This document shows, piece after piece, positions 1 through 64,000 of a stretch of DNA of 64,000 nucleotides. Source of the stretch: Thermococcus paralvinellae (GTDB lineage Archaea; Methanobacteriota_B; Thermococci; Thermococcales; Thermococcaceae); the NCBI RefSeq assembly GCF_000517445.1, contig NZ_CP006965.1, forward strand, positions 124,001 to 188,000. The letters are read 5' to 3'. The notes under the pieces were generated by a model. It saw nothing but the letters and a program-made list of their open reading frames with translations, ran no database searches and had not been told where the DNA came from. How positions within the stretch are numbered: the first letter of the stretch is position 1; each line of letters begins with the position of its first letter. Position numbers and translations under genes: made by a program.

Positions 1-1
1 A

Positions 2-106
2 GTTCAAGGCGGGACAATTGAAATCTACACAGCTGAGGATGACAAACACTGGAGTGAAAAAATTGGGGAGGTGGATAAAATATGGAGCCTCGTGAAAAAC
101 GCTTAG
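2..106 (+). CDS. 3' end of an upstream gene (partial, unidentified)
   Basis: The window opens inside a reading frame that runs from base 2 to a TAG at 104-106 and gives 34 residues, ending WSLVKNA. It overlaps the next gene by 25 bases, so the two are probably translationally coupled. The fragment is too short to identify. Because the next gene is a chelatase ATPase subunit, the large CobN/BchH-type subunit would be a natural partner, but that is only a guess from context. Confidence 0.6.
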
Positions 107-2004
107 TCTTTCCATTCTCTGCAATAGTCGGGCAGGAAAAGGCTAAATTAGCTTTACTTTGTGTAGCCGTTAATCCGCTGATTGGTGGTGTCTTGCTTAA
201 AGGAGATAAGGGAACGGGGAAATCGACCCTAGTTAGGGCTTTGGCTAACGTTTTGCCAGAAATTGAGGTCGTTGATGGCTGTCCTTTCAACTGCAATCCG
301 AGGAATCCTTTGGAGATGTGCGACAGCTGTTATGAGAGATATGAAAATGGGGAAGAGTTGCCCATAGCAAAGAGGAAGATGCGCGTTGTGGATTTGCCCT
401 TAAGCGTTACAATAGACAGGCTGGTTGGAACTGTAGATGTCGAGAGATTTTTAAAAGAAGGGAGAAAGGCATTACAGCCCGGAATTTTGGCAGAAGCAAA
501 CAGAAACGTGCTCTACATTGATGAAGTGAACCTCCTAGATGACTACATAGCCGATTCACTTTTAGATGCTGCAGCAATGGGATGGAATACAATAGAAAGA
601 GAGGGAATTTCCTTTAGGCATCCAGCAAGATTCATCTTAGTTGGAAGTATGAACCCAGAGGAGGGTGAGCTTAGACCTCAAATCCTCGATAGATTTGGTT
701 TATGCGTTGAGGTAAGCGCTCCAATGAATCCAGAGGAGAGAATAGAGATAGTTAGGAGAGTTGAAGAGTTTCATGAAGACCCGATAAGCTTCTATAAGAA
801 GTTTGAGAGCGAAGAGAAAAAGCTTACGGAGAGGGTTGTTAAGGCAAGGGAGATTCTGCCGAAGGTCGAGATAAGCGACGATTTGCTAAAGCTTTTGGCT
901 GAAACAGTCGTTAACCTGGGAATCAAAACCAACAGAGCTGAGATAGCCACGATAAAGACAGCCAAAGCAATAGCTGCCCTAAACGGAAGGAGAAGGGTCT
1001 CACTGGAAGACTTAGAAAAAGCTATGGAATTGGCTCTACCACACCGTTTGAGGGACAAGCCCTTCCAAAAGCCGCCGCAAATGAGGCCTCCAAAGCCTAA
1101 AGACGATAAGGAGCATAATCACGACCACAAACACGACCATAAACATGAACACAAGAAGGAAGAAAAAAATGAAAGGAGAAACCAGGGGTCTCAAAGTCAA
1201 GGGATTGGGAATTTAGAGCAGAATTTTCGCTCAAGCGAAGCTAAAATCCCAAGGATAGAGAGTAAAAACTTTGATGGAAGTGAATTCACAGGATACCGCT
1301 CCTCGAGGGATGTCAGCGTCACAGTGGTAAACTTTCCGAAAGGAATTCCAGTCTCTTACGTTCCCCCCAAAGGTGAAATAAGGGATGTTGATTTTTACAA
1401 CTCGGTTATTTGCGCTGTATTGAATGGAAAAAAGCCTCCAATAAGGCTTGATTTAAACGACCTCCGCGTTAGAGTCAGGAAAGCAAAGGCACCAACGCTC
1501 TGGGTTTTGCTCTTGGATTCAAGCGGAAGCATGGCTGTGCAGAAAAGAATTAGCATCGCGAAGGGAATAGCAGAGAAATTGGTTGAGAACGGGTACATCA
1601 AAAAGTCAAAGATGGCTTTGATAGTTGCAAAAGGTAATCGAGCGGAAATATTCGTTCCACCTACTAAGAACTACTGGGAAGTGCTTGAGAAAATAGAGAG
1701 CGTTCCAACTGGAGGGAGAACGCCTTTGAGTTCGGCCCTCTATAATCTTCTTCTGCTTGCCGAACGTGAGAGGAGAAAAGACAAGTCCCTGAAAGTTAGG
1801 GCATTCTTGATAACTGACGGAAAGGCCAACGTCCCACTTTTTGGAAAGCGAATTAAGGATGAGATCATTGAGCTGGCAAAAGCTCTGAGGAAAAAGGGAA
1901 TAGAACTTAACATTTATGACACGAGAGGAAGAGGAATAAATCCAGGAATTTCGTATGTTCCAGTTTTGAAGGAAGTTGCAAACGCTAAAGTTTACAGGAC
2001 GTGA
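82..2004 (+). CDS. Fused AAA+/VWA metal-chelatase subunit (magnesium/cobalto-chelatase I-D type)
   Basis: This is a ChlI/BchI-type AAA+ ATPase fused to a ChlD-type VWA domain. Such proteins power insertion of Mg or Co into tetrapyrroles by a large CobN/BchH subunit. Visible motifs are Walker A GDKGTGKS (41-48), a CPFNC...MCDSC cysteine cluster (67-83), Walker B LYIDEVN (144-150), a His/Asp/Lys-rich linker (about 344-358) and a C-terminal VWA domain with MIDAS DSSGS (479-483). A GAGGTGG ribosome site lies 7 bases before ATG 82. The metal is not evident from sequence. Cobalt fits an organism without chlorophyll and with a CbiMNQO importer in the same window. The histidine-rich linker could bind metal ions (inference). 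Confidence 0.88.
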
Positions 2005-2922
2005 GAGCTTGGACTTTTTAAAGCTCTACATAATTTCGATGGCCTCAATTACTTTTGGGTATATTTTAGCCGAGACTCTAAGTGAGACTAACCTGATAAA
2101 GCTCATTGGGACTAAAACTTCCAAGATAGCAAAACTTGGCATTCACCCGGCTCTGACGCCAGTTCCGGCGCTGTATTTGGTCAGCCCGAGGGTTGCCCAT
2201 GCAAATGCCTCTGCCTTGTTGAAAGAAGGGTTAATTGAGCCAATTGACCTTTACATAGCTATCCTTGCTTCAAATCTCCCGTTGAGAGTTATGTATATTT
2301 ATCGCTATTATTTACCCGTGCTTCTACCTCTCTTGGGAATTGTAACGCTTTATTTCATTGGTCTGAGGATTCTCTTTGATTTTCTTCTTGTTTTTGTGGT
2401 TTTGATGATTGGACGTAGGAGATACAAGGGTGTAAAACTCAACGGCGAGAATAACAAAATTAAGCTTAACTTTTCAAGGAAAGCTTTCAAAAAGGGGTTA
2501 ATCAAGGGATTAAAAGCCTCACTAAACTTTGCTTTAAGTTTACGCCTCTTTTCCTCTTGGTTGTCTTTATGCTTAAGTCAGGTATCTCAGATAAGATGAC
2601 CCCTGCTTTATCTCCCATACTTGGAAAGCTTGGCTTAGACTCTTTGGGTATTACTTACATTACAACCGCCATCTTCAGCCCGAGGGCTGCTTATGGAATA
2701 GCTAAGGTGATGCTGGGTTACAATTATCCAATGCAAAAAGTCTTAGGTTGCATGTTCCTTGGGAATGGGCTGTTTGTTCTTCTCAATGAAAGCTGGGTTA
2801 GGATTCTGCCGTTTTACTCTGGGCTCTATCCGAGGGAAGTGACTTTAAGGCTCCTATTCCTTCAAGTTGGATTATCTTCTCTTTACAACATCTTTTTGGC
2901 AATTGTTTTACTTAAACTCTAA
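1976..2922 (+). pseudogene. Gate/nucleoside-recognition-domain membrane protein, interrupted by a one-base frameshift
   Basis: Two overlapping frames together encode one hydrophobic protein of about 315 residues. The first runs from a TTG near 1976 (ATG 2039 and TTG 2009 are alternatives) to about 2535, and the second from there to TAA 2922. The two halves carry matching motifs, PRVAHANA in the first and PRAAYGIA in the second, as expected for an internally duplicated Gate-domain protein. Restoring one A near 2535 (TTTAAG to TTTAAAG) would read ...NFALKFTPLFLL and join them. The start overlaps the chelatase gene, so a role in metal or cofactor traffic is possible but unproven. This is either an assembly error or a recent mutation. 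Confidence 0.7.
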
Positions 2923-3683
2923 AATTCTGGTCCTGTTGGTAGTTTTCTTTTGTGTTTGCTCTTCTGTACTAGGTTTTCAACGTATTCAACCTTTTCAAGC
3001 GGAATACCCACTTCTTCGGCAATTTTCTCCTTGGGCATTTTCAAGTCAACTAATCTGTAAAGAATCTCGTCCAAGAGTTTGTAACTTATGCCAAGCTCGT
3101 TTTCATCAGTTTGTCCAATCCAAAGCCCAGCAGTGGGCTTCTTCTTAATAATCCTTTCTGGAACGCCCAACCTCTTGGCAATCTCCCAAACTTCCGTCTT
3201 GTAAAGGTTTATCAATGGGGCATAATCACTCGCACCATCACCCCACTTAGTATAATAACCCGTTAAAAGCTCACTCTTATTGCTTGTCCCCAAGACGAGG
3301 AAGTTATACTGGTTTGCATGAGCGTATAGAAGAATCATTCTTGCCCTAACCATTATATTGCCTTTGGTAATTTTGTCTGGTTCAAAATCAAGGCTTTCCT
3401 CAAAAGCATCAACAATTGGCTTGATGTTGATGATTTTGTAGTTAATTCCAAGAGTCTCACAAACTAATTTCGCATCTTCTACATCTTGATTCTCGTAGTA
3501 TGGCATTATCAAGCCAAGAACTTTCTCCCTCCCCAAAGCCTTCACTGCCAAAAAAGCTGTTGTTGCACTATCAACACCACCACTAATTCCAATCACAACA
3601 CCATTCACATTCGCCTCATCAACCCTCTCCCGAATAAAAGAAACTAGCTTTTTAATTACATCATCATAGTCAAGTTGCCTCAT
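2919..3683 (-). CDS. nadE: NH3-dependent NAD+ synthase
   Basis: Converts deamido-NAD, ammonia and ATP to NAD+, the last step of NAD synthesis in the cytoplasm. The protein has 254 residues, the usual length of the ammonia-dependent form without a glutaminase domain. The PP-loop ATPase motif SGGVDS lies at about 33-38, and the GTSNKSE and KxxTAGLW-type segments of the family follow. ATG 3683 follows a GAGGTGAT ribosome site; the longer frame to 3746 has no such site. The gene lies 46 bases downstream of the alcohol dehydrogenase on the same strand. Its TAG shares four bases with the stop of the convergent membrane-protein gene. Confidence 0.95.
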
Positions 3684-3729
3684 TGCAATCACCTCTATGG
3701 GGTATAAAATAAAAGAAAGCTTTAAACCT

Positions 3730-4794
3730 TTATATTTCAGCAGCAAGTATCTTCACGTGTTTATCTCTGTTTTTTATGAGCTCCTCGAAGCCTTTCTCTA
3801 CTATTTCTTCCAGTTTAACCTTTGAAGTTATTAAAGGCCTAACGTCAACCCTCTTTGATGCAACTAAAGAAATTCCCCTGCAGAAGTCATCGGCACTGTG
3901 GGAGACCGATCCAATTATACTCTTTTCTCCAACTACAAGTCCTTTAGCATCGAAAGATGTCAGACATTTAAAAACTCCCAGAGCAACTGCTTTACCACCT
4001 TTTCTTATGCTTTCCACAGCAACCTTGAACGTTTCGTTTAGTCCAACACACTCAAAGCTGACATCAGCCCCAAGTTCTGTCTCTCCTCTTATCTCTTCGA
4101 TAACCTCTTCAACACTTTTTCCACTTGGATTAATTGTTATATCAGCACCGATCTCCTCTGCCTTCTTTCTCCTAGCTTTGGAAGGCTCTACAACAATTAT
4201 TTTCCCTGCTCCAGAAGCTTTTGCAACTAAAAGGACACATAAGCCAATGGGTCCAGCACCAATTATCACTACGCTGTCACCGGGCATCAGCTGAGCCTTT
4301 TTAACAGCTCTAACGCCGACTGAGAGTGGTTCAACTAATGCACCCTCTTCAAATGAAACGCTCTCTGGTATTTTGTATGCCTGATATGGCCTGACTAAGG
4401 CATATTCGGCAAAACCTCCGTCTTCACTTAACCCTGTTACTCCAAAGTTTACACATAGGTTTTCCATACCTCTCTTACAAAAGTAGCACTCACCGCAGTG
4501 AATTACTGGAAAGACGGCAACCCTATCACCTACTTCAAAGCCTTTAACTCCTGCTCCAATTTCAACAACCTCGCCAGCAAATTCATGACCAATGGTGACT
4601 GGAGCAGTTTTTCCTGTGAGAGGGTGGGGCTCTTTGGTTGGTATAAAAATTGGACCATTTAGATACTCATTTAAGTCTGTCCCACAGACGCCACAGGCTT
4701 TTACTTTGATTTTAATGAAGCCTGGTTTTATACTTGGCTCTCTAACTTCTTCGAGCCTTAGGTCTCTCTTCCCGTACCATCTAATTGCGAGCAT
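3730..4794 (-). CDS. Zinc-dependent medium-chain alcohol dehydrogenase (2,3-butanediol/sorbitol dehydrogenase-like)
   Basis: A 354-residue MDR-superfamily NAD(P)-dependent dehydrogenase. The catalytic zinc site is seen in CGVCGTD and [10 protein letters not shown], the structural zinc site in the spaced cysteines of [15 protein letters not shown], and the Rossmann fold in GAGPIGL. The overall pattern resembles 2,3-butanediol dehydrogenases more than threonine dehydrogenase, but the substrate cannot be fixed from sequence. ATG 4794 follows AGGTGA at good spacing. The GTG at 4803 lies inside that ribosome site and is not the likely start. Two TTCATGAA palindromes lie just upstream, about where transcription should begin. 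Confidence 0.88.
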
Positions 4795-4809
4795 TTTTCT
4801 CACCTGGCA

Positions 4810-4831
4810 TTCATGAACAAAAATTCATGAA
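4810..4831 (-). promoter_or_regulatory. Tandem TTCATGAA palindromes before the alcohol dehydrogenase gene
   Basis: Two perfect 8-base palindromes TTCATGAA (4810-4817 and 4824-4831) are spaced 14 bases centre to centre. An AT-rich TATA-like element (about 4848-4858 on the minus strand) would place the transcript start at about 4826, within the repeat. Such a position suits a repressor operator. No regulator is identified. Confidence 0.45.
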
Positions 4832-4874
4832 TTTAATTCTTTCTCTTTAATTTTTGAAGAAATGACAACTCAAC

Positions 4875-4884
4875 TTTTTTATAC
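4875..4884 (+). promoter_or_regulatory. TATA box deciding the mobA start
   Basis: TTTTTTATAC centred near 4880 predicts transcription from about 4906. The first in-frame ATG (4893) would then lie outside the transcript, which favours ATG 4914. Confidence 0.5.
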
Positions 4885-4913
4885 TCCTTGCCATGTATGG
4901 GAATGCGAGGAAG

Positions 4914-5489
4914 ATGATAGCGGCAGTACTGGCTGGTGGGAAGTCCCGAAGATTTGGTGAGAATAAGCTACTTTACAAAGTTGATGGAAAGCCTATTGTT
5001 ATGCACACCATAGAGCGATTACTGAAAGCTGAGAGTATTGATGATGTAGTAATCGTTACATGTCAAGAAAAAAAGAGAGATTTTGAAGCATTGGGGTTTA
5101 GGGTTCTGATTGATGACCTCTTAGTTGGACCGATTGGGGGTATTTTTGTGGCTCTAAAAGAGGTTGGTGATGCCTTCATTGCTGCTGGAGACATGCCGCT
5201 GATAAATCCAAAATTTGTAGATTACATTGTTGAGCGCTTTTATGAGAGTAAATCTTTGGCATGCATCCCAATATGGGCAAATGGATATATAGAACCGTTG
5301 CATGCTGTTTACTCCAAGGATTTTCTCCCAATTTTAAAAGAGCAGATAGAGAAAGGAGAGTATATGATTCGAAAAGCGATAGAGAGGGCAGATCCTTGTT
5401 ATATTATGATTGATGACCTTCCTGAAGAATTTAAAGAGAGCTTCTTTAACATAAACACGAAGCATGATTTAAAACGTCTTTTGGGTTAA
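4914..5489 (+). CDS. mobA: Molybdenum cofactor guanylyltransferase
   Basis: Attaches GMP to molybdopterin, forming the guanine dinucleotide cofactor of tungsten or molybdenum enzymes. The 191-residue nucleotidyltransferase fold has the N-terminal signature LAGGKSRRFGENKLL, GPIGGI and the metal-binding segment AAGDMP. ATG 4914 is chosen over ATG 4893 because GAGG lies directly before it and the TATA box predicts transcription from about 4906. The gene stands alone here, with no other cofactor genes nearby. It is convergent with the GNAT gene, 17 bases away. Confidence 0.88.
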   Translation: MIAAVLAGGKSRRFGENKLLYKVDGKPIVMHTIERLLKAESIDDVVIVTCQEKKRDFEALGFRVLIDDLLVGPIGGIFVALKEVGDAFIAAGDMPLINPKFVDYIVERFYESKSLACIPIWANGYIEPLHAVYSKDFLPILKEQIEKGEYMIRKAIERADPCYIMIDDLPEEFKESFFNINTKHDLKRLLG

Positions 5490-5506
5490 GCACGGAGGCA
5501 TACCAA

Positions 5507-6427
5507 TTATAGTGTCTTCGCAAGGATGATAAATCTGTCAAGGACTTTGGGCTTGAGAGTTTGAATTTTCTCAAGGTCTTTTTCTGAGATTGAAGTCCTA
5601 ATCTCTCTAAATCCCACATCCTTCGCTCTACTTCCAATCTGCAGAATGAGTTTCTCAATGTTGTCTCCCCATGCATATAACGTTGCAATGTCTTTTCCAA
5701 AGAAGCTTCCCTCAAGAATGTAATAGCTCTCTCCAATTTGTCCGCTTTCGAAGTAAAGGGTATTGTCTACCCCAGCTATTTTATCCTTAAACGCTGTAAA
5801 CCAGTGATGATAAGAGCTTTGGAATTTTCCAAGAGTCATTTCTTTGTCCTTAACTTCTTCCCAGGAGAACTCCCGAATATTAAGTCCTTTGACCTCTCTA
5901 TTTGGAAGCGCTGAAAGGTCGAAACTAATGAAGCAACCCTTATGAAGGATGTCTTTAATTCCAACTTTTTCGTAAAACTTTACTGCCTCTTTTTCTGGTG
6001 TCACTGTTAAAAGCTCACATTTCTCTTTTCTTGCAAGCTCTTCAGCCGCTTTTACAAGTTCCCGCCCTATTCCTTGTCCTCTAAACTCTCTGTGAACTTC
6101 AAGGACGTCTATGTGGGCTATCTTCCTGGTTCTTTCATTTATGAGCTCTTCGCTTATGAACAGCTCCAATTCTCCAATAATTCTGCCTTCAATTTCCGCT
6201 ACCAGTGGAATCTGCCCGTTAAGAAGGAGGTTATTCAAATGAATGGCACGTGTTTCAATACTCATCCAAGGTCCGCCATGTAGATACCTTTCTTTGAGAG
6301 TTAAATTATCGTAGGAATCTGGTTCTCTTCTCTGTCCATTTTCGTAGTGATACCACTCTTCTACATCGGAACAGTGGACTTCTACAATCCCATTAGTATC
6401 TTCAAGCCTGGCAATCCTAATATCCAT
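5507..6427 (-). CDS. Tandem GNAT-family N-acetyltransferase
   Basis: A 306-residue protein with a well-formed N-terminal GNAT domain (about 1-150). The acetyl-CoA binding motif is EFRGQGIGRELVKAAEELA, preceded by the strand AHIDVLEVH. The C-terminal half (about 170-306) looks like a second, divergent GNAT fold without a clear CoA loop. ATG 6427 follows GGTGAT; the longer frame to 6460 has no ribosome site. It lies 29 bases behind the TPR gene and is probably co-transcribed with it. The substrate is unknown. Confidence 0.8.
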   Translation of the reverse strand: MDIRIARLEDTNGIVEVHCSDVEEWYHYENGQRREPDSYDNLTLKERYLHGGPWMSIETRAIHLNNLLLNGQIPLVAEIEGRIIGELELFISEELINERTRKIAHIDVLEVHREFRGQGIGRELVKAAEELARKEKCELLTVTPEKEAVKFYEKVGIKDILHKGCFISFDLSALPNREVKGLNIREFSWEEVKDKEMTLGKFQSSYHHWFTAFKDKIAGVDNTLYFESGQIGESYYILEGSFFGKDIATLYAWGDNIEKLILQIGSRAKDVGFREIRTSISEKDLEKIQTLKPKVLDRFIILAKTL

Positions 6428-6456
6428 TCCATCACCAGTGAAAATTGAAAAAAGGA

Positions 6457-7416
6457 TCAAAGCTCAGCTTCGCCTAAAAATTCGAGTAAATCAAGCAGCC
6501 TTCTGTCTTTAACTTTAAGCACGGCCTCACTTACTTCTTCTCTTCCAACCTTGCCATCTTTGAACAGTGCAATTGCTTTAATGCCCTCAAAGAAGTCCTT
6601 CAGCTCTGGAACGGCATTGGCGAACATATCAATGTTGTTGTAAATTATCTCGAATTCATCTTCGATCATGAGCTGCCAGATTACGTCAATTAGTGCATCA
6701 AATGCAATATCGAAGTACTCCCCTTCCTTAGCTTCTATCATAGCATAGAGGCACTCCTGTAGAGCAGCTTCATAGTTGTCCTGCTCTTCAAATATTTCTT
6801 CAAATGCTAAGTGAATTTGGGCTTTGAGCTGGGGTTTGTCAAGAACCTTTGGCAAAATCTCGGCTAGTTTTGCTTTTGCTGTTGGAATATCTCCCTTCTC
6901 AAAAGTTACGTATGCTCTATAAATCTGGATGTGGAGAACATCTTCCTCTCTTCCAAGTTCTTTCAGAATCTCTTCTGCTTTTTCCATTAGTTCAAGTGCT
7001 TTATCGTATTCCATTAGTTCCTCATGGATAAGTGCCATATTGTAATAAATCTTTGCAATGTTCTCCTTGTTCCCTTTCTCGATTTCTTCCTCCAGCAACT
7101 GCCTGTAAAGATCAAGAGACTTCTCGAGATTTCCAATTAGGAAGTATAAATCTGCTAGATGATATTTAGCTTCGAATGTGTCTTCCTTTTCAGCGAGCTT
7201 TTCGAATTCTGATATTTTATCAATTTCAAGGAATTCGAGATAATAGTAAACAACCAACTTGTATAGCTCAGGATCTTTACACTCTAAGGCTAATTTCTCA
7301 GCTTTTTCGAGAACCTCTTTTAAGTCCTCTTCGCCGAGCTCGTCAACCTTATAGTACAAAAGGCGTGCAACCTTTTTGCAGTCCTTTTCTTCAATTGCTC
7401 TAAGAATCTCCTCCAT
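6457..7416 (-). CDS. TPR-repeat protein
   Basis: A 319-residue acidic, all-helical protein. Several helix pairs fit the tetratricopeptide pattern, most clearly AKYHLADLYFLIGNLEKSLDLYRQLL and AKIYYNMALIHEELMEYDKALELMEKA in the first half. TPR proteins are protein-binding scaffolds; no enzyme motif is present. ATG 7416 follows AGGGGTGA. It precedes the GNAT gene by 29 bases, so its partner could be that acetyltransferase (inference). Confidence 0.82.
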   Translation of the reverse strand: MEEILRAIEEKDCKKVARLLYYKVDELGEEDLKEVLEKAEKLALECKDPELYKLVVYYYLEFLEIDKISEFEKLAEKEDTFEAKYHLADLYFLIGNLEKSLDLYRQLLEEEIEKGNKENIAKIYYNMALIHEELMEYDKALELMEKAEEILKELGREEDVLHIQIYRAYVTFEKGDIPTAKAKLAEILPKVLDKPQLKAQIHLAFEEIFEEQDNYEAALQECLYAMIEAKEGEYFDIAFDALIDVIWQLMIEDEFEIIYNNIDMFANAVPELKDFFEGIKAIALFKDGKVGREEVSEAVLKVKDRRLLDLLEFLGEAEL

Positions 7417-7535
7417 ACTTTCACCCCTAATATTTTTGGGGCTTTAGATATTTAACCTTATGGACTAATTCTTTGAGTTGTAGTTCAGAGCTAGATAGGC
7501 GATAACCTTTTTACCTCCCCTCCCTACTCTAAATC

Positions 7536-8459
7536 ATGCTTGAAGTTATATTTTTGGGAACCGGCGGGATAATGCCAAACAGAGAGAGAAACGTTCCTTC
7601 AATAGCCCTACGTTATAAGGGCCAGATTATACTCTGGGATGTTGGTGAAGGAACTTTAAGACAGCTTAACACTGCTAAGCTCAGTCCAATGAGGATTGAA
7701 AAGATTTTCATAACTCACTTCCATGGAGACCACTATCTTGGCTTGATGAGCTTAATTCAGACGATGACTCTTTGGAACAGACAAAGGCCCCTCCACATTT
7801 ATGGTCCAAAATACACCTTTGAATTTATACAAAACTATTTGAAGAGCGGCTTTTTTGCTCCGAGCTTTGAAATTCACGTCCATGAGCTTGGTGAGACAAG
7901 GTTAAAATTTGGGGATTATGAAATCTGGAGCTTTAAGGTTGAACACGGCATTCCAGCTTTGGGCTATGTGTTTAAAGAAAAAGACAAGCGTGGAAACTTT
8001 GATTTGAAAAAGATTAGTGAGTTCGGCTTAAAACCTGGCCCTTGGATGAAAGAGCTTGAGCTTAAGGGAAAAATCGAAATTAATGGGAGGATTATTCACC
8101 TTGAAGATGTTACTGGGGAGAGGAGGAGAGGAGTTAAGGTTGTTTACACAGGAGATACAGAGCCTTGTGGGAGAGTTAAGTTATTCTCAGAGAGAGCGGA
8201 TCTGCTTATCCATGAGGCAACTTACCTAAGCGATAAAGATAGAGGAGAAAGTTATCATTCAACTGTGAACGAAGCCTGTGAAGTGGCAAAGAAAGCTAAG
8301 GTTAAGCTTTTGGCTTTGTTCCATAGGGCACCTAGGTACAAATACGATGAGTATTTCCAAAAAGTGAGGCAGTTATGTAACCATAAATTTATAGTCCCAA
8401 AAGATTTCGATAAAATAAGTTTAAAGGGTGAAAGTTATGAGCTATCTTCGATACGTTAA
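7536..8459 (+). CDS. rnz: Ribonuclease Z (tRNA 3' endonuclease)
   Basis: Removes the 3' trailer of precursor tRNAs. It is a 307-residue metallo-beta-lactamase-fold enzyme of the short ElaC type. The zinc motif is HFHGDH (about residues 61-66), with further ligands in YTGDTEPC and IHEATYL and the terminal H of LFHRAPRY. The protein also has the long insertion expected for the exosite arm (about 150-200). The C-terminus overlaps the next gene by 23 bases, which suggests translational coupling. Confidence 0.95.
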   Translation: MLEVIFLGTGGIMPNRERNVPSIALRYKGQIILWDVGEGTLRQLNTAKLSPMRIEKIFITHFHGDHYLGLMSLIQTMTLWNRQRPLHIYGPKYTFEFIQNYLKSGFFAPSFEIHVHELGETRLKFGDYEIWSFKVEHGIPALGYVFKEKDKRGNFDLKKISEFGLKPGPWMKELELKGKIEINGRIIHLEDVTGERRRGVKVVYTGDTEPCGRVKLFSERADLLIHEATYLSDKDRGESYHSTVNEACEVAKKAKVKLLALFHRAPRYKYDEYFQKVRQLCNHKFIVPKDFDKISLKGESYELSSIR

Positions 8460-9117
8460 AGTCATTGGAACAATGCATGTCTCTCCAGAAAGCAGGGAGA
8501 GGGTTAGGAAAATAATACTGGGGGAAAAACCACATGCTGTAGCTATAGAGCTTGATAGAAGGAGATTCTATGCAATACGAAATCCCCAAAAGATGGCATT
8601 CGGAGATGCAATGAAGTACGGGAGGAAAGGAATTATTCAGTATATCCTAACAAAGGTTGAGGAAAAGCTGGGAGAAGAGTTTGGTATGATACCCGGTGGG
8701 GAGATGATGGAAGCAATAAATCTGGCGGGTCTTTTGGGAGTTCCTTTATATCTCATCGATGAGGATATAAATATTATAACAATGAAGATTCTCAAAGCAC
8801 CTTTTAGAGAGAAGCTTTTACTTCTTTTAGAAAGCTTGGCAGTTTTTATACCCTTACCGCTTAAACGCGAGGAAAAGGATATTATTATGGATTTTAAAGT
8901 CATGATGACTCAGTTTAAAATGAGATATCCCTATCTGTATCGTGTTCTCGTTGAGGAAAGAAATGAAATAATGGCTAGGAATTTAATCGCTATTGTGGAC
9001 AGTCTAAAAGCAAAAGGGATTAAAAAACCTAAAGTCATTGCAGTCGTTGGTTTGGGACATAAGAAAGGTATAGAGAGGATATTGAACTCACACAAGGCTT
9101 TTATATCGCCAAGGTAA
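8437..9117 (+). CDS. TraB/PrgY-family protein
   Basis: A 226-residue member of the TraB family, named for a bacterial pheromone-shutdown protein and related to TIKI-type proteases. Family motifs are VIGTMHVSPES at the N-terminus, AIELDRRR, a mid-protein hydrophobic stretch (about 123-140) and the terminal VVGLGHKKGI. These keep the glycine/histidine and glutamate residues proposed as catalytic in relatives. ATG 8437 follows GGTGA; GTG 8428 lies within that site. The function in archaea is not established. It overlaps RNase Z and precedes the Zn-ribbon gene by 19 bases. Confidence 0.82.
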   Translation: MSYLRYVKVIGTMHVSPESRERVRKIILGEKPHAVAIELDRRRFYAIRNPQKMAFGDAMKYGRKGIIQYILTKVEEKLGEEFGMIPGGEMMEAINLAGLLGVPLYLIDEDINIITMKILKAPFREKLLLLLESLAVFIPLPLKREEKDIIMDFKVMMTQFKMRYPYLYRVLVEERNEIMARNLIAIVDSLKAKGIKKPKVIAVVGLGHKKGIERILNSHKAFISPR

Positions 9118-9136
9118 TGTAGTTTTGGTGATAATT

Positions 9137-9313
9137 ATGGAAAGGCAACAGTTAAGATGCCCGTTATGTGGCGGAACAGATTTTCAAGTTGAGGAAGGTA
9201 AGCTCGACAGCAAATGGGGGTTTACGGCTCATAAAGTAAAGATAGTCATCTGCAAAAACTGTGGCTATGTCATGATGTTCTACAAAGGAAGAACTATCTG
9301 GGATTTCGATTAA
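9137..9313 (+). CDS. Small zinc-ribbon protein
   Basis: A 58-residue protein with two zinc knuckles, CPLCGG near the N-terminus and CKNCGY in the second half, forming a single zinc ribbon. ATG 9137 follows GGTGAT. Such ribbons in archaea bind nucleic acid or proteins; nothing here gives a specific function. It is probably co-transcribed with the TraB-like gene. Confidence 0.8.
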   Translation: MERQQLRCPLCGGTDFQVEEGKLDSKWGFTAHKVKIVICKNCGYVMMFYKGRTIWDFD

Positions 9314-9366
9314 AGCAAGTGTTAAGGTTTATATTTAGGCATCTCAATTTACTTTGGGGATGAAAA

Positions 9367-9546
9367 ATGATTGAACGCTTAAAGCAGATGCTCCGCGTTG
9401 ATGTTATAGACGTTGAGTACTCTGGGGACAAGATTATAGTGTATGTTCCAAAGGATCAGGTGAGAATTGCCGTTGGAAGTGGAGGTTCTGCCGTAAAAGC
9501 TGCAGAGCTTGTCTTGGGAAAGAAGATTGAAATCAGGGGGAGGTAA
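9367..9546 (+). CDS. Minimal KH-domain RNA-binding protein
   Basis: A 59-residue gene read directly from the sequence, ATG 9367 to TAA 9546. It begins MIERLKQMLRVDVIDVEY and contains a glycine loop, VGSGGSAVKAAELVLGKKIEI, that fits the GxxG loop and flanking helices of a NusA-type KH domain, so RNA or single-stranded DNA binding is expected. A TATA box (TTTATATTT, about 9328-9336) and a GGGGATG ribosome site precede it. Its stop overlaps the ATG of the M50 protease gene by one base (TAATG), indicating coupling. Confidence 0.8.
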   Translation: MIERLKQMLRVDVIDVEYSGDKIIVYVPKDQVRIAVGSGGSAVKAAELVLGKKIEIRGR

Positions 9547-10136
9547 TGTTGGTTCTTAGAGATTTTAGGAAGCAAGAGCTTGAAGATTTGGCGGTTTCGT
9601 ATATAGTGCTGCTAATTCTGTTTTCAAACTTTGAGCTAAAGAACATGCCCTATGTTGCTTTAGCTGTTTTTACGGCTTTTGTTTTTCATGAATTGGCTCA
9701 CAGGCAGGTTGCAAAGAAATATGGCTATATAGCGTTCTACAAGCGATGGGACACTGGGATTGTAATAGCTCTCTTGCTCGGTATAGTAGGGAAGGTAATA
9801 TTTGGTCATGCAATATTTTTTGCCGCATTAGGTGCTGTTTACATCTATGCGCCTTATCAGTATTGGGAAGATAAAGAAGCAGAGGGATGGATAAGCTTAT
9901 CTGGACCTTTGACAAACATAATAGTTGGAATAGTTGCTTTAATTTTGCTGAAGACGTTATCACTTCCACTTCATGCAATGATATCCTTATTCTACACTGC
10001 TATAGTGAACTTCTGGATAGCGTTCTTCAACCTTTTGCCGTTTCCACCTCTCGATGGCTACAAAGTTCTCAAGTGGAACGCTGGTTATTGGGCTGTTGCA
10101 ATTGGGGTAGCGTATATTCTGAGGTCTCTGGTTTGA
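9546..10136 (+). CDS. Site-2-protease-type M50 membrane metallopeptidase
   Basis: A 196-residue integral membrane protein with about five or six membrane segments. The zinc motif HELAH (48-52) lies inside a membrane helix, and NLLPFPPLDGYK near the C-terminus supplies the third ligand aspartate, so it is an intramembrane zinc protease of the M50 family. There is no PDZ or CBS domain. Its start overlaps the KH gene, and the substrate is unknown. Coupling of an RNA-binding protein to a membrane protease is unusual. Confidence 0.88.
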   Translation: MLVLRDFRKQELEDLAVSYIVLLILFSNFELKNMPYVALAVFTAFVFHELAHRQVAKKYGYIAFYKRWDTGIVIALLLGIVGKVIFGHAIFFAALGAVYIYAPYQYWEDKEAEGWISLSGPLTNIIVGIVALILLKTLSLPLHAMISLFYTAIVNFWIAFFNLLPFPPLDGYKVLKWNAGYWAVAIGVAYILRSLV

Positions 10137-10144
10137 TTTCTTTT

Positions 10145-10161
10145 TAACACTTTCAGTGATA
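10145..10161 (+). promoter_or_regulatory. Thermococcales glycolytic motif (TGM) before pgi
   Basis: TAACAC-TTTCA-GTGATA differs at one base from the known consensus TATCAC-N5-GTGATA bound by the TrmB-like regulator (Tgr/TrmBL1). It lies upstream of the AT-rich TATA candidate at about 10170-10183, the position associated with activation rather than repression. Confidence 0.6.
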
Positions 10162-10215
10162 CACAAGGGAAAAATTAAAATACTTTCTGCATAAGCTATA
10201 TTAGAGGTGATGCTG

Positions 10216-10785
10216 ATGTACAAAGAGCCTTTTGGAGTTAAGCTTGATTTTGAAACTGGAATAATTGAAAATGCCAAAAAGCTAGTGAGAAAGCTGAGCG
10301 ACATGAAAGGGTATTTCCTTGATGAGGAGGCATGGAAAGAGCTTGTAGAAAAGGAAGACCCAGTTGTCTATGAGGTCTATGCAATTGAGCAGGAGGAGAA
10401 AGAGGGGGATTTGAACTTTGCAACAACTGTTCTCTATCCAGGAAAAGTTGGAAAGGAATTCTTCTTCACAAAGGGTCACTATCATGCAAAGGCTGATAGA
10501 GCAGAAATATACTTTGCTTTGAAAGGAAAAGGTGGCATGCTCTTGCAGACACCGGAGGGAGATGCGAAGTTTATTGAAATGGAGCCCGGGACAATAGTTT
10601 ATGTTCCACCCTATTGGGCTCACAGGACAGTTAATACCGGAAATGAACCCTTTATCTTCTTGGCTATCTATCCAGCTGATGCTGGTCATGACTACGGAAC
10701 GATAAAGGAGAAGGGCTTTTCAAAGATAGTTGTTGAGGAAGATGGGAAAGTAGTCGTTAAAGACAATCCAAAGTGGAAGGAGTGA
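10216..10785 (+). CDS. pgiA: Cupin-type phosphoglucose isomerase
   Basis: Interconverts glucose 6-phosphate and fructose 6-phosphate in the modified Embden-Meyerhof pathway. The 189-residue single cupin domain has the metal-binding motif GHYHAKADRAE and a later histidine in PPYWAHRTVN. From memory it is near-identical in layout to the characterised Pyrococcus furiosus enzyme, including MYKEPFG at the start. ATG 10216 follows GAGGTGAT; GTG 10207 and ATG 10210 overlap that site. A TGM-like operator lies at 10145-10161. ADP-glucokinase, the preceding step of the pathway, is encoded about 1 kb downstream. Confidence 0.96.
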   Translation: MYKEPFGVKLDFETGIIENAKKLVRKLSDMKGYFLDEEAWKELVEKEDPVVYEVYAIEQEEKEGDLNFATTVLYPGKVGKEFFFTKGHYHAKADRAEIYFALKGKGGMLLQTPEGDAKFIEMEPGTIVYVPPYWAHRTVNTGNEPFIFLAIYPADAGHDYGTIKEKGFSKIVVEEDGKVVVKDNPKWKE

Positions 10786-10913
10786 ACTGTTTTGCTCTAA
10801 ATTTTTCTTACTTTTTACCTAGGGCTATAGTTAAATTGCTAATATAACAGAAATATTTATATTATGACTTCTGCATTTAGTATTAATGAAACTTTCTCTT
10901 TGGGGGGAAATGA

Positions 10914-11006
10914 ATGCGAAGAAGAATAGTAAGTTTGATTATTGGAGTTTTGTTTTTGATTGGCTTATCACAGAATAGCAAAATTTCAGCAGATTATGCA
11001 TTATGA
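10914..11006 (+). CDS. Possible small secreted or membrane peptide (30 residues)
   Basis: This frame reads MRRRIVSLIIGVLFLIGL, then a polar end with stop at 11006. It looks like a signal peptide or a single membrane segment. A TATA box (ATTTATATTA, about 10853-10862) predicts transcription from about 10885 and a G-run (10902-10907) precedes the start, so it would be the first frame of the transcript leading to the secreted protein at 11025. It may be a real micro-protein or the decayed 5' end of a gene. Nothing else is recognisable between 10786 and 11025. Confidence 0.35.
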   Translation: MRRRIVSLIIGVLFLIGLSQNSKISADYAL

Positions 11007-11024
11007 ATACAGGGGGTATAGTCC

Positions 11025-11674
11025 ATGAAAAAGTTAATGGTAGCATTGGTTTTTGTGTTTATTATACTTTTGCCTCTAAGTTACTCTTACTTAACCTATA
11101 AACCACCGTCAATTGACAAAATGAAAGATGAATTGGATTTGATAGCCTCTAAGGATATTGTTTGCAGTGAGACGGGTAAACTAATAAATCCCAACTTAAC
11201 AATAGTGTATTATCACGAAGTTAAGAAAATTGGAAGCAATTACATTGTTTATAAAGATGCGAATTTTTCAACAGGACGTAGGCTTCAACTATACTTAACT
11301 TAACTATAAACAAAGGTAGGTACTCAGGATATATCCTAGTGAATAACACTGAGAAATATCCCTTAACAGATTCCAACTTTAAAGAATTCTATTTGATTCC
11401 TCTTCAAGAATACATTTCCTATATCGAGAATAATGGATGCATAATTGGATGGAAACGTGGACTCTCAAAGTTAACTGATGTTAAAGTTGTGTCTCCATCA
11501 CGTCTTCAGTCTCTTACGGGTGTTAGAGAATATAGGTTTACTGCAAAATGGGGAAGTGCCAATGTTGAAATAACGACAACATCGGAGGGTATCCCTATAA
11601 AAATTGTTCAGAGATTTCCTGAGGGTTCATATATAGTATCAAGGCTATGCCTAATTAATGATGAGTCGGGTTAG
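11025..11674 (+). pseudogene. Secreted or membrane-anchored protein of unknown function, broken by a one-base frameshift
   Basis: ATG 11025 begins a signal peptide or anchor (MKKLMVALVFVFIILLPLS). The frame stops after 92 codons at about 11303. The protein clearly continues in another frame, open from 11282 as ASTILNLTINKGRYSGYILV to a stop at 11674. Adding one G at the GG of 11281-11282 would join them into a protein of about 216 residues rich in predicted beta strands. No family is recognised. The defect may be an assembly error or real inactivation. Confidence 0.65.
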
Positions 11675-11747
11675 TCTTTTTAGGTTCTTATTTTTTCCTC
11701 GAGATATCTAGACCATAACCTTTAATTATTTTTGTTCTTTGTAGTAA

Positions 11748-13166
<1,419 letters not shown>

Positions 13167-13183
13167 TTTCTTTTTCTTCTTTG

Positions 13184-13208
13184 GTAAATTTTATATACGC
13201 AAATTTAC
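13184..13208 (+). promoter_or_regulatory. Inverted repeat enclosing the TATA box of the mannosylglycerate operon
   Basis: GTAAATTT (13184-13191) and AAATTTAC (13201-13208) form a perfect 8-base inverted repeat with a 9-base spacer. The TATA element TTTTATATA lies inside the repeat, so a protein bound here would block TBP. The predicted transcript start is about 13220. Confidence 0.5.
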
Positions 13209-13290
13209 TAATAATTCATGGAGTTTAATTTACAGTTTAAAGGGTCTTGATGGGATTTCATTTTGTTCTAATCATCTGGAGGTGATAATT

Positions 13291-14475
13291 ATGCTTTTAG
13301 AAGCTCCCGTTTACAAGGAAATATTTGGAGCTGTTAAGATTTATGAGCTGCAAAAGCTCCTCAAAATGGACACTGAGACAGAGGAAGTGCCGATGTTTAC
13401 TGTCATGAACATTCCGAGGGAGGACATTTACCGCACACTGGGAGAGATGGCAGTTGTTGTTCCAATGAAAAACGAAAAGCTTCATTTAGTTGATGGTGTC
13501 CTCAAGGCAATACCTCACAAGTGCCCTATAATCATAGTCTCAAACAGCAAAAGGGAAGGTCCTAACAGGTATAGGCAAGAAGTGGACTTAGTCAGGCACT
13601 TCTACAATTTGACTCACTCAAAGATTATCATGGTTCACCAAAAGGATTCTGGAATAGCCAAGGCATTTGAAAAAGTTGGCTATACTGAAATACTTGATGG
13701 GAAGGGAAATGTTAGGAGTGGCAAGGGTGAAGGAATGGTCATTGGAATTTTACTTGCAAAAGCTATTGGTGCAAAATACGTAGGATTTGTTGATGCCGAT
13801 AACTACATTCCTGGAGCTGTTAATGAATATGTAAAAGACTATGCCGCTGGCTTTCTCATGAGCGAGAGTGAATACACGATGGTTCGCCTTCACTGGAGGC
13901 ATAAGCCTAAAGTTACAAAGGGTAGCTTATATTTCAAGAAATGGGGAAGGGTAAGTGAAATTACAAACCGCTACCTCAATCAGCTAATCAGTGAACAAAC
14001 TACCTTTGAGACTACAATAATGGTCACTGGCAATGCTGGAGAGCATGCAATGACCATGAAGCTGGCTGAGATAATGCCATTCTCAACTGGTTACTCAATA
14101 GAGCCATATGAGATAGTTTATCTTCTTGAGAGATTTGGAAGATGGGAAGGGGTTGAGGAGTATCAAGATGTCTTTGATCAGGGGATTGAGATATTCCAAA
14201 TTGAAACTCTCAATCCACACTTTCATGAAGATAAGGGACAGAGACATGTAAAGGAAATGATTTTGATGTCTCTGGCAACCGTTTATCACTCGACTTTGGC
14301 TTCAGAAAGTCTCAAGAAAAGGATACTAGAAGATTTGAGGATGCATGGCATAATAGGGGAAAGTGAAGAACCACCAAGGCCAATTGTAATGCCTCCGATT
14401 AAAGACATTGATATCAAAAAATGGATGAGAATTGTTGAGAACAACTCTGAAACCTTACTCAAACTTGGTCTGTAG
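13291..14475 (+). CDS. mpgS: Mannosyl-3-phosphoglycerate synthase
   Basis: Transfers mannose from GDP-mannose to 3-phosphoglycerate, the first committed step of mannosylglycerate, a compatible solute of salt- and heat-stressed hyperthermophiles. The 394-residue GT55 enzyme shows the nucleotide-sugar motif [15 protein letters not shown] and the family N-terminus [23 protein letters not shown] 13291 follows GGAGGTGAT. It heads the run mpgS-mpgP-manC-phosphomannomutase, which matches the gene order known for Pyrococcus horikoshii. A palindrome enclosing its TATA box may control it. Confidence 0.95.
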
Positions 14476-14483
14476 GTGATTAA

Positions 14484-15221
14484 ATGAGAGTGATATTCCT
14501 TGATCTTGATAAGACTCTAATTAGAGATGACTACTCTCCAGAACCAGCTAAAGCTGTAATTGATGAACTGAAAAGAAGAGGCTTTAAGATAATCTTTAAT
14601 TCGTCAAAAACCAGAGCTGAACAGGAGTACTACCGGAAAGCGTTAGATGTTGATGATCCTTTCATAGTGGAGACTGGAAGTGCAATATATATTCCAAAGA
14701 AACATTTCCCATTCAGTTTCAATTTTACGAGGGAAGTAGGAAAGTACTTTGTAATGGAACTCGGTGGGAAATATGACGTCATTAAACAAGTGCTTGATGA
14801 GCTCAGCGAAGAGTTTGGCTTAAAATACTATGGAAATTCAAGTATTGAAGAGGTTATGGAGTTCACAGGGCTTCCGAGACATTTAGCAGAGCTTGCAATG
14901 ATGAGAGAATACTCGGAAACTATCTTTCGTTGGAGGGATGAACAGTTCATTGAAGCAATTAAATCTAAAGGTCTTAAGGTTTCAAAGGGAAGCAGATTTT
15001 ACAACGTTCATGGAAATACAGACAAAGGAAAAGCAGCGCACTTTTTGCTCCTCCTTTACTCCAAGTTTTTTGGAGATGTAGAAGCATATGCCGTTGGCGA
15101 TGGACTAAATGACTTTCCCATGTTTGAAGTTGTTGATAAAGCCTTCATAGTTGGAAATCTGAAACATCCAAATGCTGTGAATATAAATTCAATAGAAGAG
15201 CTGCTGGAGGTGGTAAAATGA
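14484..15221 (+). CDS. mpgP: Mannosyl-3-phosphoglycerate phosphatase
   Basis: Removes phosphate from mannosyl-3-phosphoglycerate to give mannosylglycerate. It is a 245-residue HAD-superfamily phosphatase with motif I DLDKTL (6-11), motif II serine in IIFNSSKTR, and motif [12 protein letters not shown] near the C-terminus. The cap region is of the Cof/MPGP type. It starts 8 bases after mpgS and its stop overlaps the manC ATG by four bases, so the genes are translated together. Confidence 0.95.
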
Positions 15222-16600
15222 AAACGCTGATATTAGCTGGAGGAAAAGGAACTCGTTTATGGCCACTAAGTAGAGAATTAATGCCAAAACAATTTATAAG
15301 GATATTTGATGATACTTCGCTCTTTCAAAAGACAATAGAAAGAGCTTTGCTTTTCTCAAAACCCAAGGAAATTTTTATAGTAACTAATAAGGAGTATCGC
15401 TTTAGAGTTTTTGATGAACTTAGGGATATGGGCATAGAGATTCCAAAGGAAAATGTTCTTCTCGAGCCAATAGGGAAGAACACCCTTCCAGCAATTTACT
15501 GGGGGCTGAAAACCATTCATGAGAACTTTGGAAAATCGAAGGTCGCTGTTTTGCCATCGGACCATTTAATTGATATAAATGAAAAATACATTAAAGCATT
15601 TAAAACAGCAGAAAAGCTTGCTGAGAACTACTTTGTAACATTTGGAATCAAACCTACAAAGCCCCATACTGGCTACGGTTACATAAAGCCCGGAGAGAAA
15701 TTGGAAGGCGGTTATAAAGTTGCCGAATTTAAAGAAAAACCGGACTTAGAGACTGCGAAAAAGTATGTTGAGGAGGGCTACTACTGGAACAGTGGAATGT
15801 TCATGTTTGACACAGAACTTTTCATTGAAGAGGTCAAAAGATTAGCTCCAGAAATCTACAATGCATTTGAAGAGGCCAAAAGCATCGAGGAAGCTTATGA
15901 ATTAGTTCCAGACATCTCAGTTGATTACGGGATCATGGAAAAGACTGACAAAGCCGCAGTTGTGCCATTGAATGTTTATTGGAACGATTTAGGAAGCTTT
16001 GATGCAATCTACGATGCATTCGAGAAAGATGAGAACGGGAATGCAGTTAAGATTAGAGGATTAAAGGCAGATTACATAGGAATAGACTCAAAGAATAATC
16101 TCATCATGACCGAGCGCTTAACGGCAACAGTAGGAGTGAAGGACTTAATCATAATTGACACTGGAGATGCACTGCTCGTTGCTCACAGAGGAGAAAGCCA
16201 GAAGGTTAAGGAGGTCTACAAGAAGCTCAAAGAGAAAGGCGACGAAAGGGTCATCGTTCACAGAACGGCTTACAGACCTTGGGGAAGCTATACTGTCCTT
16301 GAAGAAGGAGATCGCTACAAAATCAAGCGCTTGACAGTTCTACCTGGCAAAAAATTGAGCCTCCAGATGCACTATCACCGCTCAGAGCACTGGGTCGTTG
16401 TTAGGGGAACAGCAAAGGTCATAGTTGGAGATAAGGAAATCCTTTTGAGACCTGGCGAAAGTACATTCATCCCTGCTGGGGTTAAACATAGATTAGAGAA
16501 CCCTGGGAAAGTAGTTTTGGAAGTCATTGAGACCCAGATAGGCGAGTATCTTGGGGAAGATGACATAGTAAGGTTCCAAGATGACTTTGGAAGGGATTGA
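15218..16600 (+). CDS. manC: Mannose-1-phosphate guanylyltransferase / mannose-6-phosphate isomerase (bifunctional)
   Basis: Makes GDP-mannose from mannose 1-phosphate and GTP; the C-terminal cupin domain is of the mannose-6-phosphate isomerase type. The 460-residue protein has the nucleotidyltransferase signature [19 protein letters not shown] at the N-terminus, FKEKPD, and the cupin motif [15 protein letters not shown] with [10 protein letters not shown] near the end. It supplies the sugar donor for mpgS and overlaps mpgP by ATGA. GDP-mannose may also feed surface glycans. Confidence 0.94.
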
Positions 16601-16670
16601 GGTGGAGCTTTTTTGCTTTTAGCCTTTTTATAAACATTAAAATCTAAGAAACTGCGAAAAGGTGGTGGAA

Positions 16671-18044
16671 ATGGGAAAGCTGTTTGGAACATTTGGAGTC
16701 AGGGGAATCGCAAATGAAAAGATAACTCCCGAATTTGCTCTCAAGATAGGAATGGCATTTGGGACTCTATTAAAAAGAGAACAGCCGGACAAGGGACTTT
16801 GGGTTGTTGTGGGAAGAGACACAAGAGTGAGCGGTGAAATGTTGAAAAATGCTCTAATCTCTGGGCTTTTAAGTGTTGGAATAAATGTTATTGATGTGGA
16901 TATTGCTCCAACTCCTGCAATTCAGTTCGCATGCAGATACTTTGGAGTCGATGGTGGGGCTGTGATTACTGCATCTCACAATCCTCCGGAATACAATGGG
17001 ATTAAGCTCTTAGAGCCAAATGGATTGGGCTTAAAGAAGGAGAGAGAAGCAATTGTAGAAGATCTATTCTTCAAGGAAGAGTTTGATAGAGCAGAATGGA
17101 ACGAAATTGGTCGTTTGGAGAAAAGGGACATAATAAGACCCTACATTGATGCAATAAAGTCTAAGGTTGACGTGGAGGCAATAAAGAAGAGGAAGCCCTT
17201 TGTAGTGGTTGACACTTCAAATGGTGCTGGCTCGTTAGTTTTGCCTTACCTACTTAGGGAGCTTGGCTGTAAGGTTGTCAGCGTGAATGCTCATCCAGAT
17301 GGGCACTTCCCAGCAAGAAATCCTGAGCCAAACGAAGAGAACCTTCAAGGATTCATGAAGATTGTCAAAGCATTAGGGGCAGATTTTGGTGTGGCTCAAG
17401 ACGGAGATGCAGACCGTTCAGTGTTCATTGATGAAAATGGAAACTTCATTCAGGGAGACAAAACGTTTGCTCTCGTTGTTAAGGCAATGCTTCAAGAGCA
17501 TGGTGGAGGCTTGGTTGTTACAACAATAGCAACCTCACACATAATTGATGAGCTTGCAAAGCAGTACAATGGAAAAGTTCTCAAGACAAAGGTTGGTGAT
17601 TTGATAGTTTCAAGGGCTTTGCTCGAGCACAATGGTTTGGTCGGCGGAGAAGAGAACGGTGGTGTAATTTTCCCAGACCATGTCTTAGGCAGAGATGGAG
17701 CAATGACTGTGGCAAAGATAGTTGAAATCTTTGCAAAGAGCGGAAAGAAGTTCAGTGAGCTTATAAACGAGCTTCCCAAGTTCTATCAGGTGAAAACAAA
17801 GAGACACATTGAGGGCGATAGGTATGCAATAGTTGAAAAAGTTGCTAAAATTGCAGAGCGGAAGGGCTTTAGAATTGACACAACCGATGGAACAAAGATT
17901 CTCTTTGACGATGGCTGGGTTTTAGTTAGGGCAAGCGGAACAGAGCCGATAATAAGAATTTTCGCAGAGGCAAGGAGTGAAGAAAAGGCTAAAGAATATC
18001 TTAATTTGGGACTGAGTCTTTTGGATGAGGCTTTGAAGGATTAA
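16671..18044 (+). CDS. manB: Phosphomannomutase / phosphoglucomutase
   Basis: Interconverts hexose 6- and 1-phosphates and provides mannose 1-phosphate for manC. The 457-residue alpha-D-phosphohexomutase has the phosphoserine loop TASHNPPEYNG, the metal loop DGDADR, the sugar loop GGEENGG and the phosphate-binding loop RASGTEP. ATG 16671 follows GGTGG; the upstream in-frame codons overlap that site. A TATA-like CTTTTTATAAAC (about 16622-16633) suggests its own promoter in addition to read-through from the mpg operon. Specificity between mannose, glucose and glucosamine forms is not certain. Confidence 0.9.
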   Translation: MGKLFGTFGVRGIANEKITPEFALKIGMAFGTLLKREQPDKGLWVVVGRDTRVSGEMLKNALISGLLSVGINVIDVDIAPTPAIQFACRYFGVDGGAVITASHNPPEYNGIKLLEPNGLGLKKEREAIVEDLFFKEEFDRAEWNEIGRLEKRDIIRPYIDAIKSKVDVEAIKKRKPFVVVDTSNGAGSLVLPYLLRELGCKVVSVNAHPDGHFPARNPEPNEENLQGFMKIVKALGADFGVAQDGDADRSVFIDENGNFIQGDKTFALVVKAMLQEHGGGLVVTTIATSHIIDELAKQYNGKVLKTKVGDLIVSRALLEHNGLVGGEENGGVIFPDHVLGRDGAMTVAKIVEIFAKSGKKFSELINELPKFYQVKTKRHIEGDRYAIVEKVAKIAERKGFRIDTTDGTKILFDDGWVLVRASGTEPIIRIFAEARSEEKAKEYLNLGLSLLDEALKD

Positions 18045-18130
18045 TTTTTTGCAAACTTTTTTTATTCTACCAAAAACTTTTAGGGCGTATAATCAAATCT
18101 TTTTTCATATATTGTGGGGGAGGGAATTCA

Positions 18131-18613
18131 ATGAATGTGACTACTGTATTTATAAATGCTTTAGCTGTTGTATGTCTGGTTTTTGCTTTAATAAAGGACC
18201 CTGCAAAAACAAAACAAGCACTAAAGATGGCAGTGATCTCATTCTTTAGAATCTTCCCAACTGTTTTGGCCATAATAATCATTATAGGCTTGCTTTCTGG
18301 TTTCGTGCCAGAAAGTCAAATCTCTAAGATTGTCGGTGAAAACGCGGGGTTTAAAGGAGTGCTCACTGTTGCATTTTTGGGAGCAATACTCCATATCCCT
18401 TCGTTGATATCCTTCCCGTTGGCAGCATCTCTCCTTGAAAAAGGGGCTTCGATTACCTCAGTTGCTGTCTTTATAACCACGCTGACAATGATTGGAATGG
18501 TCACTTTGCCTCTTGAAATAAGGATATTGGGGAAAAAGCTGGCGTTGCTTAGAAATGGGTTGAGCTTTATCATTGCAATTATCATCGGGCTTATCATGGG
18601 GGCGATATTATGA
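18131..18613 (+). CDS. DUF318/ArsP-type permease, first half-length subunit
   Basis: A 160-residue protein of about four or five membrane segments. It has the repeat GFKGVLTVAFLGAILHIPSLISFPLAASLLEKGA, typical of half a DUF318 (YraQ/ArsP-like) permease. Its stop overlaps the ATG of a second such protein (18610), and the same motif recurs there. The pair therefore probably forms one transporter assembled from two half-size subunits, whereas relatives are often a single chain. A TATA element (TTCATATATTG, about 18102-18112) and GGGGGAGGGA precede it. The substrate is unknown. Confidence 0.8.
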   Translation: MNVTTVFINALAVVCLVFALIKDPAKTKQALKMAVISFFRIFPTVLAIIIIIGLLSGFVPESQISKIVGENAGFKGVLTVAFLGAILHIPSLISFPLAASLLEKGASITSVAVFITTLTMIGMVTLPLEIRILGKKLALLRNGLSFIIAIIIGLIMGAIL

Positions 18614-19167
18614 AAAAGATGATGTCGAAAGAGAAACAGAAAAAGGGACTCGTAAAAGATATGCTCTTTTTAGGGATTACATTAGTGATTGCAGTGGTTT
18701 TGCTATTAATGTTTCCCGAAAAGAGAGAACCCGTAATTTCATCTTCAAAAGGGTTCTTTGTGGAGATGATTCTGATACTGCCCGCCGTGATAATATTGAT
18801 GGGACTTTTTGCAGTGTTTGTTCCGAATGATGTTATCGTAAAGTATTTGGGAAGAAGTTCTGGAATAAAAGGTATATTCCTTGCTATACTCATGGGAGCA
18901 TTTCCTACAGGTCCCCTTTACGTGGCTTTTCCAATAGCCGCGGCTTTACTTAAAAAAGGCGCCCGTATCTCCAACATTATTGCATCTCTTTCAGCATGGG
19001 CATGCATCAAGATTCCTCAAGAGCTAGTGGAGCTCCAATTTCTTGGACTGAAGTTTATGATAACGAGACTCCTTTTAACTGTAGTCTTTGTAATTATCAT
19101 GGGAATAGCGATAGAACAAATAATTTTGTGGAGCGAAAAGACAAACAAACATGAACAAACTTCATGA
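18610..19167 (+). CDS. DUF318/ArsP-type permease, second half-length subunit
   Basis: A 185-residue membrane protein with a lysine-rich N-terminal cytoplasmic stretch, about four or five membrane segments and the motif GIKGIFLAILMGAFPTGPLYVAFPIAAALLKKGA, parallel to that in the preceding subunit. The two are coupled by a four-base overlap. A conserved proline-glycine pair (PTGP) replaces the HIPS of its partner, so the two halves differ in the pore-lining part. The 3' end forms one arm of a hairpin with downstream DNA. Confidence 0.8.
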   Translation: MKKMMSKEKQKKGLVKDMLFLGITLVIAVVLLLMFPEKREPVISSSKGFFVEMILILPAVIILMGLFAVFVPNDVIVKYLGRSSGIKGIFLAILMGAFPTGPLYVAFPIAAALLKKGARISNIIASLSAWACIKIPQELVELQFLGLKFMITRLLLTVVFVIIMGIAIEQIILWSEKTNKHEQTS

Positions 19168-19193
19168 AGATGTTGCAAGGAAAGTTTGTTTGT
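19141..19193 (+). terminator. Long inverted repeat at the end of the permease operon
   Basis: ACAAACAAAC (19141-19150) pairs exactly with GTTTGTTTGT (19184-19193) across a 33-base loop that itself holds the palindrome TTCATGAA. The left arm lies inside the last codons of the permease gene. It may mark the 3' end of the transcript. Archaeal termination usually relies on T-runs, so the role is uncertain. Confidence 0.35.
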
Positions 19194-19211
19194 GGGGAGA
19201 TTCTTCTCCCC
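19194..19211. terminator. Short hairpin between convergent genes
   Basis: GGGGAGA (19194-19200) and TCTCCCC (19205-19211) form a perfect 7-base stem with a 4-base loop. It stands between the permease operon and the convergent cbi operon, whose last gene ends at 19221. It could end or protect transcripts from either side. Confidence 0.4.
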
Positions 19212-19220
19212 TTTCATATC

Positions 19221-19691
19221 TCAACCGAAGAAAGCACCCATCATATCCATCTGCTCTTCACTGAAGCTTTTTACTTTGAACTCTGGCATTTCTGGGATTA
19301 ATCTCTCATAATCAGCCGGGCTTATCTTCTCAGCTTTACCCTCTTTGACTTTGAAGTACAGTCCAATTCCCTCGCTTTTGTAGGCAACTAGGAATTCTTC
19401 ACTCTCAATGTCGCTCATCTTAACAAATATTGCATTTCCACCTGTGTAAGGCTTTTTACACTTAAATGGAAAGCTTGCCGAGTTCAACATAGCATCTCCA
19501 AGAGCCATGTTTGCCTTTTTGCCGTTAATTTCTGTCCAGAACTTGACTCCCTCAAAGTCTCCCTCAACGACAATGAGGAACTTTTCTCCATCGAGTTCTA
19601 TTATTGGTGCTCCCTTCTTTTCCAAAATTTCAAAGAGCTGAGCTATTGTTTCTGCATTTTTTAAGCTTGCAACAAACCCTTCAACTTTCAT
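19221..19691 (-). CDS. Conserved protein of unknown function at the end of the cbi operon
   Basis: A 156-residue soluble protein with no recognisable family, signal or membrane segment. It contains one cysteine in FKCKKPY, a glycine pair and alternating strand patterns. Its ATG (19691) lies one base after the cbiO stop, so it is the fifth gene of the nickel/cobalt import operon. A role as a metal-responsive or transporter-associated factor is suggested by position only. The acidic C-terminus ends with several methionines (EEQMDMMGAF). Confidence 0.75.
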   Translation of the reverse strand: MKVEGFVASLKNAETIAQLFEILEKKGAPIIELDGEKFLIVVEGDFEGVKFWTEINGKKANMALGDAMLNSASFPFKCKKPYTGGNAIFVKMSDIESEEFLVAYKSEGIGLYFKVKEGKAEKISPADYERLIPEMPEFKVKSFSEEQMDMMGAFFG

Positions 19692-19692
19692 T

Positions 19693-20520
19693 TTAAAGCC
19701 TCCCTTTATTCACTCTGAGCTTTTGAGTTGAAATACTTAAAAAGTTAGCTATCTTCTCTCTGGCATCTTCGAGGCTTTTTGGAATACCTAAGTTTAAGCT
19801 GAGAAACAGCTCAATGAGAGGAGGAACGTCTAGGTTGTGAGCTTTTAAGAGTCCCACATCTCCCAAAATTTCTTCTGGAGTGCCGACCTTAATTATCTGT
19901 CCCTTATCAATTAACGCAATTCTATCGCAGAGCGTTAAATACTCGGCTTCATGGGAGGCTAGGATTATTGTTTTTTCTCCTCTAAACTGCTCAATTAGTG
20001 TTCGGACTTGTTCTTTTCCTCTAAAGTCGAGGTTTGCAAAAGGTTCATCAAAGACCAGAATTTCCGGATCCATAGCCAAAACAGTGGCTATTGCAATTCT
20101 CTTCTTCTCCCCAAAGCTTAGATGCTTTATCTCTCTGCCAGCATAGCTTTCCATTCCAACAAATCTTAATGCTTTATAAACTCTCTCTTCGAGCTCTTTA
20201 CCTCTCAATCCTAGGTTATAAGGGCCGAAGGCAACATCCTCAAAAACTGTTGGTGAGAAGAGCTGGTCATTTGGGTCTTGAAAAACTATTCCTACTTTCT
20301 TCCTAACTTCTCGTGGATTTTTAACTGGATTTAGCCCATCAATCAGAATCTCTCCCTTTTTGGGCTTTAATATCCCATTTAAATGCAGAATGAGGGTCGA
20401 TTTCCCAGCTCCATTGGGGCCTAATAACCCAAAAACCTCTCCCTTCTTGATTTCTAAATTTATGTCTCTGAGTATTTCCTTTTCATCATAGGAAAAATGT
20501 AGATGCCTTATTTCTATCAT
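19693..20520 (-). CDS. cbiO: Nickel/cobalt ECF transporter ATPase
   Basis: The 275-residue ABC ATPase of a group-II ECF importer. Motifs are Walker A GPNGAGKST, Q-loop FQDPNDQLFSPTV, signature LSFGEKKR (a variant of LSGGQ usual in ECF ATPases), Walker B LVFDEPFANLD and switch SHEAEY. It drives uptake through CbiQ and CbiM. Its start overlaps the cbiQ stop by four bases. Only one ATPase gene is present, so it presumably acts as a homodimer. Confidence 0.93.
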   Translation of the reverse strand: MIEIRHLHFSYDEKEILRDINLEIKKGEVFGLLGPNGAGKSTLILHLNGILKPKKGEILIDGLNPVKNPREVRKKVGIVFQDPNDQLFSPTVFEDVAFGPYNLGLRGKELEERVYKALRFVGMESYAGREIKHLSFGEKKRIAIATVLAMDPEILVFDEPFANLDFRGKEQVRTLIEQFRGEKTIILASHEAEYLTLCDRIALIDKGQIIKVGTPEEILGDVGLLKAHNLDVPPLIELFLSLNLGIPKSLEDAREKIANFLSISTQKLRVNKGRL

Positions 20521-21173
20521 ATCAGCACACCTATCAGCGCAATTACGCTGAAGATTAGTGGTATGATGCTTTTATGTCTTTCGAATTTTGGAAATTCACC
20601 AAAGCATCTTGAAAGCATTGCTTTGTAAATTTTGTCATTTCTAATGTAGGCTCTCATAAAAATCTCGCTGAGTAATGCACCAAGCTTTTGATAATATTCT
20701 CTTTTTCCTATGCCGAAAGCCCTTGAATCTAAGGCTCGTTTCATTCTCAGTGATTCATCTTTAAACAAGTCAAGATAGCGGTAAGTGAATGCAAGCGTTA
20801 AAATTAATATCCTTGGAAATCTGAGCTCTTCCATTTCAGCCAAAAGCTTTGAGAAGCCTAAAGAGTTAGATGTCACAACAACAGCTGAAGAAGACAAGAA
20901 AGCCCTTCCTAAAAGCAGGAAGAATGAGTGGATTCCTTCTTTTGTTATAGCTCCAATTGGTGTGCTTACTAAAGGATCACCAGGATTGAAAAGTGCAAGA
21001 ATGAATAATAAGCCCTCAAACCCAAGTAAAAATCCCAAGTGTTTAAAAATGCTCTTTTTTGGCCTTAAAAAGATAATCAACCCGATAAGGACTATCCCAA
21101 AATATGCAAGCTCACTCAAACTTTTTCTCGTGACAACTGCAAGGGCATAAATTAAAAGAAAGAGCAAATACAA
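20517..21173 (-). CDS. cbiQ: Nickel/cobalt ECF transporter transmembrane coupling protein
   Basis: The 218-residue membrane T-component linking the ATPase to the substrate-binding subunit. About five membrane segments are visible. The coupling helices contain the charged segment YLDLFKDESLRMKRALDSRAFG, whose Ala-Arg-rich motif is the family hallmark. It is flanked tightly by the PDGLE gene (2-base gap) and cbiO (4-base overlap). Confidence 0.9.
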   Translation of the reverse strand: MYLLFLLIYALAVVTRKSLSELAYFGIVLIGLIIFLRPKKSIFKHLGFLLGFEGLLFILALFNPGDPLVSTPIGAITKEGIHSFFLLLGRAFLSSSAVVVTSNSLGFSKLLAEMEELRFPRILILTLAFTYRYLDLFKDESLRMKRALDSRAFGIGKREYYQKLGALLSEIFMRAYIRNDKIYKAMLSRCFGEFPKFERHKSIIPLIFSVIALIGVLI

Positions 21174-21175
21174 GT

Positions 21176-21424
21176 TTAAACCCCCTTTACCAACTTAGCA
21201 AGCCCATAACTGAGTCCAAAGACTAAGACTATTCCAATTATTCCCATAACTACGCTCTGTCCCCATGTTTCTCCATAGTCGAGTGGTGCTTCATAAACTG
21301 GATGCTCCTCGAGTCCAACTTTTTCCATAGTTGCTTCTAATCCGTCGGGGTTATTTGAAGCGAATGGTAAAGCTATTGCCAGCAAGATGATAATGATAAT
21401 TAATCCCTTGACTATTGTTTTCAT
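21176..21424 (-). CDS. cbiN: PDGLE-domain small membrane subunit (CbiN/NikN type)
   Basis: An 82-residue protein with two membrane helices and an extracellular loop. The loop starts with ASNNPDGLEATMEKVGLE and contains the PDGLE motif that names this family. It is the small accessory subunit needed by CbiM/NikM for metal transport. It overlaps cbiM by four bases. Confidence 0.88.
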   Translation of the reverse strand: MKTIVKGLIIIIILLAIALPFASNNPDGLEATMEKVGLEEHPVYEAPLDYGETWGQSVVMGIIGIVLVFGLSYGLAKLVKGV

Positions 21425-22035
21425 GCAGGAACACCCCCTACCTCTGGAAGTTTGGCTCTAACTGCTTGAATAATTATTATGGTCAATATGGCTTCACCTA
21501 TTCCAATTATTGCGTGGTAGCTTGCCATGAGTGTTAAAACCTTTCCAAAGGGTAGACTTTTGCTTATTCCAATTTCGATTGCTGCCAGAACTGCCGCAAG
21601 AAATACTGAGAGCCATGAAGCCACTCCAATCGCTACAATTTCGTTTATGCTCTTTAGCTTAGTGTAAACTGTATATCCTAAGAATGCACCGAGTATCCCC
21701 ATGTTGAGTATATTAGCTCCAAGTGTTGTAATTCCACCATCTCCAAAGAGAAGTGTCTGGATTATGAGAACAGCAGTCATTATTAACACAGCAGCATAGG
21801 GCCCGAGTAATATTGCTACAAGCGTTGCTCCAAGCAAATGTCCGCTGACTCCTCCGATTATTGGGAAGTTCACCATTTGAGCTGCAAAGATTCCAGCTGC
21901 GAAAAGTCCAAGAAGGGGAATTTTGCTCTCTGGTAGGTTCTTAAGTTTCTTTGCTGAATATGCTACCACAGCTATCATTATGGCATACGTCACAACTATC
22001 ACAGGCATGCTTAAAAGTCCGTCTGGGATGTGCAA
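21421..22035 (-). CDS. cbiM: Nickel/cobalt ECF substrate-binding membrane protein
   Basis: The 204-residue S-component binds the metal ion through its extreme N-terminus and a second histidine in GGVSGHLLGAT. About six or seven membrane segments are visible. TTG 22035 is preferred over the GTG at 22044. GGAGGTG lies 6 bases before the TTG and overlaps the GTG. The TTG also yields Met-His-Ile-Pro-Asp-Gly, the required metal-binding N-terminus in which His is residue 2. Whether nickel or cobalt is carried cannot be read from this alone. A NikR-like palindrome at the transcript start favours nickel control. Confidence 0.92.
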   Translation of the reverse strand: MHIPDGLLSMPVIVVTYAIMIAVVAYSAKKLKNLPESKIPLLGLFAAGIFAAQMVNFPIIGGVSGHLLGATLVAILLGPYAAVLIMTAVLIIQTLLFGDGGITTLGANILNMGILGAFLGYTVYTKLKSINEIVAIGVASWLSVFLAAVLAAIEIGISKSLPFGKVLTLMASYHAIIGIGEAILTIIIIQAVRAKLPEVGGVPA

Positions 22036-22058
22036 TACTTCCACCTCCGTGCTAAATT

Positions 22059-22086
22059 GTGCTATCTAAATATTAAATAGTAGCAC
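22059..22086 (-). promoter_or_regulatory. NikR-like operator at the cbi operon start
   Basis: GTGCTA (22059-22064) and TAGCAC (22081-22086) form a perfect 6-base palindrome with a 16-base spacer. A third GTGCTA lies at 22049-22054. The minus-strand TATA (about 22086-22096, TTTTATATGG) places the transcript start near 22066, within the palindrome, as for a repressor operator. E. coli NikR uses GTATGA-N16-TCATAC, the same spacing. No regulator gene is in the window. Confidence 0.5.
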
Positions 22087-22175
22087 CATATAAAAACCTT
22101 TTTGCAACTTTGCTTTGGCAACTGAAGGTTGATAAATTGGAAAAAGACTAAAAACATGGAAAATAGAATCTTACC

Positions 22176-22787
22176 TTGGTGATTAAAATTACGTGGGAGA
22201 GAAGGATAATAAACATTTGCAGATTCGTGGTTTTCATAGGGCTTCTAAGCGGTCTTATGTATATGCGCATTGATCACATTTATAGAAGTGGTGTTGCACT
22301 TATAGGTCTCTTTATCCCAGATATCTTTCAGAGAAAGTTAAATCCTTCAGAAAAGTTAAAGCCCTTCCTAAGTCCACTTTATAATGACAAAATTATCACA
22401 ATCTTGGCAATTTTCATCGCCATTCACGTTTCTCTTGTGAATGTCCCCTTCACAACGATTGACCTATTCCATAAAGAGTGGACAAATGCTGACATGATAA
22501 GCCATTTTCTGGGTGGATTGACAGTTTGGGTAATGGTTGCTCACGTTTTAAATGAGCTCTCAAGGAAATACCCCATAGATTCAAAGCAAGTTGTTGTGTA
22601 TTCCTTTTTGATTTTGCTTGTGGTAAGCATAGGATGGGAAATTGCTGAAAAGCTCAGTGAAAGTGAAATCACTTTTATCCATGAAACATTTGCTAACAAA
22701 CTTAGAGATCTAGTGATGAACACTTTGGGAGCGTTAAGTGGTCTGTGGCTTGTTAAAACGAAAAAGTATCCTTTTGAGCTAAACTAA
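22176..22787 (+). CDS. Multi-pass membrane protein of unknown function
   Basis: About 200 residues with five or so membrane segments and conserved-looking polar residues inside them (NADMISHFLGGLTVW and IGWEIAEKL). These resemble small DUF2238-like membrane proteins, but I cannot assign a family firmly. The start is unclear. TTG 22176 and GTG 22179 overlap the GGTGAT ribosome site. The codon at the usual spacing of 4 bases is ATT (22188), so an ATT start is possible. A TATA box shared with the divergent cbi promoter (CATATAAAAA, about 22087-22096) lies upstream. Confidence 0.75.
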   Translation: MVIKITWERRIINICRFVVFIGLLSGLMYMRIDHIYRSGVALIGLFIPDIFQRKLNPSEKLKPFLSPLYNDKIITILAIFIAIHVSLVNVPFTTIDLFHKEWTNADMISHFLGGLTVWVMVAHVLNELSRKYPIDSKQVVVYSFLILLVVSIGWEIAEKLSESEITFIHETFANKLRDLVMNTLGALSGLWLVKTKKYPFELN

Positions 22788-22856
22788 CCCTCTAAAATGG
22801 ATGTGCACTGAATAAATGTTATAAGGGATTTTCATTTACTCTCTTAGGTGATTGTG

Positions 22857-24194
22857 ATGACATCAAATGTTCTAATACCTGACGTTGATACACTCGCTTA
22901 CATTATCTTCATAGTTCTTGCAGTTGGGATAGCTTCGCTTTTGATCAGCAGAAAATTCAATATTTCTTATGTTCCTCTCTTTGTGTTCTTTGGAATCCTT
23001 GTAGGTCCAGTACTTAATTTCATAAATCGTAATCTCGCTCACGAGCTTTTTGACTATGTGAGGGTCTTTGGCTTGGTAATGATTCTCTTTACGGAGGGGC
23101 ATACGTTAAGCTGGAGAATGCTAAAGAAGAATATCAAAACAATAGCAATGCTTGATACTCTAGGACTTCTTATAACCGCTCTGGTTGCAGGTTCTGCTTT
23201 CTCAATGCTTTTTCATACCCCATTCATTGTTGGCTTTCTCTTTGGTGCAATTATAAGCGCAACTGATCCTGCAACTCTAATCCCCCTGTTTAGGCAATAT
23301 AAGGTAAGAGAAGACATCGAAACTGTAATCGTGACGGAATCAATTTTTAATGACCCTCTAGGTATTGTATTAACCTCGGTTGCAATAGCTCTTCTTCTGC
23401 CTCAAGCTCCAAGTGCCGCAGTTCTGGAATCAATTGCAAAGTATACCTCACTGTATCCGGCAGCTGTAATCTTTTTCCTCTATGAGCTAGTTGCATCCAT
23501 AGGGATAGGCATTGTTCTTGGAGTCTTCGGATACTACGTTATAAAAAAGACTGGGATTAGGGGCTTCCCAGAAATTGAAGTCTTTGCTTTAATGCTTGCT
23601 TTTGGTGGCTTTTTAGCTGGGGAGTACGTAAAAGCTTCTGGTTATTTAGTCGCAACGGTTACAGGCATTGTTCTTGGAAATCACAAGGTATTTTTCAGAG
23701 ATAATCCAGAAACCGTTAAGAGAATAATGAGGGCAATAGAAAAAGAAGTTCACTTTAATGAGACCCTAGCAACATTAGCAACAATATTCATCTTCGCTTT
23801 ATTAGGAGCAAGCTTGGATTTAGAGACTATAAGTTCAAATCTTCTGCAGGACGTAATCTTAGCATTTGTCATAATTTTAGTTGCAAGACCAGTTGCAGCT
23901 CTATTAATTTTGCCTTGGTGGAAGCCAAAGGAATACCTCTTTATTGCCCTTGAAGGACCAAGAGGTGTTGTGCCTTCAGCATTGGCTAGCTTTCCTCTGA
24001 CCCTCGGCTTAATGTATCACAACCCTCAAATGATCCAATGGGGTGAAATAATCCTTAGTGCAACTGTAATTACGGTATTGGTTTCTGTAATAGTAGAAAC
24101 GCTGTGGGTTCCAATTTTGAGAGAAAAGCTCCTTGAGGTTGAAAGCATAAGGGAAAAGATGATAAGAGCAGGTTATACACCAAAATCATCTTGA
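22857..24194 (+). CDS. nhaP: Na+/H+ antiporter, CPA1 (NhaP) type
   Basis: Exchanges Na+ for H+ across the membrane, relevant to sodium-based energetics in Thermococcales. The 445-residue protein has about 12 or 13 membrane segments. The antiporter core motifs are ATDPATLIP and FNDPLGIVLTS (the ND motif of electroneutral CPA1 carriers), then GPRGVVPSALASFP. ATG 22857 follows GGTGAT. Its end overlaps the convergent speB gene by nine bases. Confidence 0.92.
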   Translation: MTSNVLIPDVDTLAYIIFIVLAVGIASLLISRKFNISYVPLFVFFGILVGPVLNFINRNLAHELFDYVRVFGLVMILFTEGHTLSWRMLKKNIKTIAMLDTLGLLITALVAGSAFSMLFHTPFIVGFLFGAIISATDPATLIPLFRQYKVREDIETVIVTESIFNDPLGIVLTSVAIALLLPQAPSAAVLESIAKYTSLYPAAVIFFLYELVASIGIGIVLGVFGYYVIKKTGIRGFPEIEVFALMLAFGGFLAGEYVKASGYLVATVTGIVLGNHKVFFRDNPETVKRIMRAIEKEVHFNETLATLATIFIFALLGASLDLETISSNLLQDVILAFVIILVARPVAALLILPWWKPKEYLFIALEGPRGVVPSALASFPLTLGLMYHNPQMIQWGEIILSATVITVLVSVIVETLWVPILREKLLEVESIREKMIRAGYTPKSS

Positions 24195-25043
24195 CAACAT
24201 TCCGATTAGATAAAACATCAGCTTTGCTCCAGTTAGTGCAGTGATGTCCCCAAGTTCAGTTCCAGCAACTTCCATTATGTCAAATCCTACAACCTCTTTT
24301 TCTTTTGTTAGCCATTCTAATGCTTCTATCACCTCCCAGAATCTCAAGCCGCCTGCTTCTGGTGTTCCTGTCGAAGGAACCATTGATAAGTCAAAAACAT
24401 CAATGTCAATTGAAATATAAACTGGTTCTGGCATGTCCTTTACGATTTCTCTAAACTTCTCAAGATTGTATTCTCTTGCATGAACCCATCTTATGTTTTT
24501 TTCTTTGGCATATTCGACTTCTTCTCTTATGCCGCTTCTTATTCCAAATTCTGCAATTTCTACTCCAAGCTCTGAAATTCTTCTTGCTACGCATGCATGA
24601 TTCCAAGGATTGCTCTCATATTCGTTTCTTAAATCCAGATGAGCGTCAAAGACGATGTAACTCTTTGGTTTTAGAGCTCTCACTGAGGCATATGTCATTG
24701 AGTGTTCCCCACCCAACATTATTGGCATGGCTTTTGAGTTTGCTACTTTGAGCTCTTTTATTGTTTCTATTATTCTCTTTATCGTTTCGAGGGGATTTCC
24801 AGCCGCAATATCTATATCGCCGATATCTGCAATCTTTACATCAGCTAAATCAATGTCATAATCTAAAATATAGCTCTCTAAGTTTATTGTGGCTTGTCTT
24901 ATTAGTGCCGGCCCAAATCTCGCTCCGGGCTTGTAAGATGTTGTCGAATCAAACGGCACACCGAATATTACAAAGTCAGCATTTTCTGCGTCGACTAATG
25001 GAAGGGCAGTTTTTATAGTGCCATATGTATAGAAAAACTCCAT
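24186..25043 (-). CDS. speB: Agmatinase-family ureohydrolase (aminopropylagmatine ureohydrolase likely)
   Basis: A 285-residue binuclear manganese ureohydrolase. Metal ligands are visible in GGEHSMTY, FDAHLDLR and SIDIDVFDLSMVPSTGTPE. In Thermococcus the homologue is reported to act mainly on N1-aminopropylagmatine to release spermidine. ATG 25043 follows GGTGGGG; the longer frame to 25100 has no ribosome site. It lies about 80 bases behind aIF5A, the protein whose hypusine is built from spermidine, so the two may share a transcript. Confidence 0.92.
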   Translation of the reverse strand: MEFFYTYGTIKTALPLVDAENADFVIFGVPFDSTTSYKPGARFGPALIRQATINLESYILDYDIDLADVKIADIGDIDIAAGNPLETIKRIIETIKELKVANSKAMPIMLGGEHSMTYASVRALKPKSYIVFDAHLDLRNEYESNPWNHACVARRISELGVEIAEFGIRSGIREEVEYAKEKNIRWVHAREYNLEKFREIVKDMPEPVYISIDIDVFDLSMVPSTGTPEAGGLRFWEVIEALEWLTKEKEVVGFDIMEVAGTELGDITALTGAKLMFYLIGMLSR

Positions 25044-25121
25044 TTTCCCCACCGGAAAAGTGAGCACTAATTGTAGACTTTGAAGGAATGTAGTCCCCAA
25101 AAGAAAGACAAAAGAAAAAAC

Positions 25122-25535
25122 TCACTCACTGCCCTTAATTTTCATGATTTTGATTCTTCCCAAGGTCTCCCAGTACTCGACGTTGATTCCTTCCTTGAGC
25201 TGTCCTTTAACTTCGTCATCGACGCCTGTTTCTATTGGGACATCAAAGATTTCATAGGTTTCCATATCCATAAGCTGGACTGTATCCGGAGTTATTGCAA
25301 TTATTTGACCGGTTCTCTTGTCAATTATTGGAACATCAACTTCAGCGCTTGTAGGCTTAACAATGCTCCTTACTTTTCCATCAAAAACTCCAACTGCCTC
25401 AATTCTTGCCTTTGCTGAACCGTGCTTACCTGGGGATGAAACTGTAATGTTTACGATTCTGCACGGCTCGTCCTCGATTATGATGTACCTCCCGGGTTTA
25501 AGCTTGCTAACCTGAACTTTAGTTTTATCTCCCAT
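25122..25535 (-). CDS. eif5a: Translation factor aIF5A
   Basis: Helps ribosomes through difficult peptide bonds. The 137-residue protein has the N-terminal SH3-like barrel with the modification loop [11 protein letters not shown], where Lys37 is the expected hypusine/deoxyhypusine site, and a C-terminal OB domain. ATG 25535 follows GGAGGTTTG. No deoxyhypusine synthase is in the window. The next gene on this strand is the ureohydrolase that makes spermidine. Confidence 0.96.
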
Positions 25536-25597
25536 TTTTCAAACCTCCAATAAGCGTTCTAAGTGGAGTTTGATTTGCTTGTTTAAAAAATTTTTGA

Positions 25598-25778
25598 AGA
25601 AAAAAAGATTTTGTTCACGTAACTTTCGGGCCGAGGAACTGTGTTGAGCGTTGGTTCAGGACTGTTAAGGAGCGGACAAAGCGCTTCTGGAATAATTTCA
25701 GAAGCAAAAGACTGGAGGAGGATTCACTGGTTTGTTTTCCTGTTTGCCTTCTGGTATAATTTTGTTCATTCTTTTTAG
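25598..25778 (+). pseudogene. Transposase relic, C-terminal end (IS6-like, ISPfu type)
   Basis: An open stretch from 25598 reads FGPRNCVERWFRTVKERTKRF, a signature of the DDE core of IS6-family transposases found in Pyrococcus and Thermococcus. After FRSK the frame shifts by one extra A (near 25703), then continues DWRRIHWFVFLFAFWYNFVH to a TAG at 25776-25778. Only about 60 codons remain. No start, upstream catalytic motifs or terminal repeats are seen, so this is a dead fragment. An unrelated antisense frame over it is a shadow. It fills the gap between eif5a and nep1. Confidence 0.75.
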
Positions 25779-25796
25779 TATGGTCATTAGTGCATA

Positions 25797-27523
<1,727 letters not shown>

Positions 27524-27586
27524 GTTCTCACCCGTTTCGAAGTATATCCAATAGATATATATAAGGCTGGTTGAAACTAGCGAATA

Positions 27587-28177
27587 ATGAGGCTTAATTT
27601 ACCAAGTTTTTTACGAAGGAATAAGTTGCCAGAGGTTTTGCTTGAGAATAAAGAGCATAAGATAATGCATATAAGTGACACTCCGGACAATATTTATCCA
27701 TTTATCCTAAACCTGATTAAGAGAGTTAAGCCCGACTATATAATTCATACTGGAGATTTAGTTGATAACATAAAGCTTGAGAGAAAACCAGAACTCAGAA
27801 ATAAGTATGAAAACTCTCTGAAAGAACTGCTTTTAATTCTTGAAAATTCAGGGGCCAGGGTATACATTGTGCCAGGAAATGAAGATGACATTGAAATTTT
27901 GAGACAGAATGTTAGAATTTCAAAAATAGTCCCTCCCGGAAGCGTGGTGGAAATTGAAGGAGTAAAGCTCGCCTTGGGACACGATTACAAGGATGTTGTG
28001 AAAATTAATGGAGTTGATTTCAAATTGTACGGTCATAACTTTCGACTGATTCCCGGAGGAATAAATGGGGTTCTTGGGGTTAACTTTATTCTCTTGCCAA
28101 GCAAAAAGATAGTGAGTGTCAAATACCCGGAGGGTACTAACTTTGAAAGGGGTTATCGACTTGCGAGGGGATTGTAA
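27587..28177 (+). CDS. Metallophosphoesterase
   Basis: A 196-residue calcineurin-like phosphoesterase. Metal-binding motifs are HISDTPDN (first Asp and His), IHTGDLVDN, GNEDD and LGHDY...YGHNF. The second-site GNH motif reads GNED, so one ligand deviates from the usual His. The TATA element ATATATATAAGG (about 27553-27564) supplies a promoter. Its stop overlaps the next start by one base (TAATG), so it forms a two-gene operon with the unknown gene at 28177. Confidence 0.8.
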   Translation: MRLNLPSFLRRNKLPEVLLENKEHKIMHISDTPDNIYPFILNLIKRVKPDYIIHTGDLVDNIKLERKPELRNKYENSLKELLLILENSGARVYIVPGNEDDIEILRQNVRISKIVPPGSVVEIEGVKLALGHDYKDVVKINGVDFKLYGHNFRLIPGGINGVLGVNFILLPSKKIVSVKYPEGTNFERGYRLARGL

Positions 28178-29163
28178 TGAGGCTGCTTAGGTTTGGACCT
28201 TCAATTTTGTTTTTGAGAACTTCTGATATTAAAAAGACAGAAGAACAGATTTCTAAAATATTTGGAGTTTCTAAAACATCAACCAATGAGGCATTAAGAA
28301 AAAGCGGGGAGTTTGAGACTATTTTATTTATTACAGGCATTGAAGAAAAGAAAACAATCCCTCATGAAAATGCATTCTTAGTAAAAAAGAGAGCTCCTCT
28401 TGTTTTAAAAGAAATTCTAAATCGTGATGTTTTCGTTGAGAGAGTGGATATAGAATGTGCAATTCTTTTGATGAGGATACCAAAGAATCTAGAAAATGCC
28501 CTAAAGGTGATTTCAGAAAAGTATAACGGACGGATTGTGAGTTTTGAAAAGGGTCTAGTCGAGGGGGAGGAAGAGGACACCTTATTAGTTTTGACAGATA
28601 AAAAGCTTTCTTCTCCTATTGAGCTGAAGGATATAAGGGGTTCGATACTAGTTTCTGCTAAATTCTTAGAGTTTTATCGAGACCTTGTAATAGATCTCCC
28701 AATATTGTTGAACAAAATACTCCCTGACTGGAATGAAATAACAATTAAGCTTTATGATACAGCCAAGAGATATGAGCAACATATTGAGAGGCTTCTTTTA
28801 GTAATTGAGGACTTAGACTTAGGCTTTATTGTAAGTGAGGGCTGGGACTGGGATTATCCAAGACCCTTTATGCGTGTTCCGATTTACAAACTTAAACTCT
28901 TGACTTGGGAAGATCCCATGCGGGTTAAATTTCTGCTGAAAGGACTGGAATATAGGGAGTACACCAGACTAGTTGACATTGATGTTTTTGTCGAAAACAA
29001 AAAGATTTCATGGACAAAAGTTGCCAAAGGGTTTGACTCCAAGTTTAAGCTTGCAAAAGTTGCTAGAGAGGAACTAGAAAAACTGTTAAGTGATGAGGCA
29101 AAGAAAAGACTTTATAGTATAGAAACTAAACTTTTACAAGGAGAAACTCTTCAGCAGAGATAA
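28177..29163 (+). CDS. Unknown protein coupled to a metallophosphoesterase
   Basis: A 328-residue protein I do not recognise. It has no membrane segment, signal peptide or clear catalytic motif. The N-terminal part (about 10-45) contains EEQISKIFGVSKTSTNEAL, which could be a helix-turn-helix, and the centre contains aromatic-rich GWDWDYPRPFMRVP. Translational coupling to the phosphoesterase at 27587 suggests they act together. The stop is followed by 84 bases without features before the convergent methyltransferase gene. Confidence 0.75.
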   Translation: MRLLRFGPSILFLRTSDIKKTEEQISKIFGVSKTSTNEALRKSGEFETILFITGIEEKKTIPHENAFLVKKRAPLVLKEILNRDVFVERVDIECAILLMRIPKNLENALKVISEKYNGRIVSFEKGLVEGEEEDTLLVLTDKKLSSPIELKDIRGSILVSAKFLEFYRDLVIDLPILLNKILPDWNEITIKLYDTAKRYEQHIERLLLVIEDLDLGFIVSEGWDWDYPRPFMRVPIYKLKLLTWEDPMRVKFLLKGLEYREYTRLVDIDVFVENKKISWTKVAKGFDSKFKLAKVAREELEKLLSDEAKKRLYSIETKLLQGETLQQR

Positions 29164-29247
29164 TAGAGTCTTCTCTCGTGCCATAAATTTTTCTCTTAAC
29201 ACTTACAATCTAAAAGCTTCGCCCTTTAGAGTGGAGAGGGAATTAGG

Positions 29248-30180
29248 TTATTCGAGCTTCTTAATCTTCGCAACAAAGAATCCGCTTGTACTGTGCTTGT
29301 CTGGATAAAAGCGCCGTGCTTTTGCAATTTCTTCACTCAATTTAATACCAAATGGCTTAACTAAAGCGGGCTCACCGTATCTGAGAGGTAATAGCTCAAC
29401 TTTAAAATTATCCAAAACCCATTGAATTATAAATTCATTTTCCTCTGGCTCAAGAGAGCATGTAGAATAAACTAAAATGCCACCTTTCTTTAGATTCTCA
29501 AGGGCAACTTTAATTAGTTTCATTTGCAAGTTTTGACAGAATTTAACGTCATCCAGTGTCCTGTTGGTTTTTCTCTCCGGATTTTTGTGGATTGTTCCGC
29601 TTCCTGTGCAGGGAGCATCTAAGAGGATTTTGTCGAACTCAATTCCGAGTTCACTTAAATAAAGTGAAGATTTATGGAATACTATTGTATTTGTAACTCC
29701 TAGCCGGGATAAGTTGAGGCGCATCTCTTTCAATCTTTCTTCTCCAACATCAAAAGCATAAATCACTCCTTTGTTTTTCATAAGTTGGGCTAAATAGCTA
29801 GTTTTTCCTCCAGGAGCAGCTGCCATGTCTGCAACAATTTCTCCAGGCTGGGGTTCGAGGGCAACAGGTGGGTACATAGAGGATGACTCTTGAATGTAGA
29901 GAAGTCCGCTTAAATATTCGGGAGTTGAAGTTATTGAGAACGGCTCTCTCGTTAAGCAGAAACCTTCTCTTGCCCAAGGGACTCTCTTAAACTGAAAGCC
30001 CTTTTTGTTCAGCAGTTTAGTGAGCTTTGGGATTTCAATGCGAAGTGTGTTCACTCTAAAGCATCTTGGCAAAGGTTTTTCCATAGCTTCAGCTATTTTA
30101 ACTGCTCGTTCTCCCCAAAGTTGATAGTATCGTTCAGCAAAAGTCTTTGAATAGCCGAGGCTGAATAATTTTTCGAGCAT
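29248..30180 (-). CDS. NOL1/NOP2/Sun-type RNA 5-methylcytosine methyltransferase
   Basis: A 310-residue S-adenosylmethionine-dependent enzyme. It has the AdoMet motif AAPGGKTSYLAQLM, the catalytic motifs DAPCTGSG and YSTCSLEPEENE holding the two cysteines used in release and attack, and an N-terminal RNA-binding region with PRCFRVNTLR. Length and order match the archaeal tRNA m5C methyltransferase group (P. abyssi/P. horikoshii type). The exact position modified (C48/C49 or C72) cannot be settled from sequence. Confidence 0.92.
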   Translation of the reverse strand: MLEKLFSLGYSKTFAERYYQLWGERAVKIAEAMEKPLPRCFRVNTLRIEIPKLTKLLNKKGFQFKRVPWAREGFCLTREPFSITSTPEYLSGLLYIQESSSMYPPVALEPQPGEIVADMAAAPGGKTSYLAQLMKNKGVIYAFDVGEERLKEMRLNLSRLGVTNTIVFHKSSLYLSELGIEFDKILLDAPCTGSGTIHKNPERKTNRTLDDVKFCQNLQMKLIKVALENLKKGGILVYSTCSLEPEENEFIIQWVLDNFKVELLPLRYGEPALVKPFGIKLSEEIAKARRFYPDKHSTSGFFVAKIKKLE

Positions 30181-30237
30181 GGTTAGGTAATCTCAGCTTT
30201 TATTTATAGAAGTTTTGGAAAAGAAAAGAAGAAAATA

Positions 30238-31185
30238 TCAAACCTTAATGCCACCCATAACCAAGGCTAAAGCTGCCTTTTGGGCATGTAATCTGTTCTC
30301 TGCCTGATCCCAGACAACGCTGTTTGGTGAATCAATTACATCATCGGTAACCTCTTCACCCCTATGGGCGGGGAGACAGTGCATAAAGATGTAGTCAGGC
30401 TTTGCGTGCTTGACTAACTCCTTGTTGACTTGGAATGGCTTGAATATCTTCCTTCTCATCTCAGCCTCAGCTTCCTGCCCCATTGAAGCCCATACATCTG
30501 TATAAATAACATCTGCATCTTTCACAGCTTTAACCGGGTCGTGTAAGAGTTCAAAGCTTCCACCACTTTCTGCTGCATTCTTTTCAGCCCACTTGATAAC
30601 CTTCTCATCTGGCTCGTATCCTTCTGGTGTAGCAACCACAACATTTGCGCCGAGCTTCGTTCCGGCTATCATGAGTGAGTGAGCAACGTTGTTTCCATCG
30701 CCAACATAAACAACCTTAACTCCTTGTATTCTGCCTTTCTTTTCCCAGATTGTCATGTAGTCTGCTAAAGCTTGACAGGGATGGGAGAAGTCACTTAAAC
30801 CGTTAATCACAGGAACACTTGCATATTTTGCCAAATCTTCAACATCTTTGTGGGCATAAACTCTCGCCATAATTCCATCAACGTATCTGCTCAATACACG
30901 AGCAGTGTCCGCTATTGTCTCTCCTCTCCTTAGCTGAAGGTCTTGGGCGTTCAAATATAGAGCATAACCCCCAAGCTGGTACATTCCAACTTCAAAGCTA
31001 ATCCTTGTTCTTGTTGAGGGCTTTTGGAAAATCATTGCCAAAGTTTTGCCTTCTAAAACGCGGTGAGGTTTTCCTATTTTTTGCCAAATCTTCATCATCT
31101 TTGCTGTTTCGAGAATTGTTTCGATTTCTTCTCTTGTAAAGTCTTGTAAGCAGAGAATATCCCTCCCAGCTAAGCTAACTACCAT
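30238..31185 (-). CDS. argF: Ornithine carbamoyltransferase
   Basis: Forms citrulline from carbamoyl phosphate and ornithine, or supports arginine catabolism in reverse. The 315-residue enzyme shows the carbamoyl-phosphate motif STRTRISFE, HPCQALADYMT, and the ornithine-binding HCLPAHRGEEV. Its conserved blocks match P. furiosus OTC as I remember it. ATG 31185 follows GGTGAT; the TTG two codons earlier overlaps the ribosome site. A TATA-like TTAATAAAATAA is at about 31206-31217. Confidence 0.95.
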   Translation of the reverse strand: MVVSLAGRDILCLQDFTREEIETILETAKMMKIWQKIGKPHRVLEGKTLAMIFQKPSTRTRISFEVGMYQLGGYALYLNAQDLQLRRGETIADTARVLSRYVDGIMARVYAHKDVEDLAKYASVPVINGLSDFSHPCQALADYMTIWEKKGRIQGVKVVYVGDGNNVAHSLMIAGTKLGANVVVATPEGYEPDEKVIKWAEKNAAESGGSFELLHDPVKAVKDADVIYTDVWASMGQEAEAEMRRKIFKPFQVNKELVKHAKPDYIFMHCLPAHRGEEVTDDVIDSPNSVVWDQAENRLHAQKAALALVMGGIKV

Positions 31186-31315
31186 TGGCAATCACCAAAA
31201 AGTGGTTATTTTATTAAGTTAATAATGGTTTCGCCAAAAAATATGCTAATAACTCGCAAAATTTTCTGATACCACCTGCTAAACCTGTATTTATGTCTTG
31301 AGTTTGTGATCAAGG

Positions 31316-31845
31316 TTAGTGATTCATTTTCCTTGCACTGGCTATTAAAATCATTATCAATGCGGAGACTATTGCTGGTAGAGGAATTGGTGCTCTTGTG
31401 ATGCTTGAGAAGTGCCTGGTGCATTGTAGGTGATAGTGAGTTGCATATCTATACTCTCTGGATTTACTTCCCCAAATGGATCATTATAATCGCTAACGCT
31501 CATATAGAGGTTTAATGTACTACCTTCAATCTTTACCCTATTTTTGTCTAAATTAAAACTACCCTCTTGTGGAGGATCTGTTTCTGTAAAATGAGGGGAT
31601 ACACTGCCAATCTTACTTAAGTAGCTGAAGCTGGAATCATAATAAAATGTTGCCATATCATCCCCAATAGCTTTTGCTTTTAGTGTTATAGTCTCAATGT
31701 TACTTACGTTGATATATTGGGGTAAGACAAATGTTACCTTATAATGACTAGCGAAGGGATTATTACTTTGTATCTCAGTCAAGGTGTAATTGTCTACAGT
31801 TATCATCTCCTGTCCAGCATATACTGTATGGACTTCAATCAGCAT
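31316..31845 (-). pseudogene. Candidate archaeosortase substrate 1, tail in a shifted frame
   Basis: ATG 31845 opens a 158-codon frame of beta-rich, N-glycosylation-prone sequence (NVSN, DNYT) that stops at 31369. Adding one A in the CAAGAG run near 31395 restores a frame reading RAPIPLPAIVSALIMIL and ending in basic residues (SARKMNH, TAA at 31316). This is a motif, a hydrophobic helix and a short basic end: the three-part layout of an archaeosortase/exosortase sorting signal. The restored protein has about 175 residues. No signal peptide is visible at the N-terminus, so the 5' end may also be damaged or mis-set. It is divergent from the archaeosortase next door. Confidence 0.6.
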
Positions 31846-31972
31846 GATAATGTTGTAGCCTTGATAATGCTTAGTTTAGTATTTCCCTGACTTACTGTTC
31901 CCGGTTATTTATGACCTTGCCCTTTTGAAGGTTGTACAAATCCCAATTTGCATTGACAAAGAATGGAAAAGG

Positions 31973-31981
31973 ATTATAAAA
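31973..31981 (+). promoter_or_regulatory. TATA box suggesting a leaderless archaeosortase transcript
   Basis: ATTATAAAA is centred at 31977. Twenty-six bases on is the ATG at 32003, so the mRNA may begin at the start codon. This decides between ATG 32003 and the earlier TTG 31925. Confidence 0.4.
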
Positions 31982-32002
31982 TGTGCTAGTGAACAATGGA
32001 GC

Positions 32003-32482
32003 ATGGAGGCTCATAAAAAATTAATAATTTTGAGACTCTTTCTTCTATTGGGTCTAACTTTTGGTATGTATGTATTGTTTAGACCTATCGAGCAATTTTT
32101 AGTTAGACCTGTCGCTGAAGTTTCTGCATTAGTTTTATCCTTATTGGGGTATACTGTAGAGGTCATAAATACAACACTTATTATTAAAAATATTGTCAAC
32201 ATTGAAATTATTGGAGCATGTACTCCATTATTGCCCTTTTTGCTTCTTGTGTCTTATGTACTTATTTTTGGAGAAGGTGATGTTAAAGATGCCCTTTTCC
32301 TTTGTATGGGGTTTGTGTTTTTGTTTATTGTAGATGTATTCAGGATTGTAGGAATTGTTGTTTTGGCAACAAATGGAATTTCTGTGGATAGTGCTCATCA
32401 AATTGTTAGTTATTTGTTGATACCATTGGCATATGTGCCACTTCTTTGGGTTTACAACCAGTTCAAAAAGAATGTCCCTTGA
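32003..32482 (+). CDS. Archaeosortase/exosortase-family transpeptidase
   Basis: A compact membrane enzyme of 159 residues, or 185 if it starts at TTG 31925. About five hydrophobic segments are visible. The exosortase triad appears in order: Cys in EIIGACTPLLPF, Arg in DVFRIVGIVV and His in DSAHQIVSYLL. Such enzymes cut C-terminal tripartite signals and attach surface proteins to a membrane lipid. Candidate substrates lie on both sides, each with an APIP-type tail. It is shorter than many family members, whose longer N-termini carry extra helices. I recall a PIP-CTERM class but cannot verify the match. Confidence 0.82.
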   Translation: MEAHKKLIILRLFLLLGLTFGMYVLFRPIEQFLVRPVAEVSALVLSLLGYTVEVINTTLIIKNIVNIEIIGACTPLLPFLLLVSYVLIFGEGDVKDALFLCMGFVFLFIVDVFRIVGIVVLATNGISVDSAHQIVSYLLIPLAYVPLLWVYNQFKKNVP

Positions 32483-32522
32483 CATGTAGGTAATAAACCC
32501 AAAACTTATAATTGCTTAATTT

Positions 32523-32912
32523 TTGGTAGGATACCAAATTATTCAGAATGACTTTATCATTGAGGCTTGTGATGTTGATAAGAAGAATTACATCCCAGTT
32601 TATGCTAATGATGTGTTTATAGGATACCTGGAGAGAGGTTACAACAACAGATGGTCGACAACATTAATATCAATAAGAGACAAGGGAACCATATCGCAAA
32701 TATTGGAAAAGGATCCTCATACAATTACAATGAGAGTAGTTCCAGACCGTAGTGATTGGGTTAAAATTGGAGATGCCAAGTTAGTTTTGGAGTATCGTAC
32801 GTTAGGTAACAAGGAGGAAGAAGAAACAAAAACAAGTGCCCCAATTCCGGTACCTGTGTATCTTGTGGTTCTAGCTATACTATTGTACTTTATGTGCAAG
32901 CAGAGAGAATGA
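32523..32912 (+). CDS. Candidate archaeosortase substrate 2 (APIPVP-anchor protein)
   Basis: The frame opens after a TAA at 32517-32519; TTG 32523 is the first possible start, 40 bases behind the archaeosortase. The soluble part is beta-rich and ends DAKLVLEYR. It is followed by an acidic/Thr linker, then SAPIPVPVYLVVLAILLY and a basic end CKQRE. The tail mirrors that of the divergent substrate gene. No signal peptide is present, so the 5' end is either truncated or the true start was lost. Probably in one transcript with the archaeosortase. Confidence 0.65.
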   Translation: MVGYQIIQNDFIIEACDVDKKNYIPVYANDVFIGYLERGYNNRWSTTLISIRDKGTISQILEKDPHTITMRVVPDRSDWVKIGDAKLVLEYRTLGNKEEEETKTSAPIPVPVYLVVLAILLYFMCKQRE

Positions 32913-32987
32913 TTTTAATATACTCTTTGTCAAAATTTTATCAAAACCCTAATAAATTCTTGCTTTCCTTATTTGATGGGGATTCTG

Positions 32988-33722
32988 ATGGATAGGATAA
33001 AAGTTAGGCTTATCAATTACACGCCAAGACCTTTGGAAACAGTAACATGGGCTGCACTAATATCCTATTGGGATAAATGGGAAAGTGAAGCCTTTGAAAG
33101 AACAACAAGGGCTGATGTAGAGAAACACTTGCCAAAAGTTCTCTCATATGGGCATGAAAGCATCTTGGAGCATGCAGTTTTCACATTTGCTATTGAAGGA
33201 ATTAGCAGGGTTGCGAGTCATCAGCTTGTAAGACACAGAATAGCAAGCTATACACAACAGTCTCATAGGTATATAAAGCTAAACCCTCAAGATGTTGAGG
33301 AAACGTTTTTAATCCCAGAGAGCATCAAAGAAAAGCCAGAGTTCTATGAGAAGTGGAAGAAACTCATGAGGGAAGCAATAGAACTATATGAAAAGACCTA
33401 TGAGGATGGTGTTCATCAAGAAGATGCCCGCTACATTCTCCCCCAGGCCGTTAGAACTAAAATTGTTGTAACCATGAACTTGAGAGAACTTAAACACTTT
33501 TTTGGGCTTAGAACTTGTGAGAGGGCTCAGTGGGAAATTAGGGAGGTTGCTTGGAAAATGTTGGAAGAAATAGCAAAGGTTGATGAGTTGAGGCCAATAA
33601 TTAAATGGGCAAGACTAGGCCCGAGATGCATTCAGTTTGGCTATTGTCCAGAGAAGGAATTGATGCCAGAAGGTTGCTTTAAGAGAACAAGAAAGAAGTG
33701 GAGTAAGATGACTGAAATTTAG
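32988..33722 (+). CDS. thyX: Flavin-dependent thymidylate synthase
   Basis: Makes dTMP from dUMP using FAD, methylenetetrahydrofolate-type carbon and NAD(P)H. The 244-residue protein has the ThyX signature RHRIASYTQQSHR and the N-terminal ESILEHAVFTF. ATG 32988 follows GGGGAT; two earlier in-frame starts at 32973 and 32976 lie upstream of that site. Its TAG overlaps the convergent HIT gene's stop by four bases. Confidence 0.94.
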   Translation: MDRIKVRLINYTPRPLETVTWAALISYWDKWESEAFERTTRADVEKHLPKVLSYGHESILEHAVFTFAIEGISRVASHQLVRHRIASYTQQSHRYIKLNPQDVEETFLIPESIKEKPEFYEKWKKLMREAIELYEKTYEDGVHQEDARYILPQAVRTKIVVTMNLRELKHFFGLRTCERAQWEIREVAWKMLEEIAKVDELRPIIKWARLGPRCIQFGYCPEKELMPEGCFKRTRKKWSKMTEI

Positions 33723-34219
33723 CTTTTTTCTTCCTTTAAAACTTCTTCTAGAGCCTTTTTCAGCTCATCGTAACTCTCTTCTATTGCCTGTGGAATTACT
33801 TTCACGTCAGCTAAAACTGGCATGAAGTTTGTATCACCGTTCCATCTTGGAACGATGTGTAAATGAACGTGATCATCTATACCTGCTCCAGCAACTCTGC
33901 CTAAGTTAACACCCATGTTAAATCCATCGGGATTCATTGCTTTCCTTAGGGCTTTTATCATCAATTGAGAAAGCTTCATTATTTCTAAAAGCTCCTCCTC
34001 AGTTAAATCCTCCCACTTTCCAACATGTCTATATGGAGCAATCATGACGTGACCGGGATTGTATGGATAATTATTCATAATTACAAAAGCATGCTCTCCT
34101 CTATACAAAATTAACCTTTCTCTATCACGATTTTCCTTTGGAAAATCACAGAAAATACATCCATTATGCTTTGGCGAACGAATGTACCTGATTCTCCAGG
34201 GTGTCCATATGATTTTCAA
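33719..34219 (-). CDS. HIT-family nucleotide hydrolase
   Basis: A 166-residue histidine-triad protein. It has the catalytic motif HVHLHIVPRW and an upstream NYPYNPGHVMIAPYRHV, resembling the Fhit/AP4A hydrolase branch. The N-terminal CIFC with a later HNG context may bind zinc. The start is TTG 34219 at good spacing after GAGGTGA. Probable substrates are dinucleoside polyphosphates or adenylated amino acids or nucleotides. Confidence 0.9.
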   Translation of the reverse strand: MKIIWTPWRIRYIRSPKHNGCIFCDFPKENRDRERLILYRGEHAFVIMNNYPYNPGHVMIAPYRHVGKWEDLTEEELLEIMKLSQLMIKALRKAMNPDGFNMGVNLGRVAGAGIDDHVHLHIVPRWNGDTNFMPVLADVKVIPQAIEESYDELKKALEEVLKEEKS

Positions 34220-34326
34220 TTTTTCTCACCTCCATGAGAGGCAACACTGATAGATTAAAAAGCTTTTTCCTAGAAATCTTTAAGAAATCCTACTTCTAAA
34301 CTTGGAGCAAAGATGAGGTGGTTGAA

Positions 34327-35559
34327 ATGGAGAGGAAGGGAATTTTGATTATCATAGATGGTCTCGGAGACAGACCAATAAAGGAGTTTGATGGGAAAAC
34401 ACCACTAGAATACGCAAACACACCAAACCTCGATAAACTCGCTAAAATTGGAATCCTCGGCTTACATGACCCAATAAAACCCGGGCAACCTGCAGGAAGT
34501 GACACAGCGCACCTCTCAATCTTTGGCTATGACCCATATAAAACATACAGAGGGAGAGGATTCTTTGAGGCATTAGGCGTTGGTTTGGATTTGGATAAAG
34601 ATGATTTGGCTTTCAGAGTGAACTTTGCAACCATTGAAAATGGAATAATCGTTGACAGAAGAGCTGGAAGGATTTCAACGGAAGAGGCTCATGAGCTAGC
34701 TAGGGCAATTCAAGAGAACGTTAAGCTTCCAGTTGAGTTTATATTCAAAGGAGCAACCGGACATAGAGCCGTTCTAGTACTTAAGGGAATGGCTAGGGGT
34801 TATCGCGTGGGAGATAATGATCCTCACATTGAAGGAGTTCCGCCTCTCAAATTTACATATGAGGATGAAGAAAGCAAGCGCGTGGCTGAAATTTTGGAGG
34901 ATTTCCTAAGGCAAGCTTGTGATATTTTGAAGAATCATCCGGTCAATGAGAGAAGAAAGAAGGAAGGCAAGCCAATCGCTAACTTCTTACTCATAAGAGG
35001 TGCTGGAATATATCCAAACATTCCTAAACCCTTCCCGGAGCATTGGAAGGTTAAAGCTGTTGCTATCGCAGCTGCTGCCTTGGTTAAGGGTGTTGCAAGG
35101 GCTATTGGCTTTGATGTGGTTACACCAGAGGGAGCAACTGCAGAATACGACACCGATGAAATGGCCAAGGCTAAAGCAGCTGTTGAATTATTGAAGGATT
35201 ATGACTTTGTGTTCCTACACTTCAAGCCAAGTGATGCTGCTGGGCATGACAACAAACCAAAGCTTAAGGCGGAGATGATTGAGAAAGCCGACAGAATGAT
35301 CGGCTACATAATTGAGAACGTTGACTTGGAAAAGACGGTTATAGCTGTGACTGGTGACCACTCAACTCCATGTGAAGTTATGAATCACAGCGGCGACCCA
35401 GTGCCTCTGTTAATAGCTGGAGGAGGAGTTAGAACAGATTACACAGAAAGCTTTGGTGAAAGGGAGTGCATGCGCGGTGGCATTGGAAGGGTCAAAGGTC
35501 ATGACATAGTTCCAATGATGATGGATTTGATGGGAAGAACAGAAAAGTTTGGAGCTTGA
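34327..35559 (+). CDS. apgM: Cofactor-independent phosphoglycerate mutase (archaeal)
   Basis: Interconverts 3- and 2-phosphoglycerate in glycolysis and gluconeogenesis. The 410-residue alkaline-phosphatase-superfamily enzyme has the metal motif IIDGLGDRP, the phosphoserine loop [25 protein letters not shown] and the terminal metal motif [11 protein letters not shown] 34327 follows GAGGTGG. No TGM-like operator was found in the 100 bases upstream. Confidence 0.94.
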
Positions 35560-35595
35560 TTTGATTTCTTTGTTGAGGTTTCCGCTTCATTTTCT

Positions 35596-36318
35596 TTACT
35601 TTGTATTTCCTGAGTCACCACGACATGGCATAATCAGTGGCGGCGCTTTTTCACCATTGTAGATGGCACATCCTTTAATTTTAACCGTTTTGTTGCCATA
35701 ATTCACATGGAAAGTGATTCTATCTTTAAAAATTTCTTTGCGATGTTCTTTTATTATTTCAGAGGACACTATCTTTCCATGTGTGCCTTTATTTTTCAAG
35801 CAATTTATGATTAAAGTTCCATTGTCAAAGTTTATTTCCTGCACAGTTGAGTTCTCGGGTGGAAGAATTATTGCTATGGTTTCAATGTTAAGGGGAGAAG
35901 CGTGATAGATGTATCGTGGCGGTACTGTTGGCTGTCCGAGACCTCTCACTACATTGCAATACTTAATGGTTCCATTGGAAATCACAACAACCTGAACTTT
36001 GTCCTCATATCCATTTGGGAATTTAACAAGCTGCCTTATTTTGGTGAGCTTTAGAGAATTGCTCCCTGAAAGTTGCTCAAATTTAAAAAGTATACCAGTA
36101 TTTTTGAGTTCGTAACTTGTGTACTTCACTTCGCCCGGGTAGTATAGAAAGACAGTAAAGTAAGCTGTCTTGTATGTTTCATTACGAGAAACTGAAACTG
36201 AGAAAGTTTGAGAAGATTGGGATGTTAGAGGAGGACTCTTAGAGTTATTTTCCCCTATGCATCCTACTACAGCAGTTATGACAATTAAGAATACAATGAC
36301 TTTTCTCGTAAGCTTCAT
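35596..36318 (-). CDS. Secreted lipoprotein of unknown function
   Basis: A 240-residue protein with a signal peptide ending in the lipobox-like VVGC (lipid attachment expected on that cysteine), a Ser/Thr-rich linker and a beta-rich body with several N-glycosylation sequons (NGT, NKT, NST). Two pairs of cysteines follow in the body. No family is recognised. ATG 36318 is used; the ribosome site is weak and a TATA-like TTTATTTTG lies only a short way upstream. It is convergent with apgM. Confidence 0.75.
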   Translation of the reverse strand: MKLTRKVIVFLIVITAVVGCIGENNSKSPPLTSQSSQTFSVSVSRNETYKTAYFTVFLYYPGEVKYTSYELKNTGILFKFEQLSGSNSLKLTKIRQLVKFPNGYEDKVQVVVISNGTIKYCNVVRGLGQPTVPPRYIYHASPLNIETIAIILPPENSTVQEINFDNGTLIINCLKNKGTHGKIVSSEIIKEHRKEIFKDRITFHVNYGNKTVKIKGCAIYNGEKAPPLIMPCRGDSGNTK

Positions 36319-36410
36319 TTTTAACACAAAATAAACTTAGAAAGCCCGATCATAATAAATTTTAGGGTTGAGATATTACAATGAGGTTAAACAAAAGATA
36401 GAAAAAAGCA

Positions 36411-36953
36411 TCACATAGTTGAGAGGATCTTTGTTGTGATATCGTTTCCTTGCTTGTCGTAAATTCTATAGTAGCATCTGTATGGAAACTTCATGTTGGC
36501 TCTTCTCATTGCCTCAAGGGCGAACTTGAGGTGTTGTCTGTTGACCCAAACAGTGAGGATTTTCTGGTCTTTTTTAACCCTTGCAGCAAGTCCAATGGGC
36601 TTTCCGAATGGTCTTCTCATACCGTTTCCGTAACGGTCTGCCTTTCTTCCTGTAGCCATCGGGTTCTCTCTGAGGACTTGGAATGGGTAAACCCTAATCT
36701 TAAAGTGGTAGTTGCTCCTACCAACGTTTTTCTGGAGGTATCTGTTGAGCTGAATTCTGACTGCTTCAAGGGCGTTTTGTCTTATCTGCATGGGCTGCTC
36801 TGCGTGAAGGCTGACCTCAAACTCAAAATCTCCAGCCGGGTTTCCCATGTCAAAGATTGTGATCTTTGGACCGGGAGCACCTCTTATGTACTCTCTCCTT
36901 GTGTAAGCGGGCTTATCAACATCTCTATCAATCTTTGCTGGCCTTAATGCCAT
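36411..36953 (-). CDS. rpl10e: Large-subunit ribosomal protein uL16 (archaeal L10e)
   Basis: A 180-residue ribosomal protein, unmistakable from [39 protein letters not shown] and the terminal [11 protein letters not shown]. It sits near the peptidyl-transferase centre and tRNA site. ATG 36953 follows GGAGGTGAGTTGA. A TATA box (CTTTTATAAG, about 37004-37013 on the minus strand) precedes it. It is outside any ribosomal operon here. Confidence 0.97.
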
Positions 36954-37076
36954 TCAACTCACCTCCATAATGAGCGTAATCTAAACTTAGGAAACCCACT
37001 CAGCTTATAAAAGTTTTGGAATGCAGAGTTCTCAAGATTTTCAATCTATATAAATTTTTTGCAATCTGAGGAGTTA

Positions 37077-38240
37077 CTACTTCTTGTCATTTATTTTTAT
37101 CGCAATCCCAAAGAGCAGAAGCGATGCTGGGGCAAATATCAGCAGTGCAGCTTTTAAAACAATCCCCAATATTACAACTTCGCCCAGAGAGTAGGCAAAT
37201 CCAAAAACTAATTGCCCAGTGGTTGTTGATAAATTCCTGACAGCGTTTATTCCACCAATAGCTGCTGAAGCTCTCCTCGCTGATGCTAATATGCTCCTTG
37301 AAATTGGCCTGAAGGTCTGAGCGGCAAATATTGCCATTAAAATACCTAAGGATACAGTAATTGGATTTTTGACTGCTGCTAAAAGTGGTGAAATTCCAGC
37401 TAAAACTGATATTGTTATGATAACTTTTCTTTCATTACCTAAATCGGCAAATCTTGAGGGAATATATGCTAAAAGTGTCGCTATGAAGCCAATGAGTCCA
37501 ATCAGCGTTGCTGCAGTTCCTTTATCCAAGTTCAAAGTTTCAGCAACATAAATATAGGTTATCTCACCAAAGGTGAACGCTGAGAGGAGTGAAATTAAAG
37601 CTGACAACATTAGAATTTTCTTTGGATTTATTGGAGCTTTGTCTTCTTTTCCCTCTTTTTCCTTTTTAGGAACTATCTTCTCATAGAGGAGCCAGTAGGA
37701 GATCAACATGCAGAGGGCTGTTAGGAAAAAGAAAAATGATGCAAAATACATCTGTCCTTTTAATCCAAAGCCTTGAGTTAGAGCGTAAGTGTAGTTGCCC
37801 AAAAGTCCAGCAAAGTTTCCAAAGATAAAATACAAAGCTGTTACTCTGCTCCTAATTTCTTTTGGAGAGGAAACAGCAATTACAAATTGGGCAATTGGCC
37901 ACGCAAGGCCGTTTAGAAAGCCGTTCATGAGCTTAATTCCCATGACATGGAGCCATGAGGAGGTAAAGGGATACAAATTAACAGCTAAGGCATTGCCAAC
38001 CATTGCCAGAGCTCCAAGATAGACTAAGCTTTTCCTCTTTTCTAGGAGCAATCCACTGAAGAGAGCTGAAAATGAGCGTGCTAAAATGAAAGAGGCAGAG
38101 ATTATGGAAAGGTACGCCATTGAGGCTTTGAGGATATCTCTGGTGTAAAATGCGACGGCAGGAGTTGCTAACCTAAACGCTAAGGTCCCCGTAAAAGCTG
38201 ATGCAATGAGCAGGGCTATTCCAAGATATTGCCTTCTCAT
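37077..38240 (-). CDS. Major facilitator superfamily transporter
   Basis: A 387-residue membrane protein with about 12 membrane segments in two halves. They are separated by a charged loop (KIVPKKEKEGKEDKAPINPKK, about residues 192-211). The position of the loop and the RFADLGNERK segment in the second half fit the MFS fold. The substrate is not identifiable. An apparent promoter faces the divergent aminotransferase gene. Its 3' side is 123 bases from uL16. Confidence 0.85.
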   Translation of the reverse strand: MRRQYLGIALLIASAFTGTLAFRLATPAVAFYTRDILKASMAYLSIISASFILARSFSALFSGLLLEKRKSLVYLGALAMVGNALAVNLYPFTSSWLHVMGIKLMNGFLNGLAWPIAQFVIAVSSPKEIRSRVTALYFIFGNFAGLLGNYTYALTQGFGLKGQMYFASFFFFLTALCMLISYWLLYEKIVPKKEKEGKEDKAPINPKKILMLSALISLLSAFTFGEITYIYVAETLNLDKGTAATLIGLIGFIATLLAYIPSRFADLGNERKVIITISVLAGISPLLAAVKNPITVSLGILMAIFAAQTFRPISRSILASARRASAAIGGINAVRNLSTTTGQLVFGFAYSLGEVVILGIVLKAALLIFAPASLLLFGIAIKINDKK

Positions 38241-38367
38241 TGTTTCTCAACTAATCTGATTTGGAAGAATATTAAAACTTATCTCTTTGCGTTATGATGA
38301 GAATATAAACACATCCAAGAATACCTTTTTATACAATCTTCCCACACTATTGAGTGAGGTGGGGTTC

Positions 38368-39519
38368 ATGCAGATGCAGTTTGAGGACGCTTACAAGGAA
38401 GTTTATGAGATTGTTAAGCCGAAATACAAGCTCTTCACAGCTGGACCAGTTGCATGTTTTCCAGAGGTTCTCGAGATAATGAAAGTTCAGATGTTTAGTC
38501 ATAGAGCAAAGGAGTACAAGATAGTTCACATGGACACTGTTGAAAGATTGAAGAAGTTCCTTGAGGTTGAAAAGGGTGAAGTTTTGCTCTTTCCAAGCTC
38601 TGGGACTGGAATTATGGAGGCAAGCATAAGGAATGGTGTTTCTAAGGGTGGAAAAGTTCTTGTCACAATCATTGGTGCATTTGGAAAGAGATACAAAGAA
38701 GTTGTTGAGTCAAACGGGAGAAATGCTGTTGTCCTTGAGTATGAGCCCGGAAAGGCTGTAAAGCCAGAGGACTTGGATGAAGCGTTAAAGAAAAACCCGG
38801 ATGTTGAAGCTGTGACAATTACCTATAACGAGACTTCAACAGGTGTTCTCAATCCTCTCCCTGAGCTGGCCAAAGTTGCTAAGGAGCACGACAAGTTAGT
38901 TTTCGTTGATGCTGTTTCAGCTATGGGTGGAGCTGACATAAAGGTCACCAAGTGGGGAATTGATGTAGTCTTTGGAAGTTCTCAGAAAGCCTTTGGTGTT
39001 CCGCCGGGATTAGCAATTGGAGCATTTAGCGAGGAGTTCATAGAGATAGCCAATAAGGCCGAGGAGAAAGGCTGGTACTTTGATGTCCCAAAGTACATTA
39101 AGTATCAGGATAAGAAACAAGGAACACCCTCAACGCCACCAGTTCCTCAAGTTTTAGGGTTAAATGTTGTCTTGAGGATTATTGAGAAAATGGGGGGTAA
39201 AGAAGAGTGGCTCAAGATGTATCAAAAGAGGGCTGAAATGGTTAGGAATGGTGTTAGAGAAATTGGCTTAGAAGTTTTGGCTGAACCTGGTTATGAAAGT
39301 CCAACAATAACTGCTGTCTTAACTCCAGAAGGAATAAAGGGTGAAGATGTTTACAATGCAATGCGTGAAAGGGGCTTTGAGTTAGCAAAGGGTTATGGTG
39401 AAGGAATTAAAGAAAAGACATTTAGGATTGGCCATATGGGATACATGACATTTGAAGACATTGAGGAGATGCTCCAAAACTTAAAAGAAGTTATAGAAGA
39501 CCTGAAGAAGAAAGCTTAG
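38368..39519 (+). CDS. Class V aminotransferase (serine/alanine-glyoxylate type)
   Basis: A 383-residue PLP enzyme. The lysine lies in VVFGSSQKAFGVPPGLAI, the Asp of the pyridine pair in FVDAVSAMGG, and the substrate motif is FTAGPVACFPEV. Proteins of this type are labelled serine- or alanine-glyoxylate aminotransferase, or the small subunit of soluble hydrogenase in older annotation. The true amino donor in Thermococcales is uncertain. ATG 38368 follows GAGGTGGGG; the frame back to 38287 has no ribosome site. Its stop overlaps the convergent ATPase gene by four bases. Confidence 0.9.
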   Translation: MQMQFEDAYKEVYEIVKPKYKLFTAGPVACFPEVLEIMKVQMFSHRAKEYKIVHMDTVERLKKFLEVEKGEVLLFPSSGTGIMEASIRNGVSKGGKVLVTIIGAFGKRYKEVVESNGRNAVVLEYEPGKAVKPEDLDEALKKNPDVEAVTITYNETSTGVLNPLPELAKVAKEHDKLVFVDAVSAMGGADIKVTKWGIDVVFGSSQKAFGVPPGLAIGAFSEEFIEIANKAEEKGWYFDVPKYIKYQDKKQGTPSTPPVPQVLGLNVVLRIIEKMGGKEEWLKMYQKRAEMVRNGVREIGLEVLAEPGYESPTITAVLTPEGIKGEDVYNAMRERGFELAKGYGEGIKEKTFRIGHMGYMTFEDIEEMLQNLKEVIEDLKKKA

Positions 39520-40109
39520 CATACCTTCTCCAGCTTTATTTTTCCTCCTTCTTCAACTACTCTATAAATTGCATTAACCTTTCTAATCCCAGTTCTTATG
39601 TCACGATAGAGCTCAATTATCAGCTCGAACCTCTTTAAGGTCTCATCGTCTATCTTAAGCCAGTGTTTAACTTCACTCACGATGTCCCTTGAAAGTATGA
39701 GTGATGAAATTATGAATGCATAATCATCTACGAGTTCTTTCAGAATCAGAGGCACGTTAATTGTGTGGAGAGTGTCTATAACAACATAGTCGGGATTGAG
39801 CTTTTTGATTTCCTCAATTACTTCATTTGTCCTTGTTCTAACGCTCTTTTTATTGAATTCAGTGTTTATAACTTCGATATTTTCTTTGAAAGGCTTAAAT
39901 TCATTGTAAGCTGTTACAACTGCTATTTTCCAGTCATCAGGAATTAGATGAACTATAGCCTCAATTAGCTTTGTTTTACCTGTTCTGCTTGCCCCGACAA
40001 CTAAAATGTCGCTTTTTCTCAGAAGGGCATCTTTAATAGTCTCAAGCTGTTCTTTAGTTATGTTTCCATATCTGAGCAAATCCTCCGGAGTGAAGATGTA
40101 AACTCCCAT
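39516..40109 (-). CDS. Small VirB11/PilT-like ATPase
   Basis: A 197-residue P-loop protein with Walker A VGASRTGKT, Walker B PDYVVIDTLHT and the surrounding pattern of secretion/pilus ATPases (VVTAYNEFKPF; ELYRDIRTGIRKV at the end). It carries only a short N-terminal piece before the ATPase fold, so it is a stand-alone core rather than a full type II/IV secretion motor. No membrane or pilin partner lies nearby. ATG 40109 follows GGTGGC; the longer frame to 40193 is unlikely. Confidence 0.8.
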   Translation of the reverse strand: MGVYIFTPEDLLRYGNITKEQLETIKDALLRKSDILVVGASRTGKTKLIEAIVHLIPDDWKIAVVTAYNEFKPFKENIEVINTEFNKKSVRTRTNEVIEEIKKLNPDYVVIDTLHTINVPLILKELVDDYAFIISSLILSRDIVSEVKHWLKIDDETLKRFELIIELYRDIRTGIRKVNAIYRVVEEGGKIKLEKVC

Positions 40110-40354
40110 TTTTGCCACCGTAGAATACTGTGGAAACAGATAATTATAACTGTATTGGTACACCAACGTTAGAGAAGGCCTCTGGGGATGCAAATACTTT
40201 TTGAAAGTCTCTTTTAAAATATCAATTTCTATCTAATTCTTTGTCAATTATTCAAAAATTCTCATATATAAATGCCAAAATTTGTCCAAATTTCAAAGTT
40301 TTTTGCATAAAAGACATAAACCATAAAAGTAGTGTCAAAAAATAGGTGATAAAT

Positions 40355-41269
40355 ATGAACGCTGTTCAATTAGTTAAAAGAGATATTGCGCCAGCTGTAG
40401 AGGTTCAAACTAAGGTTATTGAATATATGACAGGATTTTTCGTAGATAAAGGGTTCAAGTGGTTGCTTCCAGTGATGCTTAGCTCAATAACTGACCCTCT
40501 CTGGCCAGATCCAGCGGCAACTAGAGCCCTAAAGCCTCCAGAGATAGAAGCGTATGGTGGAAAGCTTAGATTAATGCACAGCATGATTCTGCATAAGCAA
40601 TTGGCTGTGGCTATGGGGATAGACAAGCTATTCATACTTTCTCCAAACATAAGACTCGAAGGGAGAGAAGCTGATGATGGAAAGCACGCATATGAGTTTA
40701 CCCAGCTTGACTTTGAAATAGCTTATGCAACCATGGATGACGTCATGAGCTTAATCGAAGAGGCAATTTCTGGGCTTTTCAAAGAGGCAAGAAAGTGGGA
40801 GATTCTTGAAGAACTGGGCAGAGAAGTTCCAAAGGCTAAGCCACCGTTTAAGCGGTTCACTTTGGAGGAAATCAAAGCAGAATTTGGTGATGAAGATAAA
40901 GCAAGTGAAGCTATGGATGAACCGTTCTGGATTACTGATATTGAAAGGGAATTCTACGATAGAGAAGATCCAGAGAGACCAGGACACTTCAGAAACTATG
41001 ACTTATATCTGCCTTGGGGTTACGGTGAAGTCTCAAGCGGCGGTGAGAGAGAGTGGGAATACGATATAATTGTTAGGAAGATGAAGAAGGCCGGAATAAG
41101 CCTTGAGGCATTCAAACCATACCTAGAGGTTGCCAAAGCAGGATTGCTCAAGCCTACAGCAGGAGCTGGTATAGGTATGGAGAGATTAGTTAGATTTATT
41201 GTGGGGGCAAAGCACATAGCCGAAGTTCAGCCATTCCCAAGAATTCCGGGAATTCCGGCAATTATTTAA
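40355..41269 (+). CDS. asnA: Archaeal asparagine synthetase (AsnRS-related, AsnA type)
   Basis: Makes asparagine from aspartate, ammonia and ATP. The 304-residue protein is a class II synthetase catalytic core without an anticodon-binding domain, related to asparaginyl-tRNA synthetase. Motif 2 lies near NIRLEGREADDGKHAYEFTQLDFE and motif 3 is GAGIGMERLVRFIVG. ATG 40355 follows GGTGAT. A TATA candidate (CATATATAAATG, about 40263-40274) lies in a 160-base AT-rich upstream region where I see nothing else. It overlaps the convergent nitroreductase by eight bases. Confidence 0.92.
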   Translation: MNAVQLVKRDIAPAVEVQTKVIEYMTGFFVDKGFKWLLPVMLSSITDPLWPDPAATRALKPPEIEAYGGKLRLMHSMILHKQLAVAMGIDKLFILSPNIRLEGREADDGKHAYEFTQLDFEIAYATMDDVMSLIEEAISGLFKEARKWEILEELGREVPKAKPPFKRFTLEEIKAEFGDEDKASEAMDEPFWITDIEREFYDREDPERPGHFRNYDLYLPWGYGEVSSGGEREWEYDIIVRKMKKAGISLEAFKPYLEVAKAGLLKPTAGAGIGMERLVRFIVGAKHIAEVQPFPRIPGIPAII

Positions 41270-41798
41270 GGTGGTTTCCAAATCTGTTTAGATGCACCCT
41301 CTCCCACATTATTTCATCTTTTCTGTGCTCTGGTTTTTCTTCAGCTGGATACCCAATACCAATGATGCAAAGAATCCTTATATTCTTGGGAATTCCCAAG
41401 AGCTCTCTGACGTAATCTTCAGCAGTCTTATTGTCATCGTGCATCCTTTCATGTATATGGCCCCAGCAGGCACCTAAACCCAAAGCGGTTGCTGCCAATT
41501 GAATATGCTCAGCAGCTATAGAGCAGTCGTAAATCCATGCACTGCTTATCTGCTCATCTCCACCGACAACTATCGCTAAAGGTGCTGTTTCGAGAAACTT
41601 TACAGCAGGTCTTGTTTCAGAAAGCTTCTTTATCAACTCTCTATCTTTAACAACCACAAAGTGCCAAGGTCTTCTGTTTCTTGAGCTTGGGGAGTAAAAA
41701 GCAGCTTCGAGGATTTTCTCAATAAGTTTATCTGGAACTTCTTTATTTTGAAATTTTCTAATGCTTCTTCTTTTTCTTACAACTTCAAAGAACTCCAT
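41262..41798 (-). CDS. Nitroreductase-family flavoprotein
   Basis: A 178-residue FMN-dependent oxidoreductase. The family N-terminus is MEFFEVVRKRRSIRKF; RRPWHFVVVKD and the flavin-contact GLGACWGHIHER follow. The substrate is unknown. ATG 41798 follows GGTGAAC; the frame to 41810 starts earlier without a ribosome site. It lies about 40 bases upstream of the next gene on the plus strand's complement, after the Nfn genes. Confidence 0.88.
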   Translation of the reverse strand: MEFFEVVRKRRSIRKFQNKEVPDKLIEKILEAAFYSPSSRNRRPWHFVVVKDRELIKKLSETRPAVKFLETAPLAIVVGGDEQISSAWIYDCSIAAEHIQLAATALGLGACWGHIHERMHDDNKTAEDYVRELLGIPKNIRILCIIGIGYPAEEKPEHRKDEIMWERVHLNRFGNHLK

Positions 41799-41838
41799 AT
41801 CGTTCACCAAAATTATTAGAAATAAGGAAAATTTAAAG

Positions 41839-43251
<1,413 letters not shown>

Positions 43252-44088
43252 TTAAACCATCCCCCTCTCGCGCTTCCACTTCTCAAAAGAAATCTTCTCT
43301 AAATCCTTGTAATAGTCTAAACGCTTCATCAGTTCATCCCAGTTCACTTGGTGTGCATCGAACTCTGGGCCATCAACACATGCGAACTTTATTTCTCCCC
43401 CTACTGTAACCCTACAAGCGCCGCACATTCCAGTACCATCAACCATAATTGGATTCAAGCTGGCAACTGTCTTTATGTCATATGGCTTTGTGAGCTCTGC
43501 AATAAACTTCATCATTATCGTTGGCCCAACTGCATGAACTAGGTCAATCTTTTTTCCTTCATCTATGAGCTTTTGAAGCGCGTGAGTAGTAAATCCTTTC
43601 ATTCCATAACTTCCATCGTTTGTGGTTACTATGACTTCATCACTAACTTGTTTTAGCTTATCCTCCCAGAACACAAGCTCTTTTGTTCTAAATCCAAGAA
43701 TTGAGATCACATAGTTGCCAGCTTCTTTCATTGCTTTTGCAACTGGGTAAATCTCTGCAACGCCAACTCCACCGCCTATCATTACAACTGTTCCGAACTT
43801 ATCAATGTGACTTGGCTTTCCTAAAGGACCAAGAAAATCGAGAATATAATCTCCTACTTCATAAGTTCCCAGTTCATATGTTGTTTTTCCGACTTCTTGG
43901 GCAACTATTGTAACTGTTCCTTTCTCAGGATTTGTGTCCGCTATGGTTAAAGGAATTCTCTCACCTTTTTCGTGGAGTCTGAGAATCACAAATTGTCCTG
44001 GTTTAGCCTTTTTTGCGATTTTTTCAGCCTTGATTTCAAAGAGATTTATTCCGGGAGCTAATTTTTCTTTATGCAAAATTTCAAACAT
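43252..44088 (-). CDS. nfnS: Ferredoxin:NADP oxidoreductase small subunit (NfnS / sulfide dehydrogenase beta)
   Basis: A 278-residue FAD and [2Fe-2S] subunit. The flavin/NAD half has LRLHEKGERIPLTIAD and GGGVGVAEIYPVAKAM, and the C-terminal cluster lies in the spaced cysteines of GMCGACRVTVGGEIKFACVDGPEF. It passes electrons between NAD(H) and the large subunit. ATG 44088 has GGTGAGC just before it. A TATA box (about 44119-44133) faces away from the sulfhydrogenase, with the SurR-type site between the two promoters. Confidence 0.93.
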   Translation of the reverse strand: MFEILHKEKLAPGINLFEIKAEKIAKKAKPGQFVILRLHEKGERIPLTIADTNPEKGTVTIVAQEVGKTTYELGTYEVGDYILDFLGPLGKPSHIDKFGTVVMIGGGVGVAEIYPVAKAMKEAGNYVISILGFRTKELVFWEDKLKQVSDEVIVTTNDGSYGMKGFTTHALQKLIDEGKKIDLVHAVGPTIMMKFIAELTKPYDIKTVASLNPIMVDGTGMCGACRVTVGGEIKFACVDGPEFDAHQVNWDELMKRLDYYKDLEKISFEKWKRERGMV

Positions 44089-44144
44089 TTAAGCTCACCA
44101 AACACTAAATTTGTTTTGCTGATATAAAATTCTTTTCACTATTA

Positions 44145-44161
44145 GTTGATAACTAACTGTT
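44145..44161. promoter_or_regulatory. Extended SurR-type site between nfn and sulfhydrogenase
   Basis: GTTGATAACTAACTGTT matches the published SurR pattern GTTn3AAC-n5-GTT exactly at every fixed base. It lies upstream of the sulfhydrogenase TATA (ACAAATATAAAC, about 44189-44200) and also upstream of the nfn TATA on the other strand. SurR is the sulfur-responsive, redox-active regulator that activates hydrogenase genes in P. furiosus. Confidence 0.75.
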
Positions 44162-44227
44162 GCAAAAATCCTTAAATCTGAAATTTGACAAATATAAACG
44201 GAAAAAATAATTTCAAAGGTGATTATC

Positions 44228-45232
44228 TTGAGATATGTAAAACTCCCATCTGAGAATTTTGAAGAATTTTTCAATTCTCTAAAAAGCTGGGGAACAGTTT
44301 ATGCTCCAGTAAAACAGGGAAACATTTACTCTTTTAAGCAAGTTAATACTTTAGGAGAAGTTTCATTAAATTACACACGCACTATGCTTCCTCCAAAAAA
44401 GTTCTTTGTCCATCCAAAAGACACCCTTTTGAAGCTAAAAAACGGTAGATGGGAAGAAAGCAAGGAAGTTGAAAAGATAGTCCTCTTTGGGGTTCATTCA
44501 TGTGACATTCATGGACTTCAAATTCTTGATAAAGTATATCTAGCTGAGCCCATTGATCCTTATTACAAAAATAGAAGAGAAAATGCAGTTATTATTGGGA
44601 TTAGCTGTATGCCAGATGAGTATTGCTTCTGTAAGAGCCTAGGAACGCACTTTGCAATGCATGGATTTGACCTGTTTTTGCATGAGCTTCCGGATGGCTG
44701 GCTTGTCAGGGTCGGAAGTGTAAAAGGGCATGAAATAGCCTGGGCTAATGAAAGCCTTTTTGAGGAAGTTACGGAAGAGGACTTGAAGCACTTCAAAGAG
44801 TTCGAAGATAAGCGCTCTGCCTCATTCAAGAAGCATTTGAATAAAGAAGGACTAGCCGATATGTTGGATTTAGCATTTGATAGTCCAGTGTGGAAAAAAT
44901 ATGAGCGCATTTGTCTTGGCTGTGGAAACTGCAACATGGTATGTCCAACATGCAGATGCTATGAGGTCTGTGACTACTGGATAAATGCTTACGAGTCTGT
45001 GAGAGTCAGAAGATATGACTCATGCTTCATGGAGACTCATGGGCTCGTTGCAGGGGGACACAATTTCAGACCAACGCGTTTGGACAGGTTTAGGCACCGA
45101 TACTACTGTAAAAGTTATTTCGATCCTTCTGCGGGCTTCAACTGTGTGGGCTGTGGAAGATGTGATGAGTTCTGTCCAGCGAAGATAGAGCATGTGAAAG
45201 TTCTTGATGAAGTTAGGGAGGAATTGAAATGA
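44228..45232 (+). CDS. shyB: Sulfhydrogenase beta subunit (iron-sulfur)
   Basis: A 334-residue electron-transfer subunit of the cytosolic NiFe sulfhydrogenase. Cysteine groups CLGCGNCNMVCPTCRCYEVC and, near the end, CVGCGRCDEFCPAKI hold iron-sulfur clusters. The start TTG 44228 lies 4 bases after GGTGAT; GTG 44219 lies inside that site. Subunit lengths (334, 289, 245, 416) fit hydrogenase II better than I, in my recollection. It heads the operon in order beta, gamma, delta, alpha and lies next to nfnLS as in P. furiosus. Confidence 0.9.
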   Translation: MRYVKLPSENFEEFFNSLKSWGTVYAPVKQGNIYSFKQVNTLGEVSLNYTRTMLPPKKFFVHPKDTLLKLKNGRWEESKEVEKIVLFGVHSCDIHGLQILDKVYLAEPIDPYYKNRRENAVIIGISCMPDEYCFCKSLGTHFAMHGFDLFLHELPDGWLVRVGSVKGHEIAWANESLFEEVTEEDLKHFKEFEDKRSASFKKHLNKEGLADMLDLAFDSPVWKKYERICLGCGNCNMVCPTCRCYEVCDYWINAYESVRVRRYDSCFMETHGLVAGGHNFRPTRLDRFRHRYYCKSYFDPSAGFNCVGCGRCDEFCPAKIEHVKVLDEVREELK

Positions 45233-46098
45233 ACCCATTTCAAACTTATGACGCGAGGATTTTAGAAATTAAGGAGCTCACCCCAAGAGAGAAGCTCTTC
45301 ACACTGAGATTCGTTGATCCAGAAATTAACAAGGAATTTACATACAAGCCTGGTCAGTTTGTCATAGTTGATATTCGGGGCTTTGGAGAGTTCCCAATAA
45401 GCCTGTGCTCTTCTCCAACCAGAACTGGATACTTCCAGCTATGTGTCAGAAGGGTTGGAAGGATGACGAAATACATGCATAAACTTAAGGAAGGGGACAT
45501 TATCGGCATTCGTGGCCCCTATGGCAATGGATTTCCAATGGAAGAAATGGAAGATTCAAACCTTCTCTTAGTTGCTGGTGGCCTAGGAATGGCGCCATTG
45601 AGGAGTGTCCTCTGGTATGCACTGGATAGCGGGAAATACAAGCAGATATATTTGTTCTATGGAACCAAAAGCTATGAAGACATTCTGTTTAGAGATGAAA
45701 TTATCCACCTCTTGAAGCATGGAGAGGCCATGAATTGCAGAGTGAAGCTTGCTTATGAAGTTGAAAGTCCATCATGCATTTATCTGGAAAAAGGCTTTGC
45801 TCCCAAGGTCTGTAAAGGTGTTGTAACTGATTTATTTAGAGGGGAAGAGTTAGACGTAGAAAATACGTATGCTTTAATCTGTGGGCCTCCAGTGATGTAT
45901 AAATTCGTGATAAAGGAGCTCTTGGACAGAAAACTTACTCCGGGCAGGATTTACATGACATTGGAGAGAAGAATGAGGTGTGGAATAGGCAAGTGCGGCC
46001 ACTGTATTGTAGGAACGAGCACATCAATAAAGTATATTTGCAAAGATGGGCCGGTCTTCACTTATTGGGAAGCTCTTTCTACAAGGGGGTTGATTTAA
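45229..46098 (+). CDS. shyG: Sulfhydrogenase gamma subunit (flavin, NAD(P)-linked)
   Basis: A 289-residue FAD and [2Fe-2S] subunit that connects hydrogen oxidation to NAD(P). The FAD-binding part is FPISLCSSPTRTGYFQ, the nucleotide-binding part GGLGMAPLRSVLWY, and the C-terminal cluster RRMRCGIGKCGHC. It overlaps shyB by four bases and abuts shyD directly. Its fold parallels NfnS, its divergent neighbour. Confidence 0.92.
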   Translation: MNPFQTYDARILEIKELTPREKLFTLRFVDPEINKEFTYKPGQFVIVDIRGFGEFPISLCSSPTRTGYFQLCVRRVGRMTKYMHKLKEGDIIGIRGPYGNGFPMEEMEDSNLLLVAGGLGMAPLRSVLWYALDSGKYKQIYLFYGTKSYEDILFRDEIIHLLKHGEAMNCRVKLAYEVESPSCIYLEKGFAPKVCKGVVTDLFRGEELDVENTYALICGPPVMYKFVIKELLDRKLTPGRIYMTLERRMRCGIGKCGHCIVGTSTSIKYICKDGPVFTYWEALSTRGLI

Positions 46099-46836
46099 AT
46101 GCTCAAGCTGGGAGTTTTTGAGTTGACAGACTGTGGAGGCTGTGCACTTAACATACTCTTCCTCTATGACAAGCTCTTTGATTTACTCGAGTTTTATGAG
46201 ATAAAAGAATTTCACATGGCCTCAAGCTTTAAGGAGCATGATCACCTCGATGTAGCCATTGTTACTGGAACGGTATCCTCTCAAAGAGATTTAGAAGTGT
46301 TGAAGCATGCAAGAAATTACTCCAACTACCTAATTGCTTTGGGGACGTGTGCAACTCACGGTTCTGTTCAGGGGGCTGTTGAAGGGAAGATTAGGGATAA
46401 GCTTGAGAAAGTTTACGGAACGAGGGCTAATCCAATGAAGGCTTTGGATTCAAAACCTGTGATTGAATACATAGCTGTTGACTTCGCTTTGCCCGGCTGT
46501 CCATATGATAAGATGGAGCTTTACCAACTCCTCATTGACTTGGCAAAGGGCATTGAGCCAGTGAAGAAGGATTACCCAGTCTGTATTGAATGCAAGCTCA
46601 ATGAATATGAATGTGTCCTTGTGAAAAAAGGAGTGCCTTGTTTGGGTCCGATAACCCTTGGTGGATGTAATGCAGTGTGCATTAGATCGGGACTGGGATG
46701 CATTGGATGCAGAGGTCCTCTGCCGAAAGAAGCGAATCCAACAAGTGAATTTGAGATTCTCAGGGAGTTGGGATATGATGAGGAATACATACGAAAGAAG
46801 TTCAAGACATTTGCAAGGGGTGAGCTGAGATGGTAA
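46099..46836 (+). CDS. shyD: Sulfhydrogenase delta (small) subunit
   Basis: The 245-residue small subunit of the NiFe hydrogenase, carrying iron-sulfur clusters that lead to the active site. Cysteine motifs are TDCGGCALN, GTCATHGS, PGCPYDKMEL, CIECKLNEYECVLVKKGVPCLGP and CNAVCIRSGLGCIGCRGP. It has no twin-arginine signal, in keeping with a cytosolic enzyme. It overlaps shyA by seven bases. Confidence 0.93.
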   Translation: MLKLGVFELTDCGGCALNILFLYDKLFDLLEFYEIKEFHMASSFKEHDHLDVAIVTGTVSSQRDLEVLKHARNYSNYLIALGTCATHGSVQGAVEGKIRDKLEKVYGTRANPMKALDSKPVIEYIAVDFALPGCPYDKMELYQLLIDLAKGIEPVKKDYPVCIECKLNEYECVLVKKGVPCLGPITLGGCNAVCIRSGLGCIGCRGPLPKEANPTSEFEILRELGYDEEYIRKKFKTFARGELRW

Positions 46837-48080
46837 TTCTTGAAGTCGGTGAGTTCACAAGAGTTGAAGGAAACGGTAAAGCAGAGATTGTCATCGAAAA
46901 CGGGGAAGTTAAAGAAGTTAGAGTAAAGATAGTTGAAGGGCCAAGGTTCTTTGAATTGCTAACACTCGGCAGGTATTATTGGGATGTTCCAGATTTAGAG
47001 GCAAGAATCTGTGCAATCTGTTATTTAGCGCATTCATTTGCCTCAGTTCTTGGAATTGAGAAAGCTTTTGGAGTTGAAGTTCCTGAGGAAATTCAACTTT
47101 TGAGAGAACTAGGCTTAATTGGCGAAGTCCTTGAAAGTCATGCACTACACTTATACCTCTTAGTGGCTCCAGATTTGTTTGGCTATCCTGATGCCATTAG
47201 GATGATGAGTAAGCATGGTAAACTCGTAAAAGAAGGGCTAACTCTCAAAAGCTTTGGAAACTACATTAGGGAGATAGTTGGGGGAAGAGAGATTCACGGT
47301 ATTAACATAAAACCCGGTGGATTTGGAAGATTTCCAACAGTAGAAGAGCTTGAAAAAATCGAGAGAAATTGTGATGAGCTCTTGAGGATGGCAAAGAAGG
47401 CTGTCAACATTTTTGCAACTCAAGATGTTTTTGGAGCTGTGCCAAGGTATCACATTGCTACGGATGAATATCTCTATGGAGAAAAGCTAATTGCATCTGA
47501 TGGGGAGAGGTTTGATTATCTTGAGCATATCGAAGAGAAAGCTCTACCATACAGTTTTGCGAAGCAGAGCAAATACAAGGGAGAAATCTTTATGGTTGGT
47601 GCACTGTCTCGATTAATGCTCAAAGCCGATAAGCTAACACCAATAGCGAAGGAGTTATTCGAGCAACATAAAGAAAAGCTTTCTCAATGCTATGTCAGCT
47701 TAAACAACTTGGCACAGGCAATTGAGCTTGTGTATGCAGTTGAGAGGGCAAAAGAAATTGTAAGTACGCTTTTAGATAAAGGGATTAAGGGGGAGAACGT
47801 TCCAATTGAGCCTAAAGAAGGAGAGGGAATAGGCTATGTTGAGGCTCCGAGAGGAGTTTTAATTCACCATTATAAGATTGATGAAAAGGGAAACATAACC
47901 TACTCGAACATAATAACTCCGACAGCTCTAAACCACGCTTTAATGGAGCTAAGCCTCTATGAGGAAACAAAGAAAAACTACGGCACTTTAGATGAGAACT
48001 CGTTGGTACATAAATTAGAAGAGACTGTTAGGGCATTTGATCCATGTATTTCATGCTCTGTGCATCTTGTTAGGCTTTAG
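46830..48080 (+). CDS. shyA: Sulfhydrogenase alpha (large, NiFe) subunit
   Basis: The 416-residue catalytic subunit. The four NiFe ligands are in RICAICYLAHS near the N-terminus (two Cys) and DPCISCSVH at the C-terminus (two Cys). Four residues follow the final histidine, matching the short C-terminal tail that a protease removes after metal insertion in the P. furiosus enzyme. It is the last gene of the operon. No maturation protease or Hyp genes lie in this window, so they must be elsewhere. Confidence 0.95.
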   Translation: MVILEVGEFTRVEGNGKAEIVIENGEVKEVRVKIVEGPRFFELLTLGRYYWDVPDLEARICAICYLAHSFASVLGIEKAFGVEVPEEIQLLRELGLIGEVLESHALHLYLLVAPDLFGYPDAIRMMSKHGKLVKEGLTLKSFGNYIREIVGGREIHGINIKPGGFGRFPTVEELEKIERNCDELLRMAKKAVNIFATQDVFGAVPRYHIATDEYLYGEKLIASDGERFDYLEHIEEKALPYSFAKQSKYKGEIFMVGALSRLMLKADKLTPIAKELFEQHKEKLSQCYVSLNNLAQAIELVYAVERAKEIVSTLLDKGIKGENVPIEPKEGEGIGYVEAPRGVLIHHYKIDEKGNITYSNIITPTALNHALMELSLYEETKKNYGTLDENSLVHKLEETVRAFDPCISCSVHLVRL

Positions 48081-48158
48081 TCTCTTTTCCTTTTCTTCCC
48101 TCAGAAAATCAAAATTATTATAAAACACCAAATGCTTCAATATAAATTAGTGAGAGCA

Positions 48159-48857
48159 ATGAAAAGAGTGACTGGAAGTATAAAGAGTATAAGTCGAATT
48201 ATGGACTCGCTAAAAATAGGGGAGACTGTATTGGTTATCTATGAGGAATCCTTGATTCCTGAGTTTTCGTTTTTGTTTTTCGTTGAATATGCCTCCAGAA
48301 AAGGCATACCGATTATTGTGGATGATATTCTTGACTCGCTTTATGTTGTCAAGCAGCATTTGGAGTTTACAGGGATTGATACGAACTTTTTTGATGATGT
48401 TGTTGTGGTGAAAGTTGGGGGCACAAATAAAGTTGGAAATGTCTACAAACATATACCTCTTGAAGGGGCTTACAGAGAAAAGTACCGTCTAGCAGTTAAA
48501 GAGTTGTACAAGAAAAAAACAAACATTCTAAACATTGTATTGGGCATTGAAAACCTCTTTTATCTATCTACAAAACCAACTGATGTCCTTGGAGTAGTAT
48601 CTGAGCTGATATCTTTCTTAGGTAAAAAGAGTCGCATAGCAATATATATGATCAACAAAAATATAGCGGAAATGGCCCCTATAAATCCACTCCCATTCTT
48701 TGAGCGAACTGCGAGTACAGTTGTATATGCAGAACCTTATCCAAGAAAAGCCGTTATAAGAATTGGCAAGTGCTCGTCTCTTGACTTGGTTGGGAAATCC
48801 TTCATAGTAGAGCTTGAAGATGTACTTCAATATTGGGATGAAAATGGGACTTTTTAG
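48159..48857 (+). CDS. DUF257 protein (Thermococcales-specific, RecA/KaiC-like)
   Basis: A 232-residue protein resembling the Pyrococcus/Thermococcus family DUF257. It has an N-terminal segment GETVLVIYEESLIPEFSFLFF with no complete Walker A loop and SRIAIYMINK late in the fold, reminiscent of a degenerate RecA/KaiC core. Its function is unknown. ATG 48159 is chosen because a TATA (ATTATTATAAAAC, about 48113-48125) predicts transcription at about 48145, beyond ATG 48132. It overlaps the next gene by 14 bases. Confidence 0.75.
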   Translation: MKRVTGSIKSISRIMDSLKIGETVLVIYEESLIPEFSFLFFVEYASRKGIPIIVDDILDSLYVVKQHLEFTGIDTNFFDDVVVVKVGGTNKVGNVYKHIPLEGAYREKYRLAVKELYKKKTNILNIVLGIENLFYLSTKPTDVLGVVSELISFLGKKSRIAIYMINKNIAEMAPINPLPFFERTASTVVYAEPYPRKAVIRIGKCSSLDLVGKSFIVELEDVLQYWDENGTF

Positions 48858-49164
48858 AAAACTATTCAAAAAATCAGAAAGAGACATTGAGAAAATTGAA
48901 ATAGTCTCAAGAAAGCCAGTTGGCAAGTTTAGGGTTCTCCAGGTTTTCCAAATTTTAGGAAGGCAGGTTTTAAGCGGAGAAGTTCTTGAGGGTATTATAT
49001 ATCCGGGATACAAGGTCAAGGGAAAAGACGTTGGAGTAGTAATGGCGATTGAAAAAGAGCATAGAAGAGTTGACTTTACAGTTTCTGGAGATAGTGTGGC
49101 GCTAATTCTCGAGAATAAGATGAGAGTCGAAAAAGGAGAGGTTCTTGAAGTTTACCAGTCCTAA
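48844..49164 (+). CDS. Small beta-barrel protein similar to EF-Tu domain 2
   Basis: A 106-residue protein with a basic amphipathic N-terminus (MGLFRKLFKKSERD) and a beta-barrel core. The core pattern GRQVLSGEVLEGIIYPGYKVKG...VDFTVSGDSVALILENK matches domain II of translational GTPases such as EF-Tu and IF2. There is no GTPase domain. ATG 48844 or 48838 could be used. It overlaps the DUF257 gene, so the two are co-expressed. Its function is unknown. Confidence 0.75.
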   Translation: MGLFRKLFKKSERDIEKIEIVSRKPVGKFRVLQVFQILGRQVLSGEVLEGIIYPGYKVKGKDVGVVMAIEKEHRRVDFTVSGDSVALILENKMRVEKGEVLEVYQS

Positions 49165-49211
49165 CTTAAGGCTTAAAAGTTCATAAGCTTAGCTCTTTTT
49201 GGTGGTGGAGG

Positions 49212-50057
49212 ATGATAATCTTTGATAATCACTTTCACGTTGACCCTTATAAAGGGCTCTTCCTTGAGGCTGTTAAGCAGTTTCACAGAGCAGGTGGAAC
49301 ACATCTCAATGTGGTCTACAAAACAGCTCACGATTACGGCTTTGCTGGGATGAAAGCAGAGGACTTCATGAAAGCTATAGACTTCCATATAAAACTCGTT
49401 GAGAAAATAAACAAAGATACTCCAGTGAGGGCTTTTGCTGTTGTCGGAGTTCATCCAGCTGAGTTCGTATATTTAGCTGAAAAGAAGGGCTTGGAATATG
49501 CTAAGGATGAGGTCATGAAAGCTCTGGAATATGCCCAAAAGCTGTGTCTTGAGGGTAAAGCAATAGCCATCGGAGAAATCGGCAGACCCCATTTTGAGGT
49601 TAGCGAGGAGATTTGGGATGCGAGCATTGAGCTGATGAAGTATGGGATGGCTCTTGCTAAAGAAGCTGATTGTGCTGTTCAATTGCATACAGAGAGCTTC
49701 ACAGAAGAGAAGTTCAGGGAGCTTGGAAAAATAGTTAGGGAAGTTGGAATAAAGCCGTATAAAGTTGTCAAGCACTATTCCCCACCTCTTGTGAAAATTG
49801 CAGAGGAAGTTGGAGTTTTTCCCTCAATTTTGGCGAGCAAAAAGGCTATGATGGAGGCTATAATGCAGGGCAATAGGTTTTTCATGGAGACTGATTATAT
49901 TGATGATAAAAGAAGGCCTGGAGCCGTGTTAGGGCCAAAGACCGTGCCAAAAAGAACGAAGGCTTTCCTCCAGCAGGGAATCTTCACTGAAGAAGATGTT
50001 TACAAAATCCATGTTGAGAATCCAAAAAAAGTGTATGGAGTGGAGATGGAAGAGTAG
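49212..50057 (+). CDS. TatD-family metal-dependent hydrolase
   Basis: A 281-residue amidohydrolase-fold enzyme. Metal-binding motifs are the N-terminal DNHFHVDP, VVGVHPAEFVYL, the glutamate in IGEIGRPHF, and later QLHTESF, KHYSPP and METDY. TatD proteins are DNases or 3'-5' exonucleases; archaeal relatives are poorly known. ATG 49212 follows GGTGGTGGAGG. Confidence 0.85.
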   Translation: MIIFDNHFHVDPYKGLFLEAVKQFHRAGGTHLNVVYKTAHDYGFAGMKAEDFMKAIDFHIKLVEKINKDTPVRAFAVVGVHPAEFVYLAEKKGLEYAKDEVMKALEYAQKLCLEGKAIAIGEIGRPHFEVSEEIWDASIELMKYGMALAKEADCAVQLHTESFTEEKFRELGKIVREVGIKPYKVVKHYSPPLVKIAEEVGVFPSILASKKAMMEAIMQGNRFFMETDYIDDKRRPGAVLGPKTVPKRTKAFLQQGIFTEEDVYKIHVENPKKVYGVEMEE

Positions 50058-50203
50058 TTAATTCCTTATCGCTTTTTCTGTCTTAGTGGATTAATATCAA
50101 GTTATACATAGAGAAGGAAAAATGAGCTTTGGTACTATTTGATATTATAGATCACAAAAACCTTATTAACCTACATTGGTAAAACATTTATGGTGAAAGT
50201 AGG

Positions 50204-50436
50204 ATGGTTACTGTAAAAGTTTCCTCAAAAGGTCAAATTGTTTTACCAAAATCAATTCGAGAAAAGTTTGGGATAAAAGCAGGGGATGAAGTGGAGATAT
50301 TAGACCTAGGGAATGAACTGATTATAGTACCTATTAAAAAGGACATAAAGCTCAGAGGACTTGTGAAGTTTGACAAACCGGTGACAGAAATTCTCAAAGA
50401 AGTTAGAGAAGAGGAAGAAAAGCTGGAGGCAAAGAA

Positions 50437-50440
<4 letters not shown>
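50204..50440 (+). CDS. vapB: VapB-type AbrB-fold antitoxin
   Basis: A 78-residue protein whose first 45 residues form an AbrB/SpoVT swapped-hairpin DNA-binding domain (KVSSKGQIVLPKSIREKFGIKAGDEVEIL). The C-terminal tail is acidic and helical, the usual toxin-binding part. It overlaps the PIN toxin gene by four bases. It probably represses its own promoter in the 146 bases upstream, where I found no clear operator. Confidence 0.9.
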
Positions 50441-53049
<2,609 letters not shown>

Positions 53050-53097
53050 ATCTCCTACCTTTTTCTGTTTTGCTCCTAAAATTTATAGCGTTTTTCA

Positions 53098-53610
53098 CTA
53101 AAGGCTCATGAAGCCAAGGGCCTCTTCTGTGTCCAAATTGATTATCTTGATTTCTCTCTTTTTTGTGTCAAGAAATGCAATGCTTTTAACTCCAGTGAGA
53201 TATCCACATACTTCTCCGGGATTTACAAGTATGCTCCGTCCTGTTTCTCTGATTTCATATTTGTGAGTGTGCCCCCTTACTATCACATCATACAGTTGAC
53301 TTCTTGCAAAAGCCTCAACTATTTTTTCATTTGTTCCATGAAGAACTATGATTTTCATTCCATCTGCATTAATTTCAAGTATTTCCTCTGAGATTCCTAG
53401 GGCCTTACTTAGGCCTTTTCTCTCTCCATCGTTATTCCCAAAAACTCCTTTTAATGGTGCTTTTAGTTTTGAGAGTTCTCTTTTAACGAAGGGGGCTACA
53501 TAATCTCCTGCATGAATTACCAAATCAACCTTTTCCCTATTAAAAAGCTCAACAGCTTTCGCTATAGCAGGTAGATTGTCATGAGTATCGCTCATTATCC
53601 CAATTAACAT
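53098..53610 (-). CDS. YfcE/MJ0936-type phosphodiesterase
   Basis: A 170-residue single-domain metallophosphoesterase. Motifs are the metal-binding SDTHDN, HAGDYVAP, GNNDGE, LHGTNE and RGHTHKYE, the full set for the binuclear site. Homologues hydrolyse phosphodiesters, but the natural substrate is unknown. ATG 53610 follows GGTGG; three upstream in-frame codons overlap that site. Confidence 0.88.
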   Translation of the reverse strand: MLIGIMSDTHDNLPAIAKAVELFNREKVDLVIHAGDYVAPFVKRELSKLKAPLKGVFGNNDGERKGLSKALGISEEILEINADGMKIIVLHGTNEKIVEAFARSQLYDVIVRGHTHKYEIRETGRSILVNPGEVCGYLTGVKSIAFLDTKKREIKIINLDTEEALGFMSL

Positions 53611-53671
53611 GATTACCACCTTAGTCCTATTTTTCTTCAGGGTTTATAGAGTTTCCTGTGACAATGCTGTT

Positions 53672-53708
53672 TATGTGGGAAAGTTTAAGAAATCTTAACA
53701 TCCACATA
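53672..53708 (+). promoter_or_regulatory. Nested inverted repeats upstream of gins23-mcm
   Basis: An outer repeat TATGTGG (53672-53678) / CCACATA (53702-53708) encloses an inner palindrome TTAAGA-AA-TCTTAA (53685-53698). The inner part overlaps the most likely TATA region of the gins23-mcm operon, so it could be an operator or a structured promoter. Confidence 0.4.
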
Positions 53709-53733
53709 GTAGATGACACAATAGGTGATGCTC

Positions 53734-54228
53734 ATGCTCACGGGTAGGGCTCTAGTTGCCGTAAAGTTGCTCAAACCTTTTGGTGATTGGAAAGCTGGAG
53801 ATATGGTGTTAATTGAAGACTGGAAGGCTAAAGAACTATGGGAAAGTGGAGTAGTTGAGATAATAGACGAATCCGATAAAGTGATTATTGAACTTGAAAA
53901 AGCCATCACAGAAGAGAGAGAAAATAAACCATTAGCAGATATCGATGAATCCTTATATGAACGTGCAGAATTCTATATTTACTACCTCTCAAAACTCCTT
54001 CAAGATGGTCAGTCTTTACCTCCAGAGTCTTTAAAGGCTTATTTAGCTAAACTAAGCAATCTTAAAGAAAAATACGAAGAATTAAAAACTATACGATTTG
54101 GGAAGATTTTAAAAACTGTGATGTTGAGACCAAATAGCCTTGAGGTGTTATCAAAACTAGCCCCTGAGGAGAGAGAAATCTATCTTCAAATGTCGAAAAT
54201 TAGAATCAAGTGGCTTGGTGAGGGCTAA
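53734..54228 (+). CDS. gins23: GINS complex subunit Gins23
   Basis: One of the two archaeal GINS subunits, a partner that activates the MCM helicase within the replisome. The 164-residue all-alpha protein has an N-terminal beta segment (LVAVKLLKPFGDWKAGDMVLIEDWKA) and the A-domain helix ERAEFYIYYLSKLL. Position directly before mcm is the known Pyrococcus arrangement for Gins23. ATG 53734 follows GGTGAT; GTG 53725 lies in that site. The stop overlaps the mcm ATG by one base. Confidence 0.88.
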   Translation: MLTGRALVAVKLLKPFGDWKAGDMVLIEDWKAKELWESGVVEIIDESDKVIIELEKAITEERENKPLADIDESLYERAEFYIYYLSKLLQDGQSLPPESLKAYLAKLSNLKEKYEELKTIRFGKILKTVMLRPNSLEVLSKLAPEEREIYLQMSKIRIKWLGEG

Positions 54229-57200
54229 TGGATAAAGAGGAAATGATTAAAGGGTTCCTTGAGTTTTTTAATAGCTACTCTGATGAGAGAGGTAATAAAG
54301 TATACCTAAATAAGATAAAAGACTTATTAACAATTATCCCCAAGCGTTCACTTTCAATAAATTGGGCACATCTTAACTCTTTTAATCCGGAGTTAGCCAA
54401 ATGCCTCATAAACAATCCCGAAGAGGTTATTTTAGCAGCTGAGGATGCTATCAGGACTATTCTTCAAGAAAAATTTATGGAAGAGGATTTGCATATCCAT
54501 GCACGCTTTTACAACTTGCCGAAAACTCTTCTAGTTAAGGAACTGGGTAGTGAACACATAAACAAGCTCATTCAAGTTGAGGGGATTATTACTAGAATGA
54601 GTGAGGTCAAGCCGTATGTATCTAAGGCTGTTTTTGTGTGTAAGGACTGTGGAAATGAGATGATTCGTCTGCAAAAACCTTTTGCTTCCTTAATTAAGCC
54701 CACTAGGTGTGATCAGTGTGGAAGTAAAAACATTGAGCTCGATGTTGATAAGAGCAATTTCATCAATCTGCAGACATTTAGACTGCAAGATAGACCTGAA
54801 AGCTTGAAAGGTGGACAAATGCCTCGCTTCGTTGATGCAATTCTATTGGACGATTTAGTTGACTCTGCTTTGCCGGGTGATAGGGTTATAATAACTGGCA
54901 TTTTAAGGGTGATTTTGGAGCAGAGAGAAAAGAAGCCGATTTTTAAAAAGATACTTGAGGTCAACCATATAGAGCAGATAAGCAAAGAGATAGAGGAACT
55001 TGAGATTACGCCAGAGGATGAGCAGAAGATTAGAGAATTAGCTAAGAGAAAGGACATAGTTGATGCAATTGTAGATTCAATAGCTCCTGCCATATACGGC
55101 TATAAAGAAGTCAAGAAAGGAATAGCATTAGCTCTTTTTGGTGGTGTTACGAGGCAGTTGCCTGATGGTACTAAGTTGAGAGGTGAGAGCCACGTTCTGC
55201 TTGTTGGAGATCCTGGTGTGGCAAAGTGTGTTGATTATGATACAAAGATAGTTCTATCTGATGGTAGCTTAGCAAAGATTGGGGATATTGTTGAAGAGGC
55301 TATAAGAAAAGCAGAAGTCTCTGGAACACTCGGTAAAGTAAATGATGGTGTTTATGCACCAATTAATTTAGAGCTGTATGCATTGGACGCCAAAACTCTC
55401 AAAATTAGAAAAGTTAAGGCAAACATAGCTTGGAAGAGAATGGCACCTGAAAAGATGTACAAGATAAGAACAAAGAGTGGAAGGGAAATTAAGGTAACTC
55501 CGACTCATCCATTCTTTATCTTTGAAGAAGGACAGTTCAAGACAAGAAAAGCAGAGGAGCTTAAAGTTGGTGATTTAATTGCAGTCCCACGCGAGATTAA
55601 GGTAAATGGGAAGCCTGTTAAATTAAGTGGAATTCAAATTAGAGAGTCCAAGGCAAACAATGGTGTCCATCTTAAGCTCCCTGAGTTCGCTGATGAGGAG
55701 TTTTGGTATGTTATTGGATTGCTTGTTGGAGAAGGGTATGCTCAAAATCGTGATGGAAGTGCTACCGTCTACTTTACCAATGATGACAGCACATTAATAT
55801 TAACGGTTTATAACTACCTTAGAAAACTCGGTCTTAATCCAACTATAAGGAACTCTCACAAAGGAAAGAGTGCTAAGGAAGTCTATGTATGTAGCATAGA
55901 GTTCTACAGCCTATTGGAGGCTTTGGGAATAGCAACAAAGTCAGCTGAAAAGGTTGTTCCACCTCAGCTGTTTGGTGCGAGGCTATCGGATATAGTTGCA
56001 TTTCTTAGGGGTTACTTTGATGCTGAAGGGACTGTAGACAGGAAGAGGCCAAAGATTACTGTAGTTTCAGCGTCAAAAGAACTTATCAAAGGGATTCAGC
56101 ATCTTCTCTTAAGATTGGGTGTGAAATCTCAGCTTCATGCTACTAAAGCAAGAGCCACAAATGGCAAAATGAAAGAGACAAAAACTTATTATCGCTTGTT
56201 CATAACTGGTGAGGATGTAATTAAGTTTGCTAAAAATATTGGCTTTAGCATTGAAAGAAAGAAGGAGTTATTAGAGTCTGTTATAGCAGTTGACTTTAAC
56301 ACGAATACTGACATTATTCCGGGAGTGGGGAGTCTATTAAAAGAAATCCGTCTCGAGCTTGGACTTAGGCAGAAAGATATGGGAATAAATCGTTCAACTT
56401 ATCTTCACTATGAGAGGAATGACAGACGGCCAAGTAGGGAAAAGTTAAAGAAAATAGTTGAAACCCTAAAGCATTATCAGAATGAAAAAGTTGCTGATAA
56501 AGTAACATTGCTTGATCTTCTTGCTAATTCGGATATTTACTGGGATGAGATTGAAGCAATTGAGGAATATGCTCCTGAACATCCATGGGTATATGACCTT
56601 CAAGTTCCCGAGCATCACAACTTTATCGCAAACGATTTCTTTGTCCATAACAGCCAAATTTTACGCTATGTTGCTAATCTAGCTCCGAGAGCGATCTATA
56701 CGAGTGGTAAGTCAAGTTCGGCAGCCGGTCTTACGGCCGCAGCTGTGAGAGATGAGTTCACGGGCTCTTGGGTTCTTGAAGCGGGTGTTTTGGTGCTGGC
56801 AGATGGTGGTTTCGCACTAATTGACGAGTTCGACAAGATGAGCGATAGGGATAGGAGTGCCATACATGAAGCGCTTGAGCAACAGAGCTATCATAGGGAT
56901 TTCGAACTTCTCCTTGCTGACGGTAGAAAGGTGAAGATTGGTGAATTTGTAGATAAACTCATTGAGAAGAACCGTGACAGGGTTATTATTGGAAAGGATA
57001 CAGAAATTCTTCCTATTGATGATATTTACCTGCTCGCCTATGATCTTAAGAGAAAGGAAGTCATAAAAGTCAAAGCCGACCGTGTGAGCAGACATAAAGC
57101 ACCTGACTACTTCATCAAGCTCCGCTTTTCTAATGGACGAGAGATTGTTGTAACTCCAGAACATCCAATAATGGTTTGGGAGAAGGGTAAGATAAAGGAA

Positions 57201-59213
57201 AAGCCAGCAGAGAAAGTTAGAGAAGGTGATATTGCACTGGGCGTTAGAAACTATACACTTAATGCTAATGTCCAAATTGACGAGGACACGGCAAAGTTCC
57301 TTGGCTTCCTGCTCTCTGAGGGCTTCACCTATGCCAATCCTGACAACGGTTATTATGAGATAGGTTTCACAAATACGGATGAGAAACTTGTCGAGGAGTT
57401 CAAGTCTATCCTTGAGAAACTTGGCATGAAATACAACATCCACATCAGAGAGAGGCCTGGAGAGAAGAAGCTTTACACAGTGAGGGTTATCTCCAAGGAG
57501 TTCTACAGTAAGCTAAGAAAAGAGTTCCCAGAAGCTTTTCCTGAGAAGAGGGGAGAAAGACCAGCACGCAGAAAGAGAGTTCCTGCAAAGATAGTTGGAG
57601 CAAATGAAAAGGTTAAACGTGCCTTCCTTAATGCATTCTTTAAGGGGGATGGCTTCGTTGATAAATATCGCGTTGGATTGAGTACGTCTTCAAAATTAAT
57701 GGCTGAAGATCTGCAGGATGTGCTCCTTAGTCTTGGAATATACTCTTATATCTTCGAGGAGAGGCGTGGAGATAAGCTTTACTACAAGGTCATAATCAGT
57801 GGTACTGAGGATATGAAGCGCTTTGCGGAAATAGTAAATGATGATCCAAAGATTGAGAAGATTAAAAAGCTCATTGAAACCTCTAAGAATAAGAGGAATT
57901 ATCGTGATGTAATCCCGAGAGAGATTCTTAAAGAGCTTAGAGATATTCTGAATGTTCTTCACATCAACGATGGTAGTCTGACAACCAATATAAGACGTGG
58001 CTACAACGCTAACAGGCTCACAGCTCTTGACTACATCAGGAAAGCTGAGAAAACGATCGAGAGGTTGAAAAAAGCGTGTGAAAATAGGGACGTGAAAATG
58101 CTCAGAAAGCTTGTCAGCGTAAAAGAACTCTCTGAAAAACTCGGTGTTTCATATTCCACTCTGCTCTATAGACTCAAGCATGGACATGAGGGTAGCGTTA
58201 GAGTGCTTATCGAAGAGGCAAGAAAAAGACTTGAAGACGTTGAAAGTGATCTCAGCAAGATAAAGCCGCTAATAGAGGGTAACATCCGCTTTCTCAGAGT
58301 TGTGAAAGCTGAGAGGGTACCGAACACAGATTCGAAATGGGTTTACGATGTTACAGTTGAGCCATATCACCTCTTTATTTCCCATGGACTAATTTTACAC
58401 AATACGATCAGCATCTCAAAAGCGGGCATTACAGCAACTTTAAACGCAAGAACAACAGTTATTGCCGCTGCAAATCCAAAACATGGAAGGTTCAACAAGA
58501 TGAAGCCTCTTCCGGAGCAGCTTGATTTACCACCAACTCTGCTCAGCAGATTTGATCTCATATTTGTCCTCATAGATGAGCCTAATGAAAAGCTTGATTC
58601 TGAAATTGCATCCCACATTTTGAAAGTTAGAAAAGGAGAAGCTGAAGCTATAACTCCAAAGATTCCGTATGATTTGCTCAAAAAATACATAGCTTATGCA
58701 AGGAAGAATATCCATCCCGTTCTCAGCAAGGAAGCCATGGATGAAATTCTCCACTATTATGTTAAGATGAGAAAGGGTCTTAAAAAGACTACCGAGAGTG
58801 AAGGTGTAAAGCCAATTCCAATAACTGCCAGACAGCTTGAAGCATTGATAAGACTTAGCGAAGCACATGCAAGGATGCGTTTGAGTGAGGTAGTTACAAG
58901 AGAAGATGCAAGAGAAGCGATAAAGCTTGTGGAATATGCCTTAAGGCAGATAGCTGTTGATGAAGAGGGCGTCATGGATATTTCAATCCTTGAAGTTGGA
59001 AAGTCTGCGAGGAAGATAAACAAGGTTGATAAACTGTTGGAAATAATTGAGGCTCTTCAAGATCAATCAGAATACGGTGCTCCAATAGATGACATAATCA
59101 AGGAGGCTATGAGAGCGGGAATTGACAAGAAAGAAGTTAGAAGGCTTATTGAAGATCTTAAAGCTAGTTCAAGGATTTATGAACCAAGGAACGGGTACTA
59201 TAAAATACTGTGA
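54228..59213 (+). CDS. mcm: Replicative MCM helicase precursor with two inteins
   Basis: The replicative DNA helicase, written as a 1661-residue precursor with two inteins. Removing them leaves 680 residues, the usual archaeal MCM length. The extein has a zinc motif (CKDCGNEMI...CDQCGSKN, about 137-165), Walker A GDPGVAK with its final Ser supplied after splicing, Walker B LIDEFDKM (about 863-870) and an arginine finger LLSRFDLIF after the second intein. The C-terminus ends in a winged helix. Intein 1 splits Walker A and intein 2 splits EALEQQ-TISISK, so no ATPase can form before both are removed. Confidence 0.97.
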   Translation: MDKEEMIKGFLEFFNSYSDERGNKVYLNKIKDLLTIIPKRSLSINWAHLNSFNPELAKCLINNPEEVILAAEDAIRTILQEKFMEEDLHIHARFYNLPKTLLVKELGSEHINKLIQVEGIITRMSEVKPYVSKAVFVCKDCGNEMIRLQKPFASLIKPTRCDQCGSKNIELDVDKSNFINLQTFRLQDRPESLKGGQMPRFVDAILLDDLVDSALPGDRVIITGILRVILEQREKKPIFKKILEVNHIEQISKEIEELEITPEDEQKIRELAKRKDIVDAIVDSIAPAIYGYKEVKKGIALALFGGVTRQLPDGTKLRGESHVLLVGDPGVAKCVDYDTKIVLSDGSLAKIGDIVEEAIRKAEVSGTLGKVNDGVYAPINLELYALDAKTLKIRKVKANIAWKRMAPEKMYKIRTKSGREIKVTPTHPFFIFEEGQFKTRKAEELKVGDLIAVPREIKVNGKPVKLSGIQIRESKANNGVHLKLPEFADEEFWYVIGLLVGEGYAQNRDGSATVYFTNDDSTLILTVYNYLRKLGLNPTIRNSHKGKSAKEVYVCSIEFYSLLEALGIATKSAEKVVPPQLFGARLSDIVAFLRGYFDAEGTVDRKRPKITVVSASKELIKGIQHLLLRLGVKSQLHATKARATNGKMKETKTYYRLFITGEDVIKFAKNIGFSIERKKELLESVIAVDFNTNTDIIPGVGSLLKEIRLELGLRQKDMGINRSTYLHYERNDRRPSREKLKKIVETLKHYQNEKVADKVTLLDLLANSDIYWDEIEAIEEYAPEHPWVYDLQVPEHHNFIANDFFVHNSQILRYVANLAPRAIYTSGKSSSAAGLTAAAVRDEFTGSWVLEAGVLVLADGGFALIDEFDKMSDRDRSAIHEALEQQSYHRDFELLLADGRKVKIGEFVDKLIEKNRDRVIIGKDTEILPIDDIYLLAYDLKRKEVIKVKADRVSRHKAPDYFIKLRFSNGREIVVTPEHPIMVWEKGKIKEKPAEKVREGDIALGVRNYTLNANVQIDEDTAKFLGFLLSEGFTYANPDNGYYEIGFTNTDEKLVEEFKSILEKLGMKYNIHIRERPGEKKLYTVRVISKEFYSKLRKEFPEAFPEKRGERPARRKRVPAKIVGANEKVKRAFLNAFFKGDGFVDKYRVGLSTSSKLMAEDLQDVLLSLGIYSYIFEERRGDKLYYKVIISGTEDMKRFAEIVNDDPKIEKIKKLIETSKNKRNYRDVIPREILKELRDILNVLHINDGSLTTNIRRGYNANRLTALDYIRKAEKTIERLKKACENRDVKMLRKLVSVKELSEKLGVSYSTLLYRLKHGHEGSVRVLIEEARKRLEDVESDLSKIKPLIEGNIRFLRVVKAERVPNTDSKWVYDVTVEPYHLFISHGLILHNTISISKAGITATLNARTTVIAAANPKHGRFNKMKPLPEQLDLPPTLLSRFDLIFVLIDEPNEKLDSEIASHILKVRKGEAEAITPKIPYDLLKKYIAYARKNIHPVLSKEAMDEILHYYVKMRKGLKKTTESEGVKPIPITARQLEALIRLSEAHARMRLSEVVTREDAREAIKLVEYALRQIAVDEEGVMDISILEVGKSARKINKVDKLLEIIEALQDQSEYGAPIDDIIKEAMRAGIDKKEVRRLIEDLKASSRIYEPRNGYYKIL
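55227..56651 (+). other. Intein 1 in MCM (Walker A site)
   Basis: Residues 334-808 (475 aa) are inserted after GDPGVAK. The intein starts with Cys (CVDYDTKIVL, block A), has TPTHPF (block B) and ends FFVHN before Ser+1. Two LAGLIDADG-type endonuclease motifs are present: YVIGLLVGEGY (about 493) and LRGYFDAEGTV (about 592). An XRE-like helix-turn-helix follows (LKEIRLELGLRQKDMGI onward, about 702-749) and lies between endonuclease and C-terminal splicing blocks. Key residues look intact, so it should splice, and endonuclease activity is possible. Confidence 0.93.
56886..58403 (+). other. Intein 2 in MCM (ALEQQ/TISISK site)
   Basis: Residues 887-1392 (506 aa) are inserted after EALEQQ. The first residue is Ser (SYHRDFELLLADGRKV), not Cys. 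Block B is TPEHPIMVW and the end is GLILHN before Thr+1. LAGLIDADG-type motifs are FLGFLLSEGFT and FLNAFFKGDGFV. A second helix-turn-helix (LSEKLGVSYSTLLYRLKHG, about 1300) lies before the C-terminal splicing block. It is probably active in splicing. Confidence 0.92.
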
Positions 59214-59258
59214 AAAGGTTATAAAGGGGAATGAATAGCTTCCTACGGAGGTGTTAAT

Positions 59259-59687
59259 ATGGGAGAGAAGTATGACTATTACGATTATGAGAAACTTTTA
59301 GAGAAAGCTTACGATGAATTACCGGAGAATGTTAAGCAACATACGTCAAGATTTGAAGTACCAGTTGCCATAGTTACAATTGAGGGTAACAAGACGATCA
59401 TAGAAAACTTTAGGGACATAGCAGAGGCTATGAACAGAGATCCAAATCACCTGCTTAAGTTCATTCTGAGAGAAGTTGCTACTGCTGGAACTCTCGAAGG
59501 TAGAAGAGTTGTTCTTCAGGGTAGGTTTACCCCATACCTTATAGCAAATAAGATGAAGAAGTACCTCAAGGAATACGTCATCTGTCCAGTGTGTGGCTCA
59601 CCAGATACAAAGATTACCAAGAAGGGTAGATTCCACTATCTCAAGTGTGAAGCATGTGGTGCAGAAACGCCAATTGCTCACCTGTGA
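59259..59687 (+). CDS. eif2b: Translation initiation factor aIF2 beta subunit
   Basis: Part of the aIF2 complex that brings initiator tRNA to the ribosome. The 142-residue protein has the N-terminal alpha-helix [16 protein letters not shown], the central [21 protein letters not shown] and a C-terminal zinc ribbon [22 protein letters not shown] followed by CEACG. ATG 59259 follows GGAGGTG. It follows mcm by about 45 bases and may be co-transcribed. The 215 bases after it hold no gene that I can see. Confidence 0.95.
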
Positions 59688-59902
59688 TGTACTTCATAGA
59701 ATTCTTTATCTTTCATATTTCCTCTGCTATCCTTTTTTCTTCAGCTTTGTTCATTGAGTTTACAAAATTAATTATGATGACTTGAATTTTGATTACCTAA
59801 TTCTGGCTGGCTTTCCTTATTAAGCTCTTATTTTGCAAGTATAAAAACCCTTTTAAACTTTACAAACTACAAATTTTAGACTAATGCTAATGGGGGATTT
59901 CT

Positions 59903-61471
59903 ATGAGCATGGAAGAGAAGGTGAATGAACTATATGAAAAGAAGGAGAAAATCCTGCAAATGGGAGGGGAGGCTAAGATTCAGAAGCAGCATGAAAAGGG
60001 CAAACTTACTGCAAGAGAGAGGATTGAAAAACTCCTTGATCCAGGAAGCTTTGTTGAGATTGGAATGTTTGTCAAGCATAGAAACACTGAATTTGGCCTC
60101 GACAAGATGGAATTACCAGCTGACGGAGTAGTAACAGGCTATGGAACAATAGACGGTAGATTGGTTTTCGTGTACGCTCAAGACTTCACAGTGATGGGTG
60201 GGTCATTGGGAGAAATGCATGCAATGAAAATTAAGCGTGTAATGGAATTAGCACTAGAAGCAGGCGCTCCAATCATTGGACTCAACGATTCTGGAGGAGC
60301 AAGGATCCAAGAGGGTGTGGATTCACTCAAGGGTTATGGTGAAATCTTCAAAATGAACACAATTTTGAGTGGTGTTGTCCCACAAATTACTGCAATCATG
60401 GGGCCCTGTGCTGGAGGTGCAGTCTACAGCCCAGCAATTGGCGACTTCATACTTATGGTCGACAATCCGGCAACATTCATGTTCATCACCGGTCCCCAAG
60501 TGGTTAAGGCCGTCACTGGTGTTGAAGTCTCATCAACCCAATTGGGTGGTGCAATGGTTCATGCTCAAAAAAGCGGACAGGCTCACTTAATCGGCAAAAG
60601 TGACGAAGAAGTCCTCATGCTCATTAGAAGATTGTTAAGCTATTTGCCGTCAAACAACATGGAGAAGCCTCCGAGGGTTAAGACAAACGACCCACCATTT
60701 AGAAAGAGTGACAAGCTTTATGAGATTGTTCCAGATGACCCGAACAAGGGTTATGATGTTAGACAAGTGATTTATGAAATCGTTGATAGAGATGCAAACG
60801 GAAACCCGGACTTCCTCGAAATACTTCCTTACTTTGCTCCTAATGCTGTCGTTGGTTTTGGAAGAATGAACGGCCAGACAGTGGGTATAGTGGCAAATAA
60901 TCCCATACACTTGGCTGGTGTTCTCGATATTGACAGCTCAGACAAAATAGCAAGATTTGTCAGAACTTGTGATGCATTTAATATTCCAATTGTAACTTTA
61001 GTTGATGTTCCAGGTTATCTGCCTGGAGTTCAGCAAGAGTACGGAGGAATAATTAGACACGGAGCAAAAGTCCTCTACGCTTATGCAGAGGCTACAGTCC
61101 CAATGGTTACTGTTATCCTAAGAAAGGCTTATGGTGGGGCTTACTTGGCTATGGGTTCAAAGCACCTTGGAGCGGATTTTGTCTTTGCTTGGCCAACAGC
61201 AGAGATTGCAGTTATGGGTCCAGAGGGGGCCGCAAACATAATCTTCAGGAAGGAAATTGCTAAGGCTGAGAATCCAGAAGAGTTTAGACAGCAGAAGATC
61301 AAGGAGTATAGGGAGAGGTTTGCCAACCCATACGTTGCAGCCTCAAGAGGTTACATTGATGACGTTATTGATCCGGCAGAGACGAGAGGAAAGATTATCA
61401 TGGCTCTTGAGGCTTTAGAGAGCAAGCGTGTTAAGTTGCCACCAAAGAAGCATGGAAACATTCCACTGTGA
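59903..61471 (+). CDS. mmdA: Methylmalonyl-CoA decarboxylase carboxyltransferase subunit alpha
   Basis: A 522-residue acyl-CoA carboxyltransferase of the propionyl-CoA carboxylase beta type. It moves the carboxyl group of methylmalonyl-CoA to biotin. Motifs include ALEAGAPIIGLNDSGGARIQEGVDSL and IMGPCAGGAVYSPAIGDF for CoA and biotin binding in the crotonase fold. ATG 59903 follows GGGGGATT. It heads four genes that together encode the Na+-pumping decarboxylase. Confidence 0.93.
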   Translation: MSMEEKVNELYEKKEKILQMGGEAKIQKQHEKGKLTARERIEKLLDPGSFVEIGMFVKHRNTEFGLDKMELPADGVVTGYGTIDGRLVFVYAQDFTVMGGSLGEMHAMKIKRVMELALEAGAPIIGLNDSGGARIQEGVDSLKGYGEIFKMNTILSGVVPQITAIMGPCAGGAVYSPAIGDFILMVDNPATFMFITGPQVVKAVTGVEVSSTQLGGAMVHAQKSGQAHLIGKSDEEVLMLIRRLLSYLPSNNMEKPPRVKTNDPPFRKSDKLYEIVPDDPNKGYDVRQVIYEIVDRDANGNPDFLEILPYFAPNAVVGFGRMNGQTVGIVANNPIHLAGVLDIDSSDKIARFVRTCDAFNIPIVTLVDVPGYLPGVQQEYGGIIRHGAKVLYAYAEATVPMVTVILRKAYGGAYLAMGSKHLGADFVFAWPTAEIAVMGPEGAANIIFRKEIAKAENPEEFRQQKIKEYRERFANPYVAASRGYIDDVIDPAETRGKIIMALEALESKRVKLPPKKHGNIPL

Positions 61472-61481
61472 GGTGTCTAAT

Positions 61482-61862
61482 ATGATCACAATGCAAGCAT
61501 TCCTAGAAGGGCTTTACATAACAATCCTAGGTGTTACAGTAGTTTTTGCTGTTTTAACAATTTTAGCACTGGCAATGTATGGGATTGGTTACTTGGAGAG
61601 GCGTTTGCTTGAAAGAGAGGCACCAAAGGAAGCACCTGTGGCAGAGGTTAAGGAAGAAGCCAAGGCTGAGGAGAAGCCCAAGATTGAACCTAAAAAGCTT
61701 GCTGTTATCACAGCTGCAATTTTAGCTTATATCGCTGAGAAAAATGCTCAGCTCAGACCTGTTCCGTTTAAGCGGAAACCTTCTGATGCTTGGCGTTTAT
61801 ATGGTATTCAGACTCAAATGGAGGAAGTTGAGGATTTCAATTATGAGTTAGGGAAGTGGTGA
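61482..61862 (+). CDS. mmdD: Methylmalonyl-CoA decarboxylase delta subunit (OadG-like)
   Basis: A 126-residue protein with one N-terminal membrane helix (LYITILGVTVVFAVLTILALAMYGI), then an acidic, Glu/Lys/Ala-rich segment and a C-terminal part. This is the layout of the small anchor subunit that holds the complex together. ATG 61482 follows GAGGTG; the longer frame to 61428 overlaps mmdA and is not needed. Confidence 0.85.
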   Translation: MITMQAFLEGLYITILGVTVVFAVLTILALAMYGIGYLERRLLEREAPKEAPVAEVKEEAKAEEKPKIEPKKLAVITAAILAYIAEKNAQLRPVPFKRKPSDAWRLYGIQTQMEEVEDFNYELGKW

Positions 61863-61864
61863 AG

Positions 61865-62344
61865 ATGAAGGGCAAAGTTAAGGTCACTGTCGATGGTATC
61901 CCTTATGAAGTTGAAGTGGAGGAACTCGGCTTGGGTAAGTTCAGAGTATCATTTGAGGGAGAAAGCTATGAAGTTGAAGCTAAAGATCTAGGAATTCCTT
62001 TAAGTGCTATGGAGATACCGGCTCAAGTGCAAGCTCCCTCAGCACCTGCACCAGCTCCTTCTGCGCCTTCAGTGGCTCCGGTACAGGCTTCGTCTGTGTC
62101 TTCAACTTCGTCGTCAGTTTCTGCAGTGGGTGGGGGTGTTGTTTCTGCGCCTATGCCGGGTAAGGTTTTGAGGATTCTTGTTAGTGAGGGGGATCAAGTG
62201 AAGGTTGGTCAGGGGTTGCTAGTGTTGGAGGCTATGAAAATGGAGAATGAAATCCCAGCACCAAAAGACGGCATCGTAAAGAAAATCCTCGTAAAAGAAG
62301 GCGACACTGTCGACACAGGACAACCACTAATAGAACTCGGGTGA
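61865..62344 (+). CDS. mmdC: Biotin carboxyl carrier subunit of the decarboxylase
   Basis: A 159-residue biotin carrier. The biotinylation motif [10 protein letters not shown] lies near the C-terminus, with the lysine of MKM modified. An Ala/Pro/Ser-rich hinge (about 55-95) joins it to an N-terminal beta domain that docks to the other subunits. ATG 61865 follows GGTGA. No biotin ligase is in the window. Confidence 0.93.
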
Positions 62345-62349
62345 GGGAT

Positions 62350-63474
62350 ATGGGATTAGAGCAGGCGATAATTGACTTCTTTGCTCACATGGGTCTGCTT
62401 AACTTAACAGTCGGTAACCTGATTATGATACTTGTTGGACTTACACTTGTCTATTTGGCAGTAGTTAAAGAAATGGAACCTTTGCTGTTGCTTCCCATTG
62501 GTATAAGTGCTGTACTTGTGAATTTGCCATTTACTGGAATAGCTGATCCTCCCCATGGTTTGTTTTATTTGATTCATCACTATCTTATTAGCACGGAGAT
62601 AGTCCCTCTGTTGATATTCTTCGGTCTTGGGGCGATGACAGACTTCGGACCTATGATAGCTGATCCCAAAACCGCATTACTCGGTGCAGCTGCTCAGATT
62701 GGTGTTTTCATCGCAATGCTCACAGCAGTTGCCTTAGGTTTTACTCTTCCAGAGGCAGCGTCAATTGGTATTATTGGTGGTGCTGATGGACCTACAACGA
62801 TTTATTTAACAACAAAATTAGCTCCCCACCTGCTCGGGGCAACAGCAGTTGCAGCTTACAGTTACATGAGTCTCGTCCCATTGATTCAGCCGCCAGTTAT
62901 TAAGGCATTGACAACTCCAGAAGAGAGAAGAATTAGGATGGAACAGCTAAGACCAGTCTCGAAGCGTGAAAAGATCCTCTTCCCAATCGCTTCAATGCTA
63001 ATCATTGGTTTGCTAGTCCCTTCAGCAGCTCCGCTAATTGGTATGCTCATGATTGGCAACCTCTTCAGGGAGAGCGGTGTTGTTGAGAGACTCAGCAAGG
63101 CAGCGAGAGAAGAGCTTATGAACATTGTTACAATCTTCCTTGGACTTGGTGTTGGTTCAACAATGAGAGCGGAGTACTTCCTAACGATGAAAACTTTAAT
63201 GATCCTTGCTTTGGGTGTCGTTGCATTTGCAACAGCAACAGCTGGTGGTGTTCTCTTAGGAAAGCTCATGATGAAGCTCAGTGGAGGAAGAATCAACCCA
63301 ATGATAGGGGCAGCTGGAGTTTCAGCAGTTCCTATGAGCGCAAGAGTTGTTCAAAAGCTGGCAGCCGAAGAAGACCCAGGAAACTTCATCTTAATGCACG
63401 CAATGGGTCCAAACGTTGCTGGGGTTATAGGTACAGCAGTTGCTGCTGGAGTTCTGCTCTCAGCTCTTGGTTGA
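62350..63474 (+). CDS. mmdB: Sodium-pumping decarboxylase beta subunit
   Basis: A 374-residue membrane protein that decarboxylates carboxybiotin and exports Na+. About nine to eleven membrane segments are seen. The conserved loops are [36 protein letters not shown] with its essential Asp, and [13 protein letters not shown] 62350 follows GGTGAGGG; GTG 62341 lies before that site. Confidence 0.93.
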
Positions 63475-63593
63475 TTTCTTTCTTCCCTTATATATTTACC
63501 AAATTTCGAAAATAATTCAGCTTAATTTTTGGCAATCTGTCAATGAAAAGTTTAAATAGTAGGAAGGCATTTTAGTTAAGACCGGTGGTGAAA

Positions 63594-64000
63594 GTGAAAG
63601 TTAAAAGCATAATGACACCAGATCCTGTAGTTATTGAGCTTCCAGCTACGAGGAGTTATGCTCTTGAACTCTTTAAAAAGCACAATGTTAGGTCTTTTCC
63701 CGTTGTTAGGAGAGGGACTAAGGAATTGGTTGGTATTGTAAGCATTAAAAGGGTTCTTGTAAATCCTGACGAAGATCAACTAGCAATGCTTGTGAAAAGG
63801 AATGTTCCTGTAGTTAAGCCTGCTGATGACCTAAAGAAAGCTGTCCGTTTAATGCTTGAGTATGACTATAGGCGAGTGATTGTTGTTGATGATGAAGGTA
63901 AAGTTGTCGGAATTCTCACAGTTGGTGACATTATTAGGAGATATCTGGCAAAGAATGAAAAGTACAAAGATGTTGAAATTGAGCCTTACTACCAGAGATA
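63594..64000 (+). CDS. Tandem CBS-domain protein (partial, cut by the window end)
   Basis: At least 135 codons with two CBS motifs: MTPDPVVIELPATRSYAL and VRSFPVVRRGTKELVGIVSI, then VPVVKPADDLKKAVRLML and RRVIVVDDEGKVVGILTVGDIIRRYL. CBS pairs bind adenosyl ligands and regulate partner proteins. The GTG at 63594 lies 5 bases after GGTGG. The gene continues beyond the window, so further domains could follow. Confidence 0.9.
   Translation, partial: MKVKSIMTPDPVVIELPATRSYALELFKKHNVRSFPVVRRGTKELVGIVSIKRVLVNPDEDQLAMLVKRNVPVVKPADDLKKAVRLMLEYDYRRVIVVDDEGKVVGILTVGDIIRRYLAKNEKYKDVEIEPYYQR

Follow-up and report, generated by a model that had tools for sequence, protein, structure and literature searches.

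The archaeosortase encoded in the window, by which we mean the whole 64,000-nucleotide stretch of Thermococcus paralvinellae DNA analysed here, is probably active or was active until recently, and probably now serves cargo proteins encoded elsewhere in the genome, the candidate cargos encoded beside it being relics. The window corresponds to G000:C1:124001-188000, the source genome being a single contig of 1,957,742 bases from the Thermococcaceae. Even with its local cargos lost, the system need not be dead, because the enzyme is intact and two intact candidate cargos are found at remote loci. On this reading a sortase can persist after the neighboring cargo genes have been lost.

The island lies at the argF-thyX junction and is composed, in order, of a candidate substrate on the minus strand, the archaeosortase on the plus strand, and a second candidate substrate on the plus strand, such that the two substrate genes are divergent. 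The left flank is a gene that we take by recognition to be argF (ornithine carbamoyltransferase; 30238-31191, minus strand), and the right flank is presumably thyX, also named by recognition (32973-33722, plus strand). The same order of argF, sortase, substrate, and thyX was found in G004, a MAG (Thermococcus sp. isolate GB_MAG1_027), and the argF-thyX gap is empty and approximately 195 bp long in four sister genomes (G001, G003, G005, and G006). A search with the window sortase identified six loci of the group in 5 of 94 Thermococcaceae genomes (G000, G004, G039, G057, and G067), and a contig search with two sortases as queries found G004 as the sole relative. The sequence TTATAAAA at 31972..31979, readable on both strands and located approximately 25-30 bases before the sortase ATG, is a possible archaeal TATA box. 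An RNA-family search found none. A mobile-element origin of the sortase was rejected, with 0 relatives in plasmids, phages, and viral contigs; the ends of the two substrate genes form a 21-nt inverted repeat, which falls at a different place in each tail and was taken as chance. Near the island, a 243-aa ORF (window 35596-36327, minus strand) has a lipoprotein-like start (MLKMKLTRKVIVFLIVITAVVGCIGENN).

The enzyme itself is as originally predicted, a minimal archaeosortase with a Cys/Arg/His triad. Its reading frame is open for 185 codons from a TTG at 31925 to the stop at 32482; the alignment of its relatives starts at the ATG at 32003, from which an intact protein of 159 aa is encoded (32003..32482, plus strand), with at least four membrane stretches based on hydropathy. 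The triad consists of Cys73 in GACTPLLPF (32219-32221), Arg114 in DVFRIVG (32342-32344), and His132 in SAHQIV (32396-32398), all on the plus strand, and among the six group members the Cys and His are conserved in all six and the Arg in five. The protein scored 29.1 bits against Pfam EpsH (PF09721), for which the cut-off is 25.7, and 27.1 bits against the generic NCBIfam archaeosortase signature TIGR04178, for which the cut-off is 23. Based on these scores and the triad, the window protein belongs to the exosortase/archaeosortase superfamily. The G+C content of the sortase gene is 33% compared to 40% for the window, with 2% of 480-base windows being equally low. In one of the G067 sortases (L010:7908-8360, minus strand) the catalytic Arg is replaced by Lys (FDGLKVAVMF), and two intact AP[IV]P-tailed cargos adjoin this sortase.

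The pairing of archaeosortase and APIP tail, for which a search of other Thermococcales had been proposed, proved to be conserved. Absence of such neighbors from related genomes, which would have counted against the original prediction, was not observed. Neighbors with an AP[IV]P tail were found for 5 of the 6 group sortases, the sixth (G067 contig 62) having a neighbor with a diverged APLS tail (SAPLSW), and at least one neighbor with a tripartite tail lies beside every one of the six. The neighbor tails are SAPIPLP in G004, SAPIPP and SAPIPM in G057, and NAPIPA and NAPVPM on contig 10 of G067, and the usual sorting signal can be described as (S/N/K/R)-A-P-(I/V)-P in front of a membrane helix and a basic end. 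At L011:8659-9991 (plus strand) in G039, three tandem paralogous substrates with the tails KASLPS, KAPVPL, and KAPIPA are found at one sortase, and these represent a natural series of signal variants. When 542 ORFs of at least 80 aa from 17 stretches were examined, 94 had a hydrophobic C-terminus and 12 of those an AP[IVL] tail. The pairing is not attributable to chance, because nine of these 12 tails adjoin group sortases; the remaining three belong to the two remote candidates and to an unrelated membrane protein (APIRYL). The tail alignment was built from the islands themselves, and the co-occurrence therefore rests mostly on the islands. A first tail profile, made from seven island tails only, was run on seven genomes, and a second, made from nine tails, was run on 94 genomes. 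A profile lacking any G039 row still matched the G039 tail beside its sortase (E 1.3e-4), and in the sortase-free sisters G001 and G006 the tail profile found nothing below E 0.3 (best 0.36). Among plus-strand matches to the other APIP words in the genome, none in the right orientation was a protein tail.

The two divergent APIP-tailed candidate substrates that were predicted to flank the sortase were both located. The right ORF (32523..32912, plus strand) consists of a third repeat and an APIPVP-helix-basic tail (32838..32909, plus strand), the latter recognized by the tail alignment and profile, and ends in SAPIPVPVYLVVLAILLYFMCKQRE. At the same site in G004/L109 the counterpart is intact, with 426 aa, a signal peptide, three repeats, and a SAPIPLP tail (SAPIPLPVYLMLLAVILYYIHQRKE). 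The window ORF shares 80% identity with the final third of the G004 protein, with homology starting near 32536, and the signal peptide and two repeats (approximately 300 codons) are missing. We read the right ORF as a relic because the homology covers only the 3' third and because there is no signal peptide in any frame upstream of 32536. Structure prediction for the repeat gave a beta fold (pLDDT 89), and its closest matches among solved structures include many jelly rolls that bind sugars, such as the EclA C-terminal domain, CBM35, and BcsB (TM about 0.55-0.62, best E 0.0046). The model makes it plausible that the cargo repeat binds glycans at the surface.

The left candidate consists of a body of 158 codons (31369..31845, minus strand), the ORF of which runs out in an unrelated frame due to a frameshift just before the tail. 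The APIPLP-helix-basic tail with its stop codon (31316..31402, minus strand; ITRAPIPLPAIVSALIMILIASARKMNH), which was recovered by the tail profile that it had itself helped to train, lies in the -1 frame relative to the body, and its stop at 31316 is the coordinate given when a tail hidden behind a frameshift was first proposed. The frames of body and tail meet near 31400-31440. As had also been noted, neither substrate has a visible signal peptide: the best 12-residue hydropathy in the N-terminal regions of the pair of relics was 0.65 and 0.78, compared to 2.7-3.3 for nine intact relatives, all intact neighbors having strong signal peptides. Signal peptides were sought after frame correction, and this search came up empty in every frame for both substrates. 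Since the left gene is frameshifted, lacks a signal peptide, and has no upstream start codon in any frame able to supply one, we read it as a relic as well. Its body has 0 relatives in the other 93 Thermococcaceae genomes; the structure model is all-beta with moderate confidence (pLDDT 73), and its structural matches are of low TM-score. A visual match suggested that the left body and the right repeat are homologous, but this was not supported by hhalign (probability 0.2%) or by HMMER (E 0.02 against a single target); a beta fold was predicted for each of them.

Two remote proteins are the most likely present-day substrates of the sortase, as judged from their sequences. One is an intact protein of 463 aa with a signal peptide and a SAPINP tail (G000:863154-864545, minus strand; MKKVIVVILVLSIVISS...SAPINPGVIILTAFLVLFIHRKR), and the other is an intact protein of 222 aa with a signal peptide and a RAPIPN tail (G000:1341197-1341865, plus strand; MYTLIMIPLLITLQ...RAPIPNGAIALSLIIIITAITLMGDKK), both found with the tail profile. 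In the 94-genome tail scan the 222-aa protein was the best match outside the training set (E 0.0016), and the 463-aa protein matched at its exact C-terminus (E 0.059). The remote tails are weak when taken singly, with E values of 0.02-0.06 per genome for profiles that exclude them and 0.0016 at best; we give them weight on account of their position and surroundings, which were assessed by eye once the search had been run. Outside the islands, the motif, helix, basic end, and signal peptide occur together in only these two proteins among the 94 genomes, the remaining weak tail matches being internal, in short dubious ORFs, or without the motif. Neither protein has relatives in the other 93 genomes, and the 222-aa protein has no basic residues before its signal helix. 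The original prediction had left it undecided whether the island is functional, decaying, or dependent on an unusual route to the membrane. The unusual route can be set aside given that the local substrates are relics, the right one being what is left (the 3' third) of a longer secreted gene for which a relative has an intact copy, and the intact enzyme and the two intact remote candidates favor function.

An alternative is that the whole island is decaying, with the sortase as its last intact piece and the remote proteins being membrane proteins with an ordinary C-terminal anchor whose likeness to the sorting signal is a matter of chance. We consider this unlikely, although it accounts for the broken state of both local neighbors, for the singly weak remote tails, and for the patchy distribution (5 of 94 genomes). 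It does not sit well with a sortase ORF and triad that are both intact, nor with the restriction of the full set of tail features and signal peptide to two proteins of one sortase-bearing genome.

The two other alternatives concern the state of the local genes. That errors of sequencing or assembly account for the frameshift and the truncation, both local cargos really being intact, is highly improbable even though the left body is still modeled as an all-beta domain and both tails are well preserved. This explanation needs three separate errors, because the left shift, the missing left start and signal peptide, and the right truncation would each have to be accounted for; the left shift does not lie in a homopolymer, the left gene has no suitable start or signal peptide in any frame, and the right gene is short by approximately 300 codons. 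Programmed frameshifting of the left gene has the least probability of all. The tail and body frames do overlap over tens of codons, but there is no slippery heptamer at the junction; the only two X-XXY-YYZ words (31887 and 31476) are both in frame 0 phase 0 and lie away from the junction, and the signal peptide would be absent either way. We favor an intact enzyme that serves cargos encoded elsewhere.

Divergence between the window and G004 is uneven across the locus. Agreement at fourfold sites was 29/36 for repeat 3 and the tail, 10/32 for the sortase, 81/122 for argF, and 41/68 for thyX. The sortase is more diverged than the repeat-tail end (p = 6e-5) and than the flanks (p = 7e-4), and the repeat-tail end differs only marginally from the flanks (p = 0.05 compared to thyX, 0.15 compared to argF). 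Replacement of the sortase or exchange of the gene end would explain this mosaic divergence, the counts being small. We also raise, as a tentative possibility that we would lean against, a Thermococcales-specific class that has an AP[IV]P signal of its own and in which lineages exchange the tail-coding gene ends separately from the sortase; the enzyme would then persist to provide anchoring, and its cargos would be swapped, disappear from the home site, and be replaced at other loci.

Most of what has been worked out about C-terminal anchoring by archaeosortases comes from Haloferax. Substrates of Haloferax ArtA carry PGF, a hydrophobic stretch, and basic residues, and the enzyme needs Cys173, Arg214, and Arg253 and works with attachment of lipid to the new C-terminus (PMC7157517, PMC9263693). 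The Thermococcales group resembles the Haloferax volcanii ArtA/PGF-CTERM system in its tripartite C-terminal signal and its polytopic Cys enzyme with a conserved Arg (PMC7157517, PMC9263693), but has AP[IV]P rather than PGF, a much smaller enzyme, and His as the third residue where ArtA has Arg253; the window protein has no significant score to the ArtA model. By analogy with ArtA, a substrate would be exported by means of an N-terminal signal peptide and then retained in the membrane through its C-terminal helix; the sortase Cys, with Arg and His, would cut close to AP[IV]P, after which a membrane lipid would receive the new C-terminus, giving a surface-anchored protein. We infer that export, tail cleavage, and lipid anchoring follow this course in the Thermococcales group, and the window sortase would act in trans on at least two intact remote cargos, those of 463 aa and 222 aa.

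Among the curated sortase models, ArtE (TIGR04124) scored best for 5 of the 6 group members. ArtE and PIP-CTERM (TIGR04173) are said to belong together, as reportedly proposed by Haft and colleagues in 2012, and the likeness to this pair extends to a small enzyme of approximately 155 aa and a signal with a P-I/V-P stretch. However, the six members score 37-58 bits (52.9 for the window protein), short of the ArtE cut-off of 95 bits, which was passed in 0 of 94 genomes. The PIP-CTERM signal class mentioned in the original prediction does exist as a model, but TIGR04173 had no match at E 0.001 in any of the five sortase-bearing genomes, Methanocaldococcus jannaschii scoring over the cut-off as a control. 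No paper devoted to a Thermococcales archaeosortase was found in the literature searched. From these sequence comparisons the window group looks like a Thermococcales archaeosortase variant not covered by current models, and a real branch of a known kind of system. Current models label the enzyme only, and generically, and miss the tails and cargos. The group offers a small enzyme, a defined tail motif, a short cargo list, and a host family with laboratory genetics.

ArtF (TIGR04293) belongs to the same superfamily and occurs in the same host family, in other Thermococcaceae, but it is encoded in a conserved operon and lacks AP[IV]P tails, and the window protein was unmatched by the ArtF model (cut-off 150 bits) at E up to 1. 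A search with the ArtE model found 15 loci in 13 genomes, and the nine beyond the AP[IV]P group share another operon. These nine Thermococcaceae loci (L052-L060) encode a second archaeosortase type, the one scanned (L053) being ArtF with a score of 245.5 bits. Their operon includes a secreted protein of approximately 240 aa that ends in VPEFPFLxPLxxxLxxxIG, possibly a PEF-like signal without the usual helix-plus-basic end.
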